Shown: positions 1 to 64,000 of the stretch, in pieces
How the letters are laid out: the number at the start of each line of letters is the position of its first letter
Position numbering within the stretch: position 1 is the first letter of the stretch
From: Streptomyces sp. SID486
GTDB lineage: Bacteria; Actinomycetota; Actinomycetes; Streptomycetales; Streptomycetaceae
Length of the DNA: 64,000 nt
Assembly (NCBI RefSeq): GCF_009865385.1
Contig: NZ_WWJT01000693.1
Coordinates: 1-64,000 of the forward strand
Direction of reading: 5' to 3'
The notes under the pieces: generated by a model
What the model was told of the DNA's origin: nothing
Seen by the model: the letters and a program-made list of their open reading frames with translations, nothing else
Databases searched by the model: none
Made by a program: the position numbers and the translations under genes

Positions 1-93
1 CACCCCACGAGAAGCACCCCACGAGAAGCACCGCGCGAGGACACACACGAGGAAACGCCTGAGGACACGCACGAGGACACACACGAGGACACC
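1..93. repeat. Short tandem repeats ahead of the first gene
   Basis: The first 93 bases consist almost entirely of imperfect short repeats. A 14-base CACCCCACGAGAAG unit occurs about twice, followed by several GAGGACAC-type units separated by CACACAC/ACGCAC spacers. The last GAGGACACC copy serves as the ribosome-binding site of the gene at 94, so the Shine-Dalgarno-like GAGGA core is present in several copies upstream of one start codon. The region may extend beyond the left edge of the window. Confidence 0.7.
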
Positions 94-1014
94 ATGCGAG
101 CCATCACCGCCCAGGACCGAGACGCCGGCGTCGGCGGGCTCACCCTGACGGACCTGCCCCACCCCCATGCGGCCGAGAACGACGTCGTCGTGCGCGTCCA
201 CGCCGCGGGATTCACCCGCGGTGAGCTTGACTGGCCCGCGACCTGGACGGACCGCGCCGGCCGCGATCGCGCCCCGAGCGTGCCCGGGCACGAGGTCTCG
301 GGCGTCGTGGCGGAACTCGGTTACGGCACCACCGGCCTCACCGTCGGACAGCGCGTCTTCGGACTGACCGACTGGACCCGCGACGGATCGCTGGCCGAGT
401 ACGTCGCCGTCGAGGCCCGCAACCTCGCCCCTCTGCCCGCCGACGTCGACCACACGGCGGCGGCCGCGCTACCGGTCCCCGGTCTGACCGCCTGGCAGGG
501 CCTGTTCGATCACGCACACATCACCGCTGGTCAGAGCATCCTCGTCCACGGGGCCGCGGGCAGCGTGGGTTCCATCGCGGTGCAGCTCGCACAGGCGGCC
601 GGTGCCCGCGTGACCGGCACCGGACGGGCGGCCGACCGGGACGTCGTCCTCGCTCTGGGCGCGCACGCCTTCCTGGATCTCACGGCCGATCCGCTCGATG
701 ACGCGGGTGAGGTCGACGTGGTGTTCGACGTGATCGGTGGCGACGTCCTCGCCCGGTCGGCAGCCCTCGTACGAGCAGGCGGCACGCTCGTCACCATCGC
801 CCACCCGCCCACCGTACGGCCGCGCGACGCGAGAGCCGTGTTCTTCGTCGTCGAACCCGACCGCGCACGACTCACCGACCTCGCTCAGCGCCTCAGGGAC
901 GGGCGACTCGCGGTGCGGATCGGGGAGGTACGGCCGCTCTCCGAGGCCGTGGTGGCGTTCAGCCCCGAGCGGAGGACCGCCGGCCGGACGATCATCCACG
1001 TCGCCGAGCCCTGA
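94..1014 (+). CDS. NADP-dependent quinone oxidoreductase (zinc-free MDR family)
   Basis: This 306-residue protein has the medium-chain dehydrogenase/reductase plan. An N-terminal GroES-like half (about 1-125, with PGHEVSG near 64) is followed by a Rossmann half with the nucleotide-binding loop HGAAGSVGS at about 152-160. The catalytic and structural zinc cysteines are absent and the length is short, which fits the quinone oxidoreductase subgroup that reduces quinones or enones with NADPH. The ATG at 94 sits directly after a GAGGA element. The exact substrate cannot be told from sequence. A soluble cytoplasmic enzyme is expected, as no signal peptide is visible. Confidence 0.85.
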   Translation: MRAITAQDRDAGVGGLTLTDLPHPHAAENDVVVRVHAAGFTRGELDWPATWTDRAGRDRAPSVPGHEVSGVVAELGYGTTGLTVGQRVFGLTDWTRDGSLAEYVAVEARNLAPLPADVDHTAAAALPVPGLTAWQGLFDHAHITAGQSILVHGAAGSVGSIAVQLAQAAGARVTGTGRAADRDVVLALGAHAFLDLTADPLDDAGEVDVVFDVIGGDVLARSAALVRAGGTLVTIAHPPTVRPRDARAVFFVVEPDRARLTDLAQRLRDGRLAVRIGEVRPLSEAVVAFSPERRTAGRTIIHVAEP

Positions 1015-1140
1015 CAGCCCATCACCGAGCCTGACGGCTCGACGCCACGCCTTGACGGCACATCGCCGAGCCCTGACGGCTCGACGCCACGCCCTGACGG
1101 CACATCACCGCGTCCTGACCGTTCATCACCAGGACCTGGC
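1005..1140. repeat. Tandem repeat derived from a gene terminus
   Basis: The end of the oxidoreductase gene (GCCGAGCCCTGAC, containing its TGA stop) is repeated downstream as units of about 41-42 bases, each made of two related halves of about 21 bases containing CCTGACGGC. At least two full units and degenerate partial copies lie between 1005 and 1140. No gene is visible from 1015 to 1202. The unit looks as if it was copied from the stop-codon region of the upstream gene. Confidence 0.75.
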
Positions 1141-1202
1141 GGTAAGGCACCGCGCCCGGAGGCACTCTTGTGCCGGCGTGCCGGGTGTAGTCGGCTGTCG
1201 CC

Positions 1203-2987
1203 ATGCGACAGTCGACGGCACATCGGACTCGGGCATCACACGACACGGCAGGCCGCAGGAGAGTGTCCCGCAGGGGAAGGGCGGCGGTCCTGACCGCCGC
1301 CGTCCTCGCCGGGACACTGTGCGCGGTGTCCCCGCTCCAGCCCGCGCGGGCCGCGGTAACCCCGGACACCGCCCGCGCCATCGGGAGCACACGGGGGACA
1401 CCGGCGCACGACTTCGGCCCCCTTCGCCTCGACACCGTGACCATTCCACAGCTCCAGGCCCGTATGGCGGCCGGCGTGCTCACCCCGTCGGAGCTCACCC
1501 GCGCCTACCTGAAACGGATCAAGACTCTCGACCCGAAGATCCACGCCGTCCTGCGTACCGATCCCTCGGCCCAGCGCCAGGCCGCCGCGAGCGACGCACG
1601 GCACCGCAGCGGATCCGTCCGTGGACCGCTCGACGGCATCCCTGTCCTCGTCAAGGACAACGTCGAGACACGGGGCCTGTCGTCCACGGCGGGCTCACTC
1701 GCCCTCGCGGGCAACCCCCCGCACTCCGACGCCGTCCTGGTGGCACGCCTGCGGCGGGCGGGCGCGGTGATCCTGGGCAAGACGAACCTGTCCGAGTGGG
1801 CGAACTTCCGCGCGCAGAAGCCCACGTCGGGGTGGTCGGCGGTGGGTGGGCAGACACACAACCCCTACGTCCTCGACCGAAACCCGTGCGGTTCGTCGGC
1901 TGGTTCGGGCGCCGCACTGGCCGCCTCCCTGGCGCAGGTCGCGATCGGCACCGAGACCGACGGCTCGATCGTGTGCCCGGCGGGCATGAACGGCGTGGTG
2001 GGCCTGAAGCCGACTCTCGGCCTGGTCAGCGCCAAGGGCGTGGTGCCGATCTCCGCGGAGCAGGACACGGCGGGACCCATGGCCCGCAACGTCACCGACG
2101 TCGCGCTCACACTGGCGGCCATCGCCGGGCGGCCCCTGAGCGCCGGAGCGCCGGCTGTCGCCGGGCGGCCCCTGAGCGCCGGAGCGGCGGCTGTCGCCGG
2201 TCCCCGGTCCGCGAGGGACGCTGCCCGACGACTGACCGGCTCGGACGGTTTCGGCGGCCGAGCGGCCGTAGCAGCGGCCGGGGTCGGGAGTCTGCGGGGC
2301 AAACGGATCGGCCTGTGGCGGCTGCCGTCCCTGGGACAGGCGGTGGACGACGTGATGACCCGCGCGGCACACCGGCTGCGTGCCGCGGGCGCCCAGGTCG
2401 TGGAGGTGACGCCGCCCTACCAGGACCGGCTCGCCGAGCTGGAGTTCCCCGCGCTGCTGACCGAGTTCCACCGGGACATCGACGCCTACCTCGCCACCCG
2501 CCACGGACCGCGCGACCTGGCCGACCTCATCGCCTTCGATCGCGCCCATCCCGCGGAGCGGACCTGCTTCGCGGGACAGGAACTCTTCGAGCAGGCCCTC
2601 GCCGCCCCGCCCACCACCGACCCCGGGTACCGCGCGAAGCGGGCGGAGCTGCGAGAGCTGTCGCGGCGCTCGATCGACGAGACGATGGCCGCCCACCACC
2701 TGGACGCGATCGCCGCACCGACCAATCCGCCCGCCTGGACGACCGACTGCGCACGCGGCGACAACGACGTGATCCCCTCCTCCACACCGGCGGCCGTCGC
2801 CGGCTACCCGTCGCTCTCCGTCCCGGCCGGGACCACGGGCGGACTCCCCGTAGGACTGCTCCTGACGGCCGGCGGCCACCAGGACGCGGCACTGCTGTCC
2901 CTGGGGGCGGCGGTGGAGAGGCGCCTCCACGCCTGGCGCGCCCCCCGGTACCTGCCGACCACCGGACCCGGCACCACCGAGCGATGA
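1203..2987 (+). CDS. Secreted amidase (amidase signature family)
   Basis: The 594-residue product has an arginine-rich N terminus (RRRVSRRG) followed by a hydrophobic stretch and a PARA|AV-like cleavage site, suggesting export, possibly by the Tat route. The mature part is an amidase-signature enzyme: the catalytic lysine is in VLVKDNVE (near residue 151), the cis-serine in GSSAGSG (near 229) and the nucleophilic serine in TDGSIV (near 253), giving the Ser-Ser-Lys triad. It should hydrolyse amide bonds outside the membrane; substrate unknown. Around residues 307-332 a 12-residue unit (GRPLSAGAPAVA) is repeated in tandem, encoded by a 36-base DNA repeat, an apparent recent insertion in a surface loop. 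No clear ribosome-binding site precedes the ATG, so the start is uncertain. Confidence 0.85.
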   Translation: MRQSTAHRTRASHDTAGRRRVSRRGRAAVLTAAVLAGTLCAVSPLQPARAAVTPDTARAIGSTRGTPAHDFGPLRLDTVTIPQLQARMAAGVLTPSELTRAYLKRIKTLDPKIHAVLRTDPSAQRQAAASDARHRSGSVRGPLDGIPVLVKDNVETRGLSSTAGSLALAGNPPHSDAVLVARLRRAGAVILGKTNLSEWANFRAQKPTSGWSAVGGQTHNPYVLDRNPCGSSAGSGAALAASLAQVAIGTETDGSIVCPAGMNGVVGLKPTLGLVSAKGVVPISAEQDTAGPMARNVTDVALTLAAIAGRPLSAGAPAVAGRPLSAGAAAVAGPRSARDAARRLTGSDGFGGRAAVAAAGVGSLRGKRIGLWRLPSLGQAVDDVMTRAAHRLRAAGAQVVEVTPPYQDRLAELEFPALLTEFHRDIDAYLATRHGPRDLADLIAFDRAHPAERTCFAGQELFEQALAAPPTTDPGYRAKRAELRELSRRSIDETMAAHHLDAIAAPTNPPAWTTDCARGDNDVIPSSTPAAVAGYPSLSVPAGTTGGLPVGLLLTAGGHQDAALLSLGAAVERRLHAWRAPRYLPTTGPGTTER

Positions 2988-3168
2988 GAAAAGCCCACCG
3001 ACACCTCCCCGTGACGTCGAGAGGCCCGCATCCCGGTCGGCACCCGTGCCGGCACAGCCCCCGGCGCGGTGCCGGCGGCGCGCTCCCGCGTGCGGCGGTC
3101 GCCCGCACCGGGGGAGTGGTCCGGGTTCGGAACTCGCCCAGAGAGGTGGCGAGCGACGCCGGCGCGGT
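2988..3168. other. Convergent intergenic region, nothing recognised
   Basis: This gap separates the convergent amidase and LysR genes. No open frame with plausible codon use and no strong hairpin was recognised by eye. Confidence 0.5.
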
Positions 3169-4110
3169 TCAGCGCGCGGCCACCCAGTCCGGTGCCCAGG
3201 TCCCGGGGGCACCGTGGCGGGGCGTCGTCACGGCCAGGTGCGCCCGCAGGGTGGTCAGCGCCGGATGAGGGTTGTCCCGGTGCCACAGGAGCGAGTGGGG
3301 GTAGACCGGTGTGGGGTCGGTCACCGGGATACGGCGCAGGTCGTGACCGGCGGGCCAGACGAGGCGTGTGTCGCCGCCCATGAAGGTGGCCAGGCCGGGG
3401 GTGTCGGCGATGGTGTCGAGAAGCGCGTCGGAGCCGAAGTTGGGGCCGGTCGCCTCGATGGTGAGCCCGAATTCACGGACGAGATCCTCGTAGTAGGCGG
3501 CCCACTCGGTGCCGGGGACGATGCCCGGCATCCAGATCCGGTGTCCGGCGAGCTGCGCGACGCTGACCGACCGGGCGCCCGCCAGCGCGTGCGCGGGGCC
3601 GGTGAGGAGCTGGAGCGGTTCGTCGAGCACCCGGACGTGTTCGATGTCCTCGGGGAGCGGGCGGCCGGGTGCGGTGACGGCACGGAAGGACGCGTCGATC
3701 GTGCCGGAGCGGATGGCGTCGACGGCCGTCTCGATCCCGAACAGCATCACCACGTCGAGATCGGTCTCCGGATACGCGCGGTGGAAGCCGCGCATCAGGC
3801 CCGATGCCGCGCCGCGGGAGGCGATCACGTCGACGCGCAGCGGGCGGCGGCCGGTCCGCACGGAAGCGGCCGCGCGCTCGGCGACGCGCAGCAGCTCGCG
3901 GGCGTGCGGCAGGAACGCCTGCCCGTCGATGGTCAGTTCGGCGCCGCGCGGGGTGCGGGTGAACAGCCTCACTCCCAGGCTGCGCTCCAGCGCGGCGATG
4001 CGTTTGGAGACGGCCTGCTGGGTGACGGCCAGCTCGGCGGCGGCTTCCTGGAACTGCCCCGCGTCGGCGGCGGCGACGAAGGTACGGACGGCGTCGAAGT
4101 CCACACCCAC
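3169..4110 (-). CDS. LysR-family transcriptional regulator
   Basis: The 313-residue protein begins with a winged helix-turn-helix typical of LysR proteins (TQQAVSKRIAALE at about 29-41, then LGVRLFTRT). A periplasmic-binding-like effector domain of the usual length follows. It is transcribed away from the MFS transporter gene at 4240, the classic arrangement of a LysR regulator and its target. The intergenic region contains a perfect ACAACC-N3-GGTTGT palindrome close to the LysR start, a likely autoregulatory site. The inducer is unknown. Confidence 0.92.
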   Translation of the reverse strand: MGVDFDAVRTFVAAADAGQFQEAAAELAVTQQAVSKRIAALERSLGVRLFTRTPRGAELTIDGQAFLPHARELLRVAERAAASVRTGRRPLRVDVIASRGAASGLMRGFHRAYPETDLDVVMLFGIETAVDAIRSGTIDASFRAVTAPGRPLPEDIEHVRVLDEPLQLLTGPAHALAGARSVSVAQLAGHRIWMPGIVPGTEWAAYYEDLVREFGLTIEATGPNFGSDALLDTIADTPGLATFMGGDTRLVWPAGHDLRRIPVTDPTPVYPHSLLWHRDNPHPALTTLRAHLAVTTPRHGAPGTWAPDWVAAR

Positions 4111-4121
4111 ACCCTACGGCT

Positions 4122-4136
4122 ACAACCTTCGGTTGT
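4122..4136. promoter_or_regulatory. Candidate LysR operator palindrome
   Basis: ACAACC TTC GGTTGT is a perfect 6-base inverted repeat with a 3-base centre, lying 12 bases upstream of the LysR start and about 100 bases before the MFS start. A second GGTTGTTTG half-like sequence follows at about 4152. The position fits a LysR recognition site, but this is inferred only from symmetry and location. Confidence 0.5.
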
Positions 4137-4239
4137 GGCCGATGGGCAGCTGGTTGTTTGATACCTGGTCGCAAGCCTCGCTTGGATGCTTCTGGTCGCG
4201 CAACGGTTGTGCGGACAGCAGCGAGAGGCGGGCGCCGGT

Positions 4240-5484
4240 ATGGGGAGCGGGCGGCGGCTGGGACGGCGCTTCGGGTGGCTGTGGGGAGCCTACGGGACCA
4301 GCGCGCTGGGCACCTGGCTCGCCTTCGGCGCGTTCGAGGTGATAGCCATCCGGGTACTGCACGCCGGACCGGCCCAGGTCGCCGCGCTCTCCTCGGCGGG
4401 AGCCGCGGTGGGCGCGGTCGCGGCGGTGCCGCTCGGCCCGTGGGTGGAGTTCCGCCGCAAGCGACCGGTACTGATCACGATGGACCTGGTGCGGTGCGCG
4501 GCACTGCTGACGATCCCGGCCGCGTTCACCCTCGGCGCACTCACCTTCCTCCAGCTCCTTCTGGTCTCGGTCGTCGTCGCGGCAGCCGACATCACCTTCC
4601 GGGCCGCCTCCGGTGCCTACCTCAAGACGCTGCTGCCGGCCGGGGACCTGCTCGTCGCGGGCGCCCGGCTGGAGTCCACGACCTGGACGACCACGATCAT
4701 CGGACCGCCCCTGGGCGGGGCTGCGACCGCCCTGCTCGGCCCGGCGGCGACAGTGGCGGCCGACGCGGCCAGCTACCTGCTGTCGGCCCTGGGCATCCGC
4801 GCGAGCGGTGGGCACGAGCCGCCGCCCGAGCGTCGGCAGGCCGCACGCATGCGGGCCGGGGATCTGCTCGACGGCTGGCGCTACATCCTCGCCGACACGG
4901 CGCTACGGCCCCTGTTCTTCAACACCGTCCTGTTCAACGGCCTGCTGATGGCCGCCCAGCCGCTGCTGGCCGTGCTGATGCTCGGCCGGCTGGGGTTCGC
5001 ACCCTGGCAGTACGGCCTCGCGTTCGCCGCACCCTCGGTCGGCGGACTGCTCGGGTCACGGCTGGCGCGGCCGCTGGTCACCCGGTTCGGCGATCACCAG
5101 GTCCTCGCCGTCACCGGAACGCTGCGCGCTCTGTGGCCCGTCGGCCTGGCCTTCGTGAAGCCGGGCACGGCGGGGCTGGTGCTGGTGACGGGCGTGGAGT
5201 TCGGGCTCATCTTCTGCTGCGGTGTGTTCAACCCCGTCTACGCCACCTACCGCCTCCAGCGCACCACGTCCGGCCGGGTCGCGCGCACCCTCTCCGCCTG
5301 GTCGGTCACCACCAAAGCCTCGACCGCGCTTCTGACGGCCGTCTGGGGGGTGCTCGGCGGCCTGCTCGGCCTGCGCACGGCCATCGGGCTGGCCGGGATG
5401 CTGCTGCTGGCGACCCCTGTGCTGCTGCCCCGTCGCGCGGCACGGCTCCGTCCCGAGCCGCGACCGGCACCCACCCGCACCTGA
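4240..5484 (+). CDS. MFS transporter
   Basis: This 414-residue integral membrane protein has about 12 hydrophobic segments and the soluble-loop pattern of the major facilitator superfamily, for example the basic loop EFRRKRP after the second/third helix. The ATG at 4240 is preferred over an in-frame ATG at 4186 because the protein then begins with the usual short basic leader MGSGRRLGRRFG before helix 1. It lies divergent from the LysR gene and is probably controlled by it. It is most like proton-driven drug or metabolite exporters; the substrate is unknown. Confidence 0.85.
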   Translation: MGSGRRLGRRFGWLWGAYGTSALGTWLAFGAFEVIAIRVLHAGPAQVAALSSAGAAVGAVAAVPLGPWVEFRRKRPVLITMDLVRCAALLTIPAAFTLGALTFLQLLLVSVVVAAADITFRAASGAYLKTLLPAGDLLVAGARLESTTWTTTIIGPPLGGAATALLGPAATVAADAASYLLSALGIRASGGHEPPPERRQAARMRAGDLLDGWRYILADTALRPLFFNTVLFNGLLMAAQPLLAVLMLGRLGFAPWQYGLAFAAPSVGGLLGSRLARPLVTRFGDHQVLAVTGTLRALWPVGLAFVKPGTAGLVLVTGVEFGLIFCCGVFNPVYATYRLQRTTSGRVARTLSAWSVTTKASTALLTAVWGVLGGLLGLRTAIGLAGMLLLATPVLLPRRAARLRPEPRPAPTRT

Positions 5485-5495
5485 ACGCCCCCGCC

Positions 5496-5645
5496 CCACC
5501 CGCGCCGGACGGTCTCGCTCCACCCGCGCCCAAAGGTCTCGCTCCACCCGCATCCGGCGGGACCCGCCCTGCCGCACTGCGGCGGGACCTGCCCTGCCGC
5601 GCTTCGGCGGGACCCGCCCCGCCACACCGGCGGACCCGCCCCGCC
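5496..5645. repeat. Two families of short tandem repeats after the MFS gene
   Basis: Just downstream of the MFS stop are two consecutive tandem arrays. The first has a 24-base unit CACCCGCGCC...GGTCTCGCTC in about three copies. The second has a unit of 23-25 bases (CGGCGGGACCCGCCCTGCCG) in about four copies. Several units are internally self-complementary and could form hairpins, so the array may act as an extended terminator. Confidence 0.7.
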
Positions 5646-5812
5646 CCCGTGGTCGCCGCTCGCCGACAGGGGACCGCACCGCGCATCCCGACCGGCCATC
5701 CCTCAACCTCAACTCTAGCTTTAGGTTGAGCAGCTTCACGCTGGGCGCTCCTGCCGTAGTCGAGTCAGGAGACGGAACCGCCTCCGCGGTCGTGTAGAGT
5801 GGTGTTCACCGA

Positions 5813-5889
5813 CGCGGGGTGGAGCAGCTCGGTAGCTCGCTGGGCTCATAACCCAGAGGTCGCAGGTTCAAATCCTGTCCCCGCTACCA
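5813..5889 (+). tRNA. Initiator tRNA-Met (CAT anticodon), CCA encoded
   Basis: A full cloverleaf can be drawn. The acceptor arm is CGCGGGG (5813-5819) with CCCCGC at the 3' side, followed by T, A and an encoded CCA ending at 5889. The T arm contains GGTTCAAATCC. The anticodon arm is CTGGG CTCATAA CCCAG, with the CAT anticodon and the three consecutive G-C pairs characteristic of initiator tRNA. The first base is an unpaired C (C1 opposite U72), the other initiator hallmark. Length is 77 bases. Confidence 0.96.
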
Positions 5890-5891
5890 AA

Positions 5892-5921
5892 CGAAGGGGC
5901 CGGCCGTCGTCGGCCCCTTCG
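5892..5921. terminator. Hairpin terminator after tRNA-fMet
   Basis: CGAAGGGGCCG and CGGCCCCTTCG form a perfect 11-base-pair stem with an 8-base loop, starting 3 bases after the tRNA CCA. No T-run follows, as is common in high-GC actinomycetes. It could also serve the opposite-strand VWA gene ending at 6005. Confidence 0.8.
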
Positions 5922-6004
5922 GCATGCCTGCCGCCCGTCGCGGTCACGCCCCCACGGCCCCCGCACGGTCGCGCCGCAGTCGCTCGTGTGCGAGGACACC
6001 TGCG

Positions 6005-7045
6005 TCAGAGCATGAGCAGGAGCCGTGTGTCCGCCACGAGCTTGCGGTTCACGCTGGTGCTCTGCACGAAGATGGTGAAGTCGTCGTTGTGGTCCGGCTT
6101 GACGCGGACCTCCGCGTCCGGCAGGCCGAGCAGGGTTCGGGCCTCGGGTCCGGTGTAGACCCGGTCCGTGGCCTTCTCCAGCACCGCTATCTGCTTGCGG
6201 GCCTGGATCTTCTCCGACTTGCTCAGCTGGTAGAACGCGCCGCCGGTGCGGTAGGTGTGCCCGGACTCGACGACCCACTCCCGGATCGCTGTGTCGCGCG
6301 TCACCTTGATCAGCTGGTACTGCGACGGGTCCGCCGGGGCGAGGCCGGCCGCCTTGATGGTGTCCTTGTTGACGGCTTCCGCGCCCGTGGAGAACACCGC
6401 CCGCGATCCCCGGATGCCCTGGCTGCGGCCCACCATGAACTTCTCGGTGGCCGCTCGGATGACCTGCCCGGCCTCCTCCAGGCCCTGGGTGCTCGTGGCG
6501 TCCCAGACGGCGATGTTGTCCTTCGGGAAGCCACACCGCATGGCCTCGCGCTTGCCCATCTGGTCCGGCACGAGGACGGCAAGCGTCCAGTTGTCCTGCT
6601 GCGTCTCGATCATCCCGGCCACGGCCTCGACCAGTTCCCGCGGATCACGGGCGGGTGCGTCCGGGCAGCGGTGGCTCGCGTTCTCCTGCCCGTCCGTGAG
6701 CACGAACGTCAGGAAGCTGTGGTCGCCGTACAGTTGCGCCGTCTGCGCCAGCTCCCGCTGCGACTTCAGCGTGGCCGCCAGCAGGGCCGTCATTCCCCCG
6801 GGACGGTACAACTGCTTCAGCGACGGCATGCGCAGCACGTCCTTGTCATAGATGACGCACTCCACCGTGTCCGCGAAGACGTACACGGTGACGCGGGTCT
6901 CCTGGTCCAGTTCCCCCGACCGGCGGGCGAGGTAGGCGATCTGCTGGTCGGCGACCTCGATGACCTTGCGGCTCAGGTGTGACATGGACGAACTCGCATC
7001 CAGCACAAGAGCGACGTGATTGATGTAGTTCTGGCTGCCGGACAT
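6005..7045 (-). CDS. VWA-domain protein
   Basis: The 346-residue protein starts at an ATG preceded by GGGGAG. Its N-terminal two thirds is a von Willebrand factor A domain: the metal-ion-dependent adhesion site motif DASSSMS appears at about 17-23, with further conserved elements such as the FVLTDG strand near residue 111. No signal peptide or membrane segment is evident, so it is probably cytosolic, like the bacterial VWA proteins that act with chaperone-like ATPases or stress proteins. No partner ATPase is adjacent. The specific role is unknown. An 18-base direct repeat at 7186-7232 lies upstream. Confidence 0.8.
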   Translation of the reverse strand: MSGSQNYINHVALVLDASSSMSHLSRKVIEVADQQIAYLARRSGELDQETRVTVYVFADTVECVIYDKDVLRMPSLKQLYRPGGMTALLAATLKSQRELAQTAQLYGDHSFLTFVLTDGQENASHRCPDAPARDPRELVEAVAGMIETQQDNWTLAVLVPDQMGKREAMRCGFPKDNIAVWDATSTQGLEEAGQVIRAATEKFMVGRSQGIRGSRAVFSTGAEAVNKDTIKAAGLAPADPSQYQLIKVTRDTAIREWVVESGHTYRTGGAFYQLSKSEKIQARKQIAVLEKATDRVYTGPEARTLLGLPDAEVRVKPDHNDDFTIFVQSTSVNRKLVADTRLLLML

Positions 7046-7185
7046 GACGGCTCCCCCTCGTCTCTGCGACTCGATGTTCCTACCGTCTCACGCACCACTG
7101 ACAATCGATCTTGGCGCTCGGCCCGCTGAAGGGGACCGTCGACGAAGAGCCGGTCCGACGAGAGACATGGACCGCTGTACTCACA

Positions 7186-7232
7186 CCGGCGACGACATGT
7201 GCCACCGCGCTCCGCCGGCGACGACATGTGCC
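7186..7232. repeat. Pair of 18-base direct repeats in a promoter region
   Basis: CCGGCGACGACATGTGCC occurs at 7186-7203 and again at 7215-7232, a 29-base period. Both copies lie in the region upstream of the minus-strand VWA gene and contain the palindromic core ACATGT. They could be tandem binding sites for a regulator. Confidence 0.5.
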
Positions 7233-7333
7233 GGCCCACACCCGCTCAGTACCGCCGATGGCGGCACACATCCGGCAGGGGCTTGGGACCCGGGTCGGCA
7301 CTGCCGTCCGACAGCGGCGCGAACGGCGCGGGA

Positions 7334-7762
7334 TCAGCCGCAGTTGGTGGCGTACCTGCCGAAGCGCACGCCGTCGATGCTGCCCCACCAGTCCACGCAG
7401 GAACCGGCGGCGCGGACGTGGACCGGGCCGACGTAGGAACGGAAGTCGCCACCGTCGTAGTCGTCGTAGATCTCGCTGTCGCTGCGCCGGATGAACAGCT
7501 CCATGGGGACCGCGTCACCCGTGACGTGCCGGACGGCGACCGCGCAGTTCTCACCGGTGGCCGAGCTGTAGGTGAGGTAGGCCGTGCCGGTGTCGCCGAC
7601 CGGTGTCGAGTTGACTACCTTGTAGCCGGTACCGCAGGCGCCGTTGTAGGCGGCCTTCGCGGCAGCGGGTGCCGCCGATGCCTGCGGTGCGAGCGCCAGG
7701 AAGGCGACCGCACTCACACCGACGGCCGCCGTAGCCTGCGCCACGCGCTTCATACCCGTCAT
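7334..7762 (-). CDS. Spore-associated protein A-like secreted protein
   Basis: The protein of about 142 residues starts at the ATG at 7762, preceded by GGGGAAG. A longer in-frame start is rejected because it would bury the signal peptide. The N terminus (MTGMKRVAQ..., hydrophobic core, APQASA|A) is a Sec signal peptide. The mature part, with YNGACGTGY near its start, LTYSSATGENCAV, and a C terminus ending in WGSIDGV...TNCG with four cysteines, resembles SapA, a spore-associated protein of Streptomyces. It is expected to be exported and to associate with the sporulating hyphal surface; biochemical function is unknown. Confidence 0.8.
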   Translation of the reverse strand: MTGMKRVAQATAAVGVSAVAFLALAPQASAAPAAAKAAYNGACGTGYKVVNSTPVGDTGTAYLTYSSATGENCAVAVRHVTGDAVPMELFIRRSDSEIYDDYDGGDFRSYVGPVHVRAAGSCVDWWGSIDGVRFGRYATNCG

Positions 7763-7963
7763 CGTTCTTCCCCGTTTCCTGTGCGCCGCGGGCCCGATGC
7801 CTGCGTACGTCCAGTAAGACCGGCCGCCGGTCCCGCCCGTTGTACGCACCCCTGCAACAACTGCGTGCCGCATGTCATCGCCGGGCAACAGCGCGGTGAA
7901 CGAAGAGTGGCCCCGGCCCGGAGGCCGGGGCCACTGCGACGGTAAGCGGGTGGCCGCGCCCTC

Positions 7964-9217
7964 CTATCCCTTGCCGAAGGCGATCAGGGTGCCTTCGGCG
8001 CCGGGTACGAAGAGCCGGGCCCTGGCAGTGGCGATACCGGGGACGACGGAACCGCGCCAGTCCTCCTCCGGGAGGATGTACGACATGGGCGGCGGCGCGG
8101 GATAGCGCCGGTACGACCACGCGACCTTTCCGGTCGCCTGGTCGAGCACGACGAGGCGCCCGTCGGCGTCGTCCACGTACACATAGCCATTGGCCACGAG
8201 GCGGACGGTGGCCACGTCCACGGAACTGGTGTACGTCCAGGCCGCCTTGTACGTGCTGGTGCTGAGCGCCCTGACCGTGCCGCGGTACGCGACGTACACG
8301 CGTCCCGGGCCGAAGACCGGGGTCGCGTCCGCGGGGAGCTTGCGCACGGCCGCACCCGTCTTCCGGTCGTAGGCCGTGACCGTCTCGTCGTCGCTGTCGC
8401 TGCTGCGCATCCAGGCCGCACCGGCGCCCAGCACGACGGGGTTGCCGTAGGCGCCCGAGACGTCGGGGACCTCGAAGCGGTGCAGTTCGGCGCCGGTCTT
8501 GAGGTCGAGATGGTGCCAGGCCACGCCGTCGAAGCCGATCCACACCCCGGAGGCGTCCACGACGGTCGGGGCCGCCGAGTACTCGGACAGCGCCGCCTTC
8601 CACACCCGGGCACCGGTGTCGGCACGCAGCGCCAGCGCCGTGCCGCGGCCGTCCTGCAGGTAGAGCAGGCCGCCGTACCAGACGGGCGGATACTGCATGG
8701 TGGCCGAGTCGAGCGTCACCGACCACTTCCGCCGGCCGGTGGCCGGGTCCCACGCGGCGATGGTGCCGCGTGCCGTCTGCGTGTAGAGCAGGCCACCCCC
8801 GTACGAGACCCCGGCCTGGGGCTCGTTCTGCTCCAGGGAGACGGCCGGCCACAGGTCCTTGCCGGTGGCGGCCTGGACCCCGACGAGCATCATCCGTGGG
8901 CCGCCCTCGGTGCCGTCGTCCGCGTTGACGACGGCGTACACCTTGTCGCCGACCGCGACGGGCGCCGAGACGACCGTCCCGAAGTCCCGGGACCACAGCT
9001 TCTTGTACGGCGGGGCTGCCGTGGCCCCCACGACGAGGCTGTCCGCACGGCTGTCGGCTCGGTAGCCGAGCGTCGCGTCCGTCAACTCGGCGGCGGTGGC
9101 GGCACGTCCCGGCACGGGTGCCGCCGCCTGTGGTGAACCGGTGAAGGTCAGCAGGGTGACGGCGGCGGCGCAGACGACGCCAAGTCTCCTACCTTTGTTG
9201 CGTGTTGATGTCTTCAA
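7964..9217 (-). CDS. Secreted PQQ-binding-like beta-propeller protein
   Basis: The product of about 417 residues begins at a TTG at 9217, giving a basic N terminus (KTSTRNKGRR) and a hydrophobic signal sequence ending near PQAAA. A longer frame start lacks a sensible leader. The mature protein is built of repeated beta-propeller blades of the PQQ-like type, visible as repeats such as GRRKWSVTLDS, GARVWKAALSE and GKVAWSYRRYP, each with a terminal Trp motif. These proteins usually act extracellularly as scaffolds or outward-facing sensors; no dehydrogenase catalytic residues were recognised. Function unknown. Confidence 0.8.
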   Translation of the reverse strand: MKTSTRNKGRRLGVVCAAAVTLLTFTGSPQAAAPVPGRAATAAELTDATLGYRADSRADSLVVGATAAPPYKKLWSRDFGTVVSAPVAVGDKVYAVVNADDGTEGGPRMMLVGVQAATGKDLWPAVSLEQNEPQAGVSYGGGLLYTQTARGTIAAWDPATGRRKWSVTLDSATMQYPPVWYGGLLYLQDGRGTALALRADTGARVWKAALSEYSAAPTVVDASGVWIGFDGVAWHHLDLKTGAELHRFEVPDVSGAYGNPVVLGAGAAWMRSSDSDDETVTAYDRKTGAAVRKLPADATPVFGPGRVYVAYRGTVRALSTSTYKAAWTYTSSVDVATVRLVANGYVYVDDADGRLVVLDQATGKVAWSYRRYPAPPPMSYILPEEDWRGSVVPGIATARARLFVPGAEGTLIAFGKG

Positions 9218-9423
9218 GGAGGTGCCCCCTGGTCGGAAAGTCGTCCAGCCAGGACGACCACGACCCACTACCCCCACGAAACCATCACATGCGCCCGGAA
9301 GACCCCAGGGGGCTCACCCGTCATTTCCGAGCGCGATCCGGGGATATGGGCCGCAAGGCGCGATACGACAGGATCACCGCGTCCGCCTCATCCGACGGGG
9401 ATGCAGCCGCGCCTCGGCCGCGG

Positions 9424-9747
9424 TCAGGCGAGGACGTCACGGAGGTAGCCCGGCAACGCCTGGCGTACGACGGGGTCCACCTTCCAGTCCGGACCGCCGA
9501 GTTGGCCGGGGGTGACCACGGACTGGCTGCCGTTGTCGGTGTGGACGACGGCGCGGAACGTTTCACCTCGGGTGGGCCGATCGGCGAGATACGCGGCGAG
9601 GACGGTGCGGCCCAGCTCGTCAGGGTCCGCACTGGTGGTGGAGCGGCCGTAGCCTTTGCAGATCCATACGCGGCTGAAGGGTTCGTGCATCTGGATCTCC
9701 CACCTCAAACAGCGGGGCATGTCTTCGCGGATCACGACCGCGATCAT
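9424..9747 (-). CDS. Small hypothetical protein
   Basis: This frame of about 107 codons has strong G/C bias at third positions and ordinary Streptomyces codon use. ATG codons at 9768, 9747 and further in are all possible; 9747 follows GAGGG at reasonable distance. The sequence has no signal peptide or membrane segment. Recognisable features are WEIQMHEPFSRVW near the N terminus and a C-terminal helix-like segment PVVRQALPGYLRDVLA. I do not recognise the family. It stands alone between the propeller gene and the DJ-1 gene. Confidence 0.6.
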   Translation of the reverse strand: MIAVVIREDMPRCLRWEIQMHEPFSRVWICKGYGRSTTSADPDELGRTVLAAYLADRPTRGETFRAVVHTDNGSQSVVTPGQLGGPDWKVDPVVRQALPGYLRDVLA

Positions 9748-9897
9748 GCCCTCGGACACCCCTCTCACATACCGCTACCTGCCGGTACTGGCCGGAAAAG
9801 CTTCCTCCCACTGCCGAGACGGCCGGTTCGGGCCCACGCGCCGTGTGCCGGTACGGCGAATCGGGTGAACGGGACGCGGTCCTGTGCCGGCCCCGGA

Positions 9898-10587
9898 TCA
9901 GGTCGTCAGGCGGGCCAGGAGCGCAGGATGGTCCGCCAGGGCCGATTCGAGCATGGCCTGGGCATGGGGCTTGAAGAAGTCGAGGTCGGCGGAGTGCCAG
10001 TCGATGCCGCCGAGGGGTGGCTGCGGGTCGTACTCGATGAGGAGCTGCACCGTGCGGGCAACCTGCTCGCCCGCGAGACGGCCGACCAGTTCGAGTGCCA
10101 TGTCGATGCCGGCCGACACGCCGGCGGCGGTGAGGACGGGGCCGGCCTCGACCCAGCGTTCGGCCACGGGCGTCGCGCCGAACTTGGTGAGCAGGTGGCG
10201 GAAGCCCCAGTGCGTGGTGGCCCGACGACCGTCGAGCAGGCCGGCTGCGCCGAGGATCAGGGAGCCGGTGCACACCGAGCCGACGACCTCGGCCGTCCGC
10301 GCGGCCTTGCGGATCCAGCTCAGCAGCGGCTCATCGGCCAGAGCGGCGAGGGTCGGCACGGTCCCGCCGGGCACGATCAGTGCGTAGGGCTCGGTGACCT
10401 GGTCGAAGGTGTGGCTCGGCGCCAGCCTCAGCGGGGTGTCGGTGTCGAGGGTGGTGAGGTCCTGGCCGACGACGACCACCTCGAACGACGGGTCGATCTG
10501 CGCCAGCGCCGACAGCACCTGGAGCGGCCCCACCAGGTCGAGGGGGGTGATGCCGGGATAGAGCACGAAGGCGAGCGTCTTGGTCAT
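9898..10587 (-). CDS. DJ-1/PfpI family protein (isonitrile hydratase-like)
   Basis: The 229-residue protein begins at the ATG at 10587 after GAAGGTGA; an upstream in-frame start adds an unconvincing 12 residues. The fold is the class I glutamine-amidotransferase-like DJ-1 type: FVLYPGITPLDLVGPLQV at the N terminus, PGGTVPTLA in the middle, and the nucleophile elbow SVCTGSLILGAAGLLDG with the reactive cysteine. The sequence around the elbow (RRATTHW) resembles isonitrile hydratases and GlxA-type amidase domains, but no AraC domain is attached. It is probably a soluble hydratase or amidase-like enzyme. Confidence 0.83.
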   Translation of the reverse strand: MTKTLAFVLYPGITPLDLVGPLQVLSALAQIDPSFEVVVVGQDLTTLDTDTPLRLAPSHTFDQVTEPYALIVPGGTVPTLAALADEPLLSWIRKAARTAEVVGSVCTGSLILGAAGLLDGRRATTHWGFRHLLTKFGATPVAERWVEAGPVLTAAGVSAGIDMALELVGRLAGEQVARTVQLLIEYDPQPPLGGIDWHSADLDFFKPHAQAMLESALADHPALLARLTT

Positions 10588-10805
10588 GCCGTCACCTTCG
10601 GCCCGCGGCAGCGGGAGTGCCAAGGGCGGATGGCGACCAAGGCGGAATTGGTGGGATACAGGTCAGTCCGGCACGGGGTGCCCACGGCCGCGGGAGGGTG
10701 GTCGGCTGCGACCGAAGCCGGGTCGCCCGTAGGAGTCGTCCGAGGCGCCGGCATGGTGCCGTGCGGAACGTGCATGCCGCGGACGTGGCGTCTGTGGTGG
10801 GGTGA
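10588..10805. other. Intergenic region without gene
   Basis: About 218 bases between the TetR gene end and the DJ-1 gene start. No coding frame or strong hairpin was recognised; it probably holds the DJ-1 promoter. Confidence 0.5.
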
Positions 10806-11462
10806 TCAGTCGGCTCTTCTGTCCGGTTCTTCGGGCGTCGGCCGGATCAGCGTCGCGATGCCGGCGCAGAGCAGGTCCAGGCTGCGGGTGAACTTCTCGT
10901 CCGGTCCGTGAGCGACCGCGGCGGCCACCGTCCAGGGGAAGTCCCGGTGCAGGGCGGCGACGTCCTCGGCGGTGACCCGTCCCGCGGGCGGGTCACTCTG
11001 TTCCTGGAGTACGTAGCCGGTCACGTGGCTGAGCACGGTGTCGGCGGCGGTGCCGCAGTGCTCCGGGGGCACGCCGGCCTCGGCGAGGGTGGCGAGCAGC
11101 CGTTCCATCAGGGACAGAGCGGCGGAACTGAGCGTCTTCGGGCTGCCCGCGAGCATGAGCGCCCCGCCGGGGTGCTGCCGGATGCTCTGCCGCAGGGCGA
11201 CGGCCTGCGCCGTGACCCGTGCCGCCCAGCCGGCCTGCGCGGGCAGGACGGCCAGGGCGGCGCTGCCGGCCTCGTACGCCTGCCGGACCACGCGGTCGGC
11301 CATCAGCCGGAGCAGGGCGGCCTTGTCGGGCACGTGGTAGTAAAGGCTGCCGGCGTGTACGTCGAGCCGGTCCGCGACCTGGCGTACCGAGAAGCCGTGG
11401 TAGCCGGTCTGGGCGAACACCGCCATTCCCGCGTCGATGATCCGATCTGCGGTCAGTTTCAC
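10806..11462 (-). CDS. TetR-family transcriptional regulator
   Basis: The 218-residue protein has an N-terminal TetR helix-turn-helix (about 1-50; FSVRQVADRLDVHAGSLYYHV) and an all-helical C-terminal ligand domain resembling the TetR_C group. It is divergent from the rhomboid-like gene at 11572. The intergenic region contains a perfect TTCAAAC-N3-GTTTGAA palindrome, which by position is a good candidate operator for both genes. The ligand is unknown. Confidence 0.9.
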   Translation of the reverse strand: MKLTADRIIDAGMAVFAQTGYHGFSVRQVADRLDVHAGSLYYHVPDKAALLRLMADRVVRQAYEAGSAALAVLPAQAGWAARVTAQAVALRQSIRQHPGGALMLAGSPKTLSSAALSLMERLLATLAEAGVPPEHCGTAADTVLSHVTGYVLQEQSDPPAGRVTAEDVAALHRDFPWTVAAAVAHGPDEKFTRSLDLLCAGIATLIRPTPEEPDRRAD

Positions 11463-11490
11463 GGCGGCAGTCTAGCGACGCCCCCCACCG

Positions 11491-11507
11491 TTCAAACACT
11501 GTTTGAA
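11491..11507. promoter_or_regulatory. Candidate TetR operator palindrome
   Basis: TTCAAAC ACT GTTTGAA is a perfect 7-base inverted repeat with a 3-base centre, between the divergent TetR (start 11462) and membrane-protein (start 11572) genes. It is AT-rich relative to its surroundings and has the dimensions of a TetR site. Confidence 0.65.
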
Positions 11508-11571
11508 AAACCTCCCGGCCACGCTACTGTCATGATCGGAAAATCACATGGCCTGGAGGGGGGCGGTGACG

Positions 11572-12381
11572 ATGGACATCCTTCTGTTCAACGTGACCAC
11601 GGCGGCACTGATGGTGCTGATGTTCAAAGGCGGTCTGGCCCTGGTCGGCCAGAGCACACTGGGCCGGCGGCGAATCCCCTGGGCGGCCGTCGGCCTGACC
11701 GGGCTCGCACTCGCCGGGGTGGCCCTCCAGCTCTGCTGGTCGGGGGCGATGGGCGCGCTCGACGCGGACCCGTCGAAGTCGGGCTGGTGGCGCGTGGTCA
11801 CCTCGGTCTTCATGCAGAACGGCGGGGTCGGCGGGGCGGCCTGGAACATCGCGACCCTCGCCGCCGTCGCGGCCTTCGCCGACTGGTTCTGGGGTGCGCC
11901 GCTCACGCTCTGCCTGTTCGCCGCGGGCATCCTGCTGCCGGAGCAGATCGACAAGCTGTGGGGCCAGACCTCCCACAGCACCGACCCCCGTAACTTCGCC
12001 GGCAGCTCCGGCGCGACCTACTTCCTGGGCGCGACGCTGGCCGCGGCCCTGCTGCTGCGCGGCGGCGCCGAAGAGGACGCCGGCAAGGCGGCCGGCCAGG
12101 CCGGTGAGCGGGACATCGACGACGAGGGTGCGAGCCGCGGCAAGGCCGTTCGCGACAACCGGCTGCTCGCGCTCGGCGTACCGGTGCTCGGGCTGGCGAT
12201 GTGGTTCGCGCAGGAGAACGGCCACGGGCTCGTCTCCTGCTACGGCTTCGCACTCGGCGCACTCGTCTGGGCCGCGTTCCGTACCGTCCTGCACCCGGAC
12301 CGCGATCTCCGGCAGCCCCCGCGCACGACGGTCGCCTCACTCCCCGGGCTCATCGGCCGCAGGCCCCGCAGCGCCGGCTAG
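11572..12381 (+). CDS. Rhomboid-like multi-pass membrane protein
   Basis: The product of about 269 residues starts at the ATG at 11572, after GGAGGGGGG; an upstream in-frame ATG at 11548 overlaps that site and is rejected. There are at least six hydrophobic segments. The segment WWRVVTSVFMQNGG...AAWN resembles the rhomboid 'WRLxTxxFxH...N' helix but lacks the usual histidines. FAGSSGATYFLGA matches the rhomboid GxSG serine motif, and GHGL...GFALGAL resembles the last catalytic helix. A linker of about 40 charged residues sits before the last two helices. It may be an active or degenerate intramembrane protease. The divergent TetR gene probably controls it. Confidence 0.6.
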   Translation: MDILLFNVTTAALMVLMFKGGLALVGQSTLGRRRIPWAAVGLTGLALAGVALQLCWSGAMGALDADPSKSGWWRVVTSVFMQNGGVGGAAWNIATLAAVAAFADWFWGAPLTLCLFAAGILLPEQIDKLWGQTSHSTDPRNFAGSSGATYFLGATLAAALLLRGGAEEDAGKAAGQAGERDIDDEGASRGKAVRDNRLLALGVPVLGLAMWFAQENGHGLVSCYGFALGALVWAAFRTVLHPDRDLRQPPRTTVASLPGLIGRRPRSAG

Positions 12382-12523
12382 CCCGCAGGCCCCCCCGCCC
12401 GCCCCGCGCCGCAGTGGACCAGGAGGGCTGATCCGGCCGGCTACCCGGTCCCGGAGGGGCGAAGGGCCTGTTCCGGAGACCGGAAGCCGGCCGTGCGGGT
12501 GGATTCACTCAATGACTAAGCGG

Positions 12524-13957
12524 TCACGAAGCAGCGCGTGCGGTGCGGATGCCCGAGATGCCGACCGGTGTGCCCATGTGCTTCTGGGCCCGGCTGTTCC
12601 GCTCGTGGAGCCGCTCGTAGTACTCGCGGTCGCGCTGGACGACGGTGTCGGAGAAGAACATCCAGGACAGGATGTCGCGGTACTTGAAGCCCTTCGGCGT
12701 GAGCTGCACACGCCGTCCCAGGCGCCGCAGCAGGCCCGTCTCCTCGGCGGCGTCCAGGATCGGCTCGAACAGGTGGGCCCGGTCCTGGTATCCGAAGCGG
12801 TCCAGTTCGGCGAGGTCCAGGTCGAAGGTGTCCAGGACGAGGCGCTTGCGGATGATCTCCTCGTCGTCGAGGACGAACCCCGTGAGGGGCCGCAGGGTGT
12901 GCGCTCCGGCCTGCCTGATGTAGTCGGCGACCTCGGACATGGACGGTTTGACGGATCCCACCATGTAGTCGAGGACGCCGGTGTAGGAGCGTGCGCCGAC
13001 GCCGAGCCCGAGCAGCGGTACGCCGTGGAAGGTGAGCACCTTCTGCCGGTAGCCACCGCGGCCGAGCTTCTTGTAGCGGACGGAGCCCTCCTGGACGTAG
13101 CCGTGGCCGGAGAACACCTCGCGGGCGTAGTCGTAGCGCTCGTACAGGTTCGGGGACTGCGCGTACTGGTAGGCACCGGTCTTGGAGAACCAGGCGTCCG
13201 GCCGCACCGTGAGGAAGTAGGTGCTGATCGTCGTCGGTTCGAGACGGGCCAGCTCGTCCACGGAGGTCCGCCACGTCTCGTCGGTCTGGCCGGCGAAGCC
13301 CATGATGAGGTCGGTCGACAGGTCCGGCAGGCCCTTGTCGTGCACGATCTCGATGGCCTTGCGGATGACCTGCTCACCCGCCTGGCCGCGTCCGGCTTCG
13401 CGGATCTCCTTCGGTACGAGGGACTGGATCCCTATGTTGGCGCGGGTGAGACCGAGTTGCAGCAGCCCTTCCAGGGTGGCGGGCTCGTTGACGATCGAGT
13501 CCGGGGTGGCCTCGATGGCCACCTCCTCCACGGTGGAACGCCAGTTGGGGTACACCTCGTCCAGCGTGCCGAACAGCTGCTCGAAGTGACGCAGCGACAG
13601 CAGGCTCGGGGTGCCGCCGCCGATGTAGACGGTACGCAGCCGCCGGGCGCGGATGATGTCGGCGTGGTCGCGCAGCTGCGTACAGAGCGCGTCCATGTAC
13701 GCCGTGTAGACGTCCGCGTCCTCGCTGATGACGGTGTACAGGTTGCAGAAGCCGCACTTGTAACGACAGAACGGCACGTGCAGGTACAGGTTGAGCTCGG
13801 GCACCTGGTAAAGGTCCAGGTCCCGGTTCCAGACGTCCTCGGTGGTCCAGGAGCCGTCGAGCGGCCGGTAGGTGGAGCGTGACGGATAGGAGTAGTTGTA
13901 CGGCGGGATGACGCCCTGACGGATGTAGTCGCTGAGCTGTGCGGCATAGCCGGTCAC
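12524..13957 (-). CDS. HemW-like radical SAM enzyme (coproporphyrinogen oxidase family)
   Basis: The 477-residue protein has the radical SAM cluster motif CRYKCGFC (CxxxCxxC) at about residue 66, the SAM-contacting IGGGTPS loop, and a C-terminal HemW/anaerobic coproporphyrinogen-oxidase-like extension (GRRVQLTPKGFKYRDILSW). The GTG at 13957 follows GAGAGGGG. Members of this class act in haem metabolism or, when clustered with biosynthetic genes, as C-methyltransferases, cyclopropanases or dehydrogenases in natural-product pathways. It is divergent from the ATP-grasp operon across 294 bases, so it may be part of that system. The GFCNLYTV context after the cluster differs from the common YCxF of housekeeping HemW. 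Confidence 0.82.
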   Translation of the reverse strand: MTGYAAQLSDYIRQGVIPPYNYSYPSRSTYRPLDGSWTTEDVWNRDLDLYQVPELNLYLHVPFCRYKCGFCNLYTVISEDADVYTAYMDALCTQLRDHADIIRARRLRTVYIGGGTPSLLSLRHFEQLFGTLDEVYPNWRSTVEEVAIEATPDSIVNEPATLEGLLQLGLTRANIGIQSLVPKEIREAGRGQAGEQVIRKAIEIVHDKGLPDLSTDLIMGFAGQTDETWRTSVDELARLEPTTISTYFLTVRPDAWFSKTGAYQYAQSPNLYERYDYAREVFSGHGYVQEGSVRYKKLGRGGYRQKVLTFHGVPLLGLGVGARSYTGVLDYMVGSVKPSMSEVADYIRQAGAHTLRPLTGFVLDDEEIIRKRLVLDTFDLDLAELDRFGYQDRAHLFEPILDAAEETGLLRRLGRRVQLTPKGFKYRDILSWMFFSDTVVQRDREYYERLHERNSRAQKHMGTPVGISGIRTARAAS

Positions 13958-14251
13958 GCGGACTTGCCCCTCTCGTACATGTGTTCCGGTTGGGTCCTGT
14001 GAGAGTCAAACCGCGATCGGCGTCCCGCACCCAGGCGCGGTAGCCACGAACCCCCGTACCCGGCAGAGCCGTTACTTCTGTGGGAAGCTCCGAAGTCCCC
14101 CGGAGGGGGCGCTTCCGTAAGGCCGGAGCCCCTAGGATCCGTGCTCCGCACGCCCGCTGGAGCTTGCTACAACCGCTGTCGTGAAATCGCCGTCGTCCTC
14201 TGGTTGTTACGTTCGTGGCACCCGCACTCCCGGTGCGGTCTACTGCGCGGC
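13958..14251. other. Divergent promoter region, radical SAM / ATP-grasp operon
   Basis: This 294-base region separates the divergent radical SAM and ATP-grasp genes and should contain both promoters. No obvious perfect palindrome or RiPP-like precursor frame was recognised. Confidence 0.5.
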
Positions 14252-15484
14252 GTGAAGAAGATCCTGCTGATCGAAGCGCTCGCGAACTCGGGTTCCTACG
14301 TGCTGGACGCCGCCGCCGCCCTCGACGCCCGCGTCTTCGTCGCCACCCACGAGGACGTCTACGAGGGCTACCCCACGGCCCTGCGCGACAAGATCCACGG
14401 CACGGTGTTCACCGACCTCACCGACCCGGACCGGGCGCTGGCGGACCTCACCGCGTTCGCCGGGACGACGGGGATCGACGCGGTGGCCGGCTGCTGGGAG
14501 TTCTTCACCCCGCTGGTCGCCCACCTGGCCCACCGCCTGGGACTGCCCGGCAACGACCCGCTGCGCGCCCATGCCTGCCGGAACAAGGCGGACATGGCCC
14601 AGGCCCTGCTGGCCGGCCGCGTCCCGGCCCCCAGGACGGTCAGCGTCCACACCGCCGAAGAGGCCGCCCACGCCCTCGGCCGCGCCGGCATCCCCTTCCC
14701 GGTGGTCGTCAAACCCGCCGAGCAGGGCGGCTCCTGGGGGGTCAGCGTCGTCGATTCCCCCGAGCGGCTCGACAGCGCCGTACGGCTCGCCCGGTCCTGG
14801 CCCGTGGCCGCCCCGCACGGCCTGCCCATGGACCAGCGCGTCGTCGTCCAGGAGTACGTGCCCGGACCCGAGTTCAGCCTCGACACGGTGGCATGGCGCG
14901 ACAAGTACTTCCATCTTCCCCTCGTGGAGAAACACACCACCGGTGGCACCTTCCGCGCGGAGACCGGCCACACCTGCCCCGCCGCCTTGACGCCCGCCGG
15001 CCTCGACGCCCTGCGGACGGCGGCCGAAGCGGCTTTGCGGGCGCTCGGGATCCGCAACGGCGTCGCCCACACCGAACTCAAGACGGCGCCCGGCCGCGGC
15101 CCTGTGGTCATCGAGGTGGGCGCCCGCCTGCCGGGAGACCACCTGGTGGACGTCGTACGCCGCGCCTCGGGCATCGACGAGGCCCGGGCCTACCTCCAGG
15201 CCGTCCTCGACGAGGAGCCGGACGTACCGGAGCCCCGGCGGGGAGCGTGCGCGATCCGCTTCCTCACCCCGCCACGTGCCGGCACCTTCCAGGGGGTGAC
15301 CATCCTCGGCCGGCACGACGCCCTGGTCGGCCGGCACATCACCACTCCGGCAGGCACCGCCGTCGGCGACGCTCACGACAACTCGGCCCGCATCGGACAC
15401 CTGGTCTTCACCGCCCTCACGCCCGCACAGGTCAACGCCGACGCCGCCCGAGCACTCGCCCACACCCGCGTAGAAGTGAGCTGA
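14252..15484 (+). CDS. ATP-grasp ligase (L-amino-acid-ligase-like), first of a pair
   Basis: The 410-residue protein starts at a GTG at 14252 giving VKKILLIEALANSGS; the frame is open upstream but that part is not protein-like. It has the ATP-grasp layout: an N-terminal Rossmann-like domain, the ATP-binding lysine strand FPVVVKPAEQGGSWGV (about 150-165), the EYVPGPEFSLD segment, and the metal-binding end motif VVIEVGARLPGDH. The closest general resemblance is to L-amino-acid ligases and other carboxylate-amine ligases that join amino acids by acyl-phosphate chemistry. Only 1 base separates its stop from the next ATP-grasp start, so the two are translationally coupled. The ribosome-binding site is weak. 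Confidence 0.83.
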   Translation: MKKILLIEALANSGSYVLDAAAALDARVFVATHEDVYEGYPTALRDKIHGTVFTDLTDPDRALADLTAFAGTTGIDAVAGCWEFFTPLVAHLAHRLGLPGNDPLRAHACRNKADMAQALLAGRVPAPRTVSVHTAEEAAHALGRAGIPFPVVVKPAEQGGSWGVSVVDSPERLDSAVRLARSWPVAAPHGLPMDQRVVVQEYVPGPEFSLDTVAWRDKYFHLPLVEKHTTGGTFRAETGHTCPAALTPAGLDALRTAAEAALRALGIRNGVAHTELKTAPGRGPVVIEVGARLPGDHLVDVVRRASGIDEARAYLQAVLDEEPDVPEPRRGACAIRFLTPPRAGTFQGVTILGRHDALVGRHITTPAGTAVGDAHDNSARIGHLVFTALTPAQVNADAARALAHTRVEVS

Positions 15485-15485
15485 C

Positions 15486-16739
15486 ATGCAGCGCATCGCC
15501 TTCCTCAGGTCCGCCGACATCCGGCGCGCCGACCCTTACATCCACGGCATCGCCCCCGCCCTGGCGCGGCTCGGCGCCGAGGCCCGCCTCTTCCACACCC
15601 ACGCCCGTGACTGCGGCCCGGAGGACTTCCCCGGGACCAGCGAACGGCTCGACCCCGGCGCGACCCCGGACGAGTTCGTCACGCGCGTACGGGCCTGGGG
15701 GGCCGACGCGGCCGTGGCGATCTCCCTGCCGGACGAACACGCCCTGCGTGACGCCGTGGTCAAGACGAAGCTGGAAGCGAACGGCATCCGCACGGTCATG
15801 TCCCCGCTCGCCGCCACGCGCCTCCTGTGCGACAAATGGGAGACCAAGCGCCTCCTGGAGGCACACGGCATCGCCACCCCGCCCGCCGTCCTCGTCGACA
15901 GCGACCTCCTCAACGACCGGGCGCTGCCCGTCCCGGCCTACCCGGACGCCGTCCGCCTGGCCGCCCAGGACATCGGATTCCCCCTCATGGCCAAGCCCCT
16001 GTGGGACTCCACCAGCATGGGCATCGAGTTCATCCCGGACCCCGCCGCCCTCGACCGCTACCTGGCGGCACGCCCGGCGGCACACGCCGTGCTGGAGAAG
16101 TGCCTCACCGGAGAGCTCCTTTCGGTCGACATCGTCGGGGCCGGCGGCCACTACACCGTCATGCCTGTCATCCGGACCGGCACCGCGGGCGGCCCTCCCG
16201 CCTTCACCTTCGACGACCTGCGCTACGCCCGGCCGGTCCCGGACGACGGCTTCGCCCCCACCGCGCGCCGCCTGGTGGACCTGTGCACGGCGCTCGGGGT
16301 CGAGGGATCGGTCAACGTCGACATGATCCACGCCGACGGCGTCCACCACGTCCTGGAGATCAACCCCCGCATCGGCGGAGCCACGACCCTGTCCATCGCC
16401 GCCGGCGGACTCAACACCTTCACCGCACTGCTCGACATCCTGGACGGCACCTGGCCGACCAGGACCAGTGCTCCGGCCGAACGGTTCGCGGTCGAGTGCC
16501 TCACCGCCAACCCCACCCCGGCACTGCTCGCCGAACTCCGCACCCGTGTCGACCTCGTCACCTGCCACGACCTGATCATCGACGGACGCGACCACGGCGG
16601 CATCCTGACGTTCACCGTGAGCCCCGGAGACGAACAGCGGGTGGTCAAGGAACTCGCCGAGTGGTGCGCGCAGACCGGCTTCATCCCCGCCCCCATGCTC
16701 GACAAGATCCGTCGCCTGCTGACCCCCACGGACCGGTGA
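15486..16739 (+). CDS. ATP-grasp ligase, second of a pair
   Basis: The 417-residue protein has ATP-grasp features distinct from its neighbour: KWETKRLLEAHGI at the start of the ATP-binding region, the lysine strand FPLMAKPLWDSTSMGIEF, LEKCLTGELLSVDIV, and the metal site HVLEINPRIGG near residue 297. The overall style resembles carbamoyl-phosphate synthase- or PylC-like ligases. It is probably a second peptide or amide bond-forming enzyme acting in the same pathway. It follows the first ligase by 1 base and its TGA overlaps the next gene's GTG (GTGA), giving tight coupling. There is little similarity by eye between the two ligases, so this is not a recent duplication. Confidence 0.82.
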   Translation: MQRIAFLRSADIRRADPYIHGIAPALARLGAEARLFHTHARDCGPEDFPGTSERLDPGATPDEFVTRVRAWGADAAVAISLPDEHALRDAVVKTKLEANGIRTVMSPLAATRLLCDKWETKRLLEAHGIATPPAVLVDSDLLNDRALPVPAYPDAVRLAAQDIGFPLMAKPLWDSTSMGIEFIPDPAALDRYLAARPAAHAVLEKCLTGELLSVDIVGAGGHYTVMPVIRTGTAGGPPAFTFDDLRYARPVPDDGFAPTARRLVDLCTALGVEGSVNVDMIHADGVHHVLEINPRIGGATTLSIAAGGLNTFTALLDILDGTWPTRTSAPAERFAVECLTANPTPALLAELRTRVDLVTCHDLIIDGRDHGGILTFTVSPGDEQRVVKELAEWCAQTGFIPAPMLDKIRRLLTPTDR

Positions 16740-18058
16740 GCATCCCCACCAGCGGGCGACCGCCGGGTCCCGGTGCCCCGCCGGGCCGTGGCCGTCCCCG
16801 CGGGCTACGGGCCAGAGCCGGTCTGCCGGCGCTCGCCGGAGCGGGCCGTTTCGTCGCCGCACACGCGGTGGACAGCCTCGGCACCGGCCTCGTCTTCGCC
16901 TTCACCGTCGTCTACTTCACCCACGCCACCCACCTCTCCCTCGCGGAGGTCGGCGCGGCGCTCACCGTCGGCAACCTCCTCGCGCTGCCCGCCCCCGCGC
17001 TGGGCGGAGTCCTCATGGACCGCCACGGCCCCAAGGCGGTCGTCGTCACCGCCAACCTCGTCTGCGCCGCCGGTTTCACGGCGTTCCTCCTCGTCCGCCC
17101 CGCGTGGCAGGTCAGCCTCGCCTACTGCGTCGTCCAGGCCGGCATCAACCTGTACTGGACCGCTGCCCGCAGCCTGGTGCCACTGGCCGGGGTGCCCGGT
17201 GAGGAGCGTCTGTGGTTCGGCTTCATCTCCTCTCTGCGCAACCTGGGCATCGGCGCGGGCGCGGCCGTATCGGCCGTCACCACGGCCCTGTTCGGCCCGG
17301 ACAGCCTCTACGTCCTCGTCGCGGCGAACGCCGGCACGTTCCTGTGCGCCGCCGCGCTCTTCGCGACCTGGCGGCCCGCCCACGCGCCCGGCGTGCCCGG
17401 CACCTCGCGTCGCCCGGCGTCCGACGGCACGGCGGCCCGGCTGCGGGGGAGCTGGCGGGCGGTCCTCACGGACGGCCGCTATCTGCTGCTCGTCGGGGCC
17501 AACCTGGCCTTCGTCCTCGCACAGATGGTCCCGCCCGTCCTGCTCGCCGTGTACGTCACCGAGACCCTGCACGCGGGCGAGTGGATCCCCGGTGCCCTCC
17601 TCGTCGTCAACACGGCCGTCGTCGCCGTGGTCACCCCCGCGGTCACCCGCCGGGCGGCACGCCACCGCCCGCAACGCGTGATCGCCGGCGGCTTCCTCGT
17701 CGGCGCCGGCGCCTTCGTCCTGTTCGCCGCGCCCCTCGCGTGGCGGGAGGGCCCCGGCTGGACCGTGGCCGGAGTCCTGACGGCGGCGATGCTCCTGTTC
17801 ACCCTCTCCGAGATCCTCAGCTCACCCGCGCTCAACGAACTCTCGGTCGCCTGCGCGCCCGCCGAGGGCGACGGCCGCCACCAGGCCGCCTTCCAGCTGT
17901 CCTGGTCCGTCGGAGGCGCCGCCGCCCCGGTCGTCCTCACCACGCTCCTGAGCCGCCGGCCCGTCCTGCCCTGGCTGCTGCTCGCGGTCCTCAGCATGCT
18001 CGCCGTCCCCGCCGCCCGCGCCCTCGCCCCACCGGACCGGGAGGAACCCCCGTCGTGA
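16736..18058 (+). CDS. MFS exporter within the ATP-grasp operon
   Basis: The product of about 440 residues starts at a GTG overlapping the previous stop (GTGA). After a basic, proline-rich leader of about 40 residues come about 12 hydrophobic helices with the MFS loop motif MDRHGPKAV after helix 2. Its position inside the ligase operon suggests export of the pathway product or self-protection. The C terminus APPDREEPPS is encoded by the first, partial copy of the 38-bp repeat that continues into the next gene's leader. Confidence 0.85.
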   Translation: MSIPTSGRPPGPGAPPGRGRPRGLRARAGLPALAGAGRFVAAHAVDSLGTGLVFAFTVVYFTHATHLSLAEVGAALTVGNLLALPAPALGGVLMDRHGPKAVVVTANLVCAAGFTAFLLVRPAWQVSLAYCVVQAGINLYWTAARSLVPLAGVPGEERLWFGFISSLRNLGIGAGAAVSAVTTALFGPDSLYVLVAANAGTFLCAAALFATWRPAHAPGVPGTSRRPASDGTAARLRGSWRAVLTDGRYLLLVGANLAFVLAQMVPPVLLAVYVTETLHAGEWIPGALLVVNTAVVAVVTPAVTRRAARHRPQRVIAGGFLVGAGAFVLFAAPLAWREGPGWTVAGVLTAAMLLFTLSEILSSPALNELSVACAPAEGDGRHQAAFQLSWSVGGAAAPVVLTTLLSRRPVLPWLLLAVLSMLAVPAARALAPPDREEPPS

Positions 18059-18172
18059 CCACCGCTCCTCCGGACCGGGAGGAACCCCTGTCGTGACCAC
18101 CGCCCCGCTGAATCGGGAGGAACCCCCGTCGTGACCAGCGCCTTACCGGACCGGGAGGAACCCCCGTCGTGA
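18032..18172 (+). repeat. 38-bp tandem repeat carrying SD + GTGA start/stop in each unit
   Basis: A unit of exactly 38 bases is present as three full copies (18055-18092, 18093-18130, 18131-18168), preceded by a partial copy that encodes the MFS C terminus. Each unit contains GGGAGGAACCCC and ends in GTCGTGA, where TGA stops one frame and GTG starts the next. Three 13-codon frames result: 18055-18096 (VTTAPPDREEPLS), 18093-18134 (VTTAPLNREEPPS) and 18131-18172 (VTSALPDREEPPS). They lie in three different reading frames, each overlapping the next by 4 bases. The last overlaps the start of the acyltransferase at 18169 and contains a TTA codon. The peptides may have no function beyond passing ribosomes on. 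Confidence 0.9.
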
Positions 18173-19194
18173 TCCTCACCATCCTCGACGACCTGGCGGA
18201 GGTGTCCGCGGCCGAGTGGGACGTCCTCGCCGCGTCCACCGGTCTCTACCTCTCCCATCAATGGCTCGCCGCCCAGCAGCACGACCCCACCGCCCGGGTC
18301 CGTTACGCCCTGGTCCACGACGGCGGCCACCTGGTTGCCGCCGCGCCGCTGTACCTGATCGACACCGAACCCAACGCCCTTTACCGCGTCCACGACCTCG
18401 TACCCGGCCGCACTCCGGCCCGGACCCTGCTCGCGGGAGGCCGCCGCGGCTACCTCAACGCGCCCCTCCTGCACCCCCGGCTCACCCCCGACAGGCGGCG
18501 CGAGGCACTGAACTCCCTGCTGACCGCGGCCGCTTCGCTCGCCGAAGCCCACCGGGCACAGTCCTGGTGGCTGTACGTCACCGACTCGGCGGCCGCCGAA
18601 CTCGCCGACGCCTGCGGAACCGAACCCGTGCGGCTGGCCGACGACGCCCGCATCCCCCTGCCCGGCGGCACCTTCGACGACTATCTGGCGGCGCTGCCGT
18701 CCAAACGCCGGGTCGCCGTCCGCCGCGAACGACGGGCGTTCGCCGAGGCCGGTTACGAGGTGCGCACCCTCCGGCTGTCCGAGTGCGCCGACACCGCGGG
18801 CGCGCTGCTCGCCCGGCTCCAGGAGCGGTACGGCCACAGCGCCGACCCGGACGCCATGGCCCGGCTGCTGCGCGACCAGGCCGACGGCATGGCCGACGGC
18901 GGAGTCGTCCTCGCCGCGTACGCCGACGGCCGTATGGCCGGTTTCAGCCTCTACTACCACCACGCCGACACGCTCTGGCTCCGCGCCACCGGCTACGACT
19001 ACGACCGGCTGCGCGGGGCCCACGAGTACTTCAACCTCGTCTGCTACCTCCCCATCGAGGACGCCTACGCACGCGGCGCCACCGCCCTGCACCTGGGCAT
19101 GGACTCCCTGCGCGCGAAGACCCTGCGAGGCGCGGTCACCGCGCCGCTCTGGGCGATCGAGGGGGCACCGCCGCCGGGGGGACGCTCCGGCTGA
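18169..19194 (+). CDS. FemAB/BioF2-like GNAT acyltransferase
   Basis: The 341-residue protein starts at the fourth GTG of the 38-bp repeat. It has the double-GNAT layout of the 'peptidogalycan'/BioF2-like family: LSHQWLAAQ near residue 30, LPSKRRVAVRRERRAF (about 180-195), the acetyl-CoA-fold strand MAGFSLYYHHADTLWLRATGYDY and GATALHLGMDSLRAKTLRG at the end. Relatives transfer aminoacyl groups from aminoacyl-tRNA or acyl groups from CoA to amino groups. In this operon it could add an aminoacyl unit to the ATP-grasp product or give resistance by modifying cell wall precursors. Exact chemistry is unknown. Confidence 0.78.
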   Translation: MILTILDDLAEVSAAEWDVLAASTGLYLSHQWLAAQQHDPTARVRYALVHDGGHLVAAAPLYLIDTEPNALYRVHDLVPGRTPARTLLAGGRRGYLNAPLLHPRLTPDRRREALNSLLTAAASLAEAHRAQSWWLYVTDSAAAELADACGTEPVRLADDARIPLPGGTFDDYLAALPSKRRVAVRRERRAFAEAGYEVRTLRLSECADTAGALLARLQERYGHSADPDAMARLLRDQADGMADGGVVLAAYADGRMAGFSLYYHHADTLWLRATGYDYDRLRGAHEYFNLVCYLPIEDAYARGATALHLGMDSLRAKTLRGAVTAPLWAIEGAPPPGGRSG

Positions 19195-19419
19195 CCCACC
19201 CCCTTCCCGGCGCGGCACTTCCGCACGCGGCTGCCCTTCCCCCGCATTGGACCGGATCCGGCCCTACGGCGCATGAGCCCCGGGGACGTCGCCCGACCGG
19301 TGCCGCGGGCTCGCACGCGCTCCCCGGACGCTCCTGGAGCCCCGTGTCGGACTCCGGGGAACTGCCGTTGACTTGGTGCGTGCCGGACCCCTCGGCCCCG
19401 ACCACAGCTGGGAGACGAC

Positions 19420-20793
19420 GTGAGGAACGACCGACCGTGGGACAAGGCCGTGGTGATCGGCGCCAGTTACGCGGGGCTGGTGACCGCCCGGGTGCTGGCC
19501 GACTTCTTCGGCGAGGTCGTCCTCGTGGAACGGGACGCCGTCGACGAGGACACCGGCGCCCACCCCGGCGCCCCCCAGGGCTACCACGCCCACGCCATGC
19601 TGGCCAGGGGCGGCCAGATCCTGGAACGGCTGTTCCCTGGACTGCGCGCGGAGCTGCGAGCGGCGGGAGCCCCGGTGTTCGACTACGGAGAGGGCATCGA
19701 CTTCCTCCTGCCCGCGGGACCGGCGCCACGCCACCGTACGGGCGTCCGCATCCAGACCTTCACACGCGACGAGCTGGAACGCCGACTGCGACGCAGAGTG
19801 CTCGCACTTCCCCAGGTCAGGCTCAGTCCCTCCACCCGGTGCACGGGGCTGACCCGTGACTCCTCCGGCCGCGTGAACGGCGTGACGTGCCGGTCGCAGG
19901 ACGCACGGTCCGCGGTGGCGCCGGAGACACCGGAGTCGTTCGAGCTGGCCGCCGATCTGGTCGTGGACGCCTCGGGACGGTCGAGTTCCCTCACGGACTG
20001 GCTGAGCGCGACGGGGGTCGCCGTACCGCCCAAGAGGTCCGTGAAGGCGAAGGTCACCTACACGTCGATGAACTTCGACCGGGCCGAGGAGGGCGGCCCC
20101 GCACATCCGGACTACTACGTCGCCTACCAGATGCTGTTCGCCCCTAGTGTGCCCCGGGCCGGGGTTCTCCTCGCCGTGGAGCGCAACCGGTGGACGTGTT
20201 CGCTCTTCGGGTTCGAGGACCAGCCGCCGACCGACGACACCGGCTACCTGGCATTCGCCGAGAGCCTCGACAATCCACGCCTGGCCGAGCAGATCAGGCG
20301 GCGCAGTGTCCAGGAGCCCGCCCGCCGCTACACCAACGTCGACAATCAGTGGCGGCTCTACCACACGGTGAAGAACTGGCCCGATCGCCTCCTCGCCCTC
20401 GGGGACGCCGTCTGCGTCTTCAACCCCGTCTACGGCCAGGGACTGACGGTCGCGGCGATGGAGGCGGAACTGCTCCGGCGCATGCTGGGCCGCCGCCGGG
20501 CGGACGGCCGGCTGGACGGCGTCGGCCGCGCCTTCCAGAAGAAACTGGGGCGTCTGCTGCTGGGCCCGTGGACGCTGTCCACCAACTCGGACCTGATGTG
20601 GTCCCGGGAAGGACAGCCCCTCGCCGCGCGCTTCGCCCACTGGTACAACACCCGGCTCTTCCACGTGGCCGTCGAGGACGCGGCGGTGTGGGCCACCTTC
20701 GTCCGCGTGGTCAACATGGTGGCCTCGCCCGCCGTGCTGTTCCACCCCTCGGTGGCCCTGAAGGTCCTGACGGTCACCCGTCGGCGCACATAA
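19420..20793 (+). CDS. FAD-dependent oxidoreductase (aromatic hydroxylase-like fold)
   Basis: The 457-residue protein starts at a GTG after GGGAGA. It has the N-terminal FAD dinucleotide motif AVVIGASYAGLVTA (GxSxxG variant), the mid-protein DLVVDASGRSS and the second FAD motif ALGDAVCVFNPVYGQGL. Together these mark the flavin monooxygenase/geranylgeranyl-reductase superfamily. The first motif has Ser where the third glycine usually stands, known in some relatives. It lies 225 bases after the acyltransferase, so it may have its own promoter, but it is co-directional with the ATP-grasp operon and could be a tailoring enzyme. Confidence 0.82.
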   Translation: MRNDRPWDKAVVIGASYAGLVTARVLADFFGEVVLVERDAVDEDTGAHPGAPQGYHAHAMLARGGQILERLFPGLRAELRAAGAPVFDYGEGIDFLLPAGPAPRHRTGVRIQTFTRDELERRLRRRVLALPQVRLSPSTRCTGLTRDSSGRVNGVTCRSQDARSAVAPETPESFELAADLVVDASGRSSSLTDWLSATGVAVPPKRSVKAKVTYTSMNFDRAEEGGPAHPDYYVAYQMLFAPSVPRAGVLLAVERNRWTCSLFGFEDQPPTDDTGYLAFAESLDNPRLAEQIRRRSVQEPARRYTNVDNQWRLYHTVKNWPDRLLALGDAVCVFNPVYGQGLTVAAMEAELLRRMLGRRRADGRLDGVGRAFQKKLGRLLLGPWTLSTNSDLMWSREGQPLAARFAHWYNTRLFHVAVEDAAVWATFVRVVNMVASPAVLFHPSVALKVLTVTRRRT

Positions 20794-20804
20794 GCGACGC
20801 CGCC

Positions 20805-20945
20805 CGGGCCGAAGGGGGGAGACCCCCGGGCGGGAGGGCTCACGGGCATCCCTTCGCTCGGGGAGACCCCCGGGGCGGAGGGCTCACGGCACCCCTTCGC
20901 TCGGGGAGAGCCCGGGGCGGAGGGCTCACGGGCACCCCTCCGCTC
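20805..20945. repeat. About 41-base tandem repeats after the FAD oxidoreductase
   Basis: Two to three imperfect copies of a unit of about 41 bases (CCTTCGCTCGGGGAGACCCC followed by GGGGCGGAGGGCTCACGG) fill most of the gap between convergent genes. The CTCGGGGAG and CCCCGGGG parts could pair into hairpins. No gene is visible here. Confidence 0.7.
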
Positions 20946-21000
20946 CGGGCCGGCCGTCGATCACCCGCCCTGGTCCCCGTCCCGCGTCACGCGGTGGTGC

Positions 21001-21519
21001 TCACGCCGACTCCCGCCCGGTGTGCGACTCCAGCTCCCGCTTGAGATTGCGCAGGGTCGCGCGGATGTTGCGGCTCTGGAAGGCGGAGAAGGTGCTGCCG
21101 GCCGTGACGACCCGGTCGAAGACGCCGGCCACGAAGGAGGGCCAGGCGCGGCGGTCGTCGGTCCACGTCTCGGTGACCTGCGTGCCGTCGTCCGTCGGCT
21201 CGAAACGGTACTCCCAGCTGGCGATCGGGCCGCGCAGCCACGGTCGCCGGACGCCGATCGCGTGGACGCGGAACGCGAACCGACGGCCGGGGTCGGCCGC
21301 CGTGACCGTGCACCGGGTGACCCAGCGGAACCTGCCGCGCCGGTTGCGTCCGATGAACGTGGTGCCCAGCACGGCGGGGCCGGCCCCCGTGTCCCCCGTG
21401 GTGCCGAGGTTCTCAGGGCTCCAGCGGCCCATGTCGGCCGGACGGCTCACGGCCTCGTAGGCGACCTCGGGCGCGACCCGGACGTGGATGCTCTCACTTA
21501 CCGTGAAGGTGCGGGTCAT
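21001..21519 (-). CDS. SRPBCC-family protein
   Basis: The 172-residue protein has the START/SRPBCC pattern: it begins with a beta strand and VAPEVAYEAVSRPADMGRW, ends with the long C-terminal helix, and contains strands such as WVTRCTVTAADPGRRFAF and GTQVTETWTDDR. Such proteins form a hydrophobic cavity for lipids or polyketide-like ligands (polyketide cyclase/dehydrase and lipid transport group). The ATG is preceded by GAGGAACC. The ligand is unknown. Confidence 0.85.
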   Translation of the reverse strand: MTRTFTVSESIHVRVAPEVAYEAVSRPADMGRWSPENLGTTGDTGAGPAVLGTTFIGRNRRGRFRWVTRCTVTAADPGRRFAFRVHAIGVRRPWLRGPIASWEYRFEPTDDGTQVTETWTDDRRAWPSFVAGVFDRVVTAGSTFSAFQSRNIRATLRNLKRELESHTGRESA

Positions 21520-21881
21520 GGCGGTTCCTCAGCTCGGCGCGGACATGGTTACTCTCCAGTAGCGGCTCATGGTAGGCGTCGCCCTGCCGGCGCGGCCAGG
21601 CGGCCGCCGACAGGAGTCGACGTATGTCGGTGCCCGCCTCGATCCGGGACGGGTGAGCCGTGGCCGGCTGCGGGCACGCCGCCCATGAAGAACCGCCGCC
21701 TCGGCAGCGGTAAGGAACTGGAGGCCATCTCCGCTCGCGGAAGACACCACCTGGTCCGTCGAAGCGCCCCGGGCGCCCTGAGCGCAACCACACCACCGGA
21801 CCGGGCGGGCCGCGCGCAAGGGGCGCGGCGGCCCACCCCGGCCCGTGCGGCGGCGGGTGGCGCCACCGGGGCCGACCGGGG
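21520..21881. other. Gap without a convincing gene
   Basis: About 360 bases upstream of the SRPBCC gene. A very short minus-strand frame with GGAGAG followed by ATG (MSAPS) ends just before the SRPBCC ribosome-binding site and may be a vestige. Otherwise no protein-like frame was recognised. Confidence 0.4.
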
Positions 21882-22235
21882 TCAGGAGAAGACGACCGAG
21901 CGGACGAGCAGACGCTCGGAGGCGCCCCGGCCGGGAAGCAGGGTGTAGTAGGTGTCGCCTTCGCAGTCGGAGCCGAGGAAGACGGTGGCGGTGGCGTCCG
22001 TGTGGTTCCGGGGTGCCCTCGAGGCGGATCCGGGTGCGGAACCCGGCCCGACGAGGTCGATGCATTCGCCGCTGGGCGGATCGTTGAGGAAGCCCACGGC
22101 CTCGTACCCCTCGGCGGTGGTGTAGGAGTAGCGGAACTGGCCGGTCGCCGCCGTGGCTGAGCCGGGCATGGCCACGAGAAGGGCGACCGCGCCGGCTGCG
22201 GCGCCGACGGCGTGGGTGAGGGAGCGAACAGGCAC
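21882..22235 (-). CDS. Small secreted protein, function unknown
   Basis: The protein of about 117 residues is read from a GTG at 22235 after GAGAGA; upstream in-frame codons do not look protein-like. It has a clear Sec signal peptide (basic PVRSLTH, hydrophobic core, SATA|AT). The mature part of about 85 residues has two cysteines (GECIDLVG and GSDCEGDTYY) that could form a disulphide, similar in style to other small Streptomyces exported proteins. The family is not recognised. Confidence 0.65.
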   Translation of the reverse strand: MPVRSLTHAVGAAAGAVALLVAMPGSATAATGQFRYSYTTAEGYEAVGFLNDPPSGECIDLVGPGSAPGSASRAPRNHTDATATVFLGSDCEGDTYYTLLPGRGASERLLVRSVVFS

Positions 22236-22695
22236 GGGAGTTGTCTCTCTTTCGGTTACCGGTCTGGTCGGTTCCAGCGATGCCCCGGCCCCCGTGGGCC
22301 AAGCGCCCTGTCCCCCGATCGTGGACGCCGAATCGATTCGCTGCGGCCGAACGGCTGACACCGCCGACGCCGTGCGCCCGCCTGGCTCACCACGCGGAGG
22401 GCGACCCCAGGGGGCCGGTGCAGAGTGTGCGCCGGGCGTGCGCCGTGTACCACGAGGAGGACGGCGGAGCCTCACCGGTCGTCACATGCCCCCTACGGCC
22501 CGGTGCTCCGACTGCCGGTGGAGGGGGAAGGAAGCAGAGCGGGAAAGGGGCCGGTTCGGGTGACGTCGGTTCCGACGCGGAGACCGGACGCGGATTCCGG
22601 CGTCCACCGTTCGCGGCACCTCCGACGCGCCGACGGGACTGAGGCGGATGCCGTAACGCCTGATAGCGACTCACCACCAGGGGTAGTCGGGGCGT
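22236..22695. other. Divergent intergenic region, no gene seen
   Basis: A 460-base region between the divergent small secreted protein and the flavodoxin-like gene. Open frames here have poor codon bias. It probably holds both promoters. Confidence 0.45.
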
Positions 22696-23319
22696 ATGGA
22701 AGCCAACGACACCACTCCGCTGCGCGCCGTCGCGCTCGTGTGCACCCTGTCCCCGTCCCCGAAGCCGTCCAGCTCCCAGCTCCTGGCCGAGCAGACCATG
22801 GAAGCGCTCGCCGGACACGGCGTGAACGGCAAGGTCATCCGCGTCGCGGACCACGATGTGCGTCCGGGCGTGGAAGTGGACATGGGCAAGGGGGACTTCT
22901 GGCCGGAGATCCGCGAGACGATCCTGGGCACGGACATCCTGATCCTCTCCACACCGATCTGGCTCGGACACCCGTCCAGCGTCGCCCAGCGGGTGCTGGA
23001 ACGTCTCGACGCCGAGATCGGTGAGAGCGACGAAGAGGGCCGGATGCTCACCTACGGCAAGGTGGCCGGGGTGTGTGTGGTCGGGAACGAGGACGGGGCG
23101 CACCATGTGAGCGCCGAGCTCTTCCAGGGGCTCAACGACTGCGGCTTCACCCTGCCGCCGAACGCCGTCACCTACTGGGTGGGCGAGGCGATGCAGGGCA
23201 CCGACTACCAGGATCTGGACAAGACGCCGGAGAAGACGGCGGCCACCACGGCGACCCTGGCCGCGAATGTGGCGCACCTCGCCCGCCGCCTGAAGTACGC
23301 GAACTACCCGCCTTCCTGA
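22696..23319 (+). CDS. Flavodoxin-like NADPH-dependent FMN reductase family protein
   Basis: The 207-residue protein has the flavodoxin-like fold: a first strand and phosphate-binding loop ALVCTLSPSPKPSSSQLL (about 13-30), ILILSTPIWLGHPSS (the TPxWxGxPS loop that contacts flavin) and KVAGVCVVGNEDGAHH. It is probably a soluble flavin-dependent reductase or WrbA-like quinone reductase. The substrate is not evident. No clear ribosome-binding site precedes the ATG, so the start could be leaderless or slightly different. Confidence 0.85.
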   Translation: MEANDTTPLRAVALVCTLSPSPKPSSSQLLAEQTMEALAGHGVNGKVIRVADHDVRPGVEVDMGKGDFWPEIRETILGTDILILSTPIWLGHPSSVAQRVLERLDAEIGESDEEGRMLTYGKVAGVCVVGNEDGAHHVSAELFQGLNDCGFTLPPNAVTYWVGEAMQGTDYQDLDKTPEKTAATTATLAANVAHLARRLKYANYPPS

Positions 23320-23411
23320 CACCGCCCGTCTGGGCTGTCAGCCCCGGGCCCGTCCCCCCGGTTACCGTCTTCGTGGCTCCGCAATGGGGCTCCGGCCTTC
23401 GGGTCCGGCAT
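23304..23411 (-). CDS. Possible 35-codon small protein
   Basis: A minus-strand frame begins with ATG at 23411 after a strong AAGGGGGA site and encodes a charged peptide starting MPDPKAGAPLRSHEDGN and ending at 23304, where it overlaps the convergent flavodoxin gene end by 16 bases. It has no hydrophobic segment. It may be a genuine small protein or the N-terminal remnant of a gene broken by rearrangement. Support is limited to the ribosome-binding site. Confidence 0.25.
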   Translation of the reverse strand: MPDPKAGAPLRSHEDGNRGDGPGADSPDGRCQEGG

Positions 23412-23616
23412 GACGTCCCCCTTGTTGTTCATGATCCGGGGGGTGGTGTCACCGGGCCCGGAGGCATCGACGGACCGCTGATGAGGGGCTTGAGCTCCGG
23501 CTCCACCCGAGCCGGAAGAGCTTTCCGTGACGTGGGTGTGGCAGCTCGGTGCCCTGGCAAGGCCGGACGAAAGCGTGATGGAGGGGCCTGCACGTGATCG
23601 ACACCGGCGACATAGC

Positions 23617-23937
23617 CGACACTGTGCGACGACTGAGTGAGATTCCCTCGGCCTGGAGTTCAAAGGCGATCCGGGACGCCGACCACTTCTTGTCGCGGTG
23701 GAGTGCCTCGATCCTGGCCACAACGTCACAACTCATCGCCGTCGGATGACGCCGAGGGGTGAAGGAACGGTCCAACAGACCGAGTTCACCATGCTGACGG
23801 TAGCGGCTGACCCATTTCGACGCGCAGGCACGGGAGATCCCCGTCTCGGCCGCCACATGAGCAATCGGGCTGCTCTGACAAGGCTGCACGAGCCGAAGTC
23901 TCCCCTCGGGGGACAGCGGAGCGTTCCGATGAAGCAC
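23617..23937 (-). pseudogene. IS481-family transposase, N-terminal remnant
   Basis: The first 107 codons match the start of IS481 transposases: LSPEGRLRLVQPC, the helix-turn-helix HVAAETGISRACASKW, GLLDRSFTPRRHPTA and KWSASRIAFEL...SLSRRTVS. Similarity stops abruptly after RRTVS; the catalytic DDE core that should follow is missing. The adjoining sequence is unrelated. This is a dead fragment on the minus strand, marking a past insertion and deletion. Confidence 0.85.
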
Positions 23938-23945
23938 AGGCTTTC

Positions 23946-24947
23946 CTAGCGCCAGGGATCGAGGGCAAGCTTGCCGAGGGTCCGGCCCGCTTCGAGTTGC
24001 CGCAGCACCGCCGGTCCCTCGGCCAAGGGATGAACGTGGGGCGTACCGGGTGGGTACACGCCGTCGGCGATGAGGGCCTCGATCTCGACGAGCAACGACT
24101 GGTAGAGGGACGGGGCAGCGACCGCCAGTGCACCGATGTGCAGACCCTTGACTTGGACCTGGTGCGTGAACACCAGGTCTTGGGTGGTGAGGGTGGCGTC
24201 GCCGGAGGCCGCGCCGAACACGACGACGCGTCCGGTGAAGGGCTTGGCGACGGAGAGGCTGGTCTTGAACGTGGCCTGTCCCACTGATTCCAGGACCAGA
24301 TCGACACCGCCGGTCAGGCGGGTGATCTCCTCGGCCAGATCGGGGCGTCGACTGTCCAGGACCTCGTCGGCGCCGAGCCCTTTGACGGTGTGATGCTTCT
24401 CCGGTGAGGCCGTGGCGATCACGCGTGCGCCGTAGTGGCGGGCGAGGCGGACGGCGGCCTGCCCGACACCTCCGGCCGCGGCATGTATGAGGACTGCCTC
24501 ACCCGCCTTGGTCTCGCCCAGCGGCTTCAGTGCCGTCAAGGCGGTGGCCCAGTTCAGCACCAGGCCAAGGGCTTCAGCGTCGCTCCAGCCGGACGGCACG
24601 GGAAGCACACCCGCGGTCGGCATCGTCATGTACTGCGCGAAGGCGCCCGGTCCGGCTCCGACGACGTGGGTGCCGAGCTGTAGCGGAGTCTCGACGTCCG
24701 GGCCGACCCCCACGATCTCGCCGGCGGCCTCGAAGCCCGCCACGTAGGGTGCCTGTGGGCCTCCTCCGTAGGTGCCGTGGGTCTGCATGACATCGGCGAA
24801 GTTGACCCCGGCTGCACCGACTCGGATCAGGTACTCGCCGGGCCCCGGGGTGGGGCGGCGGTGATCGGTCGTGAGAGTCAGGTCCTCCGGTCCCCGGTGT
24901 GAGTGCTGGACCAGAGCTCGTACGGTCTGCTGCTTGTTGATCTCCAT
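23946..24947 (-). CDS. NADPH:quinone oxidoreductase (MDR family)
   Basis: The protein of about 333 residues has the MDR fold: GroES-like half with PYVAGFEAAGEIV, and a Rossmann half with the cofactor loop HAAAGGVGQAAV followed by the QOR signature region. No zinc ligands are seen, so it is the zeta-crystallin-like quinone oxidoreductase class. It is directly downstream of a MerR regulator on the same strand, with a MerR-type promoter between them whose predicted start point coincides with the ATG at 24947. This suggests a leaderless transcript induced by the MerR protein, perhaps in response to electrophiles or redox-active compounds. Confidence 0.88.
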   Translation of the reverse strand: MEINKQQTVRALVQHSHRGPEDLTLTTDHRRPTPGPGEYLIRVGAAGVNFADVMQTHGTYGGGPQAPYVAGFEAAGEIVGVGPDVETPLQLGTHVVGAGPGAFAQYMTMPTAGVLPVPSGWSDAEALGLVLNWATALTALKPLGETKAGEAVLIHAAAGGVGQAAVRLARHYGARVIATASPEKHHTVKGLGADEVLDSRRPDLAEEITRLTGGVDLVLESVGQATFKTSLSVAKPFTGRVVVFGAASGDATLTTQDLVFTHQVQVKGLHIGALAVAAPSLYQSLLVEIEALIADGVYPPGTPHVHPLAEGPAVLRQLEAGRTLGKLALDPWR

Positions 24948-24953
24948 GCACCG

Positions 24954-24986
24954 AAGGTAGGAGCCTGACACTTACGTCAAGGTCAA
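24954..24986 (-). promoter_or_regulatory. MerR-type promoter with dyad in a long spacer
   Basis: On the minus strand TTGACC (24986-24981) is followed after about 20 bases by CTACCT (24960-24955). The spacer holds the imperfect dyad CCTTGAC-N6-GTCAGG. A 19-20 base spacer with a central dyad is the hallmark of MerR-activated promoters. The predicted transcription start lies within a base or two of the ATG at 24947. Confidence 0.6.
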
Positions 24987-24993
24987 GCGGCTG

Positions 24994-25359
24994 TCAGAGA
25001 TCAGTGCGGCGGGCCTCTCGCAGGTAGGCGTCGAGTGCCGCCTGCTGAGCGCTGAGCACGGCGATGCGGGCCGCGAGCCGATCGCGATGGCTCTGCACCT
25101 CGTGGAGGAACTCCGCGCACACCACATCGGTGCCGGCATCGGATCCGTCGGTGAGGCCGGGCAGGACTTCCCTGATCAGCCGCACGGGCAGCCCAGACTC
25201 CAGCAGTGAGCGGATGACGAGCACCTGGTCGATGGTGGACTGGCAGTAGTCACGGAACCCGTTGCTGAATCGGCCAGGGACGATCAAGCCCTCGTCCTCG
25301 TAGTGCCGCAACGATCGCGCACTCACGCCGCTGACTCTGGAAGCATCGCTGATCTTCAT
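24994..25359 (-). CDS. MerR-family transcriptional regulator
   Basis: The 121-residue protein begins MKISDASRVSGVSARSLRHYE, the MerR helix-turn-helix and wing, followed by the linking helix (DQVLVIRSLLESGLPVRLIREVL) and a C-terminal coiled-coil dimerisation helix. There is no metal-binding cysteine set, so it is not a classical metal sensor. It is more like the short MerR proteins that control redox or drug-responsive genes. Its ATG overlaps the stop of an upstream gene fragment (ATGA), and the quinone oxidoreductase follows 46 bases downstream. Confidence 0.88.
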   Translation of the reverse strand: MKISDASRVSGVSARSLRHYEDEGLIVPGRFSNGFRDYCQSTIDQVLVIRSLLESGLPVRLIREVLPGLTDGSDAGTDVVCAEFLHEVQSHRDRLAARIAVLSAQQAALDAYLREARRTDL

Positions 25360-25505
25360 ACACGCAGCCAACGTCCAAGGGCACGGCAGACTTCCGTCAC
25401 GCGCTGCGAGGAGTCGAAGACCTGCTCAGGCGTCAACAACCTCATGTCCCGCAACCACCCAGGCACTTCGTTCGGATCATCCAGTGCTGCGTAACATCGC
25501 CCCTC
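25356..25505 (-). pseudogene. C-terminal gene fragment coupled to the MerR gene
   Basis: A minus-strand frame without a good start codon encodes YAALDDPNEVPGWLRDM, LLTPEQVFDSSQRVTEV and CRALGRWLRV, ending in a TGA that overlaps the MerR ATG (ATGA). The amphipathic composition and the stop-start overlap look like the end of a real gene. The upstream part is replaced by the divergent small gene at 25527, so this appears to be a truncated remnant. A short protein from an internal GTG or ATG cannot be excluded. The family is not recognised. Confidence 0.4.
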
Positions 25506-25526
25506 AGGACCGGGGAGGCGTGAGAC

Positions 25527-25766
25527 GTGGGAATCTTCCGAAGGAAGCGCGGTGGGCAGTGGATGCCTCCGCCCGAGCTGGTTGCCGAGGCCGAGGCAAA
25601 TCCAGGGGGCTGGGTGTACGAGATCGACGGGAACATGGTCGATGATCCGAGGGGGGCTGTGCCCCCTGAGGCCATCATCGCGGCTTGGCAGGTAGACGCT
25701 CGCGGCCGGCTCTCGGGCGGCTACCAGGCAAATCCGAACTACCGACCTGGGGCGACAGGGCAGTAG
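25527..25766 (+). CDS. Small conserved-looking hypothetical protein
   Basis: The 79-residue product (GTG start after GGGGAGG) begins MGIFRRKRGGQW and contains PGGWVYEIDGNMV and VPPEAIIAAWQVDARGRL, a pattern seen in short Streptomyces proteins of unknown function. It is hydrophilic, with a basic N terminus and no membrane segment. It lies between a gene fragment and an IS5 remnant but appears intact. Confidence 0.65.
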   Translation: MGIFRRKRGGQWMPPPELVAEAEANPGGWVYEIDGNMVDDPRGAVPPEAIIAAWQVDARGRLSGGYQANPNYRPGATGQ

Positions 25767-25781
25767 CCCGTATGAGGCGAG

Positions 25782-26340
25782 GTGGTGCGGCCGTTTCATC
25801 CCGGTCGTCGGCTCGTTGGTCTGGTCGTGCCGTTGACTGACGCGCAGTGGGCGCGGATCGAGCCGTTGCTCCCGGACCGGACGCCGCGACGTCGCGACGG
25901 GGGTGGCCGGTGGAGGGATCACCGTGAGGTGATCGGTGCGATCGCCTGGAAGTTCCAGACGGGCTCGCAGTGGGCCCACCTTCCCGAGAAGTACGGGAAC
26001 TGGCGAGGCGTCTACAACCGGTTGCGGATGTGGGCCGTCGACGGCACCTGGGAGGGGGTGTTCACCGCGCTCATCGCGCAGGCCGACGCCGAGAAACAAC
26101 GCAACCGGGTCGTCTCGGTCGACTCGACCGTCGTGCGTGCCCACCAGCACGCGGCCGGAGCCCGCAAAAAAAGGGGCGACGACCGGCGAACCTGCGGACC
26201 ACGCCATCGGCGGATCCTGCGGGCCGGCTCACCACGAAGATCCACTTGGCCTCCGACGTCCACTGCCGGCCGCCGGCCTTCACGCTTACCGCTGGGCAGG
26301 CCGGTGACGCGCCACGCATGGGTAGGATCACGCTGCACGC
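25782..26340 (+). mobile_element. IS5-family transposase remnant, frameshifted and truncated
   Basis: The first part reads as an IS5-type transposase: LTDAQWARIEPLLPDRTP, FQTGSQWAHLPEKYGNWRGV, RLRMWAVDGTWE and VVSVDSTVVRAHQHAAGA with the first catalytic Asp. At an A7G4 run (26166-26176) the frame must change to continue with KKGATTGEPADHAIG. A second shift is needed near 26215 to read GRLTTKIHLASD and LTAGQAGDAP. Homology then stops and the second half of the catalytic domain is missing. The element is defective; the A7 run could be a mutated version of a natural frameshift site. Confidence 0.85.
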
Positions 26341-26400
26341 CGAGCGGACGGTTCGAGTCACGCCGCGCACGGCACAGGCGAAACATCGGGGGCGCATGCG

Positions 26401-27426
26401 ATGAGTACGCACGGCAATGGTCAGTGGGGTCCGGGCGGACCCGCTTACGGCCCCGGTGGACAGCCGGGCTCAGGTCCCGCCCCTCAGCCTTACCCCGGAG
26501 GCGGACCCCATCCGTACCCCGGCGGTCCCGGCGTGGGGCCCTACCCGCCGCAGCCCGCCCCCGTGCCGCCGCAGGGGTTTCCGGGACGTCCGCAGGGCTG
26601 GGGCCCGTACCCGTCACCACCGCACGGCGGTGGCCCGCAGCCTCCGTTCCCGCGACCGCTCCGGCCGCCGCTGACGCGCGGGCAGCGGATCCTCAAGTGC
26701 GTCTACAACCCGTTCTACGCAGCTCAGCGGGCCTTCCGCCCCTCGCGCCCGGACGCCGTCGAGGACCTGACGGTACGCAAGATCCAAATGTGGCGGACCG
26801 GGCTCGGTGCCGCCGCCTGGCTCGTGCTGGTCATGTCGTACAAGCCGGTCGACACCGCTAAGGGTGCCGACGCCGTGGCGAGCGACAAGTTCGACCAGAG
26901 CTGGACCAGCACACTCTTCCTCGTGTGTGCTTTCCCGTTCGTGATCGCCCTGTTCGCGTTCGCCGCGCAGGGCGCGCTGCGTCGGCTCTATCTGCGACGG
27001 TCCCTGAAGCCCTTCGGGGCGGTGGCGGCTCTGATGGGGTCCATGGCAACGTTCCCGCTCGCCGTCGCGCCCGACCCGGCGACCACTGGCTTCCGTGATG
27101 CCATCGGGATTCCCGGCATGGTCGTCCTCATCGTCCTCTGCACATGGTCGCTGGGATTCGCCTTGTACGGGATCGCACTCTGCCTCAACCACGTGTTCCG
27201 CACCGCCGATATCCACGAGGTGCTGCCGCCGGTTCTCGCCACCGTGCTGGCGTGGGTGATGGCCACCCTAGACGTGATCGATAACGCGAACGCCGAGGTT
27301 CCCGTCCTTGCCCGGGTCGTGTTTCTGCTCGGTGCTCCGGTGTCGGTGACGGTGTTGTCGTGCTGGGAGCTGTACCGGCTGCGGAAGTACCACAACCTGC
27401 CCCTGCGACAGGCCCTCGGCCGCTAG
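26401..27426 (+). CDS. Membrane protein with a Pro/Gly-rich cytoplasmic N terminus
   Basis: The 341-residue protein has a low-complexity Gly-Pro-Gln-Tyr N terminus of about 90 residues (repeats such as PYPGGG and PHPYPGG). A basic segment follows, then about six hydrophobic segments in the C-terminal two thirds (for example TLFLVCAFPFVIALFAFAA and the stretch after IPGMVVLIVL). This layout is common in actinobacterial membrane proteins of unknown function. The ATG at 26401 immediately follows the IS5 remnant, yet the gene looks intact. No enzymatic motif was seen. Confidence 0.75.
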   Translation: MSTHGNGQWGPGGPAYGPGGQPGSGPAPQPYPGGGPHPYPGGPGVGPYPPQPAPVPPQGFPGRPQGWGPYPSPPHGGGPQPPFPRPLRPPLTRGQRILKCVYNPFYAAQRAFRPSRPDAVEDLTVRKIQMWRTGLGAAAWLVLVMSYKPVDTAKGADAVASDKFDQSWTSTLFLVCAFPFVIALFAFAAQGALRRLYLRRSLKPFGAVAALMGSMATFPLAVAPDPATTGFRDAIGIPGMVVLIVLCTWSLGFALYGIALCLNHVFRTADIHEVLPPVLATVLAWVMATLDVIDNANAEVPVLARVVFLLGAPVSVTVLSCWELYRLRKYHNLPLRQALGR

Positions 27427-27471
27427 GGCCCGTCTTCGAAGATCGCTAGAGGACGGTTCTCCTCGGCGATT

Positions 27472-28242
27472 TTGGCGCCGTGGTGCCGCAGGTCACCGAA
27501 GATCGCGGAGGTGCTGCCGCTGCTCTACCTGCACGGCCTGTCCACTGGCGACTTCATGCCCGCGCTGGAGCAGTTCCTCGGCTCGGCCGCCGGCCTGTCG
27601 CCGGCCACCGTCACCCGCCTGACCGCCCAGTGGCAGACTGATCACGCCGTCTTCCAGGAGTGCGACCTGCCCGGCACCGACTACGTGTACGTGTGGGTAG
27701 ACGGCATCCACCTGCGCATCCGCCTGGACGAGGCCAGAGCCGCCGTCCTGGTGGTGATCGGGGTGCGCGCGGACGGCACCAAGGAACTGGTGGCCATGAC
27801 CGACGGCTACCGCGAGTCGTCCGAGGCATAGGCCGGCCCGCTGCGGGACTGCGCACGCCGCGGCATGCGCGCCCCGGTCCTGGCGGTCGGCGACGGCGCG
27901 CTCGGCTTCTGGAAGGCCCTGCGCGAGGTCTTCCCCGCCTCCCGCGAGCAGAGGTGCTGGGTTCATAAAACAGCCAACGTCCTCGATGCCCTGCCCAAGT
28001 CCGCGCAGCCGGCGGCGAAGAGGGCCCTGCACGAGATCTGCAACGCCGCGGACCGCGAACACGCCGGGCAGGCCATCAAGGCGTTCGCGAAGTTCTACGG
28101 GGCGAAGTTCCCCAAGGCCGTCAAGAAGATCACACCGGTGGCGCGCGGCGAACGTACCCCATCTCGCGTCGCACTCGTGCGGGCCGGGGCCCGCTTCGAG
28201 CGCGGCATACTCGTCGAACGTTCCGATCAGGAGGCAGCGTGA
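27472..28242 (+). pseudogene. IS256-family transposase remnant
   Basis: The translation matches the central part of IS256 transposases: LPLLYLHGLSTGDF, LEQFLGSAAGLSPATV and DYVYVWVDGIHLRIRL with the first catalytic Asp, then VGDGALGFWKAL and QRCWVHKTANVLDALPKS. An in-frame TAG at 27829 replaces the expected tryptophan codon in the segment SSEA*AGPLRDC. The 5' end is missing. Near 28132 a deletion fuses AVKKIT to the far C terminus (VALVRAGARFERG), removing the catalytic Glu. The copy is inactive. Its last bases supply the AGGAGG and overlap the start of the following GNAT gene. Confidence 0.9.
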
Positions 28243-28754
28243 TCACCCTCAAGCCCGAAACCATCCGCACCGACCGGTTGGCCTTGCTTCCGCTGCAGGT
28301 CGAGCACGCCGACGAGATGGCCGCGGTGCTGTCCGACTCCGGCCTGCACACCTTCACCGGCGGCACCCCGGACACCGCCCAGGATCTACGCGCCCGCTAC
28401 GAACGTCTGGTGGCCGGCTCCCCCCGCCTCGGTGAATCCTGGTGCAACTGGGTCGTCCAGCTCCGTGACGCCTCCTGCCTGGCCGGCTACGTCCAGGCGA
28501 CGGTCACCACTGACGACCGCGGTGCCGCTGCGGAGATCGCCTGGGTGACAGGCACCCCCTGGCAACGACGCCGCATCGCCACCGAAGCCGCCCAAGGACT
28601 CGTCGCCTGGCTCCGGAAACACCCGGTGCACACGGTCATCGCCCACATCCACCCCGACCACCAGGCATCCGCCGCCGTCGCCACCGCAGCCGGCCTCACC
28701 CCCACCGACCAGTCACACGACGGAGAGACCAGATGGCAGCTGACGATCAGCTGA
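28239..28754 (+). CDS. GNAT-family N-acetyltransferase
   Basis: The 171-residue protein has the RimJ/RimL-like GNAT form: TIRTDRLALLPLQVEHADEM at the start, GTPWQRRRIATEAAQGLVAW carrying the acetyl-CoA pyrophosphate-binding loop (Q/RxxGxG variant), and IAHIHPDHQASAAVATAAGL near the end. It is a soluble enzyme probably acetylating an amine or a protein N terminus. Its GTG overlaps the IS256 remnant stop (GTGA), and its AGGAGG lies within the transposon-derived sequence, so its expression may have been captured by the insertion. Confidence 0.82.
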   Translation: MITLKPETIRTDRLALLPLQVEHADEMAAVLSDSGLHTFTGGTPDTAQDLRARYERLVAGSPRLGESWCNWVVQLRDASCLAGYVQATVTTDDRGAAAEIAWVTGTPWQRRRIATEAAQGLVAWLRKHPVHTVIAHIHPDHQASAAVATAAGLTPTDQSHDGETRWQLTIS

Positions 28755-28945
28755 CCCCACACATCCACAGGTCTTGACGATTACTCAAAGACATAGGGGC
28801 ATCCTCCCGGCTCGGTGGGGCCGGGCCCGGCGTCGTGTGCTCGGCCCCCGGCACAGGTCGGACCGTGTGGTCGTGGGCGGACGGGGCAAGCGAGGGAGCG
28901 AAGGAGCAGAACACCTGCACGCCCCTCGAGAACTAGGAGACCGAG

Positions 28946-29188
28946 ATGGTCATCGGCGTCGTCATAGCCGCCTGCGTGGTCCTGGCCGTGCTGGCATTCC
29001 TGTTGCCGCGGCTTTCGCGTCACCCGCAGAACGGCGCCCAGCGTGGGCTCGGGGCCGGTGCGCGCGCCGGCTCGAAGGCACCCGGCATCCTCGGCCGCCT
29101 GCTGAGCAAGCCGTTCAGCTCCAGCTCGCGGGCGATGGGCCGCAGCGGTGCCGCCGGGCGACAGGCCCGCGGCCGTATGCCGTTCTGA
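28946..29188 (+). CDS. Small single-span membrane protein (DUF6411-like)
   Basis: The 80-residue protein begins with one hydrophobic helix (VIGVVIAACVVLAVLAFLLP) followed by a basic, serine-rich tail with SRAMGRSGAAGRQARG and MPF at the end. The pattern resembles the short Streptomyces family DUF6411, recalled rather than searched. The ATG follows TAGGAGAC at good distance. It is probably membrane-anchored with a cytoplasmic basic tail. Function unknown. Confidence 0.65.
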   Translation: MVIGVVIAACVVLAVLAFLLPRLSRHPQNGAQRGLGAGARAGSKAPGILGRLLSKPFSSSSRAMGRSGAAGRQARGRMPF

Positions 29189-29343
29189 ACGCACCGACGG
29201 AACCACAACGGAACCCGGCAGCGAAGTCCCACCGACCGCGACGCGCGGCACTCACGGTACTTCGGGCCGGCCCTCTGCCCGCTGTCTCCGGGGGAGTGGG
29301 GCCACGACCGGCGCCGGAACAACGCCCGCTAGTCTCCTGTCGT

Positions 29344-30186
29344 ATGACGATGCGGGGGCGACGGCTGGGGGCCGTCATCGGGGTGGCGGTGCTCGCGGCG
29401 GTCTGTGCCTCCGGTACGGAAGGCCCGCGACCCGTGCGCGATGCCTCGGACCTCGGCTCCCTCCCGGCGGACCGCTACACCACCACATCGCAGGACTACG
29501 AGCGAGCCCAGCGGGCGTCGGCGTTGCTGGTGCGGCAGTGCATGGCGCGGCGGGGCCATCCGGACTTCCCGCTCGACCCCCGCTATCCCACTGATCCCCT
29601 CGTGGCCACCGCCGTCGCCACCGACTACGGCGCGCTGGATCCCGCCGACGCCCGCCGCTGGGGTTACGGGTGGGATCCGGCGAAGTCTCCGGTCCGGCGG
29701 CCCGAGGGCCGCCGCATGACCGATGCCGAATACGCTGACATGCCCGCCTGCGGCACAGAGGCGGACCGGCGTCTGATGCGCGGTGTCGACGTCAGCCGGG
29801 ACTGGCTGTACGCGAGCACACGGGCCGTCGAGGTCGACAAGGCGGTGAAGCGGGACCCGCGCCTGCGAGCGGCCTGGGCCGTGTGGTCCCGCTGCGTGGC
29901 CGAAGACGGAGCGACCCGCTACCCCGACCCCGTCGCGGCGTACACGGACCCCGCCTGGCAGCGCGGCAGCGACGGCAACACCCGGCACACGCGGCGGGAA
30001 CGCGCCACCGCCGTCGCTGACGTCATGTGCAAGCGCCGCCACCGTACGGCCCAACTCTGGTACGCCGTACGGGCGCAGAAGCAAGCGGTGGACATCGCAC
30101 AGCACCGGGAGCGCTACGACGCCGGGCTGCGGGCGCTGCGGACGTACCGGGCCAACATCACCGAGGTGCTGCGGGAGCTCGGCTGA
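29344..30186 (+). CDS. Secreted or lipid-anchored hypothetical protein
   Basis: The 280-residue product starts at the ATG at 29344, giving an N-terminal signal sequence (TMRGRRLGAVIGVAVLAAV) followed by a cysteine, possibly a weak lipobox. The exported part is rich in charged residues and contains regularly spaced cysteines (RQCMARRGHPDFPL, MPACGTEADRRL, WSRCVAEDG, DVMCKRRH), suggesting disulphides. It resembles a widespread Streptomyces family with no known function. The C terminus overlaps the convergent glycosyltransferase gene by 29 bases. Confidence 0.65.
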   Translation: MTMRGRRLGAVIGVAVLAAVCASGTEGPRPVRDASDLGSLPADRYTTTSQDYERAQRASALLVRQCMARRGHPDFPLDPRYPTDPLVATAVATDYGALDPADARRWGYGWDPAKSPVRRPEGRRMTDAEYADMPACGTEADRRLMRGVDVSRDWLYASTRAVEVDKAVKRDPRLRAAWAVWSRCVAEDGATRYPDPVAAYTDPAWQRGSDGNTRHTRRERATAVADVMCKRRHRTAQLWYAVRAQKQAVDIAQHRERYDAGLRALRTYRANITEVLRELG

Positions 30187-31642
30187 CGAGCCGCCGACGC
30201 CCGCCCCGGGCGCGGCGCCGACCGGCGCGCAGACCGGCTCCGGCCGCGACGGCGAGGGCGGCCGCACCGTAGGCCCACGCCTGGAGGGGGAAGCCCGGCA
30301 GCAGCCGGCCCGCGAGGTAGAGGACGGTGCCGGCGAGTGTGAGGGAGAGCCACTCCCAGCGGCCGTCCAGAGCCACCAGGGCGATGACGAGCAGGGAGTA
30401 CCAGGGGTAGCCGGGCGACAGCAGGAGCAGCGCCGTACCGGTCAGCAGCAGGGCGCCGCGCCAGGGCCGGGCCGGGTCCCCGTGCCACCACACATGGAGG
30501 GCGGTCAGCCCCAGCAGCACCACGGCGGCCGGGGCGGCCGCCGCGTCCGGCAGCAGAAGACGCAGCAGGGCGAAGCGGCTGACGTGACCCGGTTCGTAGC
30601 CTTCTTCGTGGAGGTACCCCGGCAGGTATCCGAGGACGCCGGCGCCGGAGGCGATCACGTAGGGGAGATAGGCGAGCGCGACCGCCGTCACGGCGGACAC
30701 GACGACGCGCAGCACGGGTGCCGGACGGCGGCGCCCCGACAGGGCACCGGGCACCGCGAGAACGGGAAGTATCTTCACCGCGATCGCCGCCCCCAGCAGG
30801 CCGCCGCGGCGGACACCCGCCGTGGCGGTGCCGAGCGCGAGGACGGTGAGCAGCACGCCGAGAGTGTCGACATGCGCGTTGTCGACGGCTTCGAAGGCGA
30901 CGGCCGGGCACCAGGCCCACAGGGAGGCACGAGCCGGGGCCCGCGCCGGGTCCCCGCGTCGGCGCAGCACCGCCAGCAGCGCCAGGGTGGTGCCGAACGC
31001 CAGGACCGCACCGCCCACCTGCATCGGCTTGTGGCGGCTGCCCGGAGGGGAGACGCTGTGGACGGCCAGGTACCAGCCCTCGGCGACGGGCGGGTAGATG
31101 GTCGGGACGGTGGGCCGGTTGATGCGAACGCACAGGCCGCCGTCGGTGTGCGTCAGTCCCCAGCCCACGCAGGTCCCGTGGGCGGGGAACAGCCAGTCGT
31201 CGCGCAGCCGCGCCAGTTCGGGGGCGGCGGGCGGATGGGCGTAGGGGGAGATCCCCGCCGCCTGGACCCGGCCGTCCCAGGCGTAGCGGTACATGTCGTT
31301 ACTGGTACGGGGTGGCGCGGCCAGCCCGGCCAGCAGTACCGCGGCCGACCCGAGCAGGACGAGGACCGTCGCGGCGCGCGGGGCCAGCCCGCGCACGGCC
31401 CGGACGGCGATGGCGTACAGCGCCCAGGCCAGTGCGTATCCGACCAGCAGGCGGCCCGGGTGCTCCACGTTGTCGCCCGCGTGGAGGGTGGTGACCACGA
31501 CGGCGGTGAGGGCGGCGAGGAGCCCGGCCACGACGGCGGTGCGGGCCACCGGGGCGCTGCGCGCCTTCGCCGGCGGGGTGCTGCACGGCCGCCGCTCGGC
31601 GGGGTCCGGGCCCGGCCGGCGGGATGTGGTGGTGTCGGTCAT
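30158..31642 (-). CDS. GT87-like polyprenol-phosphate mannosyltransferase
   Basis: The 494-residue integral membrane protein has about 11-12 hydrophobic segments and the conserved loop SNDMYRYAWDGRVQAAG...SPYAHPP near residue 112, characteristic of GT87/DUF2029 glycosyltransferases of the GT-C fold. The acidic residues in that loop are the likely catalytic site for using decaprenyl-phospho-mannose or a similar lipid donor on the outer face of the membrane. In actinobacteria these enzymes elongate lipomannan-like glycolipids or glycosylate envelope components. It is divergent from the PPK2 gene. Confidence 0.8.
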   Translation of the reverse strand: MTDTTTSRRPGPDPAERRPCSTPPAKARSAPVARTAVVAGLLAALTAVVVTTLHAGDNVEHPGRLLVGYALAWALYAIAVRAVRGLAPRAATVLVLLGSAAVLLAGLAAPPRTSNDMYRYAWDGRVQAAGISPYAHPPAAPELARLRDDWLFPAHGTCVGWGLTHTDGGLCVRINRPTVPTIYPPVAEGWYLAVHSVSPPGSRHKPMQVGGAVLAFGTTLALLAVLRRRGDPARAPARASLWAWCPAVAFEAVDNAHVDTLGVLLTVLALGTATAGVRRGGLLGAAIAVKILPVLAVPGALSGRRRPAPVLRVVVSAVTAVALAYLPYVIASGAGVLGYLPGYLHEEGYEPGHVSRFALLRLLLPDAAAAPAAVVLLGLTALHVWWHGDPARPWRGALLLTGTALLLLSPGYPWYSLLVIALVALDGRWEWLSLTLAGTVLYLAGRLLPGFPLQAWAYGAAALAVAAGAGLRAGRRRARGGRRRLVSRAPAAPR

Positions 31643-31939
31643 GGCCGGGCAGGCCCTCCCTGGTCCGCGGGGCGCTCGCCGGTGACGGAGAGCTGTCGAT
31701 CACCTCCCTCACCTTACGAAGACGGACCGCGCACCACGGACCGGGCGTCCTTACGGAACCGTGACGTCCCCGGTGCGTGCGGGGTCCGTACCGCCCCGCG
31801 CGCCTTCGGCTCACCCGGGACAGCCGACGCGACCGCCCGCGATCGACGGTCACGGTCGCGGCACGGTCCGTGCATGCCGGGGATCACGGTTCACCGCCGT
31901 GCCGCGGGGCACTGGGGCAGGGAGCGAGAGGGGTGTGCC
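31643..31939. other. Divergent promoter region, GT87 / PPK2
   Basis: This 297-base gap should contain promoters for both neighbours. One GGTTCACCG sequence near 31888 resembles a single half of a PhoP (phosphate-regulon) box, but no convincing direct repeat of it was found. Confidence 0.4.
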
Positions 31940-32947
31940 GTGGTGAACGAGGGCGACGAGGGCACGGTGGGCGCGGACGGCGGCGAGGGCGGGGACGGTA
32001 CGGCCCAGAGGAGACTGCTGGAGGGACTGCGCGTCGACGAGCGGCGCCCGGAGCTGCCGGTCCTGCTGAACGCCGACGGCAGCCCCATAGAGACGTGGCG
32101 GGAGAACTACCCCTACGACCGCAAGATGCGCAGGGACGCCTACGAGCGGGACAAACGGGTCCTCCAGATCGAGCTGCTGAAGCTGCAGCGCTGGGTCAAG
32201 GAGACCGGGCAGCGCATCGTCGTCGTCTGCGAGGGGCGGGACGCGGCCGGCAAGGGCGGCACCATCCAGCGCTTCACCGAACGCCTCAACCCCCGTGGCG
32301 CCCGGGTGGTCGCCCTGGAGAAGCCCACCGAGCGCGAGGCCGGTCAGTGGTATTTCCAGCGCTACATCTCGCACCTGCCGGCTCGCGGGGAGATGGTCTT
32401 CTTCGACCGTTCCTGGTACAACCGGGCCGGCGTGGAGCGCGTCATGGGCTTCTGCACGGACGCCGAGTACCGGCACTTCCTGGAGCAGGCGCCGCTGTTC
32501 GAACGGCTGCTCACCGACGACGGCATCCTGCTGGTCAAGTTCTGGTTCTCCGTCTCCCGCACCGAGCAGCGCACCCGGTTCGCCATCCGGCAGGTCGACC
32601 CGGTACGCCGCTGGAAGCTCTCGCCGACGGATCTGGCCTCGCTCGACCGCTGGGACGACTACACGACCGCCAAGGTCGACATGTTCCGGGCCACGGACAC
32701 CACGCACGCGCCGTGGACGGTGGTGAAGAACAACGACAAGCGGCGTGGCCGCATCGAAGCCATGCGCAGCCTGCTCTACCGCTGCGACTACCCGGCCAAG
32801 GACGAGGAGGCGGTCGGCAAGCCCGATCCGCTGATCGTCGGAGCGGCGGACACCCTGCTGGAACCCGGCGAGGAGCAGACCGTCCTTTCCCCCACCCCGC
32901 TCGCCGGACACGGCGACGGCCCGGGCCTGCACCCCCGGCAGGGCTGA
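31940..32947 (+). CDS. ppk2: Polyphosphate kinase 2 family protein
   Basis: The protein of about 335 residues starts at a GTG at 31940 after GAGAGGGG. It has the PPK2 core: Walker A GRDAAGKGGT at about 99-108, Walker B FFDRSWYNRAG at about 154-164, and the lid region RRWKLSPTDL...RWDDYTTAK. Arginines in FSVSRTEQRTRF are also typical. PPK2 enzymes phosphorylate nucleoside diphosphates (or monophosphates) using polyphosphate. A single domain of this length fits class I, which works on NDPs. The N terminus of about 25 residues is Gly/Asp/Glu-rich. Cytoplasmic. Confidence 0.9.
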   Translation: MVNEGDEGTVGADGGEGGDGTAQRRLLEGLRVDERRPELPVLLNADGSPIETWRENYPYDRKMRRDAYERDKRVLQIELLKLQRWVKETGQRIVVVCEGRDAAGKGGTIQRFTERLNPRGARVVALEKPTEREAGQWYFQRYISHLPARGEMVFFDRSWYNRAGVERVMGFCTDAEYRHFLEQAPLFERLLTDDGILLVKFWFSVSRTEQRTRFAIRQVDPVRRWKLSPTDLASLDRWDDYTTAKVDMFRATDTTHAPWTVVKNNDKRRGRIEAMRSLLYRCDYPAKDEEAVGKPDPLIVGAADTLLEPGEEQTVLSPTPLAGHGDGPGLHPRQG

Positions 32948-33108
32948 ACCGGGAGCCCCGGCGGCCCGGTCTCGTAGGCCCGCCCCCAGCGGCCCGGTCC
33001 CGACGGCTCGGCGTCACCGGCCCGGACTGGGCGGCTCGGTGGTTCCTGAGGGGAAGGGTAACCACGACCGTCGACCCCCGGCCCACGCCCCCTCGGGACC
33101 ATCGCTCC

Positions 33109-34380
33109 CTAGCACACGGCGGTGTCGACCGGGTCGCGGACGGGGTCCGCCGCGGGCTCGGCGGCGGCCGGGGACCCCGAGGCGAGCACCTGGGCCGGGC
33201 GGCGCGCGGTACGGCGGTCCAGGCGCAGGGCGACCACGGCCAGGGTGATCGCGGTGACGGTCATGGCGGCGCCCGCCCACGCGGTGGCGGCGTAACCCAG
33301 GCCCGCGTCGATGACGGTGCCGCCCAGCCACGGGCCACCGGTGTTGCCGAGGTTGAAGGCGGCCGTCGTGGTGGCCCCGGCCAGGGTCGGGGCGGCGCCG
33401 GCCACGTCGAACATGCGGGCGTTGAGGGCCGGGGCGGTGAAGAAGGCGGAGAGGCCGAGCAGGAAGGACAGGGCGATGGCCACGGCTGCCGTCCCGGCCA
33501 GCAGAGCGAGGGCCGCCAGGAAGGCCGTCGAAGCGGTGATGCCCCAGATCATGACGCCGAACAGATGGGCGTCGGCCACCCGGCCGCCGACGGTGGTACC
33601 GACGAGCGCGCCGATGCCGAACAGTCCGAGGATCCACGGGACCCACGTCGACTCCAGCCCGGCAACGTCCGTGAGCAGCGGCGACAGATAACTGAAGGCG
33701 CAGAACACCCCACCGGCGCCCAGGGCCGTGATGCCGATGGCGAGCCACACCTGACGGTCGCCGTAGATGCGCAGCTCGCGGCCGAGCGTCGGCCGCTCGG
33801 CGGGCAGCGGGATCGGGGGGATCAGCGCCAGGATGCCGACGAGAGCGACGGCGGAGGCCGCCCCGACCGACCAGAACGCGGAACGCCAGCCCAGGTTCTC
33901 GCCGAGGAACGCACCGGCCGGGACACCGAGGACGTTGGCGATGGACAGGCCGCCGATCATGACAGCCATCGCGCGGGCCCGCTGGTCCCTGTCGACCGTG
34001 GCGATGGCGACGGCCGCACCGACCGCCCAGAAGCCGGCGCACGCCAGGGCCGAGACGACGCGGGAGGCGAAGAGCAGCTCGTAAGTGGGAGCGAGCGCCC
34101 CCGCGACCTGTCCGAGGCCGAAGAGACTGATCAAGGTGATCAGGGTGGTGCGACGCGGCAGCCGGAGCGTGCCCACGGCCAGCAGGGGCGCCCCGACGAC
34201 CATCCCGATCGCGAAGGCGGATATGAGAAGACCCGCCTGCGGGATGCTGACATCCATGTCCTCGGCGATGGGCCTCAGCAGCCCGGACAGCATGAATTCG
34301 CTGGTGCCGAGTGCGAAGACGGAGAGTCCGAGGACGTAGACGGCCATGGGCATGCGGGGGCGTGCGGTGTCTGGGGGCAT
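33109..34380 (-). CDS. MFS efflux transporter (DHA1, chloramphenicol-exporter-like)
   Basis: The protein of about 423 residues starts at the ATG at 34380 (MPPDTARPRM). It has 12 hydrophobic segments and DHA1 family features: FALGTSEFMLSGLLRPIAEDM in helix 1 and the following loop, and VLGVPAGAFLGENLGWRSAFW, the motif-C-containing helix 5 of drug/H+ antiporters. It resembles Cmx/CmrA-type exporters that confer chloramphenicol or sugar-efflux phenotypes; the actual substrate is unknown. It stands alone, convergent with ppk2. Confidence 0.87.
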   Translation of the reverse strand: MPPDTARPRMPMAVYVLGLSVFALGTSEFMLSGLLRPIAEDMDVSIPQAGLLISAFAIGMVVGAPLLAVGTLRLPRRTTLITLISLFGLGQVAGALAPTYELLFASRVVSALACAGFWAVGAAVAIATVDRDQRARAMAVMIGGLSIANVLGVPAGAFLGENLGWRSAFWSVGAASAVALVGILALIPPIPLPAERPTLGRELRIYGDRQVWLAIGITALGAGGVFCAFSYLSPLLTDVAGLESTWVPWILGLFGIGALVGTTVGGRVADAHLFGVMIWGITASTAFLAALALLAGTAAVAIALSFLLGLSAFFTAPALNARMFDVAGAAPTLAGATTTAAFNLGNTGGPWLGGTVIDAGLGYAATAWAGAAMTVTAITLAVVALRLDRRTARRPAQVLASGSPAAAEPAADPVRDPVDTAVC

Positions 34381-34486
34381 GACACTCACCAACCCGCACG
34401 GACGCGATCACATTCCCGCCGTCCTGCTGCCCAAGCCGTGCGGCGGTCCACCAGGGGCCGGCCGCCGGCAACCGGAGACGGCCCCT

Positions 34487-35623
34487 TCAGTCGGTGTCCG
34501 TCGCGGCGAGCACCGCCAGACGCCGGCCGCCGGGGGAGAGCGCCGCCAGACCGATGTCCCAGGCGACCTGTTCGAACCACTGCGTACCGGCGTCGAAGGC
34601 GTGCCAGCCGCAGTCGAGCACCTGGGCTTCGGCCTCGGCGGCGGTGGCACCTTCCGGGCTTCCGGCCAGCGCGGCCAGCGACCGCCAGGCCGCCAGACGG
34701 CCGTAGGCGCCGTACGAGCCGGAGCTGTACGCCCCGCCCGTCGACGCCGCTGCGAACAGCACCCGCCACGCCAGGGCAGGCGGACAGACGGTGACCGACA
34801 GGGGGGTCTTCTTCCCCGTCCCGCGCAGGCACTCCAGACCCAGTGCCAGGAGCGCGCTCGGAACCGTCCGGGCATCCAGGGGCTCGGCGAGGTCGAACAC
34901 CCGGGCCTCGACACGCCCGTTGGACTGCTCGGCCCAGTTGGCCGGTGCCGCACCGATCCTCGACGCGACGGCCGGTGTCGTCGTCTCCCGCGCCGCAGGG
35001 ACGTGCGCGTCGGCGATCACCGCCGAGGGGCGGTCCTCGGACGGTCCGTACGGCATCGAGTGACTGCTCCCACGGATGCCGTAACTCGGCAGGTCCGCTT
35101 CCTCCTCCATGCCGGACCGGGTCAGCGGCAGCCAGCCGAGCGGGTGATGACTCCAGTGCGGCGACGTCGCCCAGCCCGCGATCCCCGGAACCTCCCCGAC
35201 GGCCACCCCCCTGAGCACCAACTCGTGGACGAGGCAGGCCCGCAGCTCCTCCGGAGCGTGCCCGGTGAACGCCACGTTCAGGTCCTCCGCCGCCTGGCCG
35301 GAAGCCAGCAACGAGGCCGTGTAGCGATCCAGCCTCCGGCTGGTGACCTCTGCCGATGACACCAGCCGGAGCGCCTGCGCGACATGGCCGGGGCCTGCGG
35401 TGGTGGCCAGCAGCCGCAGGAGATGGTCGAAGACACTCCGGTACTGCCACACCGGCTCCCCGGTGCCGTACGCCCGGGCGAGAGCGATCCCGAGGTCCGC
35501 GACCCAGCCGGCGTCCCCCTGAGCGACCCGGCCGTCGGCCACGGCCCACACGCCGTGGACCTCCTTCAGGTCCGCCAGCCCCGCCACGATCTCCTGTATC
35601 TGATCAGCCACGGCACCGAGCAT
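34487..35623 (-). CDS. DUF6183-like hypothetical protein
   Basis: The 378-residue soluble protein shows strong coding bias and no signal or membrane segment. Conserved-looking stretches are LVHELVLRGVAVGEVPGI, TSPHWSHHPLGWLP and HAFDAGTQWFEQVAWDIGLA. It resembles the Streptomyces family DUF6183, recalled not searched, whose role is unknown. Both ATG 35623 and an internal GTG at 35611 are possible starts. No partner gene suggests a function. Confidence 0.65.
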   Translation of the reverse strand: MLGAVADQIQEIVAGLADLKEVHGVWAVADGRVAQGDAGWVADLGIALARAYGTGEPVWQYRSVFDHLLRLLATTAGPGHVAQALRLVSSAEVTSRRLDRYTASLLASGQAAEDLNVAFTGHAPEELRACLVHELVLRGVAVGEVPGIAGWATSPHWSHHPLGWLPLTRSGMEEEADLPSYGIRGSSHSMPYGPSEDRPSAVIADAHVPAARETTTPAVASRIGAAPANWAEQSNGRVEARVFDLAEPLDARTVPSALLALGLECLRGTGKKTPLSVTVCPPALAWRVLFAAASTGGAYSSGSYGAYGRLAAWRSLAALAGSPEGATAAEAEAQVLDCGWHAFDAGTQWFEQVAWDIGLAALSPGGRRLAVLAATDTD

Positions 35624-35654
35624 ACGAACCCGGCGGCCCCAGCCGTGAACAGCG

Positions 35655-35687
35655 CCTGTCCGGGACCGGCTTCAGCCCCCGGACAGG
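35655..35687. terminator. Hairpin terminator
   Basis: CCTGTCCGGG and CCCGGACAGG form a perfect 10-base-pair stem with a 13-base loop, downstream (minus strand) of the LAETG protein gene ending at 35760 and upstream of the DUF6183-like gene. Confidence 0.7.
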
Positions 35688-35759
35688 GCCCCACGGCCCC
35701 ATGGCTCCGGTGACCGTCACCACGGCGCCGGCGTACGTGCCGTCGGCCACCTCGTCAGG

Positions 35760-37064
35760 TCAGACGTCGCTCGTGGACCTGCGTCGGCGCGCGGCGACCG
35801 TCGCTCCGGCGCCGAGCACGACGGCGGCGGCGCTGGTCAGGGCGAGCGGCACCGTCGCCGAAGAGGCACCCGTCTCCGCGAGGGTGCCCTGGGCGCCGGT
35901 TCCCGTGGCCGTCTTCCCGGTCACCTGCTGGGACGCGCCACCCTGCGCCGAGGGACCGGAATCGTCCTGGGGCTCCGGCGCACCGGGCCGCTGGTCGTCG
36001 TGCGGGTCGGGCCGGCCGGGTTCGGCGTCCCCGGTCGGGCCGGTCTCGGTGCCCGCGGGCGTGAGCTTGAAGTCGTAGCGGTTCATCGGGCCCAGGATGC
36101 ACGGGTGGTAGGCGTCGGAGGCGTCGCCGGCCAGCAGGGCGAGGCCGTCGGCGTCCTCGGCCGCGGAGTCGACCGTCATGCGCAGCTTCACGTCGGTGTG
36201 CTCGCCCGGCTTCATCACGTCGATGTGGGCGATGTGCTGCGAGCCCTTGCCGTCCACGGTCTGCCAGTCGGTGCCGTTGGACCACTCGACCTTCAGCACG
36301 CTCTTCGCGTCACGGCTTTCCCCGGCCACGTGGAAGAAGACCAGGGGATCCACGCTCAGCGTGCGCTCCGTGCCGTTGTCCACGCGCAGGACGAAGTCGA
36401 CGGTGCTCCCGGCGGCGACCTTGGCCGGCAGCCCCACCGCGAGGGAGGTCAGCCCGTTCTCCCGGACGCACTCCTTGGCGGCGGCGAGCGCCTTGTCGGC
36501 GGCCTCCTTGGCCGTCCGGGCCTGCTCCAGGGCCTGCTTGGTCCGGCTGTACGCGCGGACGGCCGCCACCCGGGCGTCGTCGAGTGCCGTGTCGGCCTGC
36601 CGGGCCGCCGCGTCGGCCTTCTGCTGGGCCGCGACCGCCTCGGCCAGGTCGCTCTCCGCGGCATCGAGGGCCGCCTGCGCCTCGGCCTTGCCGGTGTCGC
36701 CCTCGGCCGCTTCGAGCGCGGCCTTGGCGTCCGCGACCGCCTGCTCCGCCTTGAGCTTGGTGCCGGCCGCCTCCTTGGCAGCCTTGTCCGCGGCGATCAC
36801 CGCCGCCTTGAGGGGGTGGGTGTCCGAGTCGAGGGCCTCCAGGGCGGCCTTGACCTCCTTCTGTCCCTCCGCCTCGGCGGTGACGGCCGCGTCGTAGGCC
36901 CTCTGCGCGTCGGTGGCGGCCTTGAGCAGCTCCGCGTACGTCGGCAGGTTCTGCGTCAGCCCCGCGGCCGTCCCGTCGGCGAAGGCCGGAGCGGCGGTGA
37001 TCAGCGCGATGGGCGCGGCCGCGGTGACGGTGGCGGCCACGGCGAGGGAACGGCGGAACTTCAC
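35760..37064 (-). CDS. Sortase-anchored (LAETG) surface protein with coiled-coil region
   Basis: The protein of about 434 residues is probably read from a GTG at 37064 after AAAGGA. It has a Sec signal peptide (KFRRSLAVAATVTAA...PAFA), then about 150 residues of Ala/Glu/Lys-rich heptad-like sequence (AKEAAGTKLKAEQAVADAK and similar), a likely coiled coil. A beta-rich domain follows, then a Pro/Asp-rich spacer, and finally the sorting signal LAETG with a hydrophobic helix and the tail ARRRRSTSDV. LAxTG is the motif of class E sortases used by Streptomyces. The protein should be covalently attached to the cell wall; ligand or role unknown. Confidence 0.85.
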   Translation of the reverse strand: MKFRRSLAVAATVTAAAPIALITAAPAFADGTAAGLTQNLPTYAELLKAATDAQRAYDAAVTAEAEGQKEVKAALEALDSDTHPLKAAVIAADKAAKEAAGTKLKAEQAVADAKAALEAAEGDTGKAEAQAALDAAESDLAEAVAAQQKADAAARQADTALDDARVAAVRAYSRTKQALEQARTAKEAADKALAAAKECVRENGLTSLAVGLPAKVAAGSTVDFVLRVDNGTERTLSVDPLVFFHVAGESRDAKSVLKVEWSNGTDWQTVDGKGSQHIAHIDVMKPGEHTDVKLRMTVDSAAEDADGLALLAGDASDAYHPCILGPMNRYDFKLTPAGTETGPTGDAEPGRPDPHDDQRPGAPEPQDDSGPSAQGGASQQVTGKTATGTGAQGTLAETGASSATVPLALTSAAAVVLGAGATVAARRRRSTSDV

Positions 37065-37265
37065 GGGCATCCTTTCGCAACCAGGTCGGCGGTCATCGGG
37101 CGACCCACGTCGTCAGCCTGGCAGTCGGTGATCATATAGTCCGTGTGAAGGAACGGTGATCCTTTTTCCGGACGCGCTGCTCCTGGGGGCAGGCGACGGC
37201 AGCCCGGCACAGCTCGTCGGTTGGCGGCTGCGACGCCGCCTGACCGACCAGGCGCCGGAACGCGC

Positions 37266-37955
37266 TCACGACCGGCGGCCCGGACTCTCCGCGGTGGCCT
37301 CCGCCGGCGACTTGCGTGCCAGGTCCGGGACTTCGCAGTCCGCGGCCGCGTAGCCGATGGGAAAGAGGATGTACGGCCGCTCGTTGCCGGGCCGCTCGCA
37401 GATCGAGGTGAGGAAGCCCATCGGGTTGGGTGTGTGCGTCAGCGTGCTCAGCCCCATCGCGTGCAGCGCGGCGATGAAGAACCCGCACGCGATGCCCACG
37501 CTTTCGTTCACGTAGTAGTTCTTGCGCAGCGAACCGTCCGGCATCGCGGTGCTCTTCTCGGCGAAACAGACGACGATCCACGGCACGACGTCGAGGAAGC
37601 TCTTGTCCGAACTCGTTTCGAGACGGGCGAGCGCGGCACGCCACTCGGGCGGGATCCGGCCGCCCTCGTAATTGGCCTGTTCCTCCTCCTCGGCCGCGAC
37701 CCGGATGCGGTGCTTGGTCTCGGCGTCACCGATCACCGCGAACTTCCACGGCTGGAAGTGGGCCCCGGAGGGGGCGGTGTTGGCCGCGGCGATGGCGAGG
37801 TCGATGCAGGCGCGCGGGACCGGCTCGTCGCTGAAGAACCGCACGCTGCGCCGACGGTCGAGGAAGGACACGAAGTCCCGGCCCCTGCGGACCATCTCGT
37901 CCTCGTCGTACCGGTCGGGTCGGTAAGGGACGAACGGGTGGGTGTGCTGCCTCAC
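37266..37955 (-). CDS. Nitroreductase-family protein
   Basis: The 229-residue protein starts at a GTG after GAGGAG. It has the nitroreductase FMN-binding signature RRSVRFFSDEPVP (about 35-47), AAANTAPSGAHFQPWKFAVI, and the C-terminal GYAAADCEVPDLARKSP. The length and pattern match the group that includes iodotyrosine deiodinase-like and BluB-like NAD(P)H/FMN oxidoreductases. It is divergent from an AsnC-type regulator gene at 38092, which may control it. Substrate unknown. Confidence 0.87.
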   Translation of the reverse strand: MRQHTHPFVPYRPDRYDEDEMVRRGRDFVSFLDRRRSVRFFSDEPVPRACIDLAIAAANTAPSGAHFQPWKFAVIGDAETKHRIRVAAEEEEQANYEGGRIPPEWRAALARLETSSDKSFLDVVPWIVVCFAEKSTAMPDGSLRKNYYVNESVGIACGFFIAALHAMGLSTLTHTPNPMGFLTSICERPGNERPYILFPIGYAAADCEVPDLARKSPAEATAESPGRRS

Positions 37956-38091
37956 GACTGCTCCTCGTGGACGGGGAGTCGCCAGCGTGGGCCCCTGACA
38001 GCCGAATCGGCAACAGTCCCCTCACTCCCTTGCTAATCTGACGAACACTGAGGCGCAGACGTGCCTTCGAGGCAGCAGATCGGCAGATGCG

Positions 38092-38625
38092 GTGGCACGG
38101 CAAGGACTCGACGCGCTCGACGGCCGGATGCTGCGACTGCTCCGGGAGCGCCCCCGCGAGGGCCTGCTGGAGATCGCCCGCCGGCTCGGCGTCGCACGCG
38201 GAACACTGCAGGCGCGGCTCGACCGACTCGCCGAGTCCGGTGTCGTGACCGGTTTCGGCCCGGACGTGGACGTCGCCGCTCTCGGGCACGGGGTGGAGGC
38301 GTTCACCACGTTCGAGGTGGATCAGCCGGCCCGCGCGGCCATCGTCGCCCGCTTGCGGGCCGTGCCGCAGATCCTGGAGGCCCGCATCGTGACCGGCCCC
38401 GGCGACATCTGGTGCCGGATCGCCGGCACGAGCAACCAGCACGTGCAGCAGGTGATCGACCATGTCCTCGAGGTTCCCGGGGTCCGCCGCAGCACGACGG
38501 TCATCGCCCTGAGCGCGGTCATCCCCTACCGGGTCCAGCCCCTGGTCGACGAGGTCGCCGGTGGGTCGCGGAATCCGGACACACGTCGTGGACGAGGGGT
38601 GACCGAGAGCCGTTCCGGTGGATGA
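38092..38625 (+). CDS. Lrp/AsnC-family transcriptional regulator
   Basis: The 177-residue protein has an N-terminal helix-turn-helix (LDGRMLRLLRERPREGLLEI... GTLQARLDRLAESGVV) and the RAM ligand domain of Lrp/AsnC proteins (about 65-150; VPQILEARIVTGPGDIWCRI). The first codon is GTG without a good ribosome-binding site, so a slightly earlier start is possible. It is divergent from the nitroreductase, and the 136-base gap should hold its operator. The effector is likely an amino acid or related metabolite. Confidence 0.85.
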   Translation: MARQGLDALDGRMLRLLRERPREGLLEIARRLGVARGTLQARLDRLAESGVVTGFGPDVDVAALGHGVEAFTTFEVDQPARAAIVARLRAVPQILEARIVTGPGDIWCRIAGTSNQHVQQVIDHVLEVPGVRRSTTVIALSAVIPYRVQPLVDEVAGGSRNPDTRRGRGVTESRSGG

Positions 38626-38817
38626 GCCCCCGTGCGGTGCCGGTGGCCGCTCGGTACGACCGTCTGGCCCGGTGGCGGCCGCCCGACGCGTCGAGGACGT
38701 CCACGCGCACACCTCCCCACCGCGCCGCCCGGGTCGTACGGCCGCCGGGGCGCCCCCTCGGGCGGACGCCGTCCACGCGAGGGGGCGCCCCGGCGGTGCG
38801 GGGCGGCGACGGTGCGG
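38626..38817. other. Convergent intergenic region
   Basis: A 192-base gap between the convergent regulator and chitinase genes. No gene was recognised; GGGGCGCC-type inverted segments (GGGCGCCCC near 38747 and 38785) could form a terminator. Confidence 0.4.
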
Positions 38818-41217
38818 TCACTTCAGTCCGTCGTCGAGCGCGGTCATCAGCAGACCGTTGGGCGTGTCACCGGACATCTCCCAGACGAAGCCGCCCAGGA
38901 GCCCCTTGGACCTGATCCAGGCGGTCTTCCTCCCGATGGACCAGGCGTCGTCGAACGTCCACCACTGGCCGCCCGGGCCGGTGTAGCCGTAGGTCGACAC
39001 GGACTGCTCGTCGTGGTGGACGGTCATCGCCGGGAAGGTGGTGACGAGGTTGTCGTAGCCGCGCACGCCGGCCTCGGTGTCGAACTGGCCGGGCGCCGCG
39101 CCGCCGGCGTCCTGCCACTCACCGGCGACCCCGCCGTCCGTCACGCCTTGCCAGCCGCGCCCGTAGAACGGGAAGCCCACCGTCAGCTTGCGCGGATTGA
39201 CCCCGGCCTGCAGATAGACCTTGATCGCGTCCTCGACGCTGAAGTGGAAGGGGTAGGGGTCCTGCGCGTCGGCGTAGAGGTCGGAACCGTGGCCGGTGCG
39301 CCTGGGCTCCCACGAATTGTCGCTGCCGGCGCCGTGGAAGTCGTATCCCTGCACGTCGGCGTAGTCGAGCGAGTCGAAGATCCGGCTGAGGTCCCAGCCG
39401 GCGGAGATCTTCGCCGGGTCGGCGGGCGTGAACGCGGTCAGCAGCCGGTGTCCGCCGCCGAGCGCGTCGAGCTGCTTGCGGAACTCGGCCAGCAGCGCGG
39501 TGAGGTTGGCCTTGTCCTGGGCGCCGTAGTGGTTGCCCGGGTGTCCTTCGGAGCCGGGCCACTCCCAGTCGATGTCGATACCGTCGAAGATCCCGGCGGC
39601 CGTGCCCGGGCCGCCCGCGCCGTTGTAGACGGGCAGGTCACCCTTGATCCACACGTCGACACAGGACTTGACGAACTTCTCCCGGGACGCCTGCGTGGCA
39701 GCGGCGTCCGAGAAGAACTTCGAGTACGTCCAGCCCCCGAGCGACACCAGGACCTTCAGCTTCGGGTACTTGGCCTTGAGCTTCCTCAACTGGTTGAGGT
39801 TGCCGCGGAGTCTGCCCCAGCCGTCGTCGGCGACCCCGTCCACCGACTGTGCGGCCGACATGGGACGCGCGTAGTCGGCGTCCGCGTCGCCCGCGCCGGT
39901 GCCCTCGTCGGGGTCCTGCGGGTTCGCGGAGACGCCCTTGGTCACCCCCGCCTGACAGGTGAGGTCGGCCGGGTCGAGGTTCTCGAAGGCGTAGTTGACC
40001 ACGTCCAGCCTGGCCGCGGCGCCCGAGGTGTCCAGGTTCTTCACGAAGTACTGGCGGCCGTAGATGCCCCACTGCGCGAAGTAGCCCACCTTGAGCTGCT
40101 TGCCCTGACCGGCGACGTCGTCGGTCGTGGCGGCCACCGTGTTCGACGCGGGCGAGGAGTTGTCGGCGGTGTCGCGGGCCTTGACCGTGAAGGTGTAGGC
40201 GGTGGCGGGGGAGAGCCCGTCGACGGTGGCCGTCGTGACGTCCGCGCCGACGGTCTTCGCCAGCGTGCCGCCGCGGTACACGTCGTAGGCCGCCACGGCC
40301 ACGTTGTCGGTGGCCTTGTCCCACGCCAGGCCGACACTGACGGAGGACTTGCCGGTGGCGCGCAGATCGCCGGGCGCCGTAGGGGGAGTCGGATCGGTCG
40401 CCGGGTCCACGGTCTTGACGGTCGACGGGGCACTCGGCGCTCCCACGTTGCCGCGCGCGTCCCTGGCGCGCACGGTGAACGTGTAGCTCGTCGCCGGCGT
40501 CAGGCCGGTGACGGTGGCGGAGGTACCGGTCGTGGTGGCCACGGTGCCGGAGCCGCTGAGCACCTCGTAGGACGCCACCGGGTGGTCGCCGCCCTGTGCG
40601 GCGGCCCAGCGCAGCGCGACCGAACGCGCCGTGACCGCGGTCGCCTCCGGGGCCCCCGGCGCGGTCGGCGGGACGTCCGGGGTGCCGTCGCACTTGTCGC
40701 CGTTGACGGTGCAGCCCGTGGGGGCGCCGATCGGCCCGTCGGCGATGAACCAGTAGCTGTAGGGCTCGGTGCTGCCGCCGGCCGGGACGCCGGCGTTGTA
40801 GAAGGCGTTCTTCACGCTCACGTGCCGCCCGGAGACGGTCGCGGCACCGTTGTAGTGGCCCGTCACGGAGACCCCGGCCGGCAGGTCGAACTCCAGGTCC
40901 CAGCCGCTGACGGCGGCCGAGCCGCCGTTGTGGACGACGTACGTGCCTTTCCACCAGGAGCCGTTGTCCTGGGCGGTGAACGTCGCCGTCAGCGTCCCGG
41001 CCGCGTGAGCGGGAGCGGCGAGCGTGGTGAGCAGCGCGAGCGGCAGAAGCAGCGCGGTGCCCAGGGCGGCGATCCGTCGCCGAGACCGGACACCCCGACG
41101 CCGGGCGCCGGGGCGTGCGCCGACACCCCAGAACGGGGTTCCGCGCGGCGGCGTGGACGGCTGGGTGCGTGCGGGTGCGGGTGGCTCTGTGCGTGGTGGT
41201 CTGCGCAGGTGGAACAT
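38818..41217 (-). CDS. Secreted GH18 chitinase with CBM2 and two FnIII domains
   Basis: The 799-residue protein starts at the ATG at 41217 after GGGAGAG. Domains in order: long basic signal peptide (hydrophobic core about 50-68, cleavage near AHA|AG 73), a carbohydrate-binding module 2 (about 74-175, with its conserved tryptophans), two fibronectin type III domains (about 190-360), and a family 18 catalytic domain (about 370-799). The catalytic DxxDxDxE motif is FDGIDIDWEW near 543-552, with the proton-donor Glu. It degrades extracellular chitin to N-acetylchito-oligosaccharides. The promoter carries a DasR-type site, implying N-acetylglucosamine control. Confidence 0.95.
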   Translation of the reverse strand: MFHLRRPPRTEPPAPARTQPSTPPRGTPFWGVGARPGARRRGVRSRRRIAALGTALLLPLALLTTLAAPAHAAGTLTATFTAQDNGSWWKGTYVVHNGGSAAVSGWDLEFDLPAGVSVTGHYNGAATVSGRHVSVKNAFYNAGVPAGGSTEPYSYWFIADGPIGAPTGCTVNGDKCDGTPDVPPTAPGAPEATAVTARSVALRWAAAQGGDHPVASYEVLSGSGTVATTTGTSATVTGLTPATSYTFTVRARDARGNVGAPSAPSTVKTVDPATDPTPPTAPGDLRATGKSSVSVGLAWDKATDNVAVAAYDVYRGGTLAKTVGADVTTATVDGLSPATAYTFTVKARDTADNSSPASNTVAATTDDVAGQGKQLKVGYFAQWGIYGRQYFVKNLDTSGAAARLDVVNYAFENLDPADLTCQAGVTKGVSANPQDPDEGTGAGDADADYARPMSAAQSVDGVADDGWGRLRGNLNQLRKLKAKYPKLKVLVSLGGWTYSKFFSDAAATQASREKFVKSCVDVWIKGDLPVYNGAGGPGTAAGIFDGIDIDWEWPGSEGHPGNHYGAQDKANLTALLAEFRKQLDALGGGHRLLTAFTPADPAKISAGWDLSRIFDSLDYADVQGYDFHGAGSDNSWEPRRTGHGSDLYADAQDPYPFHFSVEDAIKVYLQAGVNPRKLTVGFPFYGRGWQGVTDGGVAGEWQDAGGAAPGQFDTEAGVRGYDNLVTTFPAMTVHHDEQSVSTYGYTGPGGQWWTFDDAWSIGRKTAWIRSKGLLGGFVWEMSGDTPNGLLMTALDDGLK

Positions 41218-41290
41218 GGCTCTCCCTGTGATCGTGGGGTGGTACAGGGCCGAGGTGAACCGGGTGTGCGCGTTGCCTGACTGAGGGCTC

Positions 41291-41319
41291 AACGTAGAAG
41301 GTCTGGACCAATGCGTCAA
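41291..41319 (-). promoter_or_regulatory. Chitinase promoter with DasR-type operator in the spacer
   Basis: On the minus strand TTGACG (41319-41314) and TACGTT (41296-41291) are separated by exactly 17 bases. Inside the spacer lies TGGTCCAGACCT (41310-41299), matching the conserved operator of Streptomyces chitinase genes and most of the DasR responsive element (A-TTGGTCCAGACC). A repressor bound there would block RNA polymerase directly. Only one copy was seen. Confidence 0.8.
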
Positions 41320-41349
41320 CGGCTTCGGGTGAGACCCGGATCCTGTCCC

Positions 41350-41447
41350 GCACCGGCGCACGGGACCGGCAGGTCCGGCCGCACCGGCGCACGGGACCGG
41401 CAGGGCCGGCCGCACCGGCGCACGGGACCGGCAGGGCCGGCCGCACC
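41350..41447. repeat. 31-bp tandem repeat, three copies
   Basis: A 31-base unit (GCACCGGCGCACGGGACCGG plus CAGGGCCGGCC) occurs three times without gap (41350-41380, 41381-41411, 41412-41442), followed by a partial copy. The only difference is a T/G change in the first. It lies upstream of the chitinase promoter. No coding function is apparent between 41320 and 41720. Confidence 0.9.
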
Positions 41448-41720
41448 GAGCGACCGCGTCCGTCGGCACATGGGCCGCGGCCGTCACGCCGTGCCCCCGG
41501 AAAGGGGCTGGCATCGGCTTCGTCCGGTGGACTACGGTGTTCAGCCATGACCACCGGGACGGCATCACGCCACACACGGATCGGTGACCCGGTGCCCCTC
41601 TGAGCGCCGTACGGGCCGATGCCGGCCCGCCGTTGGACCCGTTGACCTGCGCTGCTCCGCGGGCTCCCCCTCCGTCGTGTTGAACACAGGATCGACACCT
41701 CAACCACGACAGGAGAGTTC

Positions 41721-42455
41721 ATGCCCAGCGAAAACCTGCGGATTCCCACCGCGGACGGCCTGGCCGATGCGTTCGCCACCTACCCCGACGACGGTGAGCG
41801 GCACCCCGGAGTGCTGATGTACGCGGACGGCTTCGGGATCCGGCCCGTGCTGCGGGAGATGGCCCGCGAACTGGCCGGGCACGGGTACTACGTGCTCGTC
41901 CCCAACCTCTTCTACCGGCACGGCCCGGCACCGGTGATCGAACTCCCCGAGCACATCGGAGAAGAGGTCCGGCCCGCCGTCTTCGCCCGGTTGATGCCCT
42001 TGATCGAGGCGCACACGCCCGAACGTGTCCTGAGCGACGCCGACGCCTACCTCAGGTTCCTCACCGCTCGGCCCGAGGTCAGCGCCGGACCGGTCGCCGT
42101 CACCGGCTACTGCATCGGTGGCCTCCTGGCGACGCGCACCGCCGTGGCACACCCCGGCCAGGTGGCCGCCCTCGCAGCGTTCCACGGCCCGGTAGGAGCC
42201 GACGGACCCGACAGCCTTTCCGAGCTCACCGCCGAGGTTCATTTCGGCCACGCCGAGAGCGACTTGACGCCCGAGGCCCTTGGAGAGCTCAACAAGGCCC
42301 TTGACGCGGCGGGCGTCGGCTACACCTCCGAGATCTACCCCGGCACCGTCCACGGCTTCACCATGTCCGACACCGATGCCTTCGACCCCGCCGCGGTGCG
42401 GCTCCACTGGGACCGCCTGCTGCCCCTCCTCGCCCGTGCCCTGACCGAGCGCTGA
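41721..42455 (+). CDS. Dienelactone hydrolase family protein
   Basis: The 244-residue protein has the DLH alpha/beta-hydrolase layout: MYADGFGIRPVLREMARELAGHGYYVLVPNL in the N-terminal third (oxyanion region), the nucleophile elbow GYCIGG with Cys near residue 133, and a C-terminal His in the GTVHGFTM segment. A Cys-Asp-His triad is typical of dienelactone hydrolases, which open lactones in aromatic breakdown, though many homologues have other substrates. The ATG follows AGGAGAG. Two strong hairpins lie downstream. Confidence 0.9.
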   Translation: MPSENLRIPTADGLADAFATYPDDGERHPGVLMYADGFGIRPVLREMARELAGHGYYVLVPNLFYRHGPAPVIELPEHIGEEVRPAVFARLMPLIEAHTPERVLSDADAYLRFLTARPEVSAGPVAVTGYCIGGLLATRTAVAHPGQVAALAAFHGPVGADGPDSLSELTAEVHFGHAESDLTPEALGELNKALDAAGVGYTSEIYPGTVHGFTMSDTDAFDPAAVRLHWDRLLPLLARALTER

Positions 42456-42467
42456 CGATCCGACCCC

Positions 42468-42506
42468 AGGGCGGAGCATGCGGTCTCAGACCTGATGCTC
42501 CGCCCT
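42468..42506. terminator. Hairpin terminator after the dienelactone hydrolase
   Basis: AGGGCGGAGCAT and ATGCTCCGCCCT form a perfect 12-base-pair stem with a 15-base loop, starting 13 bases after the stop codon. A following array repeats GGGCGGACGATCCGGCCC. No T-run. Confidence 0.8.
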
Positions 42507-42643
42507 CGGGGCGGACGATCCGGCCCCAGGGCGGACGATCCGGCCCGAAGCCGGGCCCGGAGGCATTCGTCTTCCGGACACCGCCCGCACCGGGATCGCC
42601 TCAGGCCGAACCTTTCCGGGGGGTGTCCGGCCGGAATGCCGGA

Positions 42644-42689
42644 GACCCTCACGGGACTCCGGCCGGCATGCAGGAGTCCCGTGAGGGTC
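42644..42689. terminator. Long perfect hairpin
   Basis: GACCCTCACGGGACTCC and GGAGTCCCGTGAGGGTC form a perfect 17-base-pair stem with a 12-base loop (GGCCGGCATGCA). This is the longest inverted repeat noticed in the window. It lies between co-directional genes, about 190 bases past the hydrolase stop and about 100 bases before the next start. It could be a second terminator or a protected 5' leader structure. Confidence 0.75.
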
Positions 42690-42794
42690 CGCGGCCAGGC
42701 GCCTCGGCTGCCCCCTCCGGTGTCCCGTCAGTCGCTCGTAGGCCGAATGCCAGGTCCGCAGGACACATCGGGGTGGATGTGTGAGCGTGGTCCC

Positions 42795-44024
42795 ATGGGC
42801 GACAACAGTGCGGCTGAGCCCCAGCCGCAGGCGCCGCAGCGCCTGCGGTCCGGCGGCGGGATCCCGACGGTCGGCGTGGAGGAGGAGCTCTTCCTGGTCC
42901 GCCCGGACACCGGCGCCGTGGTCGGCGCCGGCCCCGTGGTGGCCGCCCGGGCCGCCCGGGAGCTGGGTGACCTGGTGGCCGGAGAGTTCACCGACCTGCA
43001 GGTCGAGGTGCGGACCCCGCCCTGCACGCACATGGCCGAGTTGCACACGCAGCTGGTACGGCTACGGCAGGCCGTCGCCGCCTCCGCGGCCGCTGAGGGG
43101 CTGCGGGTCTGCCCCTCGGGGACACCGGTGATCGGGGGGACGAAGCCCCCTGTGGGCGACCACCCCCGGTACCGGGCCGGCGTGGAACTGTACCGGTCGC
43201 TGATGGACGATTTCGCACTCTGTGCCCTGCACGTCCACGTGTTCCTCCCGGACCGCGACGTGGCGGCCCAGGTCGGCAACCACCTCCGCCCCTGGCTGCC
43301 GCTGCTGATGGAGATGACGGCGAACTCGCCGTACTACGACGGCCGTGACACCGGCTACGCAAGCTGGCGCTCCGTGCTCCGCCTGCGCATCCCGAGCCTG
43401 GGACCGCCGCCGTACGCCGAGTCCTTCGAGGACTACCGGCGCACCGCCGCGGCCATGGCCGAAGCGGGCGCGATGTCCTTCGCCGAGCTGCCGTTCTGGG
43501 ACATCCGCCCGCATCCGCGGTTGCCGACCCTGGAAGTGCGGTGCATGGACGTGCCCGCCGACCCCGCCGACTCCGCTGCGGTGGCAGCCGTCGTACGCGC
43601 CCTGGTGGTGACTTCCGCCCGCCTGGTGCGGCAGGGAGACCCCGGCCCCCGGCTGATCAGCGAGCTGCTGCGCGGTGCGTACTGGTACGGAACCCGTGAC
43701 GGCTGGACCGGTCGGGGCCTGGACTTGCTGTCAGGAACGATGCTGGCCGCCCCGGAACGGGCCCGGCGGCTGCTGCACCACATCCGTACCGCACTGGACG
43801 AGCTGGGAGACACCGCCCGGGTCACCGCCTTCCTCGACCGGCTGGCCGCCCACGGCACGGGCGCCCACCGGCAGCGCGCCGCCTTCCGCGCAGGCGGACT
43901 GGCGCACGTCGTCGACGACCTGGTCGGCTCGACGGCCCGTACCGACCGCGCATCGGTCAAGGAGGCAGCCGCCCCGGCACTGACACCCCTCCGCGCCGAC
44001 GACGACCACACCCCGACCCCCTGA
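42795..44024 (+). CDS. Carboxylate-amine ligase of the GCS2/YbdK family
   Basis: The product of about 409 residues contains VGVEEELFLVRPDTGAVV near its start, the GCS2 signature with substrate- and metal-binding glutamates. HVHVFLPDRDVAAQVGN is also characteristic, as is the C-terminal FRAGGLAHVVDDLV. Family members make gamma-glutamyl or similar amide bonds using ATP (glutamate-cysteine ligase type 2, EgtA, YbdK). ATG 42777 is an alternative start 6 codons upstream. A putative 2-oxoglutarate oxygenase follows on the same strand, so the two may modify an amino acid or small peptide. Confidence 0.83.
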   Translation: MGDNSAAEPQPQAPQRLRSGGGIPTVGVEEELFLVRPDTGAVVGAGPVVAARAARELGDLVAGEFTDLQVEVRTPPCTHMAELHTQLVRLRQAVAASAAAEGLRVCPSGTPVIGGTKPPVGDHPRYRAGVELYRSLMDDFALCALHVHVFLPDRDVAAQVGNHLRPWLPLLMEMTANSPYYDGRDTGYASWRSVLRLRIPSLGPPPYAESFEDYRRTAAAMAEAGAMSFAELPFWDIRPHPRLPTLEVRCMDVPADPADSAAVAAVVRALVVTSARLVRQGDPGPRLISELLRGAYWYGTRDGWTGRGLDLLSGTMLAAPERARRLLHHIRTALDELGDTARVTAFLDRLAAHGTGAHRQRAAFRAGGLAHVVDDLVGSTARTDRASVKEAAAPALTPLRADDDHTPTP

Positions 44025-44029
44025 CGAAC

Positions 44030-44155
44030 CCTCCTGACGACGCGACGCCGGCGCACACCCCACCGCGCCGGCCCCCCGACGGCGCGACGTCGGCGCCCAC
44101 GCCACAGTGCCGCCCCCCGACGGCACGACGTCGGCACGCACGCCACAGTGCGGGC
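44030..44155. repeat. About 41-base tandem repeat after the ligase gene
   Basis: Three imperfect copies of a unit of 41-42 bases (CCCGACGGCGCGACGTCGGC followed by GCCCACGCCACAGTGCCGCC) fill the gap downstream of the ligase. The first, most divergent copy begins CCTGACGAC, similar to the ligase stop region CCCTGACGA. No gene is visible here. Confidence 0.75.
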
Positions 44156-44235
44156 CCCTGGAGGTCGACAGCAGACCGGTGGACGCAACCCGTGAAGACA
44201 GCTACCCCGACAGGTCACGACACCCGGAGAACTGG

Positions 44236-45084
44236 ATGGTCCACACCCCGCAGCTCGCCTCAGGCCCCCAGGCGGGCAGCAGCAGAGTCCTCGGCGCCGC
44301 CTCCTCCGCCGGCACCGGCAGACTGCGCCGCGACGGCTACGCCCGGCTGCGAGGCACGGACCTCGGCCTGGACGCGGAGGAACTCGCAGGAGACCTCGCC
44401 CAGCTCGCCCGGGCCTTCGAAGACCTGCCCCTCGATCCCCACTCGCCTGACTCCAACCGGTTCCGCCGCTACTCACACGCCGTCTACCTGGCCTGGACGG
44501 ACGAGCTGTCCTTCATCCCCGGCACGCCGGACGACGAATTCGGTACCGTGTCGGAGTTCTGGCAGGACGAGTACAACCCGGAGTTCCCGGACGCCCACCG
44601 CAAGCTGCCCGATCTCACCCCGGAGCTGCAGAGCAACCGAGCGGTACGGGCGATCATCCGCGCCGACCTGGCCGAGGCGCTCTGGCTGCCGCAGCTGCAC
44701 ACGGCACCCGTCTATCTCGCCATCCACATGATCAGACTGGCCGTCCGGGACCGGACCCAGGTCGCCGTGTCCTCACCCAACTGCCTGCACCGGGACGGCG
44801 GCTCACCGGCACTGTGCACCTTCGCCCACCTCATCGACCGCCGCGACATCACCGGCGGCGAGAACGTCATCGCCACACCGGAGAGCGCCGGCCGGCAACC
44901 CGACGACGTGGACCCCGGCGACATCCACGAGCGCTTCGTGCTGAGTGATCTGCTCGACGGCTACGGCGTCCACGACCACAGCGTCAGCCACTACGTCGGT
45001 CCGGTGCGCCTCGCGGAGAACGCCGAGAACGGTCACCGCGACGTCTTCATCGTCGGCATCGCTCCCTTCACCCCCGGCCTGTGA
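44236..45084 (+). CDS. 2-oxoglutarate/Fe(II) oxygenase of the amino-acid hydroxylase type
   Basis: The protein of about 282 residues starts at the ATG at 44236, which has an excellent GGAGA at 6 bases; a GTG at 44179 is an alternative. It resembles the 2OG-Fe_Oxy_2 family that includes L-isoleucine 4-hydroxylase. Metal ligands are visible as NCLHRDGGS (His and Asp of HxD) and the distal His in SVSHYVGPV, with an Arg-containing segment nearby for 2-oxoglutarate. It should hydroxylate a free amino acid or similar substrate. The upstream GCS2-type ligase suggests a shared pathway. Confidence 0.8.
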   Translation: MVHTPQLASGPQAGSSRVLGAASSAGTGRLRRDGYARLRGTDLGLDAEELAGDLAQLARAFEDLPLDPHSPDSNRFRRYSHAVYLAWTDELSFIPGTPDDEFGTVSEFWQDEYNPEFPDAHRKLPDLTPELQSNRAVRAIIRADLAEALWLPQLHTAPVYLAIHMIRLAVRDRTQVAVSSPNCLHRDGGSPALCTFAHLIDRRDITGGENVIATPESAGRQPDDVDPGDIHERFVLSDLLDGYGVHDHSVSHYVGPVRLAENAENGHRDVFIVGIAPFTPGL

Positions 45085-45351
45085 GGTCCTGCCCATCCCA
45101 TCGGCTGGCCCTGGCACGCCGATGGGGTGACATGCCAGGCCGGGGTGGCATGCCACTCCGGGGTGGCATCCCGCCGACGGGATCGCCGCCCGTCCGAGAC
45201 CCCGGGCCGCACGTCTTCCAGGACGTCCGCGTCACCGCCGCGCAGGTCAGCCGTGTGTCACGGCGGCGGGCCCGCGAAACCGGACGTCGCTCGGCTGCGT
45301 CCTGAGGCTCGACAGGCTCGGTCGCTGCAATGCGAGAACACGGGGGATGGC
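45085..45351. other. Intergenic region with GGCATGCC-type repeats
   Basis: About 267 bases. Near 45128-45172 the sequence GGCATGCCACTCCGGGGT occurs in two to three partial copies. No gene was recognised. Confidence 0.5.
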
Positions 45352-46413
45352 GTGAGCCAGGCGCTCTACACGGAACGATCGTGGAATCCGATGGCACGGA
45401 CCGTCGAGCTGACGGAGGAAGACCTGCGCCGCGCCGGCAAGGTCACACCGCTGAGCGAGCTGAACCTGCCGGCCATGGCCGAGGCGTTCCAGCGCGGCCA
45501 CTGGCTCGGCGGGGGCGGCACGGAACGTCCGCTGGAGCGGCTGGCCGCAGGCAGTGGCGTCGTCCCGGTCACCCGCGTCACCGGCACCACCGCCCCCGTG
45601 AAGGTGCGCCGGGCGGCCGAGTTCGCCCGGCGACTCGGAGAGCTGGCGGTACGGCACTGCGGCGGGCCCGCGCAGCTGGACGTCCTGGCCGAGCGGGCGC
45701 GGGCGGAGGGCGTGCCGCTGTGGATGGCCCGACGGTACGCGCACGGACCGGCCGGCCAGGTGGGTGTGGCGGTGGACCGTCGCCTGGTACGCGTCGACGT
45801 GTGGGGTCCGGGCGCTCCGACCGTACGGATACGGGCGCCGCGCGGGTTGCTGAGCAGCACCGCCGACCAGGCGCAGGGGCTGCGCATGACGGTCGGGGAC
45901 GCACCGGCCGCCCTCGTCCTGAAGAGGAAGCTGCGCAAATCCCGGAGCTACGCACAGGCGCGGCTGCCCCAGGGCGTCTGGGAGCTGCGGCGGGAGAACC
46001 GCACGAGCTCATGGCTGCTGCGCGACGAGCGGCGGGTGGCCCTGATACAGCGACCGCCCCGCCGTCCCGACCTCGACCCCGGCACGGTGCTGCTGCCCCT
46101 CGCGCCCGTGCAGTACGAGAGCCCGGACCCGCTGGACGCCGTCATGGCCCATGCCTTCGCGGCCGCCTTCGGCCTCGGCGACACCACGGGCACGGCCCGC
46201 TTCCGGCTCCAGCGCCCGCACACCACCGCCGGCGAACCGGTCGCCACCGACAGCGCCTGGGACCGCCCCTGGTTCAGCAACCTGGGCAGCGGCGGTGACG
46301 ACAACGAAGCGGGCGCGTCGGACGGCTGGGGCTCCGACGGCGGGGACGGCGGAGACGGAGGCGGGGGTGGTGGCGATGGAGGCGACGGCGGCGGAGACGG
46401 TGGCGGGGACTAG
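45352..46413 (+). CDS. Hypothetical protein with Gly/Asp-rich tail
   Basis: The 353-residue protein begins at a GTG after GGGGGA (an internal ATG at 45391 is possible). It is soluble-looking. A central part (about 150-260) has strands such as TVRIRAPRGLLSSTADQ and ARLPQGVWELRRENRTSSW, resembling a beta-barrel scaffold. The last 40 or so residues are almost only Gly and Asp (GGDGGDGGG and similar), a tail that may bind calcium or act as a flexible tether. I do not recognise the family, and no neighbouring gene gives a clear role. Confidence 0.7.
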   Translation: MSQALYTERSWNPMARTVELTEEDLRRAGKVTPLSELNLPAMAEAFQRGHWLGGGGTERPLERLAAGSGVVPVTRVTGTTAPVKVRRAAEFARRLGELAVRHCGGPAQLDVLAERARAEGVPLWMARRYAHGPAGQVGVAVDRRLVRVDVWGPGAPTVRIRAPRGLLSSTADQAQGLRMTVGDAPAALVLKRKLRKSRSYAQARLPQGVWELRRENRTSSWLLRDERRVALIQRPPRRPDLDPGTVLLPLAPVQYESPDPLDAVMAHAFAAAFGLGDTTGTARFRLQRPHTTAGEPVATDSAWDRPWFSNLGSGGDDNEAGASDGWGSDGGDGGDGGGGGGDGGDGGGDGGGD

Positions 46414-46463
46414 CGGCACAGGCACGGGCATGGTGATCGAGGCAGCAGGGCAGGGACCGCTCG

Positions 46464-46661
46464 CTACGGCCGGTTCGCCGCCTGCTTGACGGCCCTGATC
46501 ACCGGTGCCGTCTCGAGGTGGGCGATGGCCGGGAGAGCGGCGACCCGGGTGGTCAGGTACCGGTACAGCCCCCGTGGGCCCGTGCACACCACGCTCGCGT
46601 ACAGGTCGGCCGGTCCGGAACCCGCGCTCGCCCGCTGGTTCGGCGAATCCCGCTGAACCGA
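46464..46661 (-). pseudogene. AsnC/Lrp regulator, C-terminal remnant
   Basis: The minus-strand frame encodes SGPADLYASVVCTGPRGL, YRYLTTRVAALPAIAHLETA and PVIRAVKQAANRP, which matches the C-terminal RAM half of Lrp/AsnC regulators. The DNA-binding half is absent; upstream sequence in the frame is unrelated. This is a truncated gene. It lies immediately before the promoter region of the hydrolase at 46909. Confidence 0.7.
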
Positions 46662-46762
46662 CGTGCGGAGCAGCGGCCACCGCGGAGGGACCGGTGTCAC
46701 GGAGGCTCGCGGGAAAGTGGAGGGTCGTACAAAACCGTTGGTCGGGAGAGGACGGCCCCTGC

Positions 46763-46768
46763 TATGTT
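46763..46768 (+). promoter_or_regulatory. Possible -10 element for the leader frame and hydrolase
   Basis: TATGTT lies 38 bases before the leader-frame GTG. TTGGTC at 46738-46743 could be its -35 box, although the 19-base spacing is long. Confidence 0.35.
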
Positions 46769-46805
46769 TCCGGAGGCCGTGCGACAGATCAAGGAGGTGG
46801 TACCC

Positions 46806-46859
46806 GTGAACGCAGGACCGACATGGGTGCTCCCCTCCGGGGTCACGGTCGGGCGGTAG
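46806..46859 (+). CDS. 17-codon leader frame with a perfect ribosome-binding site
   Basis: AAGGAGGTGG (46791-46800) precedes the GTG at 46806 by an ideal distance, and the frame VNAGPTWVLPSGVTVGR ends at a TAG at 46857. The anti-SD match is stronger than that of most full-length genes in the window. A hairpin follows between its stop and the hydrolase start, so this may be a regulatory leader peptide rather than a functional protein. Translation is inferred only from the site. Confidence 0.45.
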   Translation: MNAGPTWVLPSGVTVGR

Positions 46860-46869
46860 ACAGACCGCC

Positions 46870-46896
46870 CGGGAGCGCCGTACCAGTGCACTCCCG
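46870..46896 (+). promoter_or_regulatory. Hairpin next to the hydrolase ribosome-binding site
   Basis: CGGGAGCGC and GCACTCCCG pair with one A-C mismatch around a 9-base loop. The structure ends immediately before AAAGG, the ribosome-binding site of the hydrolase at 46909, and begins 11 bases after the leader-frame stop. Folding could limit access to the start, or depend on ribosomes on the leader frame. Confidence 0.4.
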
Positions 46897-46908
46897 AAAG
46901 GCACGACC

Positions 46909-47649
46909 ATGCATTTCACTTCCGAGCAGCGTCTCGACGACGGCGTCCTCGAACGCGAGTTCATCCTCGGCGAGATCCCCGGCATCCTGTGGACACCCGC
47001 ATCGGCATCCGCGTCCGAGCCGGCGCCGCTGATCCTCCTCGGCAACCCTCCCCTCGGCCTGCGCAGGATGTACCCCCGACTGCTGGGCCGGGCCCGGCAT
47101 TCCGCGGCGGACGGCTTCGCCACGGCCACCATCGAGCTTCCCGGAAGCGGTGACCGGCCCCGCCGGCCCGCCGCCGAGCAGGCCCGCGCCGACCTGCGTC
47201 GGGCGATGGAGGCCGGCGAGCCGGTCAGCGGGGACATCGTCGACGCCCTCGTCCTCCCGCTGGTCGACGAGGCGGTCCCGGAGTGTCAGGCCACCCTGGA
47301 CGCCCTCCTCTCGCTGCCCGAGATCGACGGCCCGGTCGGCTACTCGGGCGGAGTGATCTCCATCGGCGTCCGGCTGGCGGTGGTCGAACCGCGCATCTCG
47401 GCCGCCGTACTGTTCGCCGGAAGTCTCGTGCCCCGCGCCATGTTCGAGGAAGCCCGGCAGGTCACCATCCCCCTGCACGTCCTGCTGCAGTGGGACGACG
47501 AGGGCAACGACCGGCAGGCGGCCCTGGACCTGTTCGACGCCTTCGGCTCCGAGGAGAAGTCCCTGCACGCCCATCTCGGAGGGCACACCGGCGTCCCGCA
47601 GTACGCGGGGGACGCCGCGGCCCGGTTCTTCACCCGGCATCTGAAGTGA
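46909..47649 (+). CDS. Alpha/beta hydrolase
   Basis: The 246-residue protein has an alpha/beta-hydrolase pattern: LILLGNPPLGLRRMYPR (oxyanion region), the nucleophile elbow GYSGGV with Ser near 146, an acidic residue in WDDEGND, and the C-terminal His in LGGHTGVP. It looks like the dienelactone/FrsA-like esterase group, with substrate unknown. It is preceded by a 17-codon reading frame and a hairpin that may regulate its translation. A strong bidirectional terminator follows. Confidence 0.82.
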   Translation: MHFTSEQRLDDGVLEREFILGEIPGILWTPASASASEPAPLILLGNPPLGLRRMYPRLLGRARHSAADGFATATIELPGSGDRPRRPAAEQARADLRRAMEAGEPVSGDIVDALVLPLVDEAVPECQATLDALLSLPEIDGPVGYSGGVISIGVRLAVVEPRISAAVLFAGSLVPRAMFEEARQVTIPLHVLLQWDDEGNDRQAALDLFDAFGSEEKSLHAHLGGHTGVPQYAGDAAARFFTRHLK

Positions 47650-47744
47650 GGCCGGGCCGCCTGACCGGCGGCACGCGCTAGCCGACGCCGGCCGGCCTGC
47701 CTCACGACGGGGACGGGCCCCGGACCGCCACGGCCCGCGCACCG

Positions 47745-47774
47745 GGGCCCCTGCCGGGAGTCCGGCAGGGGCCC
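47745..47774. terminator. Strong bidirectional terminator
   Basis: GGGCCCCTGCCGG and CCGGCAGGGGCCC form a perfect 13-base-pair stem with the 4-base loop GAGT. It lies between the convergent hydrolase and permease genes and can end transcription from both sides. Confidence 0.9.
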
Positions 47775-47796
47775 GCGGCGCCAGGAGCCGCGGGGT

Positions 47797-49239
47797 TCAC
47801 TCCACCAGTTCCGGTATCCGTATCGGGCGGCGGAATCCGCCGGAACGCAGCGCCAGGATCCCGGCGCCTGCCAGAGCCCAGACGACGCCCACGATCTTGG
47901 CCGGGGTGTCCAGGCTGATCCACAGGGCCACGTTCACGACGAGCCCGAGGCCCGGCAGCACCAGTTGGAGTACGGCGGCGGCGGGCCCGCGGGCCTCCGG
48001 CCGCCCCGCCCGCCGGTCACGGACCCAGAAGCCGATCACCGCCAGGTTCACCGCGGCGAAGGCGACGTAGGCGCCGAAGTTGATCAGCGACGCGGCGCTG
48101 CCGAGGTCCAGGAAGACCGCGGAGGCGGCGATGACACCCACGACGAGCACGTTGACGGCGGGGACCCCCGTCCGCGGATCGAGCCGCCCGAAGACCGAGT
48201 GCGGCAGCATCCCGTCGCGTCCCATGGCGAAGAGCAGCCGTGCCGCGCTCATCTGCTGCGTCAGTCCGCAGCCCAGGACGGCGGTGAGGTACCCGCCGAC
48301 GAAGACGGTCTGGAACGCGGCACCCCCGATGTACCGGGCGATCCGCGGTGAGGCGCCCACGATGTCGCCCACGGCCGAGACGTCCGGAAAGAGCGTCTGC
48401 ATGACGTACGTGACGGCGAGGAAGAACACCCCGGCGGCGGCCACGATGAGCAGGATGGCCCGCGGGATGTCCCGGCGCGGGTGCTCGGCCTCCTCGGAGA
48501 GCGTGGACACGGCGTCGAACCCCAGGAACGACAGGGCCAGCAGCGACGCACCGCCGAACAGGTCGGGCAGCGCCACCGTCGCCGGGTCGAACCCCGCGGC
48601 ACCGAAGGACCGGCCGTGGGTGACGACGGCGCGCACGGCGAAGACGAGGAACGCGACGGCCACCCCGCCCTGGACGAGCACGAGCGCCACGTTCACCTTG
48701 GCGGCCGGCCGCACGCCCACCAGGTTCAGTGCCGTGCAGATCACCACGGTGGACAGCACCCACACCCACGCCGGGACAGCCGGGAGGACGGCCCCCATGT
48801 AGATCGCGGCCAGCAGGGCGTTGAGCATCGGGAGCAGCACGTAGTCGAGCGTGGCCGACCAGCCCACCAGGAATCCCACGGGGGCGCCGAGCGCCTTGCC
48901 GGCGTAGGTGTACACGGATCCGGCGGAGGTGATACGACGGGCCATCCGGGCGTAGCTGAGCGCGGTGAGCCCCACGGCGATGAGGACGGCCAGGTAGGCC
49001 AGCGGCACATGGCCGTCGGTCGTTTCGGAGACCAGGCCGAAGGTGTCGAACACCGCCAGGGGCGCCATGAAGGCCAGCCCGAGGAAGACGATGTGGCGCA
49101 GCTTCAGGCCACCCCGCAGCCGGGCACCGCCCGGTGCACCCGCGGCTGCCCCGCCTGTCGCCGCGGTGCCGTCGGCGGGCACGGAGGCGGCGGAGACGGC
49201 CGCGGAGGAGTCGGGGGCCGGCGAGGAGACGTCAGGCAT
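47797..49239 (-). CDS. APC-family amino acid permease
   Basis: The 480-residue protein starts at the ATG at 49239, overlapping the end of the upstream amidohydrolase gene by 8 bases. After a Ser/Ala-rich cytoplasmic leader of about 45 residues come 12 or more hydrophobic helices. Helix 1 contains FLGLAFMAPLAVFDTFG and the next region RITSAGSVYTYAGKALG, with the unwound-helix Gly pattern of APC transporters. EEAEHPRRDIPRAIL after helix 6 is the typical conserved loop. It probably imports an amino acid or amine that the co-transcribed amidohydrolase produces or uses. Confidence 0.9.
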   Translation of the reverse strand: MPDVSSPAPDSSAAVSAASVPADGTAATGGAAAGAPGGARLRGGLKLRHIVFLGLAFMAPLAVFDTFGLVSETTDGHVPLAYLAVLIAVGLTALSYARMARRITSAGSVYTYAGKALGAPVGFLVGWSATLDYVLLPMLNALLAAIYMGAVLPAVPAWVWVLSTVVICTALNLVGVRPAAKVNVALVLVQGGVAVAFLVFAVRAVVTHGRSFGAAGFDPATVALPDLFGGASLLALSFLGFDAVSTLSEEAEHPRRDIPRAILLIVAAAGVFFLAVTYVMQTLFPDVSAVGDIVGASPRIARYIGGAAFQTVFVGGYLTAVLGCGLTQQMSAARLLFAMGRDGMLPHSVFGRLDPRTGVPAVNVLVVGVIAASAVFLDLGSAASLINFGAYVAFAAVNLAVIGFWVRDRRAGRPEARGPAAAVLQLVLPGLGLVVNVALWISLDTPAKIVGVVWALAGAGILALRSGGFRRPIRIPELVE

Positions 49240-50923
49240 GGGCGTGACCGCCTTCGGCGTGGGCGGAGCAGGAGGTGAGTGCGCCGTAGTGGCCGGCGGT
49301 GGTGCGGGCTGCGGCGGCCTCGTGGACGACCTCGCCGCCGACCCAGGTGACCTCGGCCCGCTGCTGGAGCAGCGCCGCCGGGTCCGGTTCGAGCGCGTAG
49401 AGATCCTCGGACCACGCGACGAGGTCCGCCCGGGCGCCCTCACGGATGACGCCGTACTCGCCCTCCCGGTGCCAGGCCCAGGCGCCCTCGGCGGTGTAGC
49501 CGCGCAGCGTCTCGTCCAGGCCCAGGCGCTCCGCCGCGGTCCAGGCGTCCCTGCCGTCCAGCCCGGCGCGCGTCAGGGCCGAGTAGAAGCCGATCAGCGG
49601 GTCCATCTCTCCCACCTGCCAGTCGCTGGAAAGGGCCACATGGGCGCCGGACGCCATGAGGGAGCGCAGCCGCCAGGCCCGGTCCCAGCGGGTCTCGCCG
49701 ACGTTCTCCATCCAGGTGCCGGCCACGAGGTCCGGGGAGCAGTGGCGCGGCTGCATGGCCGCGGTGACGCCGAGCCCGGCGAAGCGCGGCAGGTCTTCCG
49801 GGGCGAGGCACTCGACGTGCACGATCCCATGGCGGCGGTCACGGGTGCCGTTGGTGCGCGCGGCGTGCTCGATGGCGTCCAGGGCGAGACGGATGCCGCC
49901 GTCGCCGGTGGCGTGGGTGTGGGTCTGGAAGCCGAGGCGGTCCAGTTCGGTGACGACCTGCGTGAGTTCGCCCAGCGGCGCCGAGGGGTGGCCGCGGTGA
50001 CCGGGCCGGTTGGCGTAGTCGTCCAGCATCCAGGCGTTGTGGGGCTCGATCACGTCGTCGGCGTAGAGCTTGACCGGGCCGAACGCCAGCCGGTCGCCGC
50101 CCGGGGCGGAGTCGGCCGCCGCACGCAGCTCCCGTCGGAACGCGCCGTCGGAGCCCATGGGGTGGAAGAGCGCGGCGATGACGCGGGAGCTGAGGCGCCC
50201 TTCGTCCCGGGCGCGCCGGAACAGGTCGATCTCCGCGAGCGGCACCTGCGGTTCGACCACGGTGGTGATGCCGGCGGCGGTGGCCATCTCCAGGCTGCCC
50301 AGCAGCTTGCGGTAGCGCCGCTGCGGCGCGTACATGGGGATGTCGCGCTGGAGGCCGGCCAGGCCCGCCGTGGTCATGGCACTGGTGTAGAAGTCGGTGA
50401 CCCACCCGGTCGCACGCCCGTCGGCGTCCCGCTCCGGGCGGCCCCAGGGGATGTCACCGCCGTCGTCCAGGCCCAGCGCGCGGACGGCGGCGTCGTTGAG
50501 CCACACGGAGTGCTGGTCGTAGGTGGTGACGAAGACGGGGCGGGAGGTGATGCCCGCCAGGTCCCGGGCACGGGGGCGGCGGCCGTGGACCACCGAGTAG
50601 ACGGCGTTCTCGGCGCAGATCCAGGTCAGGTCCGGGCGGGCGCCGGCGAGTTCGGTGAGGCGGCGGCGGACCTCCTCCAGCGTGTCGGCCCCCTCCAGGC
50701 TGACGGCGTCGGGATCGAAGCCGAGCAGCAGGTGGTTGTGGCTGTCGATGATGCCCGGGGTGAGCAGGCCGCCGTCCAGACGACGGTGCTCGCGGGCCGC
50801 GGGGGCGTCCGTCTCCTCGCCCACGAAGGCGATGCGCCCACCGGTGACGCCGACGGCGCCGGCCCACGGCCGGGCGTCGTCGAAGGTGCGCACACGTGCG
50901 CCGGTGATCAGGGTGTCGAGCAT
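49232..50923 (-). CDS. YtcJ-type amidohydrolase
   Basis: The 563-residue protein starts at the ATG at 50923 after GAGGA. It shows amidohydrolase-superfamily metal motifs: DSHNHLLLG (HxH) near residue 61, the mid-protein HTHATGDGGI, HVECL, and the late Asp in LSSDWQVG. The typical YtcJ ending, with the second part of the metal-independent beta-sandwich (RADLVAWSEDLY...VTWVGGEVVH), is present. It hydrolyses an amide or cyclic amide, with substrate unknown. It forms an operon with the overlapping permease gene. The divergent TetR gene at 51054 is the likely regulator. Confidence 0.9.
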   Translation of the reverse strand: MLDTLITGARVRTFDDARPWAGAVGVTGGRIAFVGEETDAPAAREHRRLDGGLLTPGIIDSHNHLLLGFDPDAVSLEGADTLEEVRRRLTELAGARPDLTWICAENAVYSVVHGRRPRARDLAGITSRPVFVTTYDQHSVWLNDAAVRALGLDDGGDIPWGRPERDADGRATGWVTDFYTSAMTTAGLAGLQRDIPMYAPQRRYRKLLGSLEMATAAGITTVVEPQVPLAEIDLFRRARDEGRLSSRVIAALFHPMGSDGAFRRELRAAADSAPGGDRLAFGPVKLYADDVIEPHNAWMLDDYANRPGHRGHPSAPLGELTQVVTELDRLGFQTHTHATGDGGIRLALDAIEHAARTNGTRDRRHGIVHVECLAPEDLPRFAGLGVTAAMQPRHCSPDLVAGTWMENVGETRWDRAWRLRSLMASGAHVALSSDWQVGEMDPLIGFYSALTRAGLDGRDAWTAAERLGLDETLRGYTAEGAWAWHREGEYGVIREGARADLVAWSEDLYALEPDPAALLQQRAEVTWVGGEVVHEAAAARTTAGHYGALTSCSAHAEGGHAHA

Positions 50924-51053
50924 GGTGGTCCTCGGTTCTGGGTCGCACTGCGAACGAGCGCTGGAAACGCGGGCGGAGACGGCGCACGAGTTTTTTGCCA
51001 CCAGCGTCAAAGAATGGGTCGAGTGTCATGAGAACCTCGGCTACTGTCAAGAC

Positions 51054-51653
51054 ATGGCCCGCCCCAAGAACCAGGACGAACGTCGCGCCCACCTCATCCA
51101 GGCGGTGATCGACACCACCGCCAGCACCGGGCTGCGCTCCCTGTCGCTGGCCGACGTCGCGCGCAGGGCTGGACTGACGCGCGGGGCGGTCCTGTACTAC
51201 TACGACGACCTCGACGCGCTGCTGAGCGAGGCGTACCGCGCCGGCATGGAGCGCTTCTGCGACCGCCGCGACGCGCTCCGGGACGCGATCGCGGATCCGG
51301 CGCGGCTGCTGGGGGAGACGATCCGCGCCGGACTGCCGACGGGGCCCGACGACGCGCTGATGCGCCTGCTGTACGAGTTCGACGTGATGGCGGGCAGTTC
51401 ACCGCTGCACACCGCGCTGGTCGAGGCGATGTACGAGCGGCAACTGGCGACGTATCGCACCGTGCTGGAGCGGGGGGCCGCCGCCGGTGCGTTCGACCTC
51501 TCGCTGGACACATCGACGGCGGCCCTGAACCTCGTCGCGCTGGAGGACGCGTACGGGCTGCACATCGTGGCCGGCAACAGCCAGATGAGCGTGGGCCGAG
51601 CCGTCGAGGCGATGTTCGCCGCGGCGCGAGCGTTCGGCGCGCCCGCTCTGTGA
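51054..51653 (+). CDS. TetR-family transcriptional regulator
   Basis: The 199-residue protein has a TetR helix-turn-helix (about 10-55; SLADVARRAGLTRGAVLYYY) and a BetI-like ligand domain. It is divergent from the amidohydrolase/permease operon across 130 bases. That gap contains repeated TGTCA/TGACA elements (TGTCATG near 51025, TGTCAAG near 51045) that may be operator half-sites. It is the probable regulator of the operon. Confidence 0.9.
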   Translation: MARPKNQDERRAHLIQAVIDTTASTGLRSLSLADVARRAGLTRGAVLYYYDDLDALLSEAYRAGMERFCDRRDALRDAIADPARLLGETIRAGLPTGPDDALMRLLYEFDVMAGSSPLHTALVEAMYERQLATYRTVLERGAAAGAFDLSLDTSTAALNLVALEDAYGLHIVAGNSQMSVGRAVEAMFAAARAFGAPAL

Positions 51654-51681
51654 GAGACCCCGGAATCGGCACGCTCGACCG

Positions 51682-51850
51682 GCCGGTGCCTTCTGGATCG
51701 GTGCCGGTGCCGGTGCCGGTGCCGGTGCCGATCGCCTTCGGTGTCGCTGATGTCTCCGGTGCGGTGCCGGTGCCTTCGGTGTCTCCGGTGCCTGCGGTGT
51801 CTACGGTCCGGTGCCGGTGCCTCCTGGGACGGTGCTCAGGTGCCGGAGGT
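51682..51850. repeat. GGTGCC-type hexamer repeats
   Basis: Imperfect hexamer repeats (GGTGCC with variants GGTGTC, GGTGCG) run for about 170 bases between convergent genes, including five consecutive exact GGTGCC units at about 51700-51728. No gene is seen. The array is a candidate slippage tract. Confidence 0.8.
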
Positions 51851-51856
51851 CCGGCG

Positions 51857-52825
51857 TCATGCTCCGCTGACGGGTGCTCGCGCGGCGTCCAGTCGCTTGA
51901 CGTGTTCGTCGCTCAGCTTCAGGTCGACCGCGTCGAGTGCCTCGTCCAGCTGGGCCGTGGTGCTCACGCCGACCAGCGGCACGATCATCGGTGAGCCTTG
52001 CAGCATCCAGGCGTACACCACCTGGCCCGCGGTGGCCCCGAGCTCGCGCGCGACGTCCGCCAGCACGCGCAGCGAAGTGTCCGTCGCGTCGTGGCGGTAC
52101 TCCGGCGGCACCGGCTTGGCTCCGGAGTAGGCGCCGTTGAGCAGTGAGCTGTACGCCAGGACGGTCACGTCCTGATGAGCCGTGGCGTAGGCGAGCATCT
52201 CGTCGTCCAGCGCGACCTGGTAGTCGAAGTCGGCTTCCGGGGCCGGCGCGAGGTAGGTGTGCCGCTGCTGGATGGCCGCGAAGGAGGGGAGGCCCGCCCG
52301 GTGGGCGATGTCCCGTGCCGTGGCGAAGCGCGGCGCGCTCTGGTTGCTCATGCCGATCTGGTCGACCAGGCCGTCGGAGACGAGCTGTGCGAACGCTTCG
52401 GTGCTTTCCTCCAGTGGAGTCGCCGGGTCGTCGATGTGCCCGTAGAGCAGGTCGACCGTGTCACGGCCCAGCCGCCGCAGGCTGCCCTCGACCGCCGTAC
52501 GGACCGTGCCGGGGGCCAAACCCTCCCGGTTGCCCGGCCATTCGCCGTCCCCTGAGGGCAGCGCGCCGATCTTCGTGGCGACGGTGATCTCGTCGTGCAG
52601 GCCACGGTCGGCCAGCCAGCGGCCCACGAGCCGTTCACTGTCACCGCCGTCGCTGCCGTCCCGCCAGAAGCAGTAGCAGTTGGCGGTGTCGATGAAGGTG
52701 CCGCCGCGCTCCACGAACCGGTCCAGCAGGGCGAACGACGTCGGACCGTCCACCACCGATCCGAACGGCAGCGTGCCCATGCACAGTACGGAAACACGGC
52801 GAGATCCCAAGGTGCGGTAACGCAA
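51857..52825 (-). CDS. Aldo/keto reductase
   Basis: The 322-residue protein is read from a TTG at 52825 that follows GAAGGGGA; the frame is open further upstream but not protein-like. The beta/alpha barrel shows the full catalytic tetrad: Asp in TFIDTANCY, Tyr in the same segment, Lys in VATKIGAL and His in LLYGHIDD. The cofactor end is VPLVGVSTTAQLDEAL. It is an NADPH-dependent carbonyl reductase of the bacterial AKR group, substrate unknown. Confidence 0.88.
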   Translation of the reverse strand: MRYRTLGSRRVSVLCMGTLPFGSVVDGPTSFALLDRFVERGGTFIDTANCYCFWRDGSDGGDSERLVGRWLADRGLHDEITVATKIGALPSGDGEWPGNREGLAPGTVRTAVEGSLRRLGRDTVDLLYGHIDDPATPLEESTEAFAQLVSDGLVDQIGMSNQSAPRFATARDIAHRAGLPSFAAIQQRHTYLAPAPEADFDYQVALDDEMLAYATAHQDVTVLAYSSLLNGAYSGAKPVPPEYRHDATDTSLRVLADVARELGATAGQVVYAWMLQGSPMIVPLVGVSTTAQLDEALDAVDLKLSDEHVKRLDAARAPVSGA

Positions 52826-52992
52826 GACAGTCCCCTTCCGAAGCGCCCCGTCCAACGGCGGCTCGGGGATACTCGCAGTTGGAGTGCACCGCAAGGCAAG
52901 AGCCGACGGCCGTGCCCTGCATGAGCGCACGTCCACCGTCGGGAGTGGACACCTCGAGCGGTTCTGCACCGTGACAGCACTCCGGGACGGCC

Positions 52993-53090
52993 GCTGTCCT
53001 TCTGTGCGCCTCCCTGGATGAAGCCGGTGTCCTTCGGTGCGCCTCCTGGGATGAGGCCGGTGTCTTTCGGTGCGCCTCACGGGATGAAGG
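52993..53090. repeat. About 33-base tandem repeat, three copies
   Basis: A unit of about 33 bases (GTGTCCTTCGGTGCGCCTCC plus TGGGATGAGGCCG) occurs nearly three times between the aldo/keto reductase and the next minus-strand gene end. No gene was recognised from 52826 to 53110 other than this array. Confidence 0.8.
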
Positions 53091-53110
53091 GGGAGGCGGA
53101 GCGGCAGTCG

Positions 53111-53545
53111 TCACGTCCCCCGGGTCTCGGACAGGAACGCGGGATCGATGCCGGCGGCGGTCACGTCACGCCGTACGAGACCGGCGAACCGTCGTATCTC
53201 CCGGAGCAGCGAGGAGTCGTCGACGACCCCGCTGCGTACCCCCGGCGAGAAGACCGATCCGATCCGCCAGCCTCCCGGGGCCCGGGTGATGCTGATCACC
53301 CCTTTTTCGGCGAAGGACATCGAGTCGAGCACGAAATCGGGACGCTCACTCTCCGGCTCACGGATCCATTCCAGCAATACGGACGCGAGTTCTGCCACCG
53401 GGAAGCGGACTTCCTCGTAGACCAGCACATCACCGTCAGCCACCCGCAGATCGGCTTCGACGTTGGTGAAGAGCTGTTCCACGCTGGTACCGCGAAGGTC
53501 CTCGGTGGTGAAGTCAGAACAGGAGAAGATCACGTCCCCACACAT
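53111..53545 (-). CDS. Small hypothetical protein
   Basis: The protein of about 144 residues contains SVEQLFTNVEADLRVADGDV, YEEVRFPVAELASVLLEWI, ERPDFVLDSMSFAEKGVI and TRAPGGWRIGSVFSPGV, a compact alpha/beta-looking pattern with strong codon bias. It resembles short Streptomyces proteins of unknown function. The start (ATG 53545 or an in-frame upstream codon) is uncertain. No signal peptide. It lies near an Imm49 protein and an Atu4866 pseudogene. Confidence 0.6.
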   Translation of the reverse strand: MCGDVIFSCSDFTTEDLRGTSVEQLFTNVEADLRVADGDVLVYEEVRFPVAELASVLLEWIREPESERPDFVLDSMSFAEKGVISITRAPGGWRIGSVFSPGVRSGVVDDSSLLREIRRFAGLVRRDVTAAGIDPAFLSETRGT

Positions 53546-53661
53546 TAGTGGGGCGCTGCCGCCGCATGTCAGCCCGGTCATGACGGTGTCCCGGGCACCG
53601 TTCTCCGGAGACCGGCTGCGGGAGCATAGGACGAGCTTGCCGGCGAGGGTACCGCGGTGCC

Positions 53662-53905
53662 TCACGAAGGGCTCTTCGCCCGGTCCTCGCGGTAGAGCAC
53701 GAGGTGTTCGTGGTGCAGCACGCCGTCCCGGAGGTCCCCCATGGCGGTGACGCCGGTGCCGTCGACGTGGTCGAGGTGGCCGCCGCTCACCGTGCACCGG
53801 TCGGTGTACGCACGGCGCCGATCTCCTCGGGTCTCGTCGTAACGCCCGTCCTGGCAGCGGCTCCTGACGGATGTGACCGTCTGCGGTCACCCACATGCCG
53901 ACCGG
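53662..53905 (-). pseudogene. Frameshifted Atu4866-domain protein
   Basis: One minus-strand frame reads PVGMWVTADGHIRQEPLP. A +1/-1 shift at about 53860 then continues in another frame as DGRYDETRGDRRRAYTD, GGHLDHVDGTGVTAMGDL and RDGVLHHEHLVLYRED. Together these match the short Atu4866 domain (VGMWVTADGHIRQELLPDGRYDE pattern). The single-base frameshift, in the CTGCCAGGACGGG tract, destroys the gene. The N-terminal part before VGMW is not obvious. Confidence 0.65.
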
Positions 53906-54058
53906 ACACGGTGCCGCATTCCGGCACCTGCTCGCGCGGCACGGGTGAATCCGGGAAGCTGAGCCGGCACTTCCGACCGGCGGCTCGGCGCCTGTGGCAA
54001 CCAGCGGGTACGGAACGGGCTTTAGGCTGTCCCAGAGATCGATCAAGGAGCTAGGGCA

Positions 54059-55819
54059 GTGCGAATAGGGCGTCACCAGGTGACCGAGGCCGCTGTGTCG
54101 GCAGCGCGCGAGGACTTCACCAACCGGATCGGGGGTCAGGTGCGGTCCATGTCGAGGGGCGGCCGGATGGCCACCTACGAATGGCAGGCGCTCGCCGACG
54201 AGTTCCTCGACTACCTGGGCGCCCTCTCCGTCGCGACCCCCGACCTGGACACTCCGGAGGCCAAGGCCGCCCTCAAGGACGCCTCCGAGGCAGCGGCCGG
54301 CGCCGTCGCCTACGCGGCGTACCACCCGCACTGCAGCTTCCAGATCTTCCTGGACTACGTGAACTTCGGCATGAGCTACGACCCGGGTGAGGACGCCCCC
54401 GAGGAGAGCGTGACGCCGGGGGAGTGGACCGACGCGCTCTGCCTGGCAGTGCTCACGGGCCGGGCCGAGCGGCACGGCGAGGCGTTCCACTTCGCCCGGC
54501 GGAAGTTCGCCGAGAAGGCGCAGGGAACACCCGCCGGCGAGCTGGTCACCGCACTGACGGCCGTGGTCCTGGACGACACCGGCGACGACGAGGAGTATCC
54601 GCCGAGCGCCCAGGCGAAACTCGCCGCCCTCGACGCGGCCCAGGCCCGCATCCGCACCCGTGCCCAGCAGACCGGTGAGCCCCTTGCGGACCGGCCGGAC
54701 AGCGCGGCGCTGCACACCCTGCGCGCGCTGGCCGCCGAGGACCAGAGCGCCTTCGATGCCGGGCTGGCCGACCTGCTGGCCAGGCACGCCGCCGTGCACG
54801 GTGGCCGCGCGACCTCCCCGCGCACTCTCCTGCCGCTCGTACCCATCGCCCTCGCCGCACTCGCGTACCGGACCCTGGGCTGGGCCCCGGCCGTCCGCAC
54901 CGACTACCTCCCGTACGCCCTGATCACCGGCTTCGAGACCCGGCCACCTCGGGTCGGGGGGTTCGGCCGCGACCGGCGTCCCGACGCGGTCGCCGCGCTC
55001 GCCGCGGGCCCGCTGGTGGTGGAACGGCCCGCCTGCGAACGGACCGTGAGCCCGCGGCTCGAGGCCAGGTACGAGGAACACATCCGCGAGGCGTTCACCC
55101 CCGTCGACGGAGAGCCCCTCGCCGTCTGGCAGCTCGGCGGTGTCATGGAGGACCAGGTGCGTCTCTTCAAGTGGCGCGCGGGAAACTCCGCCGATGTCAC
55201 GGACGCCCAGCTCGAGAACCTTCGCCTGGCCTCCCGAACAGGAGCCGCCGTGTTCCGCGTAGCCCAGGCGGAGCCGGGCACCGTGGCTACGGTGACGATC
55301 GACGGCCGCGAGCTGCGCTACGTGGCCGAGCGGGACAAGGAAGCCGGCGCCGGCACCTGGCAACAGGCCACGGCCTGCGCCCTGATCACCGGCACACGCG
55401 AGGATCTCGCCCCGCTGGTCCTCACCGGCCCGGCCTTCGCCCAGCCGGACGGTTCCGCCTTCGCCCCGTACCGCGAAGCCCTCCACGCCTACCTGAAGGG
55501 CACCGATCCCGAGTCCGCCGCGCAGCGGGCGCTGCAGCAGGACGAGAAGGCCGAGGACTGGGGTTTCGCCATGCCGCCGGCCGTGCTGCTGTCACAGCTC
55601 GTGGAGGGCGACGAGGAGAGCTTCAACCTGGCCCTGGCCGACGCGCTCGAAACCCACCGTGACCACTACCAGGTCGCCGACCGCGCCGGCGATCCGGACG
55701 CCTCCGTCAGCCTCGACATTCTTGCCCTGGCCTGCCACGCCCGCCGCCGGGGCTGGGACATCCGCGTCGAGTCCCCCTACCTTCCACAGCGTCTCCTGCG
55801 GGCCGCGGAACCCTTCTAG
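54059..55819 (+). CDS. Imm49-like protein with duplicated domain
   Basis: The 586-residue protein starts at a GTG after AAGGAG. It resembles the immunity protein 49 family of polymorphic toxin systems. Two similar halves can be recognised: FDAGLADLLARHAA...TLGWAPAVRTDYLPYAL (about 235-295) parallels FNLALADALETHRD...RRGWDIRVESPYLPQRL (about 520-580). It therefore appears to be an internal duplication of one Imm49-like unit, about twice the usual length. No toxin gene is adjacent, so it may be an orphan immunity gene or a repurposed protein. Soluble, all-helical. Confidence 0.65.
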   Translation: MRIGRHQVTEAAVSAAREDFTNRIGGQVRSMSRGGRMATYEWQALADEFLDYLGALSVATPDLDTPEAKAALKDASEAAAGAVAYAAYHPHCSFQIFLDYVNFGMSYDPGEDAPEESVTPGEWTDALCLAVLTGRAERHGEAFHFARRKFAEKAQGTPAGELVTALTAVVLDDTGDDEEYPPSAQAKLAALDAAQARIRTRAQQTGEPLADRPDSAALHTLRALAAEDQSAFDAGLADLLARHAAVHGGRATSPRTLLPLVPIALAALAYRTLGWAPAVRTDYLPYALITGFETRPPRVGGFGRDRRPDAVAALAAGPLVVERPACERTVSPRLEARYEEHIREAFTPVDGEPLAVWQLGGVMEDQVRLFKWRAGNSADVTDAQLENLRLASRTGAAVFRVAQAEPGTVATVTIDGRELRYVAERDKEAGAGTWQQATACALITGTREDLAPLVLTGPAFAQPDGSAFAPYREALHAYLKGTDPESAAQRALQQDEKAEDWGFAMPPAVLLSQLVEGDEESFNLALADALETHRDHYQVADRAGDPDASVSLDILALACHARRRGWDIRVESPYLPQRLLRAAEPF

Positions 55820-55820
55820 G

Positions 55821-56148
55821 GCGTGTTCCCCTGGCGGGACCTGCCGGCCGGGTACGGGCTGTGCGGCCGGGCGTACGACCTGTCCCGCCGGTGGCAGCGG
55901 GACGGGACCTGGCATCGGATCCTCACCGCGCTGGGGCCCGGGCCGACGCGAAAGAGCTGATCACCGGGGACATCGACGTCGACTCCACGGCGTGCCGGGC
56001 CCACCGGTACGCCGCCGGGGCGAGGAAAGGGGGAGCCGCCGAAGGAGCCGCCCGGAGGCGTCGCCGAGGTAGGACAAGTTCGCCGTCCGCCACGAGGCGC
56101 CCGTGCTGGTGGCAGCCGTCGACGAGTGGCTGCGACCAGCACGGTCGA
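55821..56148 (+). mobile_element. IS5-family transposase remnant, internally deleted
   Basis: Frames encode FPWRDLPAGYGLCGRAYDL, RRWQRDGTWHRILTAL and DIDVDSTACRAHRYAAGARKG (first catalytic Asp), followed by short segments in another frame (GEPPKEPPGGVAE). After an internal deletion the very end of the transposase follows, DKFAVRHEAPVLVAAVDEWL. Most of the catalytic core is missing. The left end abuts the Imm49-like gene stop. Confidence 0.85.
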
Positions 56149-56156
56149 AGGAAGTC

Positions 56157-56849
56157 TCAGCCGTCTCGGCCCTGCCATGTGGTCACGCAGGCTTCGTTCC
56201 CCTCGGGGTCGGCAAGTACCCAGAAAGCGGGGGCACGGGTCGCTGACACGAGGCGGCCTCCAGCCGCCAGTGCGGCCTCGATCCGCCGGGGCGCCTCGTC
56301 ATGCGGAACACAGACGTCGAAGTGGATGCGCTTGCGCTGCGGGCGCGCCTGGTCCATCTGCTGGAACCAGATGGCAGGGCCCTGCCCGACCGGGTCGACG
56401 AGCGGATCCTCCGGTCCCTCGGCACCCGCCTCATCCGTATAGCCCAGCACCGCCTTCCAGAACGGCCGGATCCCGGCGATGTCCAGGGCGTCAATCGCGA
56501 TCTCCAGAAGCTGGACGGACCGCAGTGCCCCCGTTCCGGTTTCGGGCTCTGCCAGAAGCCCGGCCCGATCAGCCGTGGCGGAGATCCGACGCGCGAGCTC
56601 GACATCCCGGGTGGTAACCGCTGCGCGGTCCGACGACTGCAGAGTGAAGACGACCCGATCGGGGCGGACATCGACCCGAAGGTGCCGGTCGGCGTCGTCG
56701 CCGCACACCGCGACAGTGTCCGCCGCCAAGCCCGTCGCCTGAGCCATCGATCCGACCCGGACCGACGTGCGCAAGGTGCCCAGCAGGAAGCGCCACCCGT
56801 GGTGCTGGACAGCCTCTGATGCTTCCTGCCGACTCAATATCTGCTCCAT
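56157..56849 (-). CDS. PCD-like plus VOC (glyoxalase-like) fusion protein
   Basis: The 230-residue protein combines two domains. Residues about 5-105 (LSRQEASEAVQHHGWRFLLG...DVELARRIS) look like a pterin-4a-carbinolamine dehydratase fold. Residues about 110-228 (LLEIAIDALDIAGIRPFWKAVLGY... FDVCVPHDEAPRRIEAAL... WVLADPEGNEACV) are a vicinal-oxygen-chelate domain with likely metal ligands. The combination is known in actinobacteria, but its reaction is undefined. The start ATG has no strong ribosome-binding site. Confidence 0.75.
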   Translation of the reverse strand: MEQILSRQEASEAVQHHGWRFLLGTLRTSVRVGSMAQATGLAADTVAVCGDDADRHLRVDVRPDRVVFTLQSSDRAAVTTRDVELARRISATADRAGLLAEPETGTGALRSVQLLEIAIDALDIAGIRPFWKAVLGYTDEAGAEGPEDPLVDPVGQGPAIWFQQMDQARPQRKRIHFDVCVPHDEAPRRIEAALAAGGRLVSATRAPAFWVLADPEGNEACVTTWQGRDG

Positions 56850-57117
56850 GGCCGCATCCTCGCAGCCCCCGCTGTCAGCCCCGCCTGCCGGTACTTCTGG
56901 ATCTGACCGGATCCGCGAGGACGCGGGCGCCGGCCCCGTCAGGCCGCGGGGAGGTCCATGGGGTCGTCGGGGGCGTCAGGCAAGCCGCGATCACTCGAAG
57001 GTGTGGCGACGAGGGGGGAGGGGTGGACGATCTTCGAACGGCGGGGTGTCATATGGCTGTTGCCTGCGGTGAAGGGCAGCGTGCAGGAGAGCCCAGGGGA
57101 GAGGACGGATCGAGCAG
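56850..57117. other. Divergent promoter region, VOC fusion / WhiB
   Basis: A 268-base gap between divergent genes, expected to hold both promoters. GGGGAGAGGA near 57097 may be the WhiB ribosome-binding site. No palindrome stands out. Confidence 0.4.
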
Positions 57118-57417
57118 ATGGCGCGCACCGACTGGAGTGAACGAGGGCTGTGCCGGAAGGCCGACCCGGACGAGCTGTTCGTCGAGGGTGCCGCTCAGAC
57201 CCGCGCCAAAGCACTGTGCGCCGGCTGCGGCGTGCGAACGGAGTGTCTCGCCTACGCGCTGGACCAACGCATCGAGCACGGAGTCTGGGGAGGCATGACC
57301 GAGCGCGAGCGCCGTGCCCTGCTGCGCAGGCGGCCGACGGTCACGTCCTGGCAGCGCCTGTTGGAGACAGCCCGAGCTCAGCACGCGCGTGCCCACGTCT
57401 CCACGGCGGGGGCCTGA
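57118..57417 (+). CDS. WhiB-family iron-sulfur regulator
   Basis: The 99-residue protein has the WhiB cysteine pattern C12-x21-C34-x2-C37-x5-C43, binding a [4Fe-4S] cluster, followed by the GVWGG turn (about 56-60) and the basic DNA-binding tail RRALLRRRPTV. Such proteins partner with sigma factors and respond to redox or NO, controlling development or stress in actinomycetes. The paralogue (WblA, B, C and so on) cannot be decided safely. The gene is convergent with the TetR gene at 57454. Confidence 0.93.
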   Translation: MARTDWSERGLCRKADPDELFVEGAAQTRAKALCAGCGVRTECLAYALDQRIEHGVWGGMTERERRALLRRRPTVTSWQRLLETARAQHARAHVSTAGA

Positions 57418-57453
57418 CGGCCGGTCACCCTCTCGAAGGTCCCGGCACCCTCG

Positions 57454-58089
57454 TCAGCCGAGATCGGGCAAGGGGCGTCGTGCGACCTCTCGGGCTTCCT
57501 CCGCCGGGACGCCCAGCATGGACAGCAGCATCTCCGCCATGCGGGAGGCTGCCTCGTCACCGTCGACGTCCGGCCGGGCGAAACGAAGCTCCACCAGCGC
57601 CAGCAGTGAGCCCCCCAGGGCGGTCAGCGCCACGACCGGGTCGGTGACGGCGAACCGGCCGGAAGCGACGCCGAGTTCCAGGTCGCGCACGGCGCGACGG
57701 GCGAGACCCGAGTCCGAGTGGACATGGCCGAGGCCACGGTGACGCAGGACCTGCATCAGCTCGGGCCGCGAGTCCGCCAGGCGGGCGCTGAGGCGGAAGC
57801 CGGCCGCGACGAGTTCGGCGGGGTCGTCCACGCCCCGCAGATGCGTATCGAACGACTGCCCCAGTTCGTCGAGGGCGTCGCGCACCGCCTCGTCGAACAG
57901 CTGCGCCTTCGACTCGAAGTGGTTGTAGAAGGAGCCGAAGCCCACGTCCGCGCGCTCCGCGATGGCCTGGATGCTCGCGCTGGTGTCACCGGTCTCGGCG
58001 AGGATCTGCCGGGCGGCCCGGATGAGCGCCTGGCGCGTTTCGGCGCGGCGCCGTTCGAAGCGGTTGAGGGGCGCGGCTGACGTGGGCAT
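57454..58089 (-). CDS. TetR-family regulator of the aromatic operon
   Basis: The 211-residue protein has the TetR helix-turn-helix (about 15-65; SIQAIAERADVGFGSFYNHFESKAQLF) and a TetR_C-type ligand domain. It is divergent from the catabolic operon starting at 58269. The shared 179-base region contains the TTGATGA-AA-TCATCAA palindrome and further TGATGATT half-like sites. It probably represses the operon until a pathway intermediate or substrate binds. Confidence 0.9.
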   Translation of the reverse strand: MPTSAAPLNRFERRRAETRQALIRAARQILAETGDTSASIQAIAERADVGFGSFYNHFESKAQLFDEAVRDALDELGQSFDTHLRGVDDPAELVAAGFRLSARLADSRPELMQVLRHRGLGHVHSDSGLARRAVRDLELGVASGRFAVTDPVVALTALGGSLLALVELRFARPDVDGDEAASRMAEMLLSMLGVPAEEAREVARRPLPDLG

Positions 58090-58172
58090 ACGGGGGATCC
58101 TAGCAATGATCTCCAGCCTGTCACAGTTCTGATGATTCGATCAGTCTGCTGTCCGACCGGCACGCCCTGACG

Positions 58173-58188
58173 TTGATGAAATCATCAA
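58173..58188. promoter_or_regulatory. Candidate TetR operator palindrome
   Basis: TTGATGA AA TCATCAA has perfect 7-base arms around a 2-base centre, midway between the divergent TetR and dioxygenase genes. Related TGATGATT motifs lie near 58129 and 58230, suggesting several binding sites. Confidence 0.6.
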
Positions 58189-58206
58189 GTTGGGTCCCGT
58201 CCGGTA

Positions 58207-58235
58207 TTGACGATCGATGAATCAGTGCTGATGAT
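58207..58235 (+). promoter_or_regulatory. Possible operon promoter
   Basis: TTGACG at 58207-58212 is followed after 17 bases by GATGAT, a poor but plausible -10, inside the cluster of TGATGATT operator-like sites and about 35 bases before the dioxygenase start. Confidence 0.35.
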
Positions 58236-58268
58236 TTCCTCATAGAAGCCACGTTGCTTGGAGGACAC

Positions 58269-59423
58269 ATGTCCGGATCCCGCGGCGGCGCACCCGGTGC
58301 CACGGACGTCACGACGGCTCACCAGGACCTGCACAGCGAAGAGGGCGCCCTGCGAGGCGAGCACCCCGGACGGTCGCGGAACCCCGTGATCAAGGTGGTG
58401 GATCTGGCCTGGCTGGAGTTCGAGAAGCCCGACCTGGACCGCGCCGAGGTCTTCGCCCGTGACTTCGGCTTCGGCGTCGCCGCCCGCACGGCGCAGGAGG
58501 TGTGGCTGCGCGGCACACTCGCGGGCCCACCGTGCATGGTCATACGCCGAGGCAGGACCTCGCGCTTCGTCGGCCCGGCGTTCCGGGCCGGGGAGCCGTC
58601 CGACCTGGACCGACTGGCCAGGGCGACGGGCACGACCGTACGAGACGCGGACGTCCCCGGCGGCGGCAGGGCGGTCGACCTGCTCGACCCGTCCGGCTTC
58701 CCGGTCCGCGTGGTACACAGCGGCGAGGAACTGCGGGCCCTGCCCGAGCAGGAGCCGCTCCCGCTGAACTTCGGGTCCGAGCACCGCCGCGTCGGCGTCC
58801 CACAGCGGCCCCCGCGTGAACCCTCCCGGATCCAGCGCCTGGGCCACGTGGTCCTGGAGACCCGCGTGTTCGCCCGCGCCCTGAACTGGTACCTGGACAC
58901 CCTCGGCATGATCGTGTCCGACTTCCTGTATCTGGACGGACAGCGCGACCGAGGGCCGACCATGGCGTTCATCCGCTGCGACCGAGGCGGCCGGCCCGCC
59001 GACCACCACACCCTGGCCATGCATCTGGGGCCGGGCACGGGCTACGTCCACTCCGCCTACCAGGTGACCGACCTCGACGCGATCGCCGTCGGCGGCGAAT
59101 ACCTGGCCGAACGGGGCTACCGACGCAGCTGGGGAATCGGCCGGCACATCCAGGGCAGCCAGCTCTTCGACTACTGGCGTGACCCCGACCACTTCATGCT
59201 GGAGCACTACGCCGACGGCGACCTCTTCTCCTGCGACGTCGAGCCCGGCTGGGCCCCCATGTCGGCAAGCGGACTGGCCCAGTGGGGCCCGCCGGCCACC
59301 CGCGACTTCCTCGGCGCCGGCCCCTCCCCGCAACGCGTCCGCGAGGTGATCCGGGCACTGCGCGGCGACAACGAACTCGATCCGGCCCGTCTGCTGGGCC
59401 TGATGAAAGCCATGAACTCCTGA
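58269..59423 (+). CDS. Extradiol-type VOC dioxygenase
   Basis: The product of about 384 residues starts at the ATG at 58269 after TTGGAGGAC. It carries two VOC modules. The second holds likely iron ligands: His in RLGHVVLET, His in YVHSAYQV and Glu in HFMLEHYADGD. This is the 2-His-1-carboxylate site of extradiol dioxygenases such as 2,3-dihydroxybiphenyl dioxygenase. It should cleave a catechol-like ring produced by the MhpA-like hydroxylase in the same operon, giving an open-chain product for the FAH-family hydrolase. Confidence 0.88.
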   Translation: MSGSRGGAPGATDVTTAHQDLHSEEGALRGEHPGRSRNPVIKVVDLAWLEFEKPDLDRAEVFARDFGFGVAARTAQEVWLRGTLAGPPCMVIRRGRTSRFVGPAFRAGEPSDLDRLARATGTTVRDADVPGGGRAVDLLDPSGFPVRVVHSGEELRALPEQEPLPLNFGSEHRRVGVPQRPPREPSRIQRLGHVVLETRVFARALNWYLDTLGMIVSDFLYLDGQRDRGPTMAFIRCDRGGRPADHHTLAMHLGPGTGYVHSAYQVTDLDAIAVGGEYLAERGYRRSWGIGRHIQGSQLFDYWRDPDHFMLEHYADGDLFSCDVEPGWAPMSASGLAQWGPPATRDFLGAGPSPQRVREVIRALRGDNELDPARLLGLMKAMNS

Positions 59424-59457
59424 CCACCCGTCCCGCCACCCCTTCGAGGCAAACGAC

Positions 59458-60396
59458 ATGAGCACCAACGTCCTGCGCACCGCCGACGGCTGGTGGGCCG
59501 TCCGCGGCGACCGCGCCGTCCGTGTCGACACCAAGGCCGCCACCACCGCTGAGCTTCTGGCCGACCGCGCCGCCGTCGGCGAGGCCGCCGTCTCCTCCGC
59601 ACAGGGGACACCCGTCGCCGACCTCGTGGCCCTCTCGCCGGTCACGACCCCCTGCCGCGTGGTCGCCCAGATGGTCAACTACCGCAGCCACGCCCGGGAC
59701 TCGGGGTTCACCGGAGACATCCCGCCCACCTTCTTCCGCAAGTCGTCCGCGTCCGTCACCGGTCCGCACACGAACATCCTCCGGCCGGCGCACGTGAGGT
59801 TCCTCGACTACGAGGTCGAACTGGGCCTGGTCCTGGGCGCCCCCCTGCCCATCGGAACCGTCGTCGCCGACGACGACCTTCCGTCCTACGTCGCAGGACT
59901 CGTCCTCGCCAACGACGTCAGCGCCCGCGACGTACAGCTGACGAAGACGCAGTTCTACGAGAGCAAGTCCTACCCCACCTTCACGCCGACCGGCCCCCAC
60001 CTCAGCCTTCTCGACCCTGAGGACTTCACCCACCTCCTGGGCCTCCGGCTGCGGCTCTCGGTGAACGGCGAACTCCGCCAGGACCGCACCCTGGCGGACA
60101 TGATCGTCCGCCCGGCCCAGGCGCTGACCCTGCTGGCACGGTTCCAGACCCTCGACTCCGGTGACCTGCTGCTCACCGGGACACCCGGCGGTACCGCGCT
60201 GAAGGCCCCGCCCAAGGCCGTCGAGAAGATCGGTGCGCTGCTGCCCCCGGCGGTGAAGTGGAAGGCGTTCTTCAGGAGCCAGGCCCGCAACCCCCGCTAC
60301 CTGCGCCGGGGCGACATCGTCACTGCCACCATCGCCACCCCCGACGGCCGCATCGACCTCGGCGAACAGCGCACACCCGTGGCCGACGCACCCTGA
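59458..60396 (+). CDS. Fumarylacetoacetate hydrolase family protein
   Basis: The 312-residue protein shows the FAH fold: the metal-binding DYEVELGLVLG and NDVSARDVQLTK segments (Glu, Glu, Asp) and the active-site tail GDLLLTGTPGGTAL near 240. FAH-type enzymes hydrolyse or isomerise acylpyruvates and related ring-cleavage products. Here it follows the dioxygenase by 34 bases and precedes the hydroxylase. With the final acetoacetyl-CoA synthetase, the arrangement suggests a C-C hydrolysis that releases acetoacetate or a similar acid. Confidence 0.9.
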   Translation: MSTNVLRTADGWWAVRGDRAVRVDTKAATTAELLADRAAVGEAAVSSAQGTPVADLVALSPVTTPCRVVAQMVNYRSHARDSGFTGDIPPTFFRKSSASVTGPHTNILRPAHVRFLDYEVELGLVLGAPLPIGTVVADDDLPSYVAGLVLANDVSARDVQLTKTQFYESKSYPTFTPTGPHLSLLDPEDFTHLLGLRLRLSVNGELRQDRTLADMIVRPAQALTLLARFQTLDSGDLLLTGTPGGTALKAPPKAVEKIGALLPPAVKWKAFFRSQARNPRYLRRGDIVTATIATPDGRIDLGEQRTPVADAP

Positions 60397-60428
60397 ACGC
60401 GCGAACCGACACCCGAAGCGAGCCGCAC

Positions 60429-62033
60429 ATGAGCGTCGAGACCAACCCGGCGGACCCACCCGTGGTGATCGTCGGTGCCGGACCGGTAGGAGTGACCGCA
60501 GCCCTCCTCCTGGCCCGGCGCGGAGTGAGGACCGTCGTCCTGGAGCGCCACCACGACGTCTACCCCCTGCCCCGTGCCGTCGCCACCGACGACGAGGTGC
60601 GCCGCATCCTCCAGGCCGCCGGAGTACAGGAGGAGTTCGCCGCCATCGCCCGCCCGGCACGCGGACTCAGGCTGCTGGACGCCCGGCACCGCGTCATGGC
60701 CGAATTCCCCCGCCACCAGCAGGGCGCCCACGGCTTCCCCGAGACCAGCATGTTCGACCAGCCCCGACTGGAGCGGGTCCTGCGCGACGCCCTGGCCCGG
60801 ACACCGCTGTGCACACTGCACGGCGGAGCGGAGGTGGTCGGCCTGGACCAGGACGGCGCGGGTCCCGTCCACGTGACCTACCGCGACGAGACGGGTGACC
60901 ACGTGCTGCGGGCCGGCGCCGTCCTGGGCTGCGACGGCGCCCACAGCGTCATCCGCGACGCCATCGGCGCCGTGTGGGAGGACCTGCGTTTCGAGGAACG
61001 CTGGACCGTCATCGACGTGCGCACCGACCTACCGGTGCGCTGCTGGGAAGGCGTCGAGCAGATCTGCGACGCACGGCGGCCGGCCACCTTCATGCGGATC
61101 GGCGAGGACCGCTACCGCTGGGAGTTCCGGCTGCCGCGGGACACGGAACCGAGCCGCGAACGGCTGCGGGAACTGGTCGCTCCGTGGGTGGATCTCGCGG
61201 ACCCCGCCGCATTCGAGGTACTCCGCCAGGCCCGGTACACCTTCCGGGCGCGGATCGCCGACCGCTGGCGTCGGGGCAGGGTCTTCCTTCTCGGCGACGC
61301 CGCCCACCTCACCCCGCCGTTCATCGGCCAGGGGCTGTGTGCGGGACTGCGCGACGCCCACAACCTGACGTGGAAACTCGCCCAGGTCCTCCGGCACGGG
61401 GCGCGGGAGGCGTTGTTGGACACCTACCAGAGTGAACGCAGGCCGCACGCCCGCCGGATGATACGCCTCGCCGTCACCATGGGCTGGGCCATGACCGGAG
61501 GCCAGGACGCAGCCGCCGCCCTGCGTCGCGGTGTGATCGGCGCGGCGGTCCGCGTTCCCGGACTCGGTACGGCCGCGGCGCGCGGGCTCAGCCCGGCCCT
61601 GGCCGCGGGACCGCTCGTACACCGCCGTGTCTCGGGAGCGGGCCGTGCGCTCGCCGGCCGCTTCTGCCCCCAGCCCTGGGTGACCGTGGACGGGCACCGT
61701 GCCCGCCTCGACGACCTGCTCGGCGACGCTTTCACCGTGCTGACGGCGGTACCACTGTCTCCGGCGCTGCGGGCGGTCGCCGACGGCCTCGGAGCCCGGA
61801 CGTTCCGCGCCGCCGACCTCGGTGACGACGGAGAGGTCGCGGCCTGGCTGCGCGGGGCCAAGGCGGACGCCGTACTGGTGCGACCGGACCGGATCGTGAT
61901 GGACGTGGTCCCGGCCGGCCACGACGACTTCACGGCCCTCGCATCCTGGGCGTCCCTGCTGCACACCGCAAGGACCCCTCCGGCTGCCCGGAGGGCCGAC
62001 GAAACGACTTCACCGAGGAGCCTGCCGCTGTGA
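60429..62033 (+). CDS. MhpA-like FAD aromatic hydroxylase
   Basis: The product of about 534 residues starts at the ATG at 60429, 32 bases past the FAH stop. It has the FAD motif VVIVGAGPVGVTAALLLAR, the DG motif GCDGAHSVIRDAIGA, and the second FAD motif GDAAHLTPPFIGQGLCAGL. These fit 3-(3-hydroxyphenyl)propionate hydroxylase-type flavoprotein monooxygenases, which add an ortho hydroxyl to give a catechol. It is a likely first step before the extradiol dioxygenase. Its stop overlaps the next start (GTGA). Confidence 0.92.
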   Translation: MSVETNPADPPVVIVGAGPVGVTAALLLARRGVRTVVLERHHDVYPLPRAVATDDEVRRILQAAGVQEEFAAIARPARGLRLLDARHRVMAEFPRHQQGAHGFPETSMFDQPRLERVLRDALARTPLCTLHGGAEVVGLDQDGAGPVHVTYRDETGDHVLRAGAVLGCDGAHSVIRDAIGAVWEDLRFEERWTVIDVRTDLPVRCWEGVEQICDARRPATFMRIGEDRYRWEFRLPRDTEPSRERLRELVAPWVDLADPAAFEVLRQARYTFRARIADRWRRGRVFLLGDAAHLTPPFIGQGLCAGLRDAHNLTWKLAQVLRHGAREALLDTYQSERRPHARRMIRLAVTMGWAMTGGQDAAAALRRGVIGAAVRVPGLGTAAARGLSPALAAGPLVHRRVSGAGRALAGRFCPQPWVTVDGHRARLDDLLGDAFTVLTAVPLSPALRAVADGLGARTFRAADLGDDGEVAAWLRGAKADAVLVRPDRIVMDVVPAGHDDFTALASWASLLHTARTPPAARRADETTSPRSLPL

Positions 62034-64000
62034 ACGCACCGTACCCGGAACCGTTCCGCCGCCCCGATCCCCGGACCGCCGCGGCCAGTCGCATCGCGGA
62101 CTTCACCCGCTGGGCGGCCCGCCACCGGGGTGTACCCGAGCACGCCGGCTACGACGCTCTCCACCGCTGGTCGGTCACCGACCTGGCAGGCTTCTGGAGC
62201 GCGGTGTGGGAATACTTCGGCGTAGAGGCGGCGACGCCCCATGAAGAGGTCCTGGCCGAGGACACCATGCCCGGCGCCCGCTGGTTCACCGGCGCCACGC
62301 TCAACTACGCCCACCACGCCCTGCGCCACCTCGCCGACGACGACGTGGCGATCGTCGGCCTGGACGAGACCGGGTCCGCGCACGAGACGACCGGGGGCCG
62401 CCTGCGTGCCCAGGTCGCCTCGGTGGCCGCCACCCTGCGCGCATCGGGGGTGTCGGCCGGCGACCGGGTGGTCGGCTACCTGCCCAACACCCCGCACACG
62501 ATCGTCGCCTTCCTCGCCGCCGCCAGCCTGGGCGCGGTCTGGTCGGTGTGCGGCCAGGACTACTCGCCCAAGGCCGCCGCGGACCGCTTCGCCCAGCTCG
62601 GCCCCACCGTGCTGATCACCGCTGACGGCTACCTCTTCAACGGCACCCACGACCGCCGTGACGCCGCCCTCGAACTGGCCAGGGCCCTGCCCACCCTCAA
62701 AGCCGTCCTGCTGGTCGATCACGTGGGGCTGCCCTGGCCCGACACCGCCCACCCCTGTCCGGTGGTGCCCTGGGACGACGCGTCCACCCGGACCGCGACC
62801 CTCACCTGTACACCCGTTCCCTTCGACCACCCCCTGTGGGTCGTGTTCTCCTCGGGCACCACGGGCCTGCCCAAGGGCATCGTCCACGGACACGGCGGAG
62901 TCCTGCTGGAACACCTCAAGACGCTCGGCCTGCACTCCGACCTCGGTCCGGGAGACCGTCTGCTGTGGTACACCACCACCCACTGGATGATGTGGAACCT
63001 GATCGCTTCGACCCTGCTGACCGGCGCCGTCCCGTGCACCTACGACGGCAGCCCCGCGCCCGTCGCCAAGCCCGACATCCTCTGGGAGCTGACAGCGCGC
63101 CACCGGGTGACCGTCTTCGGCACGAGTCCCCAGTACCTGCTCGGCATGGCCAAGTACGGCATCGACCCTTCCGTGCACGACCTGTCCCACGTCCGCGTCG
63201 TCGGCTGCACGGGTTCCGCTCTTCCCGCCTCCGCCTACCCCTGGGTCCGTGACCACGTCGGCGCACGGGCAGTCCTCGCCTCCACCAGCGGCGGTACCGA
63301 CGTCGTCTCCGGCTTCGCAGGGAGCGCCCCCACCACACCGGTCTGGGCAGGCGAACTGTCCGCCCCCAACCTGGGCGTGGCCCTGGCCGCCTACGACGCC
63401 CAGGGCAGCCCGGTCCTCGACCAGGTCGGTGAACTCGTCGTCACCCGGCCCATGCCCTCCATGCCGCTGTACTTCTGGAACGACCCCGACGGCACCCGGT
63501 ACCGCGACGCCTACTTCTCCACCTACCCCGGAGTGTGGCGGCACGGTGACCTGATCACCGTCACCTCACATGGTTCGGTGATCGTGCACGGCCGCTCCGA
63601 CTCCACCCTGAACCGCAACGGCGTACGTCTGGGCACCGCCGACATCCATGAAGCCGTCGAGGCGCTCCCAGAGATCGCCGAGGCACTCGTCATCGGCGCG
63701 GAGGAACCCGAAGGAGGCTACTGGATGCCGCTGTTCGTGGTCCCCGCCGCCGGCGTGACACTGGACGACGCACTCCGGACGAAGATCAGGGACACGATCC
63801 GCACCGGCGTCTCACCCCGCCACGTGCCCGACGAGATCATCGCCGTCCCCGCCATCCCGCACACACGCACCGGCAAGAAGCTCGAGGTTCCGGTCAAGCG
63901 TCTGCTGCAGGGCGCGGCACCCGAGGACGTCGTCGACCCGGCCACCGTCGACGCCCCGGACCTCATCGATCACTTCGCCCGCCTGGGCGCCGAACGCCGA
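62030..64000 (+). CDS. Acetoacetyl-CoA synthetase (truncated by window end)
   Basis: The frame from the GTG at 62030 is open for 657 codons to the window edge without stop. The GTG overlaps the hydroxylase stop and follows GAGGAG. The sequence reads as an acyl-CoA synthetase of the acetoacetate type: the AMP-binding motif VFSSGTTGLPKGIVHGHGG, TTTHWMMWNLIASTLLTG, STSGGTDVVSGFAG, YFSTYPGVWRHGDLI, and the lysine end IPHTRTGKKLEVPVKRLL. Length is about that of the family, so only a few residues should be missing. It should activate acetoacetate released by the pathway to acetoacetyl-CoA. Confidence 0.93.
   Translation, partial: MNAPYPEPFRRPDPRTAAASRIADFTRWAARHRGVPEHAGYDALHRWSVTDLAGFWSAVWEYFGVEAATPHEEVLAEDTMPGARWFTGATLNYAHHALRHLADDDVAIVGLDETGSAHETTGGRLRAQVASVAATLRASGVSAGDRVVGYLPNTPHTIVAFLAAASLGAVWSVCGQDYSPKAAADRFAQLGPTVLITADGYLFNGTHDRRDAALELARALPTLKAVLLVDHVGLPWPDTAHPCPVVPWDDASTRTATLTCTPVPFDHPLWVVFSSGTTGLPKGIVHGHGGVLLEHLKTLGLHSDLGPGDRLLWYTTTHWMMWNLIASTLLTGAVPCTYDGSPAPVAKPDILWELTARHRVTVFGTSPQYLLGMAKYGIDPSVHDLSHVRVVGCTGSALPASAYPWVRDHVGARAVLASTSGGTDVVSGFAGSAPTTPVWAGELSAPNLGVALAAYDAQGSPVLDQVGELVVTRPMPSMPLYFWNDPDGTRYRDAYFSTYPGVWRHGDLITVTSHGSVIVHGRSDSTLNRNGVRLGTADIHEAVEALPEIAEALVIGAEEPEGGYWMPLFVVPAAGVTLDDALRTKIRDTIRTGVSPRHVPDEIIAVPAIPHTRTGKKLEVPVKRLLQGAAPEDVVDPATVDAPDLIDHFARLGAERR

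Follow-up and report, generated by a model that had tools for sequence, protein, structure and literature searches.

The 64,000-nucleotide stretch of Streptomyces sp. SID486 DNA analysed here (the window) carries, between an MFS transporter gene and a FemAB-like acyltransferase gene, a real and apparently lineage-specific tandem expansion of a probably coupled stop-start junction, one of a recurrent set. Other gene pairs, unrelated to this one, carry similar chains in related bacteria, and their copies are nearly always spaced so that hand-over from one junction to the next can take place. We consider it probable that such arrays reflect tandem duplication of a coupled junction together with selection against copies that would break termination-reinitiation.

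The gene order at the locus is an ATP-grasp ligase (L-amino-acid ligase C-terminal domain), an ATP-grasp protein, the MFS transporter, the FemAB-like acyltransferase and an FAD-binding protein; compared with the curated NCBIfam models, none of the operon proteins scored above cut-off. We infer the start of the MFS gene, GTG 16736, from its GTGA overlap with the preceding ATP-grasp gene. This junction (16736-16739) is likewise a stop-start overlap, so the operon has stop-start junctions in series. At the MFS-acyltransferase junction, TRF detected a tandem array at 18025-18172 with a period of 38, 3.9 copies and zero indels. GTGA occurs at 18055, 18093, 18131 and 18169, with 38 bp between neighbours; full copies begin at the first three of these GTGs, and the last is the acyltransferase start. 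GGAGG is located 10 nt 5' of every array GTG (at 18040, 18078, 18116 and 18154). Because 38 equals 13 x 3 - 1, each TGA falls inside the next GTGA, and the MFS stop, which follows a C-terminal end reading ...APPDREEPPS, is separated from the acyltransferase by three nested 13-codon mini-frames in three different reading frames (Table 1). The array holds one TTA, codon 5 of mini-frame 3. The sequence-only reading had described a 38-bp cassette with a ribosome-binding site and a GTGA in each unit, three nested 13-codon frames and a single TTA, and we confirmed all of this. Its copy count needed amending: the 38-bp repeat is there, but the original unit is the MFS gene's own tail (18025-18054), and the three copies added to it bring the junctions to four. 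Further tandem repeats with units of 31-43 bp occur in the window at 20816-20949, directly 3' of the stop of the FAD-binding gene, and at 41348-41448, 44036-44158 and 52990-53089.

Table 1. The MFS-acyltransferase junction in window coordinates. In the mini-frame translations GTG is read as M.
Feature	Coordinates	Strand	Basis
MFS transporter gene, TGA 18056-18058 inside first GTGA	16736..18058	+	Pfam PF07690, E 2.2e-24
Original unit: MFS 3' end, GGAGG 18040-18044, GTGA 18055-18058	18025..18058	+	TRF start 18025; single-copy counterpart in relatives
Mini-frame 1, GTG + 12 codons + TGA, MTTAPPDREEPLS	18055..18096	+	Sequence reading
Mini-frame 2, MTTAPLNREEPPS	18093..18134	+	Sequence reading
Mini-frame 3, MTSALPDREEPPS, TTA 18143-18145	18131..18172	+	Sequence reading
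Last GGAGG, 10 nt ahead of acyltransferase GTG	18154..18158	+	Sequence reading
Acyltransferase gene (FemAB-like/GNAT families), GTG in fourth GTGA	18169..19194	+	Pfam PF04339, E 2.7e-16; PF13480, E 1.9e-9; start aligns with relatives

Pairwise comparison of the three array copies showed 6, 6 and 7 differences in 38 positions. Of the nine variable columns, eight fall within columns 5-21; the other 21 columns, where the SD and GTGA are located, contain just one (Fisher P 0.005). Recent copying could likewise explain why the SD part is conserved. Allowing at most three mismatches, the 23-base core of the unit has just four sites in the whole 8.5-Mb genome, all in the array, and by this genome-wide uniqueness the array is beyond chance expectation. 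An assembly artefact might be suspected in an 809-contig draft with 6.4% contamination. It is nevertheless highly improbable, as the copies differ at 6-7 of 38 positions, the array lies within a contig of 71,657 bases and similar arrays are present in other assemblies. A mobile MIRU-like element could also have inserted at the start codon, since MIRUs, in the available parts of PMC12548453, carry a -4 nt coupled ORF and appear to insert at start codons. Here, however, the unit consists of the 3' end of the host gene itself and its core is found nowhere else in the genome, which makes such an insertion extremely improbable; MIRU-type mobility of the unit was rejected, as the genome holds no second copy.

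To trace the ancestry of the junction, acyltransferase relatives were collected from two overlapping draws of Streptomyces genomes, 295 and 392 in size, and from a species-level contig collection, each species being represented by one genome. Among the fetched loci, each of the 16 other MFS-acyltransferase pairs has one NTGA overlap without an array; examples come from S. filipinensis, Streptomyces sp. Ru71, sp. IMTB 2501 and S. spinosisporus. In these 16 distinct relatives the upstream MFS stop lies exactly at +1 of the acyltransferase start. Their NTGA begins with G in 6 cases, with A in 4 and with T in 6, over acyltransferase identities of 48-81%, so that the overlap keeps its geometry even though the start codon varies. 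Four acyltransferase orthologs, whose upstream gene is dissimilar to this MFS, show no overlap. Since the relatives are all single-copy, the array looks like a local expansion specific to the lineage of the window. The proposal that the 3' end of the MFS gene was copied together with the start region is thus borne out, and copy number does differ between species, four junctions here against one in the relatives. The sequence-only interpretation is supported in part: the relay architecture, the copying origin and a difference in copy number, here between species, hold; dependence on development through the TTA and tuning of expression by copy number, both of which it raised, are conjectural.

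These data suggest the following course of events. The MFS and acyltransferase genes would be an old pair with a four-base stop-start overlap, very probably translationally coupled. In the lineage of the window, a 38-bp piece comprising the MFS tail, the ribosome-binding site and the overlap would have duplicated in tandem, adding three copies. As 38 is 3 x 13 - 1, a ribosome could pass from junction to junction: on ending MFS it would restart at GTGA 18055, make 13 residues and stop at the next GTGA, and three such relay rounds of 13 codons would bring it to the acyltransferase at 18169. We infer that the mini-frames are indeed used by ribosomes and that the peptides they encode are unimportant. 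In E. coli and Haloferax volcanii, ribosomes have been shown to restart where stop and start codons overlap, and both the efficiency and the SD dependence of restart vary by gene pair, according to the portions available of PMC6728339 and PMC12548453. Expansions of this kind would persist mainly if the added length keeps the relay or extends the upstream gene in frame, that is, selection would filter for coupling.

To find similar arrays, we searched 199 Streptomyces genomes for pairs of SD-RTGA modules that share the same SD spacing, using the reversed pattern as control; a second set comprised 198 phylum-wide genomes, 8 of them Streptomyces. The spacing-7 pattern matched 79 times in Streptomyces, compared with 9 control matches, and 20 times in the phylum-wide set, compared with none. 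All 79 were examined further, and their raw distances are 2 mod 3 in 52, 0 in 18 and 1 in 9. Spacing 8 gave 81 matches against 19 controls, of which 25 listed matches, picked by eye as tandem-like, were typed. For spacing 6 we excluded the MTRISCGGRS family, took the listed matches and 20 multi-match genomes, and typed 41, leaving 16 with dissimilar spacers unfetched. Among the typed matches, before the gene filter, raw distances are 0 mod 3 in 24 of 41 at spacing 6 and 18 of 25 at spacing 8, a preference that weighs against the selection-filter reading; many of these matches are repeats inside reading frames. At spacing 9, 43 of 48 were examined, and at spacings 8 and 9 few arrays survived the gene filter. 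A looser pattern at spacing 10, that of the window itself, gave 46 matches against 20 controls in the Streptomyces set, and among the 43 sites examined, on both strands, the window is the only tandem relay between gene-like ORFs.

Altogether the candidates comprised 246 distinct arrays. Unit identity was at least 0.6 in 110 of them; in 41 of the 110 both flanking ORFs are gene-like by their codon-position GC, and 32 of the 41 have an exact NTGA start; most counted arrays come from the spacing-7 pattern, whereas the GGAGG-GTG spacing of the window is 10 nt. The 32 divide into 24 relays, the window included, and 8 in-frame arrays. The nine gene-flanked arrays without an exact NTGA are five relays (L247, L301, L266, L196 and L205) and four read-through arrays (L193, L074, L230 and L058). 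Where the stop precedes the start, in L301 (-4), L266 (-7) and L205 (-2), a shifted rule is obeyed, in which period plus offset equals 0 mod 3. Units between gene-like ORFs measure 38 bp in L211 (genome G015; five steps, one of 39 bp) and in L242, from another family of the phylum, 35 bp in L092, L099 and L210, and 41 bp in L225 and L197. By Pfam, the flanks of nine arrays encode AtuA/carboxyltransferase (twice), branched-chain amino acid permeases, an ABC ATPase/permease, the FAD and molybdopterin subunits of a molybdopterin dehydrogenase, a KduI/IolB protein with a thiamine-pyrophosphate enzyme, and a histidine kinase/response regulator; 3 of the 18 flanking proteins have no Pfam match or generic AAA only.

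If coupling imposes no constraint, duplication periods should spread evenly over the three residues mod 3. With the window excluded and unit identity of at least 0.6, which about 4% of random unit pairs reach, the 31 arrays are 23 relay, 8 in-frame and 0 off-frame (P 1.3e-5 for the relay excess and 5.7e-6 for the lack of off-frame arrays). At identity of at least 0.7, reached by about 0.5% of random pairs, the numbers are 12, 6 and 0 (P 0.007 and 0.0009, respectively). The arrays are partly non-independent, L092 and L188 being orthologous, and dropping one orthologous duplicate at this threshold leaves 11, 6 and 0 (P 0.013 and 0.0013). Relay against in-frame alone, 12:6 in this stricter set, is not significant (P 0.24), so that the avoidance of off-frame additions is the firmer result; relays probably also outnumber in-frame extensions, though this conclusion is the weaker one. 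Among the candidates for off-frame arrays, L263, L218 and L224 were rejected since their upstream gene fails the codon-position GC test, and L266 and L301 proved to be relays with another stop-start offset. The frame bias at other gene pairs, with relay mostly kept and off-frame avoided, strengthens the relay reading that had been proposed for the window.

The array of G015 sits between AtuA and carboxyltransferase. Of 91 Streptomyces genomes searched, 86 have a close ortholog of this carboxyltransferase and five do not, and in the 86 we read the junction upstream of it. The upstream gene was recognised via codon-position GC alone, and Pfam AtuA was confirmed just in G015 and G075. At this second junction, 74 of the 86 are direct NTGA overlaps (GTGA 53, ATGA 19, TTGA 2), 8 contain between one and four mini-frames, each 10 to 73 codons long, none is in-frame and one (G023) is off-frame. 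The script left three unclassified, G040 and G060, which look direct by eye, and G088. The relay is thus preserved in 8 of the 9 lengthened cases (P 0.001). Since G015, G075 and G076 were already in the pattern scans, five of these eight are fresh cases.

These counts bear on the idea that the array is a neutral slippage product, whose mini-frames have no effect while the acyltransferase starts on its own from GGAGG 18154. This idea agrees with the presence of a GGAGG ahead of every GTG, with the sufficiency of one copy in the relatives, and with the expectation that one tandem period in three is 2 mod 3 by chance. RNA structure is also as it would have it, the region 18010-18230 folding no better than its shuffles (z +1.23). 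The total lack of off-frame cases in the 31 other junction arrays is, however, hard to obtain without selection on translation, and 8 of the 9 lengthened second junctions are relays. We therefore regard a neutral product as unlikely.

Alternatively, the array might act as an adaptive dial, in which the restart efficiencies of the units would multiply and copy number, varying between strains, would set the ratio of acyltransferase to MFS. The number of junctions does differ between species, both here and at the second junction, and in M. tuberculosis longer tandem repeats upstream of fpg1 accompany a higher mRNA level, as given in the accessible part of PMC2734929. That study, in the same part, measured mRNA rather than translation, and all 16 relatives manage without an array, which together make a dial quite unlikely.

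The remaining alternative concerns the TTA codon. Decoding of TTA depends on the bldA tRNA, and in a bldA switch the TTA of mini-frame 3 would stall ribosomes until this rare leucyl tRNA is made, so that the acyltransferase would follow development. In-frame TTA is confined to mini-frame 3; it is absent from the five surrounding genes, the acyltransferase itself included. A bldA effect is possible from this one TTA codon. As an account of the array the switch is very improbable: it involves a single codon in one strain, the last SD lies 3' of the TTA and could act alone, and there is no TTA in the 425 codons of 32 mini-frames from the 23 other relay arrays, nor in the 1,081 codons of 77 distinct SD-bearing mini-frames. 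Duplication of a coupled junction, filtered by selection for coupling, is thus the reading we retain.

Several other short frames were seen in the scans. In L233, at about 1438-1560 (genome G122), five serial MNEEAS frames in 17-bp units sharing ATGA precede a 359-codon ORF. On the minus strand of L091 (genome G172), from about 1472, there are seven serial mini-frames in 20-bp and 59-bp units (VTPEERE, VRLKERSDVRGAGV...). Both loci passed a looser gene filter, failed the tighter limits and were left out of the counts. In L119, at 1501-1544, a conserved 10-codon SD-bearing MTRISCGGRS frame terminates within the ATGA at which a response regulator with a LuxR-type domain begins. MTRISCGGRS-like matches occur in many of the Streptomyces genomes searched and make up most listed spacing-6 matches, and 193 of the 199 genomes have some match at that spacing. 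In three genomes (L088, L184 and L186) a gene of ~225 codons begins near 1500 where a conserved 14-codon VTVFLPV... frame, not part of a tandem repeat, ends. In L073 and L081, VTDEFDR... mini-frames that resemble each other, 18 and 21 codons long, end, also near 1500, at the starts of ORFs of 223 and 213 codons.

The importance of these arrays rests mainly on the frame bias, which is sequence evidence for selection on coupling itself at many gene pairs. If ribosomes traverse the serial mini-frames, the arrays are natural experiments on repeated termination-reinitiation, and they offer natural constructs, with a single step or several, in which restart efficiency could be measured. Annotation usually reports genes much longer than these mini-frames, which makes this class of array easy to overlook. 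More speculatively, and as a doubtful though conceivable extension, duplication of coupled junctions might be a recurrent, evolvable form of control in actinobacteria, in which units of length 3n+2 would be gained or lost, each as one hand-over step for the ribosome, their number would be a gear for the ratio of two proteins from the same operon, and rare codons in the mini-frames could make it conditional.

Tandem relay arrays of this kind were not found described in the open-access literature searched, where MIRUs come nearest. A leader-peptide attenuator calls for a stable RNA structure around the short frame, which the fold given above does not show. MIRUs resemble the array in being short intergenic repeats with a -4 nt coupled internal ORF, a feature that the array shares by sequence alone, and some MIRU loci vary in copy number (available parts of PMC12548453 and PMC2734929). 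According to the same parts, MIRUs are dispersed and apparently mobile, whereas the array unit is a local 38-bp copy of the host junction. When 17900-18400 served as query in a similarity search, the 40 candidates scored, out of 398, yielded the locus itself and two weak matches that lie outside the repeat, and the unit is slightly below the MIRU size of 40-100 bp in the accessible text of PMC2734929. Gene pairs coupled at -4 nt share with the array the common NTGA of stop and start, the upstream SD and the expected restart, as far as the available portions of PMC6728339, PMC12548453 and PMC10666635 describe them. All four array junctions are GTGA, and, unlike such pairs, the array repeats the overlap four times in tandem with 13-codon frames between. 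In engineered mini-cistron leaders (for example PMC6348689, in the part available) a short frame likewise delivers ribosomes to the following gene; they were built for expression and apparently carry no tandem repeat between natural genes. The MTRISCGGRS mini-frame ahead of a Streptomyces response regulator is also an SD-bearing short frame ending in a shared ATGA, and differs from the array in being single, conserved in sequence and free of tandem repetition.
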